Assembly: GCA_002705995.1 (NCBI GenBank)
Contig: PAJI01000012.1
Location: forward strand, 117,988 to 152,365
Source of the DNA: Crocinitomicaceae bacterium
Lineage (GTDB): Bacteria > Bacteroidota > Bacteroidia > Flavobacteriales_G > Salibacteraceae
DNA: 34,378 nucleotides
Direction of reading: 5' to 3'
Shown in pieces: positions 1-34,378 of the stretch. Under the pieces are notes generated by a model, which was given only the letters and a program-made list of their open reading frames with translations, was not told where the DNA came from and made no database searches. Each line of letters begins with the position of its first letter. The first letter of the stretch is position 1. The position numbers and the translations under genes are program-made.

Positions 1-34
1 CCCACTTAACCATTTTCAGTTGTCCTTATTTTTA

Positions 35-42
35 TACATTTA
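35..42 (+). promoter_or_regulatory. Possible -7 promoter element (TACATTTA)
   Basis: TACATTTA matches the Bacteroidota -7 consensus TAnnTTTG except at the last base. It ends 4 nt before the ATG at 47, the same spacing as at queE, the nqrM-like gene and the ftsB-like gene. There is too little upstream sequence in the window to look for a -33 element. This is the weakest member of that group. Confidence 0.35.
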
Positions 43-46
43 CCAA

Positions 47-1654
47 ATGCAGAACTTCCGCATTCTACTCTTGCTTTTTGCTGTCTTGTCTATCAGTTGT
101 AGAAAAGAGCTCGAAAACCCTTCTTGGGATGTCGATGCACTTATTCCTATAACTTACACAGATTTAACATTGTTTGATGTTTTGGAAGACTCTCTGACTT
201 CCACGGATGAAAACGGACAAGTGTCTTTAAGCTATTCAGAAAGATTCATTGAATATAAGCTAGACTCGTTATTTACAATTCCCGATACAACAACAATAGA
301 ATCTTTTTCACTTCCAATAGGATCTATTTCTGCAGCACCGGGACAAACCATATATGCAGACACTCAAGAAACTGTTTATGATTTAGAAGATATTGCATTA
401 AAATATGCCATTATTCAATCCGGTGAAATTGAAGTCACTTTATTGAATTCCATTGAAGAAGAAACCATTCTCAATTATTCATTGCCCAGTGCTACGCTTA
501 ACGGAATACCTTTTAACATTATAGATACGGTTCCTGCTGCTTCATCCAGTTCAACTACTACCATTACTAAAACATATGATATTTCGGGTTATACTATTGA
601 CTTTACCGGACTAAGCGGAAATAGCTACAACACACTTGTATCGGCTTACAACGTATCTGTTTCACCTGCTGGAAATACTGTTGTGATTAGTGCAGGTGAT
701 TATTTTCAAATTGAGATCAATTACAAGAGCATTGTACCTTTTTATGCAAAGGGTTACTTTGGAAACAGATCCATCACTGTTGGACCAGACTCTACTGCAT
801 TAGGGCTATTTTACAACATAAGATCAGGGACAATAGACCTTACTGATGCCACATTGGAATTTACCATTGAAAATGAAATTGGAGCTGATTTTTCAGCACA
901 AATAACAGAATTGACTGCATATAAAAACACGTCAACGCCAACCGTTTCTTTAGATCATTACATCACCAGCTCAACTGTAAATCTTACACGGGCTGAAGAA
1001 ACCATCCCAGAGCAGGCTTTCGCTCCAAGAAGCACTACTGCTGATGTAACCTCTGACAATTCCAACATCACAGAATTCATAAGCATTTTCCCAGATGGTG
1101 TTCGTTACCAAATTGACTTCCAGGTCAATCCATTGGGAAATCTCTCAGGAGGGAACGATTTCATTTTTTACAATACTGGAATTACTTTATCCGGAGACAT
1201 TACCATTCCTTTACGCTTTAAAGCCAACAATGTTGTTCTAGTTGACACTACTGATTTTGAACTGGATGATGATGCCCGAAAAGAAACAAATAAGATCAAC
1301 GGAGGGACATTGTGGCTACGTGCAGAAAATGATTATCCTATGGCCGCTCAAATTCAATTGGTATTACTAGACTCAAACACCAATTCGATACTCGACACTT
1401 TAGTAACATCTCCACACACTATAGAAGCTGCTATTGTTGGATCTAATGGAAGAACAGAACAACCGGCCATAAGCAGAGTTGCTATTCCGGTTACACCTGC
1501 TAAAATTGATCATCTTTATAATGCAACAAGTATTATTGTTATCGCTCAAATGAATACCTATGACGCATCAGCGGTAACTATTTATGAAGATTATAAATTA
1601 AGAGCCAAACTGATTGGCGATTTTGACTATCGTATAGAGATCGATGAAAATTAA
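47..1654 (+). CDS. Large hypothetical outer-envelope lipoprotein
   Basis: A 535-residue protein. Residues 1-17 form a lipoprotein signal peptide (hydrophobic LLLLFAVL core, then SIS-C with the lipidated cysteine at 18). The mature start CRKELE is rich in charged residues. The rest looks beta-rich and Thr/Ser/Asp-rich, with no catalytic motif I recognise. I chose ATG 47 over an in-frame TTG at 20 because it starts the signal peptide cleanly and lies 4 nt after a TAnnTTT-like promoter element. The stop overlaps the start of the next gene (a DUF5723 barrel) by 11 bp, so the two are translationally coupled. I recall similar lipoproteins opening with a 'WDVD...P' motif in other Bacteroidota, but the function is unknown. 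The inferred role is a surface or periplasmic partner of the downstream barrel. Confidence 0.8.
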   Translation: MQNFRILLLLFAVLSISCRKELENPSWDVDALIPITYTDLTLFDVLEDSLTSTDENGQVSLSYSERFIEYKLDSLFTIPDTTTIESFSLPIGSISAAPGQTIYADTQETVYDLEDIALKYAIIQSGEIEVTLLNSIEEETILNYSLPSATLNGIPFNIIDTVPAASSSSTTTITKTYDISGYTIDFTGLSGNSYNTLVSAYNVSVSPAGNTVVISAGDYFQIEINYKSIVPFYAKGYFGNRSITVGPDSTALGLFYNIRSGTIDLTDATLEFTIENEIGADFSAQITELTAYKNTSTPTVSLDHYITSSTVNLTRAEETIPEQAFAPRSTTADVTSDNSNITEFISIFPDGVRYQIDFQVNPLGNLSGGNDFIFYNTGITLSGDITIPLRFKANNVVLVDTTDFELDDDARKETNKINGGTLWLRAENDYPMAAQIQLVLLDSNTNSILDTLVTSPHTIEAAIVGSNGRTEQPAISRVAIPVTPAKIDHLYNATSIIVIAQMNTYDASAVTIYEDYKLRAKLIGDFDYRIEIDEN

Positions 1655-2912
1655 ATTATTCCTACTCTATTTCTTATTTTTCAGCTCTGCCGCATTTGCA
1701 CAGCAATATTCTATGCGAGAAATGCTTCTCGACACGAACAGGGCTGCTGTTGGCATTCACAGCAATTTTAGTGCTAACAGCTCTGTAATTACCAATCGTT
1801 TTTTCTTTAAGCTATTTTCAGGAGGACATATTTCAGATAGCGACATTGATAAAATGACAAATCGCGGCAACATCATCAACAACCTCGGTTTTGAATTCAA
1901 CACTTCCATACACGCAGCATTTGATATTAATCACTTGTTGGGTAAACCAACTGATAGTTTACAACTTTTCTTTCGCCTTTCTGATCGGCAATTTGCTAAT
2001 GCAAGACTAAGTGATGACATGGTTCAATTTGTACTTAATGGGAACAAACAGTATGCAGGTGAAGAAGCCAACTTTGACCATTTCAATCTTCAATTTGTTC
2101 GCTTTCAGCAGTTACAATTGGGCTTAATGCATCAACTGAAATCAGGTCATCAATATGGCTTTGCTGTATCTGCAATTAACGGTGAACAAAACCTCATTAT
2201 GCAAACTGACCGGTTTCGAGTTTTCACCGAAATTGACGGAAACTCCATATCGGCCTCAACAAATGACCTTGAAATCTATCAAACAGACACCAACAACACG
2301 GGCTTTGGTAAAACAAATGGTTTGGGAGCAACTATTGATTTATTCTACAGGCATCAGTTAAAATCAAAGAAAGAAGGTAGAAAAGCCTATCTCGAATTTG
2401 AAGTGCAAGACTTAGGTTTTGTACAATGGAACAATCAAAGTATTCATTATGACATTGATACGACCTATGTTTTTGAGGGAATTTACATTGAAGATCTTTT
2501 TGATTTAAATGACAGCATTTTAAGCGCTTCTAATCCAGATACTATTATTGATGACTTTAAAGGTGATGCAAAAAGAGAAAGCTACACTTATTGGTTTCCC
2601 GTAAAACTAATGGCGCAGTTTCATCTTGAAAAAGACAATGGATGGTTTTACACCATTGGTGGAATGTATCGTCTGCGGGCAAATATGCTTCCATATATCT
2701 ACGGACAATACGGAAAGCAAATCAATGAACACATAAGACTTGCCGGAACATTAGGAGCCGGAGGCTACGGAACATTCAACATTGGTGCAGAGGCACAGTT
2801 CAACTGGCCTTGGTTAGAGATTGCTCTAGCCAGCAATAATTTGGAAGGACTTGCTTTACCCATGTATTTTGGCGGAACAAATTTGTATTTATCTTTAAGA
2901 AAACGTTTTTGA
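1644..2912 (+). CDS. DUF5723-family outer-membrane beta-barrel protein
   Basis: A 422-residue protein. An Sec signal peptide covers about residues 1-19 (cleavage after AAFA, before QQYS). The body has alternating hydrophobic/aromatic strands typical of a transmembrane beta-barrel, and the protein ends in Phe, as expected for a BAM substrate. The 'DLGFxxW' stretch about two thirds of the way along and the overall pattern match the Bacteroidota DUF5723 family, whose function is not established. It overlaps the preceding lipoprotein gene by 11 bp and is followed after 5 nt by a T9SS cargo gene, so all three probably share one mRNA. The family call rests on memory of the pattern. The barrel and signal-peptide reading is firmer. 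Confidence 0.75.
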   Translation: MKIKLFLLYFLFFSSAAFAQQYSMREMLLDTNRAAVGIHSNFSANSSVITNRFFFKLFSGGHISDSDIDKMTNRGNIINNLGFEFNTSIHAAFDINHLLGKPTDSLQLFFRLSDRQFANARLSDDMVQFVLNGNKQYAGEEANFDHFNLQFVRFQQLQLGLMHQLKSGHQYGFAVSAINGEQNLIMQTDRFRVFTEIDGNSISASTNDLEIYQTDTNNTGFGKTNGLGATIDLFYRHQLKSKKEGRKAYLEFEVQDLGFVQWNNQSIHYDIDTTYVFEGIYIEDLFDLNDSILSASNPDTIIDDFKGDAKRESYTYWFPVKLMAQFHLEKDNGWFYTIGGMYRLRANMLPYIYGQYGKQINEHIRLAGTLGAGGYGTFNIGAEAQFNWPWLEIALASNNLEGLALPMYFGGTNLYLSLRKRF

Positions 2913-2917
2913 CCTCA

Positions 2918-4414
2918 ATGAAGTTATTCCTCAACATACTATTGCTTTTTGCCGTTTCTTTTTGTTTCGGTCAAAATATTGATGACACTACCTTCATTAA
3001 AATATACAGTGGAGAAGATTATGATTATGCCGAAGACCTTATTTTAACTTCTGATTCTCATTTACTGGTTGTAGGGTCTTCCAGTTCTTTTTCTGAAAAC
3101 AATTCTTCTATTCTATTGGTAAAGATGGATTTATTCGGAAATGTTATTTGGGTAAATACTTATTCAGGTGATGGAGTGGCCGAAGGTTCTGCTATAATTG
3201 AGTGCGAAGATGGTAATTACCTTATGACAGGTATTTCAGATGATAATGAGCACAATGACTATGACTTAATTGCCCTTAAAACGGATACTGCAGGTAACCT
3301 CATCTGGACAAAACGCTATGGAATGAATGGCTGGGATGTTATTAATGATGTGGTTGAAACAGATTCCGGTAATTATGTTTTCTGTGGACAGTCATATTAT
3401 TACAATAGTCCTGCCGGATGGCTGGTCAGCTACAATGAACTGACTGATAATTTCGATCAAAGTTTATTGATTGAACCTGACTATGAAACAGTGTTCAATG
3501 CACTTACAAAAGATACGAACAACAATATTTATGTTGCAGGCAGTAGCATTAACCCTAGCCTACAAAAAGACAGGGATGTTTTTCTCCAAAAATATACCTA
3601 CTCACTTGATTCTATCTGGTCTGTTTATGGAGGGAGAGCATTAGAAGAAGCTACAGGTGGAGTTACGATCAGAAAAGATGGTAATGTGGTTTTGGTTGGA
3701 AAAAGCTATAATCAATATGAGGAAGAAAATGACCCTGCCATATTTATAGTAGATTCGGCTAGTGGTCAGTTAAACTTTGCAAACTACTACTCAGTTACAT
3801 TGATTGGCATGTTAAATGATGTGATTGCTACTGCTGATTCACACAAAACTGCAGCAATAGGAACCTCTTACAACTCAGGTACAAAATATGACGCCTTGTT
3901 TGTTACTTCAAACGAATATGGCCAATTTGTGAATGGTACGATCAGAACTAGTCCTGAGTTTGATGATGAATCAAGCAAGGCCATTGTGAGAATTAACAAT
4001 GGATACTACTTGTGTGGAAATTCATTTGGTTGGTCAGTTAACTATAGTGGTTTCTTCCTCATTAAAACTGACAGCATTGGGGAATTGAGTTCTTTAAGTT
4101 ATGAAAACATAGATCTGGACACTTCCTCAACAATAACCCTTCCATTATCCATTGAACAGCACACTACTGTTGTGAATGATGAATTAAGCATTCACCCTAA
4201 TCCTTTAAATCGAGAACAAGCCTTAACAGTTACCCCTCCGGCTGGTGAAATTGTAGCATTAGTAGAACTTTATAACCTAAAGGGACAGCTTATTTCACAA
4301 CACAGCAATCAAAAAACAATTTCTTTTCCTGAGCAGACTCCAACAGGTATTTACATTGTAAAAACCACTCTATCAGATGGATCTATTCACAGGAATAAGC
4401 TTGTTGTTCGATAA
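2918..4414 (+). CDS. Secreted repeat protein with T9SS C-terminal sorting domain
   Basis: A 498-residue exported protein. The signal peptide ends near FCFGQ (about residue 18). Residues about 25-390 hold repeats of roughly 50 residues with the pattern 'DGN..W...YG......D.....DGNY...G.S', suggesting a beta-propeller. Examples are 'LFGNVIWVNTYSGD' and 'TAGNLIWTKRYGMN'. The last 75 residues form a type A T9SS sorting domain: 'IHPNPL', then 'VELYNLKGQLI', then 'TGIYIVK', ending 'KLVVR'. It is therefore expected to cross the outer membrane by T9SS and be surface-attached or released. ATG 2918 is preferred over TTG 2909 because it begins the signal peptide directly. The ligand or substrate is unknown. 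It ends 4 bp from the convergent PorE-like gene with no terminator visible between. Confidence 0.85.
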   Translation: MKLFLNILLLFAVSFCFGQNIDDTTFIKIYSGEDYDYAEDLILTSDSHLLVVGSSSSFSENNSSILLVKMDLFGNVIWVNTYSGDGVAEGSAIIECEDGNYLMTGISDDNEHNDYDLIALKTDTAGNLIWTKRYGMNGWDVINDVVETDSGNYVFCGQSYYYNSPAGWLVSYNELTDNFDQSLLIEPDYETVFNALTKDTNNNIYVAGSSINPSLQKDRDVFLQKYTYSLDSIWSVYGGRALEEATGGVTIRKDGNVVLVGKSYNQYEEENDPAIFIVDSASGQLNFANYYSVTLIGMLNDVIATADSHKTAAIGTSYNSGTKYDALFVTSNEYGQFVNGTIRTSPEFDDESSKAIVRINNGYYLCGNSFGWSVNYSGFFLIKTDSIGELSSLSYENIDLDTSSTITLPLSIEQHTTVVNDELSIHPNPLNREQALTVTPPAGEIVALVELYNLKGQLISQHSNQKTISFPEQTPTGIYIVKTTLSDGSIHRNKLVVR

Positions 4415-4418
4415 TAAA

Positions 4419-6347
4419 TTAATGATTGGTTGATAAAACTTTGAATTCAGTTCTTCTGTTCTTAGCACGACCAGCTTCGGTATCATTTGAAGCGATTGGC
4501 ATTGACGAACTGTATCCTTTATAGGTTAAGCGTTCTGCTGAGACACCATGATTCACCAAGTAATCATACACCGATTTTGCACGATTCTCTGAAAGTTGTT
4601 GGTTAGATTCATTACTACCTACATTATCGGTATGACCACCTATTTCAATACTCACAGAAGTATTCTGGGATAGAAATGACACTAATTTATTCAGTTCAAC
4701 CTTAGAAGTTGATTTCAATTCAAACTTAGAAGTTTCAAAAAACACATTTTTTAACACCACACTCTTCCCTGCTTTAATTTGATCGAGTGGAATATCAAAA
4801 AACCTAGCTTCTGCTTTCTCTCCTTTAAAATTGAAATTTTCGGAAAAGAACAAATACCCTTTAGACGATGCATTGAAAGCATACTCATCTTCTGTTGGAA
4901 CAACAACTATAAATTCTCCTGTAACCGGATCTGAAGTTGCTTCTATTAATTTCTCTCCTGTTTCAACAGACAAAATTTCGAAATGAGCTGATAATGGTTG
5001 CTTGGTTTCGCTATCGTATACTTTTCCTTTTGCATAAACAACCGCCTCCGCTCTATCTTCTTCAGGAAGTTCAAATTTGTACAAATCCCATCTTCCAAAA
5101 CCTCCATCCATATCACTTGAATAATATGCCGTTTTACCTGAAGCGGTAACGATTAAACTTACCTCACTTCCTCCCGTATTAATCGGGTATCCTAAATTGA
5201 CTGGCTCTCCCCAGTTTCCTTGGGCATCAATATCCACATAATACAAATCACTTAGTCCCATTCCTGGCAAGCCATCAGAAGAAAAATAAAACCTTTTTCC
5301 ATTGGGGTGGATAAAAGGAGATTGGTCATTTCCTTTGGTATTAATCGGTACTAATTTTGGCTCAGACCATTGTCCGTTATCGCCTATTTTAGTAACATAA
5401 ATGTCTGTTTTACCTTTTCCGCCTTTACGATTACTCGCAAAGTACAATGTTCTTCCATCTGCACTGAATGAAGGTTGTGATTCCCACCAATGAGAATTAA
5501 TAGGACTTCCTAAATTTATCGGATTAACCCAGCTATCGCCCTGTTTTCTGGCTAAAAACAAATCACACGAACCAAAAGAACCGGGCTTGTCACAAGAAGT
5601 AAAAAACAAGTAACGCCCATCTGCAGAAATACACGAAGCTCCTTCATTAAACTCACTGTTAACTCTTTTACCCAAATTCTTGGCTTGAGACCAATTTCCA
5701 TCGGTTTGCAAATAACTGATGTAAAAATCTTCGTCTTCCATCTCAAAACCACCGGGGTGAATTTTTCGCTCTTTACGGGTAAAATACAATGTTTGCTCGT
5801 CTGTTGTTATCGTAGGGGAATGTTCGTAAAAGCCAGAGTTCACGCCACCTCCTAGATTAATGGGATCAAAGGGTTTAGGATTAGCCATTAACTTTTTACG
5901 AACTTCAACAGCAGCCAACATGTCTTCTACCTGACGAATCGATTCTTGGCGATTATCCGGAAACTCTAAAAACTTGTTTAGATAGTTTTTAGTTTCTTCC
6001 AATTGATTGAGACTTAGTGAAGCTTTTCCTATATTGTAATAGTTTGACGGAAACTCATTCGGTGTAATTTGAATCGCTTTTTTCAGGAAAACAATTGCAC
6101 TATCAGGAGCACTTAACTCCATATACATTTCTCCTTTTAACATATAAGCATCTACAAACAGGCTATCTTCTGCTAGTGCTTCGTCTACTTTTGCAAATGC
6201 TTGGTCAAAATAGCGCAAGTTGTAATAGCTAATGGCTTCTTCAAGCAACTTCTTGGCTTTACGAGAATCTGTTTTAAAATCAACTTTCTGTGCCTTGCAG
6301 CTTACAATAACGATCAATAGTGCAATAAGAGTGACCAATTTCTTCAT
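4419..6347 (-). CDS. PorE-like lipoprotein: TPR, PD40 propeller, CRD and OmpA domains
   Basis: A 642-residue lipoprotein with Cys17 after a hydrophobic leader (VIVSC). Domains in order: TPR repeats (about 24-140); a six-bladed PD40/WD40-like propeller (about 155-425) with recurring 'SADGRxLYFxS' strands; a carboxypeptidase-regulatory-like fold (about 438-505); and an OmpA peptidoglycan-binding domain (about 530-640) with 'GHTDNVGS', 'LSENRAKSV' and 'NRRTEF'. This is the architecture of PorE of Porphyromonas gingivalis, which anchors the T9SS core to peptidoglycan. Many Bacteroidota also carry paralogues of this shape paired with PorP/SprF barrels, but no PorP-like gene lies beside this one. 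ATG 6347 is chosen because the upstream extension would spoil the signal peptide. It lies 76 nt downstream of queE on the same strand. Confidence 0.85.
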   Translation of the reverse strand: MKKLVTLIALLIVIVSCKAQKVDFKTDSRKAKKLLEEAISYYNLRYFDQAFAKVDEALAEDSLFVDAYMLKGEMYMELSAPDSAIVFLKKAIQITPNEFPSNYYNIGKASLSLNQLEETKNYLNKFLEFPDNRQESIRQVEDMLAAVEVRKKLMANPKPFDPINLGGGVNSGFYEHSPTITTDEQTLYFTRKERKIHPGGFEMEDEDFYISYLQTDGNWSQAKNLGKRVNSEFNEGASCISADGRYLFFTSCDKPGSFGSCDLFLARKQGDSWVNPINLGSPINSHWWESQPSFSADGRTLYFASNRKGGKGKTDIYVTKIGDNGQWSEPKLVPINTKGNDQSPFIHPNGKRFYFSSDGLPGMGLSDLYYVDIDAQGNWGEPVNLGYPINTGGSEVSLIVTASGKTAYYSSDMDGGFGRWDLYKFELPEEDRAEAVVYAKGKVYDSETKQPLSAHFEILSVETGEKLIEATSDPVTGEFIVVVPTEDEYAFNASSKGYLFFSENFNFKGEKAEARFFDIPLDQIKAGKSVVLKNVFFETSKFELKSTSKVELNKLVSFLSQNTSVSIEIGGHTDNVGSNESNQQLSENRAKSVYDYLVNHGVSAERLTYKGYSSSMPIASNDTEAGRAKNRRTEFKVLSTNH

Positions 6348-6423
6348 ACAATCAGCTTGAAACAATAAGAGCTTTGTGTTGTAAAGCTAAGTTTTATCCA
6401 AATATTTTTGTGGTAAAATGCAA

Positions 6424-7059
6424 TTAAGGTACGTTGATGTATTTATGTGACTGTACTGATATACGCCATTTAGGATTAGCTTTCACATAATCCACAATAA
6501 GAGGCATTAATTTTTCTCGTCTACTCCACTCAACTTGTAAAAAGAGTTTCGCCTCTTTATTGACTTTATCTGCGTGTGATTCTGCCCATTTAAAATCATT
6601 ACGATTAGCAATCACCACTTTTAATTCATGTGCTTTATCATAAGCTTCTTGTAACGGAGCCTTGAACTTTTTAGGAGAAAACACAATCCAATTCCAATTT
6701 CCGGAAATGGGATGTGAGCCACTTGTTTCTAACCAAGTTTTGTACCCTTTGTATTGAAACACTTCTGTTAGAGCTGTTAAATCATACATGCAGGGCTCTC
6801 CACCTGTAACTACAACATTCTCTGTAGGTGTTTCTTCAACCTCATGAATCAAAGTTGTAATTGTTCTTAAAGGGTGTAAGTCGGCATCCCAACTTTCTTT
6901 CACATCACACCAAGTGCAACCTACATCGCAGCCTCCTGTGCGAATAAAATATGCTGCTTCACCAGCATTGAAACCTTCTCCCTGAATGGTATAAAAAGAC
7001 TCCATTATTGGATACTCACCAATTTTGAGTTCCTTATTAAAACCAAGCAATTCTCCCAT
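6424..7059 (-). CDS. queE: 7-carboxy-7-deazaguanine synthase (QueE)
   Basis: A 211-residue radical-SAM enzyme that converts 6-carboxy-5,6,7,8-tetrahydropterin to 7-carboxy-7-deazaguanine in queuosine (preQ0) biosynthesis, in the cytoplasm. Visible signatures are 'TIQGEG' near the N-terminus, the 4Fe-4S motif C44-x3-C48-x2-C51 ('GGCDVGCTWCD'), and 'VVTGGEP' for SAM binding. Length is normal for the family. The start at ATG 7059 is supported by a perfect TATCTTTG element 4 nt upstream, and an in-frame GTG at 7074 would fall beyond that element. No other que gene is nearby. The gene may be followed on the same mRNA by the PorE-like gene, without obvious functional connection. Confidence 0.93.
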   Translation of the reverse strand: MGELLGFNKELKIGEYPIMESFYTIQGEGFNAGEAAYFIRTGGCDVGCTWCDVKESWDADLHPLRTITTLIHEVEETPTENVVVTGGEPCMYDLTALTEVFQYKGYKTWLETSGSHPISGNWNWIVFSPKKFKAPLQEAYDKAHELKVVIANRNDFKWAESHADKVNKEAKLFLQVEWSRREKLMPLIVDYVKANPKWRISVQSHKYINVP

Positions 7060-7063
7060 TATA

Positions 7064-7071
7064 CAAAGATA
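7064..7071 (-). promoter_or_regulatory. -7 promoter element TATCTTTG for queE
   Basis: Read on the minus strand, 7071 to 7064 is TATCTTTG, a perfect match to TAnnTTTG. Only four bases (TATA) separate it from the ATG at 7059, so transcription should begin at or next to the start codon and give a leaderless mRNA. I see no clear -33 TTTG. Confidence 0.6.
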
Positions 7072-7130
7072 CACTCATTGATTACACTATTAAGCCTCTG
7101 TAAAAAAGAAACATCTTTAAAGATCAATTG

Positions 7131-7138
7131 TATCTTTT
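7131..7138 (+). promoter_or_regulatory. Possible -7 promoter element TATCTTTT
   Basis: TATCTTTT matches TAnnTTTG at all but the last position and lies 30 nt before the ATG of the small membrane protein, in the divergent gap with queE. I see no -33 element. Confidence 0.3.
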
Positions 7139-7168
7139 CAAAAATTTAATTTCAAAACCATTTATCTA

Positions 7169-7492
7169 ATGAAAAGAATTAAAAAGTTTGACCCCGTAAA
7201 AATGGGACTAGTGTATGGTGCCATCTGTGCAATTATGGGACTTGTAATAGGGATTCCTTACGCATTAATTTTAAGTGCTATAGGCGGCTTTGCTGGAGGT
7301 TCAGAATTTGCTGCAATGGGAGCTATGTCTGGTATGATGATCATTTTTTTACCCATCTTCTATGGAATTTTCGGTTTTATCTTTGGAATAATAGGAGCCT
7401 TTGTGTACAACCTTGTTGCTAGATGGACTGGAGGAATTGCTCTAGAAATTGTAGACGAAAAAGAAGTAGATAATCGCCCTACACTGGATTAA
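7169..7492 (+). CDS. Small integral membrane protein of unknown function
   Basis: A 107-residue protein with a basic N-terminus (MKRIKKFDPVKM) and two or three hydrophobic segments (about 12-42 and 53-84). The first segment holds the Gly/Ala-rich 'AIGGFAGGSEFAAMGAMSG' region. The conserved-looking end 'GAFVYNLVARWTGGIALEI' recalls small membrane proteins sometimes annotated under DUF3566, but I am not certain of the family. The acidic C-terminal tail is probably cytoplasmic. It is divergent from queE, and its last 14 bp overlap the convergent K+ channel gene. A TATCTTTT sequence at 7131-7138, 30 nt before the ATG, may be its promoter. Confidence 0.7.
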   Translation: MKRIKKFDPVKMGLVYGAICAIMGLVIGIPYALILSAIGGFAGGSEFAAMGAMSGMMIIFLPIFYGIFGFIFGIIGAFVYNLVARWTGGIALEIVDEKEVDNRPTLD

Positions 7493-8417
7493 GTTCACAT
7501 TTTACGTAGTCTCCAATATGGTCATTTCGGAGGTCTATACTTCCATCTTCATTGGGGCCAAAGTTTCTGACAAATTTGGCCCCAATTATAAACTCATCAT
7601 TTAGAATATATGAATGCCTTTTGTGGATTAACTGACCAAACCCTTCATCAAAAGCTCTGAATAAAACCAATACTTCGCCACTCATTGCTTCAATTGCTGA
7701 CGGACTCAACCCATAAAAAGGACTTTCTTCATCAATGGGGTGCACAATTGTCCAACTTAGAGGAAGGAAATGAATTCTGCTGGTTTCTAACTTCAACCGA
7801 AAATACTTCAACGACCACCCGTGTTGATCTTTGGTTCTCATGGCCAGCATCACATTTACAGAAAGATCCATTAATGCATTAGACCTTCCGTTACTCACCC
7901 TAAACATCAATGCATTTTGTTGATCTTTATAAGGAGCTAAAATCATTTTCTCACTGAATAAAAAACGCGGCTTTGGCCTAGAGAATCGCCCATAAATCAA
8001 ACCTGTTGCAACACTAAACATAAAAAAACCCATCATTGCTTCCAGTGCAGCAACCATACTGGCTCCATTATCTTTGGGAGCTAATATTCCATAACCTACA
8101 GTGGTACACGTTTGTGTTGAAAAAAAGAAAGCCTGCACAAAATTATCCCAGTCACTAACACTTTTTTCAACCGTTAATTGCTCTATTCCTATTGACAGGT
8201 AAATGAATGCAAAAATGAGATTAACGAAAAAATAACCTCCTACTAAAACCATCATAAACGGAATCCACTTCATGCCTACCATCAACACATAAGCATCTCT
8301 GAGCGAATAACGTACACCTTTGACACGAACATTAAAAGACCCGTCTTTATTGATTAACCTGCTAAAGTTACCGTCAAAAATTTTCCCAAATCCAGGATCT
8401 CTCACTTCTGTACTCAT
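7479..8417 (-). CDS. Inward-rectifier (KirBac-type) potassium channel
   Basis: A 312-residue two-helix K+ channel of the inner membrane. The order is: a cytoplasmic N-terminal slide-helix region with 'FSRLINKDGSFNV'; TM1 (about 53-80); a pore helix and the selectivity filter TVGYG at 106-110 (preceded by 'STQTCT'); TM2 (about 118-142); 'GRFSRPKPR'; and a cytoplasmic immunoglobulin-like Kir domain to the end ('LSWTIVHPIDEESPFYG' is typical). Length and layout match bacterial Kir channels. ATG 8417 is preferred: the upstream extension looks non-coding and the 'MSTEVRDPGFGK' start fits the family. Its stop codon lies inside the 3' end of the convergent small membrane protein gene, a 14 bp overlap. 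Confidence 0.93.
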   Translation of the reverse strand: MSTEVRDPGFGKIFDGNFSRLINKDGSFNVRVKGVRYSLRDAYVLMVGMKWIPFMMVLVGGYFFVNLIFAFIYLSIGIEQLTVEKSVSDWDNFVQAFFFSTQTCTTVGYGILAPKDNGASMVAALEAMMGFFMFSVATGLIYGRFSRPKPRFLFSEKMILAPYKDQQNALMFRVSNGRSNALMDLSVNVMLAMRTKDQHGWSLKYFRLKLETSRIHFLPLSWTIVHPIDEESPFYGLSPSAIEAMSGEVLVLFRAFDEGFGQLIHKRHSYILNDEFIIGAKFVRNFGPNEDGSIDLRNDHIGDYVKCELNPV

Positions 8418-8471
8418 ACGAATGAATTGCTGATTATTACATTTGTAGGCTTTGCGAAGTAAAAATAAACA

Positions 8472-8501
8472 TTTGCTATCGCTGAAATTTAATTTACTTT
8501 G
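8472..8501 (+). promoter_or_regulatory. Candidate promoter for the DUF2723 gene (TTTG, 18 nt, TTACTTTG)
   Basis: TTTG at 8472-8475 is followed after 18 nt by TTACTTTG (8494-8501). Together they resemble the Bacteroidota -33/-7 pair, with one mismatch in TAnnTTTG. It lies 52 nt before the ATG at 8554 in the divergent gap (8418-8553) with the Kir gene. A second, perfect -7 sequence, TACATTTG, is at 8438-8445, so the choice between them is uncertain. I found no convincing minus-strand promoter for the Kir gene here. Confidence 0.4.
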
Positions 8502-8553
8502 AACCACCAAAATTTTGAGGTGTATCTGCTAGAGAATCTCTAATGTAAAAGGC

Positions 8554-11500
8554 ATGAATTTTAAAAACCTAAACTTAATTGGCGGCTGGATTGCATTCGC
8601 CATTTCTTTTTTTGTATACGCAAACACAATTGAACCAACAACCAGTTTCTGGGATTGTGGAGAGTACATTGCAACTTCAAATAAATTAGAAGTTGGTCAC
8701 CCTCCGGGAGCTCCTACCTTTATGATGATAGGAAGAGTTGTTTCTATGTTTTCATCGCCAGATAATGTGGCGGTAATGATCAACTTGCTCTCTGCTTTGT
8801 GTAGCGCTCTAACCATTTTATTCCTGTTCTGGACGATATCTTACTTGGCAGTAAAATTTATAAAAGATGAAGAACTCAATCAAGCAAATTTGATTGCCAT
8901 TCTCGGTTCTGCTTTTGTGGGTTCAATGGCCTTTACTTTCTCAGATACATTCTGGTTTTCTGCTGTTGAGGGTGAGGTTTACGCCATGTCTTCATTTTGT
9001 ACAGCCTTAGTTTTCTGGGCTATTTTACGCTGGGAGCGCGTTGCGGATGAGCCACATTCTAACCGTTGGCTTATTTTCATCTGGTACGTAATCGGCCTTT
9101 CTGTTGGGGTTCACTTATTGAACCTTTTGGCAATTCCGGCTATTGTTTTTGTCTACTACTTTAAGCGTTATGAAACCACAGGTAAAGGAATGCTAATTGC
9201 ATTTGCTGTTTCAATTGTATTACTGGGTTTTGTTCAGTTAGTACTTATTCCTCAGATTGTAAATATCTCAGCCAAATTTGAGCTCATTTTTGTCAATAAT
9301 CTTGGAATGCCATTCCACAGCGGTTCTATTTTCTTTGCCGTTGTTCTTATTTCTGCATTGGTTTATGGAATTTACATCACACACAAAAACAAGAAAGTGC
9401 TGGCCAACTCAGCTCTTTTAAGTTTTGCAGTGCTTTTAATTGGGTACACATCTTTTGGAATGATTCTTATTCGTTCAAATGCCAACACTCCAATTGATGA
9501 GAACAACCCTGAAAACATGATTAACCTCTTGTCTTACTTAAGACGTGAGCAATATGGTGATATTCCTCTGGCATATGGTCAAACATTTAGCGCACCACTT
9601 GACCCAAGAGAACCTTATCTAGATGGCTCTCCGGTTTACTACCCAGATGAAGAAACCGGACGTTATGAAATTGCCGACAATAAAGAAAAATCAATTCCTA
9701 ACCATGCTTCAGAGTTTAAAATGCTTTTCCCTCGTATGTGGAGCGGCAAAGGAAATCATATACGAGCTTATAAAGCATGGACAAATTTTAAAGGAGATAA
9801 AATCCGTTTTCAAGGATATGGCGATCCTGAAATGAAGGTTTACGAAAAACCTACAATGGGAGAAAACATCACCTACTTTTTTAAGTACCAGATGTGGTGG
9901 ATGTGGGGACGCTATTTCTCATGGAACTTCATTGGTCGTCAAAACGACATTCAAGGTCATCACATTGATGCCGGTTCTTTCACAGAAGGAAACACTATAA
10001 GTGGTGTTACACCAATCGATGAATTTTTTCAGGGAAACTTTGACAAATATCCGGATGAACTGAAAGACAATAAAGCTTACAACAAGTATTACTTTTTGCC
10101 TCTTATTTTAGGGTTATTGGGGCTTTTCTTCCAATACAGGCATGATCCTAAAAATGCATTAGTTGTTTTCTTGTTGTTCTTCTTTACCGGTATTGCCATT
10201 GCGGTTTACCTTAACATGTATCCTTACCAGCCAAGAGAACGTGACTATGCTTTTGTTGGATCTTTCTACGCTTTTGCAATCTGGATTGGATTAGGTGTTA
10301 TTGGTCTTTATAAAGAACTTAAAAACAAAATTCCAGCAACAGCTCTTGCCGGAGGATTAACTGTAATTTGCACATTACTTGTTCCGGTTATTATGGCAAA
10401 GGAAAACTGGGATGATCATGATAGAAGTGGAAGATACACTGCAAGAGACATTGCTAAAGATTATCTGGACTCCTGTGCTCCTAACGCCATTCTGTTCACC
10501 AACGGAGATAATGACACTTTCCCGCTATGGTATGTTCAGGAAGTAGAAGGCTATCGTACAGATGTTAGGGTTGTAAACCTCATGCTATTGAATACAGACT
10601 GGTACATTGAGCAAATGGCACGTAAAGCCTATGACGGAGATGGTATTCCAATCTCAATGAAACCCGATCAATATCGTCAGGGAACGCGTGACTTTATCCA
10701 ATATGGTGAAGATCCACGTTTGGATAAAAACAAGTTTTATGACCTGAAAAGAATTGTTGATTTTATCTCTAAAGATGAAAGTGCTCGTTCACTTGGTCAA
10801 CAAGGTGGAGATAAACGCAACTATATCCCAACCAGAAACTTGCGTATACCAGCTCCAGATTCTGCTACTGCTGTAAAATACGGTTTAGTTTCTCCTGAGG
10901 AAGCAAATAGAGTTACCGATATTACATGGAAAGCTAAAGGAAACTATATTCTTAAAAGCGAACTTGCTGTTTGGGATTTATTGGCCAACAACAATTGGGA
11001 GCGTCCTATCTACTTCTCTATTACAATGGGTGAAGATGCTTTTTTTGGACTAGAAGATTATTTCCGTCAGGAAGGATTTGCTTATCGCTTAGTCCCTGTT
11101 AAAAATGCATCTGCCGGTTACCGCAGTTACGGAACTGTTGCTACCGAAATGATGTATGACAACCTGATGAATAAGTTTACATGGGGTGGCTTAGAAGACA
11201 CTACCATTTATTTGGATGAGAACAACCTTCGTTTTGTTACCAACATCCGTTTTACATTTACGCGTTTAGCTCAAGACTTAGCACAACAAAAAGATAACGA
11301 ACGTGCTGAAGCTGTACTTGATAAATGTCGTGAAATTGCGGTGAATTCAAACACTCCTGCTAATGCGGCAATTATTCCAATGGCTCAGGTTTATTATAGT
11401 ATTGACAGACCTGAAAAAGCACACGAAGTACTACAAGTATTGTTAGAGCGTGAAACACAGTTCATTGAATACTACCTCAGTCAGAACAGAAAATTCTTAG

Positions 11501-11652
11501 TACCTCAATTATCAAAACTGGAGCAATCACTTGGTTCACTTCAGCAAATTGTTGCTACTCAAAAGCGTTTTGATGCAGGAAGCGACTTTACGAAGGAAAT
11601 TGAATCTACCGTGCAAAATTACATTCGTCAGTATCAAGGTATTGCACAGTAA
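8554..11652 (+). CDS. DUF2723 multi-spanning membrane protein (putative GT-C glycosyltransferase)
   Basis: A 1032-residue protein. The N-terminal half has about ten hydrophobic segments and the DUF2723 signature 'FWDCGEYIA' (Asp34/Glu37) in the first extracytoplasmic loop, placed like the catalytic acids of GT-C glycosyltransferases. A large soluble region follows another block of helices (to about residue 620) and contains 'TNGDNDTFPLWYVQEVEG', typical of the family. The last 150 residues look like TPR-type helices. From established knowledge, DUF2723 is related to eukaryotic TMEM260, reported as a protein O-mannosyltransferase. A role in protein O-glycosylation of exported proteins is therefore plausible but inferred. 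It is transcribed alone, since a strong terminator follows at 11673-11705. Confidence 0.88.
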   Translation: MNFKNLNLIGGWIAFAISFFVYANTIEPTTSFWDCGEYIATSNKLEVGHPPGAPTFMMIGRVVSMFSSPDNVAVMINLLSALCSALTILFLFWTISYLAVKFIKDEELNQANLIAILGSAFVGSMAFTFSDTFWFSAVEGEVYAMSSFCTALVFWAILRWERVADEPHSNRWLIFIWYVIGLSVGVHLLNLLAIPAIVFVYYFKRYETTGKGMLIAFAVSIVLLGFVQLVLIPQIVNISAKFELIFVNNLGMPFHSGSIFFAVVLISALVYGIYITHKNKKVLANSALLSFAVLLIGYTSFGMILIRSNANTPIDENNPENMINLLSYLRREQYGDIPLAYGQTFSAPLDPREPYLDGSPVYYPDEETGRYEIADNKEKSIPNHASEFKMLFPRMWSGKGNHIRAYKAWTNFKGDKIRFQGYGDPEMKVYEKPTMGENITYFFKYQMWWMWGRYFSWNFIGRQNDIQGHHIDAGSFTEGNTISGVTPIDEFFQGNFDKYPDELKDNKAYNKYYFLPLILGLLGLFFQYRHDPKNALVVFLLFFFTGIAIAVYLNMYPYQPRERDYAFVGSFYAFAIWIGLGVIGLYKELKNKIPATALAGGLTVICTLLVPVIMAKENWDDHDRSGRYTARDIAKDYLDSCAPNAILFTNGDNDTFPLWYVQEVEGYRTDVRVVNLMLLNTDWYIEQMARKAYDGDGIPISMKPDQYRQGTRDFIQYGEDPRLDKNKFYDLKRIVDFISKDESARSLGQQGGDKRNYIPTRNLRIPAPDSATAVKYGLVSPEEANRVTDITWKAKGNYILKSELAVWDLLANNNWERPIYFSITMGEDAFFGLEDYFRQEGFAYRLVPVKNASAGYRSYGTVATEMMYDNLMNKFTWGGLEDTTIYLDENNLRFVTNIRFTFTRLAQDLAQQKDNERAEAVLDKCREIAVNSNTPANAAIIPMAQVYYSIDRPEKAHEVLQVLLERETQFIEYYLSQNRKFLVPQLSKLEQSLGSLQQIVATQKRFDAGSDFTKEIESTVQNYIRQYQGIAQ

Positions 11653-11672
11653 AAATCATACTGCTATTTTCG

Positions 11673-11705
11673 AAACCGCTTTGGCAATGCTAAAGCGGTT
11701 TTTTT
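11673..11705 (+). terminator. Rho-independent terminator after the DUF2723 gene
   Basis: A perfect 10 bp stem pairs AAACCGCTTT (11673-11682) with AAAGCGGTTT (11692-11701). It can be extended inwards by GGC/GCT (with a G-U pair) around an AAT loop, and is followed by a run of Ts to 11705. It separates the DUF2723 gene from the BNR-repeat gene. Confidence 0.88.
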
Positions 11706-11726
11706 ATTTCATACATCCCTCTCTTT

Positions 11727-14300
11727 ATGAAAAAAGTATTTTTTCTTCTCGCTGTACTCATCCTTTCATCTATTGTTTTTGCTGTTTCTAAATGGCAGAA
11801 TTCACACTTTTCAAAAACAGAAAAGTTTCCTGCTCCATCAGAAACTATTGTGCTCAATAAAGGAGACAAAGAAGAGAAAGAGTGGAAAGAACAACTTGAA
11901 CGAGAGGAGTGGATCAATCGTTTGCACAAAACAGCTCCTGATGCAGATTGGAGAAGTATTGATCAGCAAACTCGCTACATGAATCTTTTGAGAAAAAGTT
12001 CGAATACACGATCAAATATTGACACTCTTGCCAATGGATTTCTTACCGGATTTTGGAAAGAACGAGGGAGTGTTAATCAATCCGGAAGAATTGTTTTTGC
12101 AGACTATGATACTAGTTCTAATGCGATTTATGCCGCATCAGACGGGGGTACAATTTTCAAAGGTTCTTTGAACGGCAGCAACTGGACTCCTATTACTGAT
12201 CATTTTAACATCAGTGGCATTGATTACCTCGCTGTTTTAAATCAAACTTCTAGCCCTCGTATCTTTGTGGCTGCCGGTAAATACTGCTACTTTTCTGATG
12301 ATGACGGAACTACTTGGACAACTAGTACAGGAATTAATGCTGTAACCAGTTGGGGAGATATTCGTAAAGCTGCCGTGCTCAATCAAGACAACGAGAATAT
12401 CTACCTTCTTATACAGGAGTGGGACTATACCAACTGGGAAGAGATTATATCGATCTATTATTCTCAAAACAGGGGAACTTCATTTTCAAAACTGGTATCT
12501 TATTCTACCAACCAAATGGGCAGCATTAATCAGCACGACTTTTGGGCAGACCGCTATCAGGGAAATACACTTTACTACATTCAGCAAGACAGGGTTTTTA
12601 AAGTTCAGGGAAATGTAACTCAACAAATAGGTAGCATAGGAGCTTTAACCAATGACCGGTCAATGATTACAGGTACAAATGTTGGAGGAAATCTTACGCT
12701 TTATGCATACATTGATCAAGACATTTACCAATCGATTAACGGTGCTGCCTCATGGATTCAAAAAGCAAATGTGGCCAGAAATCCTTTCAGACAAAATAGT
12801 TTTGCGGCATCTTATTCAAACGCCAATGCTGTCTTTTTTGGAGGTGTAAATTGTGCCCGTTCGTTAAATGGTTTTTCGAGTTGGGAAGAAGTTAATCAGT
12901 GGTATGACTACTATGGTTCTATTAGCGACAAATTACATGCTGATATTCCTGCGGTTATTCCGTTCTTTGATGAAAATGGCGTTGCTAAAATCTTCATTTG
13001 TACAGACGGAGGGCTTTATATTTCTGATGACAACCTTCAAACAGTTGAAAACCTATCGCTTCATGGTTTAAACTGTAGTCAGTATTATGATGTCTATACC
13101 TACCGTGCTCAACCGCAGTATATCTATGCAGGAGCTCAAGACCAAGGCTTCCAACGCGCTTCACAAGATACAGCTGACATTTTAGGATTTGAACAAACAG
13201 TAAGTGGCGATTATGCGCACATCGTTTCTTCAGATAGCGGGGCTAGTATGTGGTTTGTTTACCCTGGGTTTGCAGCATATAATGACGATGCTACAACCGG
13301 TAACTGGGATGTTTCCGGTGATTTTGACGGCAGAGGCAATTATTGGCTTCCTCCGCTTTGTGAACACCCTACGATTAAATCAAAGGTATACATGGCCGGA
13401 GATGACCCGAATGGAGGAACAGGAGCATTTATCTACGAACTTACAGCTAACCTTTCTGGCAACAATGTTTCTTACAACCAACTACCTGCTGATGTACAAG
13501 CACTAACAGGTGGACAAATTTCTGCATTTACTTATTCACCTCTCGATACTGATTACTGGTATGCATTAATGGATAATGGAACCATGGTTTATTCTACTGA
13601 TAATATGAGTAATTGGAATGTCGGAGGGTTGAACAATGGCCCTGAGGCACATTATTTTCACGGTGCAAGCATATATGCCTCTAAAGCTAAGTTTGGCCGT
13701 GTTATTGCTGCCGGTAGCGGATATAGCAATCCCGGGGTATGGGTAAGTGAAGACCATGGAGTAACCTGGGAACAAATGAATAGCGGTTTGCCGCAAACGT
13801 TAACCTTTATGATTGATGCTACACCTGATGATTCTCTGATTTTTGCTGCTACAGAAGTTGGTCCTTATGTTTTTGTAGCCAAAGATTCTATGTGGTATAG
13901 CATGAGTAGTGATGCTGCCCCCGATCAGCGTTATTGGTCAGTTGAATGGATCAATGCTTCTAAAACGGTTCGGTTCGGTACTTACGGAAGAGGAATCTGG
14001 GATTTTTCTTTTGCTCAGGAAAGCGATACAACAGATACTACATCTGTTAATAACCTATCAGGCTTAAATGAGCAATTTCATGTTTATCCTAATCCTGCTA
14101 AAGACCAATTAACTGTTCAGTCTGAGCAAGCTAAACTTCGCAAAGTTGATATCTATGACATCAACGGAAGAGTGGTTACTCAAATCTACCCTACCGAGAA
14201 TACAACAACCATTAACCTCTCTCACCTTGTAAAGGGTACTTATTTTGTTCATTTACATACGCAAACAGAACATTCTATTCAGAAAATAATCAAACTATAG
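11727..14300 (+). CDS. Exported BNR/Asp-box propeller protein with T9SS sorting domain
   Basis: An 857-residue protein. The signal sequence covers about residues 1-20 (MKKVFFLLAVLILSSIVFA). A charged helical stretch (about 48-90) precedes a long beta-propeller region with Asp-box-like motifs 'SDDDGTTW', 'STDNMSNW' and 'SEDHGVTW', as in sortilin/VPS10-like and BNR 'exo-sialidase-like' proteins. No sialidase catalytic set (Arg triad, Tyr/Glu) is evident, so an enzyme function is not supported. The C-terminal 75 residues are a T9SS type A sorting domain: 'FHVYPNPAKDQL', 'VDIYDINGRVV', 'KGTYFVHL', ending 'KIIKL'. Secretion through T9SS is expected. The gene begins 21 nt after the upstream terminator; I could not identify its promoter. 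The following lipoprotein gene starts 17 nt after its stop. Confidence 0.88.
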   Translation: MKKVFFLLAVLILSSIVFAVSKWQNSHFSKTEKFPAPSETIVLNKGDKEEKEWKEQLEREEWINRLHKTAPDADWRSIDQQTRYMNLLRKSSNTRSNIDTLANGFLTGFWKERGSVNQSGRIVFADYDTSSNAIYAASDGGTIFKGSLNGSNWTPITDHFNISGIDYLAVLNQTSSPRIFVAAGKYCYFSDDDGTTWTTSTGINAVTSWGDIRKAAVLNQDNENIYLLIQEWDYTNWEEIISIYYSQNRGTSFSKLVSYSTNQMGSINQHDFWADRYQGNTLYYIQQDRVFKVQGNVTQQIGSIGALTNDRSMITGTNVGGNLTLYAYIDQDIYQSINGAASWIQKANVARNPFRQNSFAASYSNANAVFFGGVNCARSLNGFSSWEEVNQWYDYYGSISDKLHADIPAVIPFFDENGVAKIFICTDGGLYISDDNLQTVENLSLHGLNCSQYYDVYTYRAQPQYIYAGAQDQGFQRASQDTADILGFEQTVSGDYAHIVSSDSGASMWFVYPGFAAYNDDATTGNWDVSGDFDGRGNYWLPPLCEHPTIKSKVYMAGDDPNGGTGAFIYELTANLSGNNVSYNQLPADVQALTGGQISAFTYSPLDTDYWYALMDNGTMVYSTDNMSNWNVGGLNNGPEAHYFHGASIYASKAKFGRVIAAGSGYSNPGVWVSEDHGVTWEQMNSGLPQTLTFMIDATPDDSLIFAATEVGPYVFVAKDSMWYSMSSDAAPDQRYWSVEWINASKTVRFGTYGRGIWDFSFAQESDTTDTTSVNNLSGLNEQFHVYPNPAKDQLTVQSEQAKLRKVDIYDINGRVVTQIYPTENTTTINLSHLVKGTYFVHLHTQTEHSIQKIIKL

Positions 14301-14303
14301 CAC

Positions 14304-14311
14304 TACCTTTG
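14304..14311 (+). promoter_or_regulatory. -7 promoter element TACCTTTG before the lipoprotein gene
   Basis: A perfect TAnnTTTG begins 3 nt after the stop codon of the BNR-repeat gene and ends 6 nt before the ATG at 14318. A separate, near-leaderless transcript for the lipoprotein is predicted despite its operon-like position. No clear -33 TTTG is seen. Confidence 0.5.
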
Positions 14312-14317
14312 ATCATT

Positions 14318-14851
14318 ATGGTTTTTAAACAATCTATCACATTATTTGCTGCTATAAGTTTTCTTGTAATTCTAACAGCTTGTGACGATTACAGCTCTAA
14401 AGTACCATTGAACAAACACTGGCGCTCTCACATTGACTCTACTTATTTAGGCAGATGGAAATTTATTACTGAAGACAATACAGATAGTCTTGCCACTTAT
14501 TTTGAGGGACATGAACTGGAAATCATGGCTTTTAACGAACATGAATATGCACTGAAGGTTTCAGGTGAAGATAAGTCAGTTTCATTCTTCAGAGGTTTCA
14601 TCTCAACCATAGAAAATGATCAGTACGCCAATATTCAATTGCTTGAATTAGATTCAAGAGAATTTCTTATTTATAAATTTGTAGTCTCAAACGATACCTT
14701 AACGTACTATCCAATCAATAAACTATTGTATAACGATCAGTACAAGAAATCTAAAAACTTTCGTAAAGCGCTGGTAAAAGCCTATAAGGAAAAAAATATT
14801 TTTGGGCCTCCCAGACGTTATGTAAAAATTCAAAAAAAGAAACTGTTTTAA
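14318..14851 (+). CDS. Small hypothetical lipoprotein
   Basis: A 177-residue protein with a lipoprotein signal peptide: hydrophobic core LFAAISFLVIL, then lipobox LTAC with Cys22, and a mature start of CDDYS. The body has 'YLGRWKFITEDNTDS' followed by alternating strands, resembling a small lipocalin-like beta-barrel, and a basic C-terminus (KKSKNFRKALVKAYKEK ... KIQKKK). I do not recognise a family. ATG 14318 is chosen over TTG 14309, which lies inside the promoter element. A THUMP methyltransferase gene begins 22 nt downstream on the same strand with no promoter of its own that I can see, so the two may be co-transcribed. Confidence 0.75.
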   Translation: MVFKQSITLFAAISFLVILTACDDYSSKVPLNKHWRSHIDSTYLGRWKFITEDNTDSLATYFEGHELEIMAFNEHEYALKVSGEDKSVSFFRGFISTIENDQYANIQLLELDSREFLIYKFVVSNDTLTYYPINKLLYNDQYKKSKNFRKALVKAYKEKNIFGPPRRYVKIQKKKLF

Positions 14852-14873
14852 ATAAGGGAAACAGGGTATCAAC

Positions 14874-16034
14874 ATGAAAAAAGAATTTCCAATGGTAGCC
14901 AAAACGCTTACCGGTTTAGAAGACGTTTTGGCAAAAGAGCTTGAGCAACTTGGAGCATCTAATATTATTCCTTCTAACAGAGCGATTCTGTTCTCCGGAG
15001 ATCAAAGGTTACTATATAAAGCAAATTTGCGCTTGCGCTCAGCTTTAAAAATTCTTGTTCCTATCAAGGAATTTGAAGCGCGTAATGAACATGACCTTTA
15101 TTTTGAAATTAAAAAAATCAACTGGTCAAAATACATTGACGTTAACGATACGTTTGTTATTGACTCAACTGTTTTCTCAAAAGAATTTACGCATTCAAAG
15201 TATGTGGCCCTAAAAGCAAAAGATGCCATTGTTGACCGTTTTAGAGAACGCGAAGGAAAACGTCCTTCCATTGATTTAGAAAATCCTACATTACGCGTTA
15301 ACATTCACATTAATCAAAACTCTGTTACTGTTTCTTTAGACAGTAGTGGTAATCCGTTAAACATGCGCGGATACCGTATGGGTAACCATCCTGCCACAAT
15401 TAACGAAGTGTTGGCTGCAGGTTTGATTTTACTTACCGGATGGGATAAAAAAACGCCTTTAATTGATCCTTTCTGTGGATCAGGCACTTTCATTATTGAG
15501 GCTGCTATGATGGCTCAAAATGTTGCTCCCAACATGAACCGTAAAGATTTTGCTTTTAAACACTGGAAAGACTTTGACAAAGCACTTTGGGTTGATGTAA
15601 GAATGGAAGCCATTGAAGAGCAAGAAGAGAATTACCCCAAATTAATTGGGATGGATATTTCTGAACGCGCTGTTGAAAATGCTAAACTAAACTTTGACCG
15701 TGCCGGTGTGGAATCGAAAAACATTTCTTTTTCGCAACAAGATTTTGCGACTTATGATCCACCTAAAGGTTCCGGAATGCTTATCACAAACCCACCTTAT
15801 GGTCAACGATTAAGTCCGGATGATATTCAGGATTTGTATGTTACCATCGGAAACCGTTTGAAAAACCATTTTCAAGGTTACCATGCATGGGTTATCAGCA
15901 TTAAAGAAGCCTTCAAACATTTAGGATTGCATCCTACTCCAAAGTATACAGTAAAAAACGCGAACATTGAATGTAAGTTTCAGCACTATGAAATTTACGA
16001 AGGTTCCAAAAAAGAAGCTCAGACAGAAGCTTAA
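14874..16034 (+). CDS. THUMP-domain class I SAM-dependent RNA methyltransferase (RlmL/YpsC-like)
   Basis: A 386-residue protein. The N-terminus 'MVAKTLTGLEDVLAKEL' and the following THUMP domain (to about residue 155) bind RNA. The C-terminal Rossmann methyltransferase has the SAM motif 'DPFCGSGT' (198-205) and the catalytic 'NPPYG' motif (306-310) used for N2-methylation of guanine. This matches the N-terminal half of E. coli RlmL (23S rRNA m2G2445) and stand-alone YpsC of Bacillus. The RlmK half is absent, which is normal outside Proteobacteria. The exact target nucleotide is inferred, not shown. The stop is 5 bp from that of the convergent kinase gene. Confidence 0.88.
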   Translation: MKKEFPMVAKTLTGLEDVLAKELEQLGASNIIPSNRAILFSGDQRLLYKANLRLRSALKILVPIKEFEARNEHDLYFEIKKINWSKYIDVNDTFVIDSTVFSKEFTHSKYVALKAKDAIVDRFREREGKRPSIDLENPTLRVNIHINQNSVTVSLDSSGNPLNMRGYRMGNHPATINEVLAAGLILLTGWDKKTPLIDPFCGSGTFIIEAAMMAQNVAPNMNRKDFAFKHWKDFDKALWVDVRMEAIEEQEENYPKLIGMDISERAVENAKLNFDRAGVESKNISFSQQDFATYDPPKGSGMLITNPPYGQRLSPDDIQDLYVTIGNRLKNHFQGYHAWVISIKEAFKHLGLHPTPKYTVKNANIECKFQHYEIYEGSKKEAQTEA

Positions 16035-16039
16035 GGTGG

Positions 16040-18712
16040 TTACTGATTTTTCTTTTCGTAGTGGGTTTTAATTACTGAATACCAGTTTTTAATTGCCTCT
16101 ACGATTTCTTTAGTGGTATAAGGTTTTGAGATATAATCATTCATGCCTGAATTGAGATATAGAATGCGATCATCATTACCCACATTGGCTGTTACTGCTA
16201 CAATAACCGGATGATGGGGATTGGGAGAAATTTCGCGTAGGCGTTTTGTTGCCGTAATACCATCCATAACCGGCATTTGAACATCCATAAAAATCAAATC
16301 AATATTGTTGGAGCTCCATTTGTTTAATAGTTCCTCTCCATTACCAACAATAATAGGTTCATACCCCAGCTTCTGTAAAATGATAACCAGCAATTCCTGG
16401 TTAATGGCATTGTCTTCCGCAATACAGATTTCCATGGGGTATCTACTGGCTATTTCAGCGGTATTTTCATGAGTGTTTTTTTCCTTTATTTTCTCTGCTC
16501 GTTCATGTGGATTCTGCTTTTCTGCCTTTAACCGAAGTGTAAATGAGAAACGAGATCCCTTGTCAATTTCACTTTCAATAAAGATTTTTCCTCCCATCAT
16601 TTCAGTGAGACTTTGTGAAATAGATAATCCTAACCCTATTCCTCCATATCTTCTGGTAACAGAGCCATCAATTTGGCTAAAAGCGTTGAAAATACGCTCT
16701 TTCATTTCTTTTGAAATACCGATACCGCTATCTACCACAGAAAACTCAATGGTAACAAGCTCTCCGTTAAATGTCTTTTCTCGGTCTTTGACCTCCACAT
16801 TAAGAGAGATACCTCCTTTGTGTGTAAATTTAAATGCGTTGGATAAAAGGTTATTTAGTATTTGCTTGAGCCTAGATGCATCTGTAAAAACAAACTCCGG
16901 TAGATCATCACTTAACTCTAAGTTATAATTCAGGTTCTTTTCCCTTGCTATTGGGTTATACAGTTCATAAACAACCTTCATTAATTGCTTAAGTTCTACC
17001 CTTCTTACCTCTAATTTTAAGTTCGAACTTTCAAGCTTTGAGAAGTCAAGAATATCATTGAGTAAAACAAGAAGGTTTTCACTGCTATTTTTTATTGTTT
17101 CAAGATAAGTGTATTGCGTTTTATCCAATTTTGTTTTGTTCAACAAGTCAGTCATGCCCACAATTGCATTCATTGGGGTTCTGATTTCATGACTTACCGT
17201 TGTTAAAAATTCAGACTTTACTTTAAGAGCTTCTTCAGCATCTAGTTTAGCCATTTTGAGTTCTTCGTTCTGAGCCTCAATTTGGCGATTTTGTTCAACC
17301 AGTGTTTTTGTATGTTTTTTCTTAAGTTGATTTTGCCGAAAGAGTAATCCTGCAATGAAAGCAGCCACCAATAAGCCTATTAAAATAACGTAAAAGAAAA
17401 TGTCATTTTTCTCACGCTCTAAACGCTGAATATTGTTGGTTCTTTTCAACTGATCCATTGTCTGTTGATTGAAATCTGCCTCGTATTTTAACTGCTGTTC
17501 GTTGAGTTTTTGTTGCACCTCAAAACGATGACTATCATCTGACAGTAGCTTTGCCAACTTTAAATAATGATAAGCCTCTTCGTACTTATTCATTAAATAA
17601 TAAGTCCTCGACAATGATTCATAACCATCCAATAGGTATTCTTTTGCTCCTATATCATTCGCTAAGTTTATCGCTTTCTCATACCATACTTTTGCTTCGG
17701 AATATAGCCTTTGGTTGTATTTAAGATTCCCCAAAGCCATGTATATCTTTCCAAGCTCATCATATTTCTGATTTTCTTCTAGAATAGTTACCGCATCACG
17801 AAAATAACGCTCGGCTCTATCGGTCTTTTCGACTTTTACCCACAACTCTCCAAAATGGAAATAGGTTACCCCCAGCCCAATTTCATCCTCTAATTTTTTT
17901 CTGATCTCTACTGAAGCATTCAAATACCTCATGGCCTGATCAATGCTATCAATAGAAAGGTATATTTCTCCAAGGTTATTGTTCAGAACTCCTTGGTAAT
18001 AGTCGTAATGAATTTCTTTGGCGATTTCTAGTGCCATTTTGAAATGGCGAATACTCTCATCTGTTTTACTCAATAATGTAAAATTGAGTGCTATGTTGTT
18101 ATAAGCACCAACCAGCCCCTTCTTATCTTCTAATAGCTTTTTAAGTTCAACTGAAGCTGAGAAATGTTTTAATGCCTCAGTATATTTCCCTTCCATTTGC
18201 TCAAGTAACCCAAGGTTGTTATAAATCTTAGACTCTGTTTTTTGATCTCCAAGATCGTGAGCAATTTTCAATGATTTATTGTAGTAAACTTTAGCCTCTT
18301 CTAATTCTCCTTTGGTTTTATAGATTACTCCTAAAGAGTTAAAAGAACGCCCCATTCTAACTGAGTCATGAGTGGCTTCAGCTATTGTTAAGGACTCCTT
18401 TATATAGAACAATGAGCTGTCTAGATTACCGACATATTTATAAATAACTCCAAGGCGAAAGGCTGATTCGTAAATGAAGGTATTGTCCTTTTCATTCAGT
18501 GCTTTATTGTGGTACAAATGAGCATAGCGTAGCGCTTCATTCAAGTTGATATTTACTGCCTGTTTTGTTATTTGATCGAGCACTTGGAGTTGATCAACTC
18601 CTTTGAGTCGTTGTAATTCATGCTCTAAACTATCAATATTAGAAGTTGCTAAAAGTGAGGAACTTTGAACACAAAAAAGAACAAAAAATAGTATGCGTAA
18701 TAAGTTCTTCAT
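16040..18712 (-). CDS. TPR-sensor hybrid histidine kinase
   Basis: An 890-residue protein. It has a signal peptide (about 1-24), then a long periplasmic array of TPR repeats (about 40-400, e.g. 'AKVYYNKSLKIAHDLGDQ'). One transmembrane helix follows (about 435-458, FFYVILIGLLVAAFIAGLLF), then a short coiled coil. The HisKA domain carries phospho-acceptor His508 in 'SHEIRTPMNA'. The HATPase domain has an N-box ('NNLLSNAFKFT'), 'DSGIGI' and 'GGIGLGLSI'. A C-terminal receiver has Asp810 in 'FMDVQMPVMDG', plus 'AVTAN' and 'ISKPY'. There is no HTH output domain and no partner regulator beside it, so it probably phosphorelays to an unlinked protein. The signal sensed by the TPR domain is unknown. 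ATG 18712 is used rather than TTG 18715. Confidence 0.92.
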   Translation of the reverse strand: MKNLLRILFFVLFCVQSSSLLATSNIDSLEHELQRLKGVDQLQVLDQITKQAVNINLNEALRYAHLYHNKALNEKDNTFIYESAFRLGVIYKYVGNLDSSLFYIKESLTIAEATHDSVRMGRSFNSLGVIYKTKGELEEAKVYYNKSLKIAHDLGDQKTESKIYNNLGLLEQMEGKYTEALKHFSASVELKKLLEDKKGLVGAYNNIALNFTLLSKTDESIRHFKMALEIAKEIHYDYYQGVLNNNLGEIYLSIDSIDQAMRYLNASVEIRKKLEDEIGLGVTYFHFGELWVKVEKTDRAERYFRDAVTILEENQKYDELGKIYMALGNLKYNQRLYSEAKVWYEKAINLANDIGAKEYLLDGYESLSRTYYLMNKYEEAYHYLKLAKLLSDDSHRFEVQQKLNEQQLKYEADFNQQTMDQLKRTNNIQRLEREKNDIFFYVILIGLLVAAFIAGLLFRQNQLKKKHTKTLVEQNRQIEAQNEELKMAKLDAEEALKVKSEFLTTVSHEIRTPMNAIVGMTDLLNKTKLDKTQYTYLETIKNSSENLLVLLNDILDFSKLESSNLKLEVRRVELKQLMKVVYELYNPIAREKNLNYNLELSDDLPEFVFTDASRLKQILNNLLSNAFKFTHKGGISLNVEVKDREKTFNGELVTIEFSVVDSGIGISKEMKERIFNAFSQIDGSVTRRYGGIGLGLSISQSLTEMMGGKIFIESEIDKGSRFSFTLRLKAEKQNPHERAEKIKEKNTHENTAEIASRYPMEICIAEDNAINQELLVIILQKLGYEPIIVGNGEELLNKWSSNNIDLIFMDVQMPVMDGITATKRLREISPNPHHPVIVAVTANVGNDDRILYLNSGMNDYISKPYTTKEIVEAIKNWYSVIKTHYEKKNQ

Positions 18713-18753
18713 CAACTAACTATATTCACTATCGTGTAATCTCTAAGGAGATT

Positions 18754-18761
18754 CAAAGTAA
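18754..18761 (-). promoter_or_regulatory. Possible -7 promoter element for the hybrid kinase
   Basis: On the minus strand, 18761 to 18754 reads TTACTTTG, one mismatch from TAnnTTTG, 41 nt upstream of the kinase ATG. No proper -33 element is seen. The rest of the 18713-18833 gap is AT-rich with no other feature I can name. Confidence 0.3.
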
Positions 18762-18833
18762 CTATTTTTTATGGCAATTTATACATGTGAAATATTTTCA
18801 ACATTGATTTTTACAGTTGCGAGACATGTGAAA

Positions 18834-18872
18834 AAAAGAAAGGCTCTGATTGGTAATCAGAGCCTTTCTTTT
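18834..18872 (-). terminator. Strong rho-independent terminator after the thioredoxin/DUF6952 unit
   Basis: An 18 bp perfect inverted repeat (18834-18851 with 18855-18872) surrounds a GGT loop. The GC-rich core is GGCTCTGATT/AATCAGAGCC. On the minus strand it ends in a T-run (the A-run at 18831-18837 on the plus strand). It lies just after the DUF6952 stop at 18885 and insulates the kinase gene from that operon. T-richness on both sides means it could act bidirectionally. Confidence 0.9.
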
Positions 18873-18884
18873 AAATGATTTTAT

Positions 18885-19127
18885 TTAGCTAATAGAATTA
18901 CGGACTTTAACCGTGTAATTCCTTACTGCTTTTCCTATTGGAATATCTTCTTTTTCCATTTCTTGTTTGATCCAGATTGCAGCCATTATGTGCGTTAACT
19001 GCTCTCCTTCATCATTGCCATCTACATCTATTTCGATGGGTTGTTCTTCAAGCAATGCTGCTTCGGCATTTTGCAATTGCTCTAATGAATATTCTTCTAC
19101 TATTCTTCTAATTACAGGAATTTGCAT
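18885..19127 (-). CDS. Small acidic protein, DUF6952-like
   Basis: An 80-residue soluble acidic protein: 'MQIPVIRRIVEEYS', a helix 'LEQLQNAEAALLEEQ', a short strand region 'IEIDVDGNDEGEQLTHIM', and a C-terminal helix ending 'VRNSIS'. It contains no Cys or signal peptide. I recall this as the Bacteroidota family DUF6952, whose function is unknown and which commonly sits next to a thioredoxin gene. Here it starts 3 nt after the thioredoxin stop codon, which indicates tight co-expression. A helper role in redox homeostasis is inferred from context only. The small size and the strong terminator just downstream support a real gene. Confidence 0.8.
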   Translation of the reverse strand: MQIPVIRRIVEEYSLEQLQNAEAALLEEQPIEIDVDGNDEGEQLTHIMAAIWIKQEMEKEDIPIGKAVRNYTVKVRNSIS

Positions 19128-19130
19128 CGC

Positions 19131-19448
19131 TTAACTTAAATTTTCTAACATTGAAACTAATGCATCCTCTTTTGATGTTGCTTTAGCATCTACTAATTCA
19201 CCGTTTTTAAACGTAGCAATAAATGGTAGATTATCTACTCCTGCTTTCTTACGAGCAATTTCATTATGCTCTGCATCAACGTCTAAAAATTTCACATTTT
19301 CAAAACGCTCATCGTTAGATACTCTTCTATATTTTGGTGCAAACAATTTACACGATCCGCACCATCCTGCGAAGTATTTTACGACTACTTTCTCATTACT
19401 AGATAAGATTTCTTCAAATTCTTTATCAGTTGTTAGTTCTACTGCCAT
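19131..19448 (-). CDS. Thioredoxin-family protein (WCGSC active site)
   Basis: A 105-residue cytoplasmic thioredoxin fold. The active site is W29-C30-G31-S32-C33, with Ser in place of the usual Pro of WCGPC. The cis-proline is Pro75 ('NLPFIATFKNGE'), and 'FLDVDAEHNE' is in the expected place. The changed dipeptide should alter redox potential compared with classical TrxA, so I do not assign the symbol trxA. It lacks a signal peptide. It is the first gene of a two-gene unit with the DUF6952-like gene and has a good promoter 17 nt upstream. Confidence 0.9.
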   Translation of the reverse strand: MAVELTTDKEFEEILSSNEKVVVKYFAGWCGSCKLFAPKYRRVSNDERFENVKFLDVDAEHNEIARKKAGVDNLPFIATFKNGELVDAKATSKEDALVSMLENLS

Positions 19449-19465
19449 AGCTTATAAATTTTATT

Positions 19466-19473
19466 CAAAATTA
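19466..19473 (-). promoter_or_regulatory. -7 promoter element TAATTTTG for the thioredoxin unit
   Basis: The minus strand 19473 to 19466 reads TAATTTTG, a perfect TAnnTTTG, 17 nt before the ATG at 19448. About 20 nt further upstream the strand reads GTTTCAAA, a poor -33. The rest of the 19474-19580 gap to mazG shows nothing I can name. Confidence 0.5.
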
Positions 19474-19580
19474 GATTGAAGTCACTGGTTTTGAAACTAT
19501 TCATTGAAGTTTTCAATAATGCTCTAATAACCAATAGTTATAATCTTTAAGTTGTAGTATTAATAGATCACAATTCAATA

Positions 19581-20363
19581 CTAAAGTTCTTTGGCTTGAT
19601 TCCAAAGTGCTTCCATCTCATTCAGTGTCATATCATGGATTGCTTTTCCTTGCTTTTTGGCACCTTCTTCTAAATATTGAAAACGCTTAATGAATTTTTT
19701 ATTGGTCCGTTCAAGAGCATCTTCCGGATTTACACCAATAAAGCGGGCATAGTTGATCATGCTAAATAAAACATCTCCGAATTCTGATTCCACTTTTTCA
19801 TGAGGGGCATTTTCATTGAGTTCATGTTTCAACTCTCCAATCTCCTCTTGTACCTTATCCCAAACCTGATCTGCATTGTCCCAATCAAATCCTACGCCTT
19901 TGGCTTTCTCTTGAATTCTGTTGGCTTTTACCATTGCCGGTAAAGATTTTGGCACTCCTTGTAAAACAGATTTTTTACCCGATTTTAATTTGAGTTGCTC
20001 CCAGTTTTGTTTGACTTCCTCCTCTGTCTCTGCTTTTACATCTCCATAGATATGCGGATGACGGTAAATCAATTTCTCGCAAATAGCATTTAACACATCA
20101 GCCACATCAAAAGCACCTTTTTCATTTCCTATTTTACTATAGAAAACCATGTGCAATAATATATCACCAAGCTCACCTTTAATCTCATCCAGATCATTAT
20201 CCAAAATAGCATCAGACAGCTCATAAGTTTCTTCAATGGTTAAATAGCGTAAAGATGCTAAGGTTTGCTTTTTATCCCATGGACATTTCTCGCGTAAATC
20301 GTCCATAATATCTAACAAACGACCAAAGGCTTTTAACTGATCTTCTCTTGAATTATCTGGCAT
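19581..20363 (-). CDS. mazG: Nucleoside triphosphate pyrophosphohydrolase MazG
   Basis: A 260-residue all-alpha NTP pyrophosphohydrolase that cleaves NTPs/dNTPs to NMP and PPi, a house-cleaning and stringent-response modulating enzyme. Tandem MazG domains are visible. The first has 'CPWDKKQTLASLRYLTIEETYEL' metal ligands (EExxE) followed by 'EIKGELGDILLH'. The second has 'EEIGELKHEL' followed by 'ESEFGDVLFSMIN'. Length is near that of the E. coli protein (263 aa). Two in-frame ATGs exist (20390 and 20363). The second is chosen because a perfect TAACTTTG promoter element lies between them at 20386-20379 and the family usually begins at that point. Confidence 0.92.
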   Translation of the reverse strand: MPDNSREDQLKAFGRLLDIMDDLREKCPWDKKQTLASLRYLTIEETYELSDAILDNDLDEIKGELGDILLHMVFYSKIGNEKGAFDVADVLNAICEKLIYRHPHIYGDVKAETEEEVKQNWEQLKLKSGKKSVLQGVPKSLPAMVKANRIQEKAKGVGFDWDNADQVWDKVQEEIGELKHELNENAPHEKVESEFGDVLFSMINYARFIGVNPEDALERTNKKFIKRFQYLEEGAKKQGKAIHDMTLNEMEALWNQAKEL

Positions 20364-20378
20364 AACACATCGTTTTTG

Positions 20379-20386
20379 CAAAGTTA
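20379..20386 (-). promoter_or_regulatory. -7 promoter element TAACTTTG for mazG
   Basis: The minus strand 20386 to 20379 is TAACTTTG, a perfect consensus ending 15 nt before the ATG at 20363. It overlaps the coding sequence that would be implied by the upstream ATG at 20390, and so favours the shorter protein. No -33 element is evident; a short inverted repeat (20392-20410) occupies that area. Confidence 0.55.
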
Positions 20387-20391
20387 GCATT

Positions 20392-20410
20392 AACCCACTC
20401 CTACTGGGTT
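20392..20410 (-). terminator. Weak hairpin between the membrane-protein gene and mazG
   Basis: AACCCA (20392-20397) can pair with TGGGTT (20405-20410) around a 7 nt loop, 10 nt after the stop codon of the upstream GT-like gene. There is no T-run behind it on the minus strand, so it is at best a weak terminator or pause site. Confidence 0.3.
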
Positions 20411-20420
20411 TAAAAGGAAG

Positions 20421-21773
20421 TTATCTTCTTTGAAACAGATAGACAGCAAAATTATCCTCATCTCCAAAATGAGCCATTTCTTCCCAATGGTTATCGGTTT
20501 TAATTTCACCTAACTGTAAAGCACCTTCTTGTGGAGAAAAATGATTGTCCCAAATAAGTAAATCTCCAATTTGTAATTCATTTTCTTCTGGGAGTCTCTC
20601 TTTGCAATATTCACCTGAAAAAGGATCATAGTTCAATTTTACAGGGACATAAGGATGATAATAATAGACTTTTTCATACGTCAGATTTTGCTCTAAATAA
20701 TCTAAAGACGCATCCAATGTAAGTTGTTGTTGTGTGGGCTCAACCGGTTGACGACTACTGGTCGCAAACTGAATAGATACCCAAACGATAAAGACAATGA
20801 AAGGCATTAATCTAATTCTATCAGGAAGCCACTTTGAAAAATAATTCAATGCATATTCATTATTTAGTGCCAGAATTGGAGCAATCACGATCATAACACG
20901 AGTTAGTCCCGCACTGGCTCCAGCTCCCAGTCCAAACAACAGAGAATGAAATAAAAAATAAACAACCGGAAAGATGATCAATACCAGCTTTTTCTCCCAA
21001 GTATTATACTCCCTTTTGAAAAGACCTATTCCCCATCCTAATAAGCTAAAGATCAAAACAGGAAGTCCAAAAATCATGTCGGATTTTTGCAAAAAGTGTA
21101 AGAAACTTCCTGACTCATAATTTGAGACAACACTATAAGGCATTTTCGTAATGAACCAGAGAAAATCTCCTTCGTGAAAAAAAGCTCCCAAGATGTTGAC
21201 GAAGATGCCTACCAACAAAACAATTCCAATTGGTTTCCATTGCTTTTGAACACTCCATAAGAGCAAAAGAAGCGGTAAAAACAAAATACCTTCTGTTCTT
21301 ATAAATGGAAGCAGCACTAATACAATAGCTGCCATTCCATTTCTTCTCATCAATACTAAGTAAACTACAGAAGTAAGAAATAATGTAAAAAGCGGCTCCG
21401 TCAACCCACTGATGTGCAAGGCTGAAAAGTAGGGAATCAATAAAAGTCCAAATGCGGAAAATCCTCCTGTCTGAGGAAATAGTTTTTTAGCACTCAAGTA
21501 CACGAATAAAGCACTTAGAATACCGCAGAATACGTTGAATAGTTTTAAAAAAAACAATCCGTTTTGTGAGAAAGGAGAAGATAGAATAGTAAATACGGGT
21601 TTTCCCCAATGATCGAAAAACAGATTAAAATGTTTCCAACTGTATTTAGAAATTAAGAAATGAACATAACTGTCGCCACCTCCCATTGTACCGGTCGAAA
21701 TCCATAAATAGTACAATGTTAGTAGCACACTACTGATCAAAAAAACAAGAGGTAACCTGTATTTGTTAATCAT
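20421..21773 (-). CDS. Multi-spanning membrane protein, GT-C glycosyltransferase-like
   Basis: A 450-residue inner-membrane protein with about ten hydrophobic helices followed by a soluble C-terminal domain of about 100 residues. The first loop after TM1 has 'TMGGGDSYVHF' with Asp34, the place of the catalytic acid in GT-C fold enzymes, and 'GLTEPLF' occurs further on, as in other mannosyltransferase-type proteins. It therefore probably transfers a sugar from a lipid-linked donor to a periplasmic acceptor. The acceptor cannot be read from the sequence. ATG 21773 is preferred over TTG 21788. It is divergent from the nqrM-like gene and followed by mazG after a weak hairpin. Confidence 0.75.
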   Translation of the reverse strand: MINKYRLPLVFLISSVLLTLYYLWISTGTMGGGDSYVHFLISKYSWKHFNLFFDHWGKPVFTILSSPFSQNGLFFLKLFNVFCGILSALFVYLSAKKLFPQTGGFSAFGLLLIPYFSALHISGLTEPLFTLFLTSVVYLVLMRRNGMAAIVLVLLPFIRTEGILFLPLLLLLWSVQKQWKPIGIVLLVGIFVNILGAFFHEGDFLWFITKMPYSVVSNYESGSFLHFLQKSDMIFGLPVLIFSLLGWGIGLFKREYNTWEKKLVLIIFPVVYFLFHSLLFGLGAGASAGLTRVMIVIAPILALNNEYALNYFSKWLPDRIRLMPFIVFIVWVSIQFATSSRQPVEPTQQQLTLDASLDYLEQNLTYEKVYYYHPYVPVKLNYDPFSGEYCKERLPEENELQIGDLLIWDNHFSPQEGALQLGEIKTDNHWEEMAHFGDEDNFAVYLFQRR

Positions 21774-21820
21774 ACGATAATGATACAAACAAAAGTGCTG
21801 TATCGAATCTCTTAATTTGA

Positions 21821-21828
21821 TAAATTTG
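21821..21828 (+). promoter_or_regulatory. -7 promoter element TAAATTTG for the nqrM-like gene
   Basis: A perfect TAnnTTTG ends 4 nt before the ATG at 21833, which predicts a leaderless transcript. A second near-match, TTAATTTG, lies just upstream at 21812-21819. No clear -33 element. Confidence 0.6.
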
Positions 21829-21832
21829 CACC

Positions 21833-22051
21833 ATGAATTGGACAGGAGTACTAGTAGCGATTGGATTATTGGCCTTGGCTTTTGCCGGAATTGCCATTAA
21901 GATTTTAGTAAAAAAAGACGGAGAGTTTTCCGGTACATGCGCGAGCAATAGCCCGTTTTTGAACCCTGAAGGAGAATCTTGTAGTTTTTGTGGCGCTCTT
22001 CCAGGAGACCGTTGTAAAAGTGAAAACGACAGCGATAAAGCTGCCACTTAA
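21833..22051 (+). CDS. nqrM: Putative Na+-NQR maturation factor NqrM (four-cysteine membrane protein)
   Basis: A 72-residue protein with one N-terminal transmembrane helix (about 5-26, LVAIGLLALAFAGIAIKILV), then a Cys-rich tail C-x13-C-x2-C-x7-C ('GTCASNSPF', 'SCSFCG', 'DRCKS'). NqrM proteins (DUF539) are of the same size and order, one helix followed by conserved cysteines, and are needed to deliver iron to the NqrD/NqrE centre. Its position beside apbE and the nqr operon supports this reading. It is transcribed towards apbE, with its stop only 9 bp from the apbE stop. Assignment is by layout and context, since overall identity to proteobacterial NqrM looks low. Confidence 0.72.
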   Translation: MNWTGVLVAIGLLALAFAGIAIKILVKKDGEFSGTCASNSPFLNPEGESCSFCGALPGDRCKSENDSDKAAT

Positions 22052-22060
22052 TTTTGCCCT

Positions 22061-23134
22061 TTACTCACTTAATTCTTCAATCTTCTTTTTCAGCGATTCA
22101 GTAATGTAAGTTTCATAGCTCTCATTTTCTGCTGCTGAAATAAGATATACCTCAAGCCCAAGGTCTTTGTGGCTTTCTAAGAATTTTATTGCCCTTTCTG
22201 TTCCCATAACCATAAAAGCAGTAGCAAAAGCATCAGCTTTCCAGCATTCGTCTGCAAGAACAGTAGCACTTAACAAATTATGCTTTACAGGATAGCCAGT
22301 CTTTGGGTCAAGTGTATGCGCATATTTCTCGCCATCTTTCACGTAAAACTTGCGGTAATTTCCACTTGTAGCTACAGCTTCATTTTTAACCTCTACAATT
22401 GCACTTAATTTTCGCTCTTCTGCATTTTCAACGGGCTTATCAATACCAACTTTCCAAAAAACTCCACTTGGTTTAGTCCCCTTGGCTTTCATCTCTCCAC
22501 CAACTTCAATAAGGTAACTATCCACATTTTTTAGGTCAAAATAATTCCCCAATACATCAACCGAATAGCCCTGAGCAATTGCATTAAAATCAAACTGAAT
22601 ACCCTTCTTGGCTTTTACAAGAATGCGTTTAGGATCTATTGTATTTCGATCATCGAAACGAGTTAGGCGAATATTGTCGTACGAAAGCCCTACATATTGC
22701 ATCAAGGAATCAATTTTCTCAGGAGTAATTTCATCGCGATTCTTAAACCCAAAACCCCAAGCATTCACCAAAGGTCCAACCGTAGGATCAAAAGCTCCTT
22801 CAGTTACGTTATACACTTCACGAGAATACCTTACCATATCAGTGAAATAGCCATTGTAATCTTCAAATACTATTTCAGTAGAGTCTGAGTTGTTTAATGT
22901 ACTAATCAACGAAGCTGGTTCCCAAGTTGAAAGCGACAGATCAATATCAGCTAAAATTGAATCCACTTCGTGTTTCGTAATTGTATCTGATTTAGGGTAA
23001 TATACAATGGAATAGGTTGTGCCTTGAGCTTCCCCTTGAATTGTCAACTTTTGTTCATCCTCTTTATTCTGCTGAGTCTGTTGTTGGCATGAAACAAGTC
23101 CTATAATTGCGATCAGGTAAACTAGTTTTTTCAT
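22061..23134 (-). CDS. apbE: FAD:protein FMN transferase ApbE (lipoprotein)
   Basis: A 357-residue periplasmic flavin transferase that attaches FMN from FAD to a Thr in its targets, here presumably NqrB and NqrC. It has a lipoprotein signal peptide (MKKLVYLIAIIGLVSC, Cys16). Family motifs visible are 'GTTYSIVY' early, 'EGAFDPTVGPLVNAWGFG', 'FNAIAQGYSVD', 'YLIEVGGEMKAKG', 'ATSGNYRKFY' and the metal-site region 'HTLDPKTGYPV' with 'ADAFATAFMVMG'. ATG 23134 begins the signal peptide; longer in-frame starts run into the upstream terminator. It follows nqrF, but a hairpin terminator at 23157-23183 lies between them and I see no separate promoter, so it may depend on read-through. Confidence 0.94.
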   Translation of the reverse strand: MKKLVYLIAIIGLVSCQQQTQQNKEDEQKLTIQGEAQGTTYSIVYYPKSDTITKHEVDSILADIDLSLSTWEPASLISTLNNSDSTEIVFEDYNGYFTDMVRYSREVYNVTEGAFDPTVGPLVNAWGFGFKNRDEITPEKIDSLMQYVGLSYDNIRLTRFDDRNTIDPKRILVKAKKGIQFDFNAIAQGYSVDVLGNYFDLKNVDSYLIEVGGEMKAKGTKPSGVFWKVGIDKPVENAEERKLSAIVEVKNEAVATSGNYRKFYVKDGEKYAHTLDPKTGYPVKHNLLSATVLADECWKADAFATAFMVMGTERAIKFLESHKDLGLEVYLISAAENESYETYITESLKKKIEELSE

Positions 23135-23156
23135 CACTTTATCAATGCTTTTAATC

Positions 23157-23183
23157 AAAAAACCCCGATCCAATGGATCGGGG
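23157..23183 (-). terminator. Rho-independent terminator after nqrF
   Basis: CCCCGATCC (23163-23171) and GGATCGGGG (23175-23183) form a perfect 9 bp GC-rich stem with an AAT loop, followed on the minus strand by TTTTTT (23162-23157). It lies 25 nt after the nqrF stop and 22 nt before the apbE start, so it should end or attenuate the nqrABCDEF transcript before apbE. Confidence 0.88.
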
Positions 23184-23208
23184 TAAGTATAATGCAATTC
23201 TATATTGA

Positions 23209-24507
23209 TTAGCTTCCAAAATCATCGAACGATACGTTCTCATCCGGAACACCAAAGTCTTCACACATTTTTACTACTGCTTGGTTCATCATTGGAGGGC
23301 CACAGAAGTAAAATTCAATTTCTTCAGGCTCTTCGTGCTTCGACAAATAATTATCGATTAATGCTTGATGTACAAAGCCTGTGAAACCATCACCTTCAGC
23401 ATCATCAACATCTTTCTTAGGCTTCCAATTATCTTCTGGTGTAGCATCAGAAAGAACGATGTAAAACTTGAAGTTCGGGAAGTTCTTTTCAATCTCATGG
23501 AAATCATCTAGGTAGAATAACTCACGCTTAGAACGACCACCATACCAGTAAGAAACTTTTCTTCCTGTTTTAAGTGTATGGAAAAGGTGGAACAAATGCG
23601 AACGCATTGGAGCCATACCAGCACCACCACCTACATAGATCATTTCTGCATCAGTATCTTTAATGAAGAACTCACCGTAAGGTCCTGAAATCACAACTTT
23701 ATCACCAGGTTTTCTTGAGAACACGTAAGAAGAGCAAATACCAGGATTAACATCCATCCATTTATTTTTCTCACGATCCCATGGTGGAGTTGCTATACGA
23801 ATGTTCAACATGATGATGTTTCCTTCTGCAGGATGGTTTGCCATTGAGTATGCACGGAAAACCTCTTCATCATTTTTCATTTTCAAATCCCAAAGACCAA
23901 ACTTATCCCACTCTGTTTGGAATGTTTTTGGATCGTTGTGCATCTTAGGGTGAGCTGTAATGTCGATGTCTTTGAAGTTAACCTCAATTGCTGGTACATC
24001 AACCTGAATGTAACCACCAGCTTGGAAATCCAACGTTTCTCCTTCTGGAAGCTTCACCACAAATTCTTTAATGAATGATGCAACGTTGTAGTTAGATACA
24101 ACTTCACATTCCCATTTTTTGATACCAAAGATCTCTTCAGGAATTTGGATTTTCATATCCTCCTTCACTTTCACCTGACATCCTAAACGGTAATTTTCCT
24201 GTACTTGCTTTCTTGTAAAGTAAGGCTTTTCAGTAGGAAGAATTTCGCCACCACCTTCATTTACCTGACATTTACACATGGCACATGTACCACCACCACC
24301 ACAAGCTGATGGAAGGAAAATTTTATTGTTACCAAGGGTCGACAATAGCGATCCGCCAGCTTCTACTTCGATTTCTTTTTCCCCATTGATGTTAATTTTC
24401 ACCAAGCCGCTTGGAGAAAGTTTTGCTTTGGCAAACAATAGAATTGATACCAAAAACAAGATCACGGTTAGGAAAACGACTATTGTTATAATTACTGTAG
24501 TACTCAT
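23209..24507 (-). CDS. nqrF: Na+-translocating NADH:quinone reductase subunit F
   Basis: A 432-residue NADH-oxidising subunit. It has one N-terminal membrane helix (about 4-26). The 2Fe-2S ferredoxin domain has ligands C69, C75, C78 and C110 ('[12 protein letters not shown]' then 'RLGCQV'), one residue offset from the Vibrio numbering as I remember it. FAD binding is at '[10 protein letters not shown]', and the NADH domain has '[12 protein letters not shown]' and a terminal 'FYFCGPPMM ... DDFGS'. Electrons enter from NADH to FAD and then the 2Fe-2S cluster. It is the last gene of the operon, 22 nt after nqrE. A GGGA-containing stretch upstream of its ATG is a possible weak SD. Confidence 0.97.
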
Positions 24508-24529
24508 TTATCTATTCCCTTTGATCGAT

Positions 24530-25162
24530 TTATAATTCAATACCCATAAAGCTCATGAATGCTATTCCCATCAATCCTGTAATGATGAAAGTAATTCCTA
24601 ATCCTTTAAGCGGTTTTGGAACATGAGAATAACGAATTTTTTCACGAATTGCAGCAATTGCTACGATAGCTAAAAACCAGCCAACACCAGAACCAAGTCC
24701 AAATGCTGTTGCTTCACCTATGGTAGCATATTGTCTTTCTTGCATAAAAAGTGCACCTCCTAAGATAGAGCAGTTTACCGCAATAAGAGGAAGGAAAATC
24801 CCTAACGCTCCGTATAGTGCTGGCGCAAATTTTTCAACGATCATCTCAACCAACTGTACAATAGATGCAATTACTGCGATGAACATGATAAAGCTTAGGA
24901 AACTCAAATCAATTGTATTGGCACCATTAACTCCCCAATCTGGGTTAATCCATTCAAGAGCACCTTCTTTCAATACAAAGTTCTCTAACAAATAGTTAAT
25001 CGGTACAGTAATTCCTAATACGAAGATTACAGCGGCTCCAAGACCTATACCGGTTTTAACCGTTTTAGATACGGCTAAGTAGGAACACATTCCCAAGAAG
25101 TAGGCGAAAATCATGTTGTCTACGAAAATCGCCTTCACAAAAATATTTACTAACTCTTGCAT
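24530..25162 (-). CDS. nqrE: Na+-translocating NADH:quinone reductase subunit E
   Basis: A 210-residue, six-helix integral membrane subunit. The pseudo-symmetric iron-binding cysteines are C26 ('[10 protein letters not shown]') and C131 ('[12 protein letters not shown]'), which with the NqrD pair hold the intramembrane iron centre that passes electrons from NqrF to NqrC. A loop of about 12 residues ('[17 protein letters not shown]') appears as an insertion relative to Vibrio NqrE. It lies 20 nt after nqrD and 22 nt before nqrF. Confidence 0.96.
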
Positions 25163-25182
25163 AATGTCGTCTTTCTTAATTC

Positions 25183-25866
25183 TTAATCTTCGATTAATTC
25201 AGGGTTTTTACTACGCTGTACCCAAATGATAATACCAACAGTTACCAATGCCATTGGAGGTAAGATCATAAGGTTATTGTTCATATATCCAGCTTCGTAT
25301 ACAGCTTCAGGTAAGAATTTGATTTGTCCCATTCCCGGGAAACTAATAGCTCCTGAACCAAATATTTCTCTAACGATAGCAACAATTACCAGAATAGCTC
25401 CATAACCGGCACCGTTTCCAATCGCATCAAGAATTGATGGCCAAGGTTTATTCCCCATTGCGAAAGCCTCAAAACGTCCCATGATAATACAGTTCGTAAT
25501 GATCAGACCTACGAATACCGAAAGTGCTTTTGAAATATCGTAAACATATGCTTTCAGAATCTGGTCAACCAAAATAACCAACGATGCAACAACTACTAGC
25601 TGAACGATAATACGAATACGGCTAGGAATTGTATTTCTCATTAATGAGATGGTTAAGTTACCACCGATTAACACCACGATTACAGAAACCGCCATAATAA
25701 TCGCCTGCTGTAACTGAACGGTAATTGCCAATGCTGAACAAATTCCTAATACCTGAACGGTAATTGGGTTGTCATCATTTAACGGATCTGTTAAAAGCTT
25801 TTTATTCTTTTTAGAAAATAACGGCTCTTTTGGTGCCTTTACTTCTTTTTCTGCTACTTCACTCAT
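25183..25866 (-). CDS. nqrD: Na+-translocating NADH:quinone reductase subunit D
   Basis: A 227-residue six-helix membrane subunit and homologue of NqrE in inverted topology. Cysteines C43 ('[10 protein letters not shown]') and C126 ('[16 protein letters not shown]') are the iron ligands. A charged N-terminal extension of about 30 residues (rich in Lys/Glu) precedes the membrane part. Its ATG follows a GGAG about 8 nt upstream, one of the few SD-like sites in the window. It lies 12 nt downstream of nqrC. Confidence 0.96.
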
Positions 25867-25878
25867 GATTAACTCCGT

Positions 25879-26607
25879 TTAATTTTGTTTGAAATAGGGA
25901 ACATAAATTCCAAGGGTTCTATCAAGCATTTCACCAACACCTCTTGAGGTAATGGTTCCTCCTGTAATACCATCAACAGCATGCTTATTAGCATCTCCGC
26001 CTCCGCCTTTCAAGACAGAAATAGAAACGTAATCATTTCCTTCAAAAATTTGTTCTCCAACAAATTGCTTCTGAAAATTCTCTGTTGTAATCTCAGCTCC
26101 AAGTCCTGGAGTTTCTCCTTTGTGAGCAAAAATGGCACCTTTAACAGTGTTCATATCACCTTCAAGAGCAATGTATCCCCAAATCGGTCCCCAAAGACCA
26201 GTTCCTACAAGAGGAACTACATATGTAGTTTCTCCGTCTTTTTCAATTTTAAAAAGCGGATAATCCATTTCTTCAGGAGTTATAGCTCCTGCTTTCATTT
26301 TCTTATAGTTTGCCTGAACATCAACATCAAATGCTGAATACTCACGCTCCACTTTTTGTCCTTCATCATTCAAAATTATTTGACCTGTTACATACTGGTT
26401 AAATAATTCAGGAGCATCAGCCATGTTATCACTTGATGACATAATACCTACACTCATCAGGATACTTTTCATTTTCTCCTGCTTGATGTTTTCTTGCTGT
26501 GGTTTCTTTAAGCTCATTGCGGTAAATGACAATAGAGCTCCTACTACCACTACCAATACAATGGCAAAACCAAATGTGTAACCGTTACTGTTCTTATCGA
26601 TAGCCAT
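25879..26607 (-). CDS. nqrC: Na+-translocating NADH:quinone reductase subunit C
   Basis: A 242-residue periplasmic FMN-bearing subunit with one N-terminal helix (about 9-30). The flavinylation motif near the C-terminus is 'DGITGGTITSRGV', the ApbE target sequence, with the expected FMN-phosphodiester on Thr218. The FMN-binding fold begins around 'GLWGPIWGYIALEGD'. It accepts electrons from the NqrD/E iron centre and hands them to NqrB. It lies 10 nt after nqrB. Confidence 0.96.
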   Translation of the reverse strand: MAIDKNSNGYTFGFAIVLVVVVGALLSFTAMSLKKPQQENIKQEKMKSILMSVGIMSSSDNMADAPELFNQYVTGQIILNDEGQKVEREYSAFDVDVQANYKKMKAGAITPEEMDYPLFKIEKDGETTYVVPLVGTGLWGPIWGYIALEGDMNTVKGAIFAHKGETPGLGAEITTENFQKQFVGEQIFEGNDYVSISVLKGGGGDANKHAVDGITGGTITSRGVGEMLDRTLGIYVPYFKQN

Positions 26608-26617
26608 AATTACGCGT

Positions 26618-27841
26618 TTATGCTGTTGCTACTTTAGCGCGCTTCATGCGCTTGTTAATATTCGATTGAACCACAAAGTGATCAATAGTTGGCGCCATTA
26701 CATTCATGAAAAGAATGGCCATCATAACACCTTCTGGATAAGCCGGGTTAAATACGCGAATCATGATCGCTAAGAAACCTGCTAAAAATCCATAAATCCA
26801 TTTTCCTTTGTTGGTTTGAGCTGCAGACACAGGATCTGTTGCCATAAACACCATACCGAACATAAACCCACCTAACATAATTTGGTGAATAGGATCTAGT
26901 GTCATGAAATCATTTACTGCAAATGCATTAAAGATGTAGCCCATTGCTAAACCACCTAGTAACATAGACAACATGATTCTCCAGCTACCGATTCCGGTGA
27001 TCAAAAGAATTGCTGCTCCAATCAAAATTGCTACAGCAGAAGTTTCTCCAACTGAACCAGGAATGAATCCCATAAACGAATTGTACAAACTGTACATTCC
27101 GTCTGTTGAGAACATAGCTAAAATTGAATCATTGGCTGCATCACCAACAGGCTTACCAACTGTTTCTGCTAAATTACCTAGTGCTGTTGCACCAGAAAAA
27201 CTATCTACAACTTGTTGTCCTTGGTCTACATCTGTACTTACCCAAACAGCATTCCCTGACATTTTTGTAGGGTATGCGAAGAATAAAAATGCTCTGGCTG
27301 TTAATGCCGGATTCAGGATATTCATCCCTGTTCCTCCAAAAACCTCTTTACCAATAACTACGGCAAATGCTGTTGCTACTGCTACCATCCAAAGCGGAAC
27401 CTCAACTGGCATACACAAAGGAATCAACATCCCTGAAACCAAGAAACCTTCTTGAATAGGATGTTTGTTGATGGAACAGAAAATAAATTCAATTCCAAGT
27501 CCAACTCCATACGAGACCACAACAAGTGGCAATACTTTAATTAACCCGAAGATCACTTTGTCCATGAAACCTTCGTTCAACGCTGTAAACTCGCCCAAAG
27601 CAAGATAGTGCTGATGGCCCGTGTTCCAAATTCCAAAAAGAAGTGCCGGAAGTAAAGCGATAATTACCGTAAACATGGTACGCTTTAAATCAACAGCATC
27701 CCTTACATGAACACCTTTTTTAGTTACATGACCAGGAGTGAATAAAAAGGTATATGTTCCATCCCAAACCCAATATGCTAAAGGAAATTTAGCATCCTTA
27801 TTGGGCTTCATTTTTTCCATTAATTGTTCAAGTGCTTTCAC
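26618..27841 (-). CDS. nqrB: Na+-translocating NADH:quinone reductase subunit B
   Basis: A 407-residue membrane subunit with about ten helices that holds covalent FMN and riboflavin and forms the Na+ path. The ApbE target 'DSFSGATALG' places the flavinylated residue at Thr219. Other family sequences are 'GKEVFGGTGMNILNPAL' and 'DPVSAAQTNKGKWIYG'. The start codon is GTG at 27841; downstream ATGs (27820, 27811) would cut the conserved N-terminus 'KALEQLMEKMKPN', so GTG is preferred. It lies 15 nt after nqrA. Confidence 0.95.
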   Translation of the reverse strand: MKALEQLMEKMKPNKDAKFPLAYWVWDGTYTFLFTPGHVTKKGVHVRDAVDLKRTMFTVIIALLPALLFGIWNTGHQHYLALGEFTALNEGFMDKVIFGLIKVLPLVVVSYGVGLGIEFIFCSINKHPIQEGFLVSGMLIPLCMPVEVPLWMVAVATAFAVVIGKEVFGGTGMNILNPALTARAFLFFAYPTKMSGNAVWVSTDVDQGQQVVDSFSGATALGNLAETVGKPVGDAANDSILAMFSTDGMYSLYNSFMGFIPGSVGETSAVAILIGAAILLITGIGSWRIMLSMLLGGLAMGYIFNAFAVNDFMTLDPIHQIMLGGFMFGMVFMATDPVSAAQTNKGKWIYGFLAGFLAIMIRVFNPAYPEGVMMAILFMNVMAPTIDHFVVQSNINKRMKRAKVATA

Positions 27842-27856
27842 TATGCTGTACTTTTT

Positions 27857-29197
27857 TTATCCTACTTCTTTTTGCATTAAATCAAGGCTTTCTCTTACAA
27901 TGTCTTGCAAAGGCATCTTAGATGTGCAAGAGAATTCTGCTAAGGCAAAGTCTTCTGGTGCTACTTCAAATACACCAAGACCTTCCATTTTCTCAATATC
28001 TTCAGTAATCATCGCTTTAATCAAATACTGAGGATAGATTTCCATAGGGAAAACATGCTCATATTGACCTGTAACTACAAGTGCACGAGGCTCTCCGTTT
28101 GTATTTGTATTTAAGTTGTATTGTTTACCTGGCATTAACCAGCTGAAGAATGTTCTACTGAAACTAAACTTGTTGAAGTTAGGAGCAATCCAACCTAAGA
28201 ATTGAGGATCTTTCCCTTCAGGGATTACAGTAATGGTTGAATCGTAGAAACCAAGATAACCATCAGCTTGAATTTGCTCTCCGGTTAATACACTTCCTGA
28301 TACTACACGAGTATCACCAGCTTTAAGGTTTCCTTCTAAAATGCTGCCTACTTCAGCACCTTGTAATGTCTTAAAGTATTTTGGTTTTTCAACCATGCTA
28401 CCTGCCAGAGCAACAACTCTGCTAGCATCATATTGTCCTGTAGCGAAGAATTTACCAATTTGAGCAACTCCTTCAGGACTAACAACCCATACTTTTTCTC
28501 CTTTATTTACAGGATCTACGTGGTGAACCTGAACTCCTACATTACCCGATGGGTGTGGGCCATAAAATGTATTGATCTCAACATTTTTCGCTTTAAGAAA
28601 AACGTCTGAGGTCGTTTTAGAGGCATGTACATTTAAATGTACTTTACCATCTGTTAGCTTTGCTAATACGTCCAGACCATTTTGAAAATCTGCCTCACGG
28701 CCGTGAAGCACAAAGTCTTTATCGGCTGCTAACGGGTTTGTATCAAACGCAGAAACATGAATTGCTTTCGGAGTGTCTTCCGGGCGAGCTATCACATCAT
28801 ACGGACGTTGCTTTATAAATGGCCACAAACCATTATCGCACAACGTTTGAACAACCTCTTCTCTACTTCCTGTTTTAGGAGTAGCTTCGGCATACTTGAT
28901 TTCCTGATCGGCTAAAATCTTAATCTCAAGAAGTTTTCGCTTCTCTCCTCGATTAATTTCAATCACCTCTCCGCTTACCGGAGAAGAAAATTTTACACGA
29001 TCAGAATATTTATCAAAAAACAGAGGCGTTCCTGCTTTTACCTCATGACCGACTTTTACAAGAAGTTTTGGAGTAACATTGTGAAAATCTGTCGGCTTTA
29101 CTACAAAGGTCTTAGAACTTACACTTGCAGATACTTTATCAGCAGTACCCACGAGATTAAGATCCGCACCCTTGCGAATTTTTACGGTCTTTGACAT
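27857..29197 (-). CDS. nqrA: Na+-translocating NADH:quinone reductase subunit A
   Basis: A 446-residue cytoplasmic subunit, first gene of nqrABCDEF, involved in ubiquinone/menaquinone binding. Typical features are the N-terminal 'KIRKGADLNLVG', 'SPVSGEVIEINRGEKRKLLEIKI', the internal 'FYGPHPSGNVGVQVHH' and 'GEPRALVVTGQYEHVFPMEI'. Length matches the family. It has no membrane segment. The operon promoter is probably the perfect TATATTTG 64 nt upstream of this ATG, in the 159 bp gap shared with the divergent T9SS Plug gene. Confidence 0.97.
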   Translation of the reverse strand: MSKTVKIRKGADLNLVGTADKVSASVSSKTFVVKPTDFHNVTPKLLVKVGHEVKAGTPLFFDKYSDRVKFSSPVSGEVIEINRGEKRKLLEIKILADQEIKYAEATPKTGSREEVVQTLCDNGLWPFIKQRPYDVIARPEDTPKAIHVSAFDTNPLAADKDFVLHGREADFQNGLDVLAKLTDGKVHLNVHASKTTSDVFLKAKNVEINTFYGPHPSGNVGVQVHHVDPVNKGEKVWVVSPEGVAQIGKFFATGQYDASRVVALAGSMVEKPKYFKTLQGAEVGSILEGNLKAGDTRVVSGSVLTGEQIQADGYLGFYDSTITVIPEGKDPQFLGWIAPNFNKFSFSRTFFSWLMPGKQYNLNTNTNGEPRALVVTGQYEHVFPMEIYPQYLIKAMITEDIEKMEGLGVFEVAPEDFALAEFSCTSKMPLQDIVRESLDLMQKEVG

Positions 29198-29261
29198 ACC
29201 TTGATTAATTATTGATAATCCTCACTAAAGTGGCGCAAAAATAAAAATTCTTACTGGCGGT

Positions 29262-29269
29262 CAAATATA
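29262..29269 (-). promoter_or_regulatory. -7 promoter element TATATTTG for the nqr operon
   Basis: The minus strand 29269 to 29262 is TATATTTG, a perfect TAnnTTTG, 64 nt before the nqrA ATG, giving a leader of about 55-60 nt. The -33 region is T-rich but lacks a clean TTTG. The gap also holds CTCGAG (29275-29280) just upstream of the element. For the divergent Plug gene a weaker TATTTTCG lies at 29324-29331. Confidence 0.55.
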
Positions 29270-29356
29270 TAGTTCTCGAGTAGATAAAATTAATTTTTCA
29301 GGGATTTTTTGAAGAGACAATGGTATTTTCGAAAAATAAAATTGAAATTCATTAGA

Positions 29357-30673
29357 ATGGCATTAAAAAAGCGCTCAGCTACAATTAACTTCCTGTTTTT
29401 TATTTTTTGCACCATATGCTACAATAACATCATTGCTCAGGATGATTCTTACTTTGATGAAAATTACATCCGTTATGACAACCATGTTTATAACAAAGAC
29501 ATCTACACCGTACAGATTTATCGCTCTGGGTGGGAGAATTCATACCCGGTAATTGAACTTGACGGAACAAGTCAGCTTACGCTTAATTTTGACGACTTAA
29601 GCGGGGAATTAAAGAATTACGGCTACACCTTTATTCATTGCAATTCTAATTGGGAGCCATCCGGGTTAATGCCCATGGAATATATGAGCGGCATGTTAGA
29701 AAACTTTATTCTAGATTATAATTACTCCAGAACTCAACGTCAAAAGTATATTCATTATCAAGTAGAAGTTCCCAACTCAGACGTTCAGCTTACTAAGTCA
29801 GGAAATTATATCATTAAGGTCTATGACATTAACAATGAAAATGCTTTGGTGCTTACGCGTAAATTTTTTGTGGTTGATCAAAAAATCACCATCTCACCAG
29901 ACATCAAACAAGCATCCAAAGTGGCAGACAGGTATTACAAACACGAAGTTGATTTTAGCATTTTCCAAACTGGATTAGAGATCATTAACCCTTACCAAAA
30001 CCTTAAAGTTCAAATTGTCCAGAATCAAGATTGGAAACATCCTATCAAAGGCATTAACCCTACTTTTATTAAAGGAACCGAATACCTCTATGACTACTCG
30101 GAAGGAAATGTTTTTGACGGCATCAATGAATTTCGATTTTTTGACATTAGAACGTTTAGCTATTCTGCTCTGGAGACTGAAAGAGTTGACATATTACAAG
30201 ACACTATTAATGTTTACTTGGATAAAGATGAAGCCAGAGGATATAAAGTATACTTAGATCAACAAGACATCAATGGGAAATACCTTATCCATACGGATGA
30301 GAACAATGCAGAAAGTGACATTGATGCTGACTATGCGCTTGTGCATTTATCACTCCCTTACCCTTACCCTGTAAAAAACGGAGATATCTACCTCTATGGA
30401 GAAATTAGCAATTGGAATTATGATCCGAAATACAAAATGAGATGGAATGAAAAAAAACGTCAATACGAAAACACATTATATGTAAAGCAAGGTTATTACA
30501 ATTACTTATATGCTGTTTTTGAAGACGGAAAAGAACTTCCAAATTTTGCAACAATTGAGGGAACACACGCCCAAACACAAAACGATTACACCATTCTCGT
30601 TTACTATAAAGACCCTACAGACATCTACGAACAACTAATTGGTCTTCAAACGACTAGCTTCCCCTCAAGATAA
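29357..30673 (+). CDS. Type IX secretion system Plug protein (DUF5103)
   Basis: A 438-residue exported protein with a signal peptide ending near NNIIAQ (about residue 28). The N-terminal domain has the DUF5103 pattern: 'IYTVQIYRSGWE', 'LTLNFDDLSGELKNYGYTF', 'HCNSNWEPS', 'YIHYQVEVP', 'SGNYIIKVYD'. The C-terminal part has 'GEISNWNYDPKYKMRWNE'. In Flavobacterium johnsoniae a DUF5103 protein was found as the Plug closing the periplasmic end of the giant SprA translocon of T9SS. Assignment to the Plug follows from that family link. ATG 29357 is chosen over TTG 29309 because it begins the signal peptide. It is divergent from nqrA and followed after 37 nt by apaG. Confidence 0.88.
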   Translation: MALKKRSATINFLFFIFCTICYNNIIAQDDSYFDENYIRYDNHVYNKDIYTVQIYRSGWENSYPVIELDGTSQLTLNFDDLSGELKNYGYTFIHCNSNWEPSGLMPMEYMSGMLENFILDYNYSRTQRQKYIHYQVEVPNSDVQLTKSGNYIIKVYDINNENALVLTRKFFVVDQKITISPDIKQASKVADRYYKHEVDFSIFQTGLEIINPYQNLKVQIVQNQDWKHPIKGINPTFIKGTEYLYDYSEGNVFDGINEFRFFDIRTFSYSALETERVDILQDTINVYLDKDEARGYKVYLDQQDINGKYLIHTDENNAESDIDADYALVHLSLPYPYPVKNGDIYLYGEISNWNYDPKYKMRWNEKKRQYENTLYVKQGYYNYLYAVFEDGKELPNFATIEGTHAQTQNDYTILVYYKDPTDIYEQLIGLQTTSFPSR

Positions 30674-30710
30674 ATTCAATTACATTCATTTTATTCCTAT
30701 TATTGTAATA

Positions 30711-31097
30711 ATGAATATTGCAATAACAGATGGAATTAAAGTTTCGGTAGTATGGAGATACCGCCCGAATCACTCTTTTCCGTCAAAAGGCATGTTCATC
30801 TATTCTTATCATGTTATCATTGAGAACAATTCTCCTTCTACGGTTCAACTGTTAAGAAGGCATTGGTACATTACTGATAGTAATGGAACTGTTCGCGAAG
30901 TTGAAGGAGAAGGAGTTATCGGAGAGCAACCCATTATTCAGCCCGGAGAAATTCATGAGTACGAATCTGCCTGTGATCTAAGAACGGACATAGGTTCTAT
31001 GAAGGGGACTTACCTAATGATGAAAATTCACGAAAAGAAAACGTTTGAGGTAACCATCCCTGAATTCATTCTTTCTGCTCCATTCAAAATGAATTAA
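30711..31097 (+). CDS. apaG: ApaG-domain protein
   Basis: A 128-residue cytoplasmic protein with a fibronectin-III-like beta-sandwich of the ApaG family (linked genetically to Co2+/Mg2+ resistance, biochemical role unclear). Signatures are 'GIKVSVVWRYRP', 'FIYSYHVIIENNS', 'VQLLRRHWYITDSNG', 'VEGEGVIGEQPIIQPGE' and 'MKGTYLMM'. ATG 30711 begins at the usual family start; a longer upstream reading would overlap the Plug gene and is not supported. It shares a transcript with the Plug gene, since no promoter or terminator lies between. A terminator follows at 31221-31261. Confidence 0.93.
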   Translation: MNIAITDGIKVSVVWRYRPNHSFPSKGMFIYSYHVIIENNSPSTVQLLRRHWYITDSNGTVREVEGEGVIGEQPIIQPGEIHEYESACDLRTDIGSMKGTYLMMKIHEKKTFEVTIPEFILSAPFKMN

Positions 31098-31220
31098 TCC
31101 CTTCGCATTTACCACCAACAATTTAAAACCTACCGTTCACGAATTCATGCAACTGTAGCTATAACACTTGATCTACTTTAGTACTGCTTAAGTAATTCAC
31201 TTTATACCATTCTTGCTCCG

Positions 31221-31261
31221 GGAAATACATCTGATTGATTTCAAATGTATTTCCTTTTTTT
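31221..31261 (+). terminator. Rho-independent terminator of the plug-apaG unit
   Basis: GGAAATACAT (31221-31230) pairs perfectly with ATGTATTTCC (31245-31254) around a 14 nt loop and is followed by seven Ts. It lies 124 nt after the apaG stop. The stretch 31098-31220 before it has no ORF I can defend and would be a long 3' UTR. Confidence 0.78.
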
Positions 31262-31301
31262 ATGCCTTCCTCGCACCTTATTATTCTCCAACATGAATTC
31301 C

Positions 31302-31309
31302 TACCTTTG
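31302..31309 (+). promoter_or_regulatory. -7 promoter element TACCTTTG for pruA
   Basis: A perfect TAnnTTTG, 34 nt before the pruA ATG and 40 nt after the preceding terminator. No clean -33 element is visible; TTATTATT occupies that region. Confidence 0.6.
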
Positions 31310-31343
31310 TTCAAACAAGTATTAATCTTAAAAAAAGTAGCGA

Positions 31344-32969
31344 ATGTCAAAAGGAGTATACAACGTACCTACCGCGACAAATGAACCCATAAACAGCTAC
31401 GCACCGGGAACCCCCGAACGCGAAAGCTTACTTGCCAAATACAAAGAGCTTTTCAATAGTAATATTGAAATTGCAATGACCATTGACGGAAAAAAAGTAA
31501 CGTCTGGTGATATTCACTCTTTAACACCGCCACACGATCACCAACATGTTATTGGCACTTATCATCGTGGTGGTAAAGAGCACGTTCAACAAGCCATTGA
31601 TGCTGCTTTAGCAGCTAAAGAAAAATGGGAAAGCATGGCTTGGGAACACAGAGCTTCTATTTTCTTAAAAGCAGCAGATCTAATTGCAGGTCCTTATCGC
31701 GATAAAATAAATGCCGCAACAATGTTGGCACAATCTAAAAACGTTCATCAAACTGAAATTGACGCAGCTTGTGAACTGATCGATTTCTTGCGCTTCAATA
31801 CCATGTACATGCAAGAAGTTTATCGCGAACAACCCAATTCATCAGAAGGTATCTGGAACCGTTTAGAGTACCGTCCGCTTGAAGGATTCATCTTCGCTAT
31901 TACTCCATTTAACTTTACAGCAATTGCAGGAAACCTTCCTTCAGCCCCAGCATTAATGGGAAATACTGTTGTTTGGAAACCAGCTGATAGCCAAATTTAT
32001 TCTGCTGCCGTAGTAATGGAAGTTTTCGAAGCTGCTGGGTTACCAGCTGGTGTTATCAACCTTGTTTTTGCTGATGGCCCTGAAGCCGGAGATGTAGTAT
32101 TTAATCACCCTGAGTTCTCTGGTTTACATTTTACAGGTTCTACAGGAGTTTTCAAACACCTCTGGAAAACAATTGGTGCCAACATCGATACTTACAAATC
32201 TTATCCTCGCATTGTTGGAGAAACCGGAGGTAAAGATTTCATTATGGTTCATAACAGTGCTAACACTGGTGAAGTTGCAGCTGCAATAGCTAGAGGAGCA
32301 TTCGAATTCCAAGGACAAAAATGTTCTGCTGCGTCAAGAGCTTACATTCCTCAATCGCTTTGGGATGACATCAAAGAACAAACGTTAGAACAAGTTTCTA
32401 CATTCAAAATGGGTTCTCCAGAAGATCCTTCAAACTTTGTTAATGCAGTAATTGATGAAAAAGCATTTGACAAAATTGCCGGATACATTGACTACATTAA
32501 TGCTGCTGATGATGCAGAAGTGTTAATTGGAGGAAAATACGATAAGTCAAAAGGCTACTTCATCGAACCAACGATCGTATTAACCAGCAATCCTCAGTTT
32601 AAAACCATCGAAGAAGAAATCTTCGGGCCTGTAATTACAATTTATGTTTATGAGGATGATGCTTATGAAGCTACACTAAAATTAGTAGACAGTACATCTC
32701 CTTATGCTTTAACAGGTTCAATTTTTGGAATCGATCGTTATGCTGTTGAGCTAGCAACAACCAAATTGAGACATGCTGCCGGCAATTTCTACATTAACGA
32801 CAAACCAACCGGAGCTGTTGTTGGCCAACAACCTTTTGGAGGAGCCAGAGGTTCTGGAACCAATGATAAAGCAGGTTCTAAATTAAACTTGTTGCGTTGG
32901 GTTTCGCCACGAAACATTAAGGAAACTTTTGTTCCGCCAGTTAATTACAAGTACCCTTACTTAGGTTAA
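31344..32969 (+). CDS. pruA: L-glutamate gamma-semialdehyde dehydrogenase (P5C dehydrogenase)
   Basis: A 541-residue NAD-dependent aldehyde dehydrogenase that oxidises glutamate-gamma-semialdehyde to glutamate, the second step of proline breakdown. Catalytic residues are Cys327 ('GQKCSAAS') and Glu293 ('VGETGGKDF'); 'ITPFNFTAIAGNLPSAPA' and 'FTGSTGVFKHLW' are NAD-binding segments. Length and sequence match the mono-functional form (ALDH4-like) rather than bifunctional PutA. No proline dehydrogenase gene is adjacent. It is monocistronic, with a promoter at 31302 and a terminator at 32994. Confidence 0.96.
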   Translation: MSKGVYNVPTATNEPINSYAPGTPERESLLAKYKELFNSNIEIAMTIDGKKVTSGDIHSLTPPHDHQHVIGTYHRGGKEHVQQAIDAALAAKEKWESMAWEHRASIFLKAADLIAGPYRDKINAATMLAQSKNVHQTEIDAACELIDFLRFNTMYMQEVYREQPNSSEGIWNRLEYRPLEGFIFAITPFNFTAIAGNLPSAPALMGNTVVWKPADSQIYSAAVVMEVFEAAGLPAGVINLVFADGPEAGDVVFNHPEFSGLHFTGSTGVFKHLWKTIGANIDTYKSYPRIVGETGGKDFIMVHNSANTGEVAAAIARGAFEFQGQKCSAASRAYIPQSLWDDIKEQTLEQVSTFKMGSPEDPSNFVNAVIDEKAFDKIAGYIDYINAADDAEVLIGGKYDKSKGYFIEPTIVLTSNPQFKTIEEEIFGPVITIYVYEDDAYEATLKLVDSTSPYALTGSIFGIDRYAVELATTKLRHAAGNFYINDKPTGAVVGQQPFGGARGSGTNDKAGSKLNLLRWVSPRNIKETFVPPVNYKYPYLG

Positions 32970-32993
32970 GTAATTTATCCAACCAGATATGAC

Positions 32994-33029
32994 AAAACCC
33001 TTGTTGAAAACAATCAGCAAGGGTTTTTC
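32994..33029 (+). terminator. Rho-independent terminator of pruA
   Basis: AAAACCCTTG (32994-33003) pairs with CAAGGGTTTT (33018-33027). The stem continues inwards through TTGA/TCAG, with one G-U pair, around a six-base loop. It is followed by Ts to 33029 and stands 24 nt after the pruA stop. Confidence 0.87.
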
Positions 33030-33048
33030 TATTCTTAAAGAAGCGTTT

Positions 33049-33056
33049 TACTTTTG
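33049..33056 (+). promoter_or_regulatory. -7 promoter element TACTTTTG for the FtsB/DivIC-like gene
   Basis: A perfect TAnnTTTG ending 4 nt before the ATG at 33061, between the pruA terminator and the start codon. A leaderless transcript is predicted. Confidence 0.6.
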
Positions 33057-33060
33057 ATTT

Positions 33061-33369
33061 ATGGCTTTGAAGTGGAAGAATTATAAAATCCCTCGAATAC
33101 TGAAGAACAAATACGTGCTTACTAGCATCATTTTTGTTCTTTGGATGCTCTTATTTGACCAAAACGACATCATCAGCCAGCTTCAACTCCGTTACGAAAT
33201 TCACCAACTGGAACAACAAAAGGCTTTTTATATCGAACAAATCAAGGAAACGCAAGCTGACTTAGACGATTTGTTAACTGACAAACAACAACTAGAAAAG
33301 TTTGCCAGAGAAAAATACCTCATGAAAAAACCAGATGAGGAAATTTTTGTCATTGTACCTGAAAAATAA
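33061..33369 (+). CDS. Septum formation initiator (FtsB/DivIC-like) division protein
   Basis: A 102-residue bitopic membrane protein: a basic cytoplasmic N-terminus, one transmembrane helix (about 20-34, LTSIIFVLWMLLFD), then a periplasmic coiled coil ('RYEIHQLEQQKAFYIEQI ... LLTDKQQLEKFAREKYLM') and the family-typical ending 'KPDEEIFVIV'. FtsB/DivIC works with FtsL and FtsQ/DivIB in the divisome to activate septal peptidoglycan synthesis. The 'LEKFAREKYLMKKPDEEIF' stretch is the hallmark. FtsB and DivIC cannot be told apart here. It precedes the methylmalonyl-CoA mutase gene by 82 nt. Confidence 0.92.
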   Translation: MALKWKNYKIPRILKNKYVLTSIIFVLWMLLFDQNDIISQLQLRYEIHQLEQQKAFYIEQIKETQADLDDLLTDKQQLEKFAREKYLMKKPDEEIFVIVPEK

Positions 33370-33424
33370 GCTGTTTTAGCCCATTTTCTCTGCATTTATA
33401 GCACCTTCATCTATTGTGAATTAA

Positions 33425-33432
33425 TATCTTAG
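33425..33432 (+). promoter_or_regulatory. Possible -7 promoter element TATCTTAG for mutA
   Basis: TATCTTAG differs from TAnnTTTG at one base and ends 19 nt before the ATG at 33452. No terminator follows the upstream division gene, so read-through transcription is the alternative. Confidence 0.3.
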
Positions 33433-33451
33433 CGCAGTTAAAACTGTAGAC

Positions 33452-34378
33452 ATGGATAACTCACTGATGACAGATTTTAAGCCTGTTTCATTTGACGAAT
33501 GGCTGGCTAAAATCGAAAAAGACTTAAAAGGGAAAACGCTCGAAAATCTCGAGAAACCCAATTTTGAAGGAATCGTTGTTCACCCGGTTTACAATCGTGA
33601 GAAAACCAATCTCACAACCGGAACTCCCGGAAAAGCTCCTTACTCAAGAGGTGCAAAACCGGAAAACAATGAATGGACAATCAATCAAGATTTTCAGGTA
33701 AAAGAAGACAATGCTAAAACGATCAACACATTATTGCTAAAGCAATTGATGGATGGTGTTAACGGAGTTACTCTATCTGGAAATGTTGAAGGAAATTTAG
33801 CTACGCTTTTTAATGAAATTGGACTTCCTCACATCGAAACCTTTATTCGTCCGGAAGCAGCTTCAAAAGCATTGATTGAAGAATTTATTACAACCTGTGA
33901 AAAAGCTGACTTTGATGTAAAAACCGTTAAAGGTGCTATTGAATGTGATCCTTTTGGATTGGCACTTTCTACAGGCTATTTCGATGAAGGCGAAATGGAA
34001 GCTACGCTTGAAAGCGCATTACACTCCGCAAAATTTGCTCCGGCTATGCGTTCTGTTCTTATCAATGGCTATCAGTTGCATATGGCTGGTGCTACAACTG
34101 TTCAGGAATTAGGTATTGCTCTAGCTGAAGGACATGAGTATTTGGTGGCTTTAATGGAAAAAGGACTTTCTGTTGATGCAGCAGCAGCCCGACTTCAATT
34201 TGAATTTTCTACCGGAACACAATACTTCTTTGAAATTGCCAAACTGAAAGCTTTCAGAATGCTTTGGAGCAGAATTATTGAAGAATACCTACCCGAGCAC
34301 GATTGTTCACATACAACATATGTACACGCCAGAACTTCTGAATGGTTTCATACAGTGTACGATGCACACAACAACATG
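33452..34378 (+). CDS. mutA: Methylmalonyl-CoA mutase small (beta) subunit, 5' part
   Basis: The first 309 codons of a gene that runs off the right end without a stop. The translation has 'FDEWLAKIEKDLKGKTLENL', 'VVHPVYNRE', 'ECDPFGLALSTG', 'LINGYQLHMAGATTVQELG' and 'FEFSTGTQYFFEIAKLKAFRMLW', all characteristic of the non-B12-binding subunit that pairs with MutB in the reversible conversion of methylmalonyl-CoA to succinyl-CoA (propionate metabolism). The start is ATG 33452; a second in-frame ATG at 33467 is possible. The larger subunit gene is expected just beyond the window, which I cannot check. Confidence 0.92.
   Translation, partial: MDNSLMTDFKPVSFDEWLAKIEKDLKGKTLENLEKPNFEGIVVHPVYNREKTNLTTGTPGKAPYSRGAKPENNEWTINQDFQVKEDNAKTINTLLLKQLMDGVNGVTLSGNVEGNLATLFNEIGLPHIETFIRPEAASKALIEEFITTCEKADFDVKTVKGAIECDPFGLALSTGYFDEGEMEATLESALHSAKFAPAMRSVLINGYQLHMAGATTVQELGIALAEGHEYLVALMEKGLSVDAAAARLQFEFSTGTQYFFEIAKLKAFRMLWSRIIEEYLPEHDCSHTTYVHARTSEWFHTVYDAHNNM

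Follow-up and report, generated by a model that had tools for sequence, protein, structure and literature searches.

A conserved pair of lipoprotein and DUF5723 barrel genes in the Bacteroidota: a candidate two-part outer-membrane complex

The abstract of PMC12578637 describes complexes of an outer-membrane barrel and a surface lipoprotein as a hallmark of the Bacteroidota. In BamG–BamH, according to PMC12611786, the FadL-family barrel BamG grips the lipoprotein BamH through the lipidated tail of the latter, which lies in a groove, and an extended tail of BamG threads through the lateral opening. PMC12578637 further places BamG in FadL/Toluene_X and presents PorV as a proposed T9SS substrate-shuttling protein. 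The pair analysed here, a lipoprotein gene followed by a DUF5723 barrel gene in a 34,378-nt stretch of DNA (the window), resembles SusC–SusD and BtuB–BtuG in that an outer-membrane barrel and a lipoprotein are encoded by adjacent genes. It resembles BamG–BamH in its predicted FadL-fold barrel, in its lipoprotein partner, whose contact with the barrel is putative, and in being widespread in the phylum.

Gene order in the window and among relatives

The preliminary description had placed three genes in one unit, with an 11-nt overlap between the lipoprotein and barrel genes and the T9SS cargo gene 5 nt later, and this layout was borne out by the reading frames (Table 1), the cargo ATG lying 5 nt past the barrel stop. 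Equal production of the lipoprotein and the barrel, which that description read from the overlap, is a conjecture. The upstream neighbour is a 140-aa gene in the opposite direction (locus L064, 11527-11949) and the downstream neighbour, a TPR-PD40-OmpA gene, converges with the cargo gene at a stop-to-stop distance of 4 nt; the lipoprotein, barrel and cargo genes are therefore the entire co-directional run. A T9SS plug gene is also present inside the window.

Table 1. Positions in the window of the three genes and of the elements discussed in the text
Feature	Positions	Strand	Details
Lipoprotein gene	47..1654	+	ATG 47, stop 1654; 535 aa; predicted all-beta, 4h3w (DUF4621) fold
N-terminal tail of lipoprotein, Cys18 to Pro34 (C-R-K-E...W-D-V-D-A-L-I-P)	98..148	+	resembles lipoprotein export signal
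Overlap of lipoprotein and barrel genes	1644..1654	+	11 nt
DUF5723 (PF18990) outer-membrane barrel gene	1644..2912	+	ATG 1644, stop 2912; 422 aa; predicted FadL fold
G-N-K-x-x-A-G motif of barrel, residues 133-139	2040..2060	+	G133 and N134 invariant
T9SS type A cargo gene	2918..4414	+	ATG 2918, stop 4414; 498 aa; frequent third gene
T9SS C-terminal sorting domain of cargo, residues 425-498	4190..4411	+	TIGR04183

Relatives were searched with the lipoprotein alignment alone in one genome per species (84,980 species), which returned 205; the 80 best of them were retained. Among these best 80 of the 205 relatives, the very next gene after the lipoprotein was a barrel-profile match in 77, and the barrel start lay no more than 20 nt from the lipoprotein gene in 74. 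Across the 77 paired loci the gap between the two genes, counted to the first start, ranged from -29 to +54 nt, with an overlap in 39 of them that was exactly 4 nt long in 21. Two of the three loci without a following barrel match (L105 and L148) stop at a contig edge, and the third (L096) has no recognisable barrel start in the 504 nt left after the lipoprotein. The survey of the gene neighbourhood that the preliminary description had proposed thus found it conserved, and the lipoprotein and barrel genes, there treated as one unit, form a fixed two-gene unit across the subfamily. Of 42 genomes of the window's order, 41 have the lipoprotein and all have DUF5723, and a PF18990 match adjoined the lipoprotein on the same strand in 26 of the 30 best order-level places, the window's included. 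In L013, L029 and L032 a 410–415-aa gene that the Pfam profile does not list stands in the place of the barrel, and L030 is a contig-edge fragment. As some genomes are common to the 30 places and the 80 relatives (e.g. L006 and L087), the two sets are not independent.

The pairing also held beyond the window's subfamily. At 30 other DUF5723 genes of the same order (L034–L063), a lipoprotein-profile match (E 4e-51 to 7e-4) was located directly upstream in 26, an unscored lipoprotein-like gene in two (L040 and L043) and a different gene in two (L054 and L056); no lipoprotein adjoins the DUF5723 gene at G000:C4:27227 (L065). At class level, the 29 best new DUF5723 loci (L200–L228) included 21 with a clear lipoprotein-profile match directly upstream and one with a weak match (L201); upstream of the barrel, L202, L203 and L210 have a short lipoprotein, some 185 aa long, L200 a DUF4621 gene, L205 an unscored 441-aa gene and L218 an unrelated gene, while L214 begins at a contig edge. 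Viewed from distant lipoprotein homologues, the next gene was a barrel-profile match in 24 of the 29 loci examined, a phosphoglycerate kinase-like gene in four (L180, L181, L194 and L196) and an unscored 493-aa gene in one (L179). The lipoprotein profile matched 94 of 296 phylum genomes, and by coordinates at least 73 of these 94 have a DUF5723 match no more than 1.5 kb downstream; 20 of the 21 genomes unpaired by coordinates still have a DUF5723 match somewhere, and two genomes unpaired by that count (G082 and G164) were paired when the genes of the locus were compared. On these phylum-wide counts, the two genes adjoin each other in most cases and lie apart in some lineages. DUF5723 itself was present in 190 of the 198 Bacteroidia genomes sampled, and the lipoprotein–DUF5723 unit is far more general than this window.

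Adjacency of this kind could in principle be inherited synteny without functional meaning, and unrelated neighbours are indeed also kept, a RarA-like gene in 33 of 63 loci and a 143-aa membrane protein (TM143) in 30 of 63. However, the pairing of lipoprotein and barrel is near complete and is seen again where the neighbouring genes differ, and synteny as the sole cause is highly improbable; the two genes are almost certainly a functional unit. Comparison of the two protein trees gave a mirror-tree r of 0.93-0.97, with partial correlations of 0.72 given RarA (30 loci) and 0.62 given KdsA (23 loci). At 28 loci the lipoprotein–barrel partial correlation was 0.67, against 0.50 and 0.47 for the unrelated neighbour TM143, a weak signal, and in a control with a PorE-like neighbour (19 loci) the plain r was 0.51 and 0.52, against 0.95 for lipoprotein and barrel.

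Families, predicted folds and nearest precedents

The barrel scored 77.7 bits against PF18990, above the curated cut-off of 26.8, and belongs to DUF5723. When 76 subfamily barrels were compared with Pfam at E 0.001, 63 matched DUF5723 and two matched Nal1_C weakly, and no match to a TonB-dependent receptor family or to PF03349 was obtained. In fold comparisons with the predicted barrel model (pLDDT 89.3), the best rows were FadL/TodX (Z 17.5-19.2), with 2r4l_B aligned over 301 residues (Z 19.1, rmsd 5.6), and by this model the DUF5723 barrel has the FadL fold. Chains of BAM entries (9n2d_B, 9hjm_F and 9hiv_F; Z 15.9-17.5), which we take to be BamG, and of T9SS entries (8gl6_F and 6h3i_F; Z 16.9-17.1), presumably PorV, matched the model as well, so that the likeness to PorV, at Z of about 17, is one of fold and depends on that assumed chain identity.

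The lipoprotein matched no Pfam family at E 0.1, and none of 79 lipoproteins of the subfamily matched Pfam at E 0.001, hence neither a SusD-type domain nor PF15414. Its own predicted model (pLDDT 90.8, pTM 0.77) had a single clear fold match, 4h3w (Z 17.3, 290 of 313 residues, rmsd 6.6), the next row standing at Z 8.0. The link in sequence is slight: a profile search of the PDB reached 4h3w at E 0.34, and hhalign of the lipoprotein against DUF4621 gave E 3e-4 and probability 38 over the C-terminal part only. The two proteins also differ in length, with 330 residues in the solved chain against about 518 in the mature lipoprotein of the window, and the absence of PF15414 matches among the 79 sequences sets the lipoprotein outside DUF4621 as that model defines it. 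A second connection came from gene order, since in one class-level genome (L200) a protein of the 4h3w family (DUF4621, E 5e-99) is encoded 30 nt before the top-ranking DUF5723 gene among the class-level loci. As DUF4621 was found in only 1 of 395 class genomes, the adjacency of DUF4621 and DUF5723 rests on that genome together with the fold match; fold and gene order are nevertheless two independent routes to the same protein, and the pairing gives 4h3w, an orphan crystal structure, a likely partner. Open-licence PMC papers yielded no literature on the function of DUF4621, PF15414, PF18990, 4H3W or BDI_1231.

Given the predicted FadL fold of the barrel, BamG–BamH, and not SusC/D, is the closest solved example of a barrel holding a surface lipoprotein. 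The preliminary description had likened the pair to SusC/D while noting that the two are unrelated in sequence; the latter point held, as no SusC or SusD family was matched in Pfam, and the former is better replaced by BamG–BamH. The DUF5723 pair differs from SusC–SusD in having a FadL-fold barrel outside the TonB-dependent receptor families, a lipoprotein of no SusD type, and the lipoprotein gene in first place, and the comparison with SusCD is one of analogy and not of membership. Membership in the BamG family is likewise not indicated, since PF03349 was matched by none of the 76 barrels at E 0.001 and two PF03349 genes lie elsewhere in the genome of the window, apart from the pair. A search of the PDB with the lipoprotein profile at E 10 gave no BAM chain, and no BAM entry appeared among the 50 fold rows of the lipoprotein, an absence that excludes no relation to BamH.

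The surface export signal of Capnocytophaga has the form C-x-K-(D/E)2, and the MucG signal KKEVEEE is a working one (PMC5080379); a stricter rule, two acidic residues within six positions, is given in PMC12578637. In the window's lipoprotein, the N-terminus reads MQNFRILLLLFAVLSISC followed by RKELE, with a lipobox judged by eye from which lipidation of Cys18 is probable, and across the 79 sequences C18, W27 and P34 of the tail are invariant. The tail after Cys18 is mostly C-R/K-K-[DE], with K/R at +3 in 73 of the 79 sequences and D/E at +4 in 52, a composition close to both C-x-K-(D/E)2 and the MucG signal. Two acidic residues among the first six after the cysteine occur in 31 of 79, the window's CRKELEN included, and none in 7 of 79, for which reason surface exposure is unsure. 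LptE sits in LptD, which it plugs or braces from the inside, and a periplasmic lipoprotein acting on the DUF5723 barrel in the same manner would agree with the 48 of 79 sequences that do not have two acidic residues in these positions; the dominant K/R at +3 and D/E at +4, however, resemble the working surface signal of MucG, making such an internal plug improbable. Judged from the tail, a location of the lipoprotein on the outer face is likely.

A candidate platform for a surface lipoprotein

Taken together, and by analogy, these results make it fairly probable that a surface lipoprotein docks on a FadL-fold barrel by a logic like that of BamG–BamH, carried out by other families. The lipoprotein and the DUF5723 barrel would be the two halves of one outer-membrane complex, and a physical complex, with a putative interface between folds that were predicted for single chains, is very probable. 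The all-beta lipoprotein would probably be carried to the cell surface, where its conserved lipidated N-terminal tail may hold it on the barrel as BamH is held on BamG; this division of labour fits because of the FadL-fold barrel, the invariant lipoprotein tail and the tightly packed genes. The G-N-K-x-x-A-G motif of the barrel probably lies on an outer loop. We favour a barrel that is a platform on which its lipoprotein docks, not an ordinary solute channel, and would give this role even chances. A fused form in which a DUF5723 barrel is joined to TSP3 and OmpA domains was found, and an anchored platform fits this fusion, in which OmpA would attach the barrel to the cell wall.

The classical role of FadL proteins is that of a channel for hydrophobic molecules, and a channel for such compounds is a serious rival to the platform. 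In that case the lipoprotein would be the capture lid of an uptake channel, according to SusCD logic with a TonB-independent barrel. Two hydrocarbon channels, FadL and TodX, head the fold comparison (Z up to 19.2), and the mature tail before the first strand of the barrel is short (residues 20-33, cleavage judged by eye), unlike the extended tail of BamG. However, no clear catabolic operon was seen beside the pair in five loci inspected by eye, and the presence of DUF5723 in nearly all Bacteroidia genomes sampled fits a general envelope role better, leaving uptake rather unlikely.

The docking platform may also be set against an accessory role in envelope biogenesis, in which the pair would be a second, client-specific version of BamG–BamH that helps to assemble or export a subset of surface proteins. 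As in BAM, a FadL-fold barrel is combined with a lipoprotein, and over 296 genomes DUF5723 and SprA occurred together in 177, DUF5723 only in 2, SprA only in 52 and neither in 65, so that DUF5723 was found in 177 of 229 SprA-positive and 2 of 67 SprA-negative genomes. This correlation, however, may largely reflect shared ancestry, since among the 20 listed of the 67 genomes without SprA, 17 belong to one family (f20). Furthermore, the Bacteroides ihuae control genome matched DUF5723 and SprA had no match in any control genome, from which the barrel seems independent of the T9SS, a difference from PorV as well. We consider a biogenesis accessory unlikely, and retain the lipoprotein-bearing platform as the preferred reading.

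The barrel, for all its frequency in the Bacteroidia, is known only as DUF5723, a name found in no open-licence PMC paper, and the lipoprotein has no Pfam model. The conserved pair points to an undescribed two-part surface complex. Whether it stands for a phylum-wide, undescribed class of two-part complexes in the outer membrane, a counterpart of SusCD and BamGH, with a barrel dedicated to one surface lipoprotein and with lineage-specific extras, is in our judgement evenly balanced. The extras would be the T9SS propeller, a wall-binding OmpA tail and an exported TPR-CHAT protein. In the boldest form, the pair could belong to the export route that takes surface lipoproteins across the outer membrane.

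The T9SS cargo gene

The cargo protein scored 38.2 bits against TIGR04183 (cut-off 23), and thus carries a T9SS type A sorting domain, with 24.2 against Pfam PF18962, below the cut-off of 27; weak matches to delta-60/SBBP-type repeats were also seen. The SprA translocon is present in the same genome (2629.7 bits). Among the best 80 of the 205 relatives, a gene of the cargo family was found in 58 loci, on the same strand in 54 and on the opposite strand in 4. With five partial proteins of the 58 omitted, 54 cargo proteins were scanned (the window's and 53 relatives), of which 49 have a T9SS sorting domain; the relatives are 16–24% identical to the window's cargo. Where at least 3 kb follow the barrel, the gene was present in 50 of 60 loci and absent in ten (L087, L106, L110, L117, L138, L140, L149, L151, L153 and L155). 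In L128, L140, L141 and L153 a gene of similar length, membrane-protein-like by eye, is in its place. L140 is labelled Crocinitomicaceae, and L087, with the pair but no cargo gene, is from Salibacter halophilus. Directly adjoining other DUF5723 pairs of the same order, no such cargo gene was seen, the sole exception being a weak match in L084 at a distance of one gene.

The gene is therefore better described as a frequent, dispensable partner gene than as the client that the preliminary description had proposed. The T9SS-exported, propeller-type protein might attach to the complex on its outer side as an optional third component, although its place as a stable partner of the lipoprotein–barrel complex is doubtful. 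In loci with more than 4 kb downstream, the cargo gene was found within 4 kb in 48 of 58, against 33 of 63 for RarA, 30 of 63 for TM143 and 21 of 58 for KdsA. Of these neighbours the cargo gene is thus kept most often, in a comparison that favours it because a profile was used to find it and single sequences to find the others. For the cargo gene alone, unlike the pair, inherited synteny still stands as an explanation. At the 19 loci that also have the cargo gene, partial correlations were 0.40 for lipoprotein and barrel, -0.01 for lipoprotein and cargo, 0.64 for barrel and cargo, and 0.38 for barrel and TM143.

T9SS-related genes and a channel homologue in the window

Further genes related to the type IX secretion system (T9SS) were found elsewhere in the window, as was a potassium channel homologue (see table). 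The convergent TPR-PD40-OmpA protein scored below both of the curated cut-offs (290.5 of 600 and 311.7 of 620 bits), and the second T9SS cargo gene was seen to be immediately preceded by a TMEM260-like gene.

Features of the window and of loci (L-numbers) holding DUF5723 or lipoprotein homologues elsewhere
Location	Strand	Feature	Assignment
window 4419-6365	-	TPR-PD40-OmpA protein, convergent	PorE-like and CHU_0125-like
window 7479-8510	-	bacterial inward-rectifier potassium channel homologue	PF17655 59.2 bits, PF01007 41 bits
window 11727-14300	+	second T9SS cargo with Sortilin-Vps10-like repeat region	
window 29309-30673	+	T9SS plug protein	NF052315, 382 bits
L085:12507-16850	+	long TPR protein, signal-peptide-like start	
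L086:5665-8328	-	DUF5723 barrel, TSP3 repeats and C-terminal OmpA domain in one protein	
L098:12856-13671	+	KdsA-like gene	
L202:828-1388	+	short lipoprotein	

Genes downstream of, or fused to, other barrels

Long proteins with a signal-peptide-like start and TPR repeats were encoded directly 3' of the DUF5723 gene at L085, L083, L034, L042, L046, L047 and L049, with weaker instances at L041, L045 and L056. A CHAT caspase-like domain was shown for the L085 protein only, and at each of these loci except L056 the DUF5723 gene was preceded by a lipoprotein gene.

At L098 and similar loci a gene was present that resembles KdsA, a name based on its sequence and not on a family call. Of 58 loci, 21 carried such a gene at most 4 kb 3' of the barrel gene; in the loci read, it sat between barrel and cargo. 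Many DUF5723 frames longer than 600 aa in the Bacteroidia genome sample may resemble the L086 fusion.

Variants of the lipoprotein partner

At L202, L203 and L210, a lipoprotein of about 185 aa replaced the large one before DUF5723. Distant lipoprotein homologues at L180, L181, L194 and L196 adjoined a gene labelled by eye as phosphoglycerate kinase-like, and not a barrel gene.
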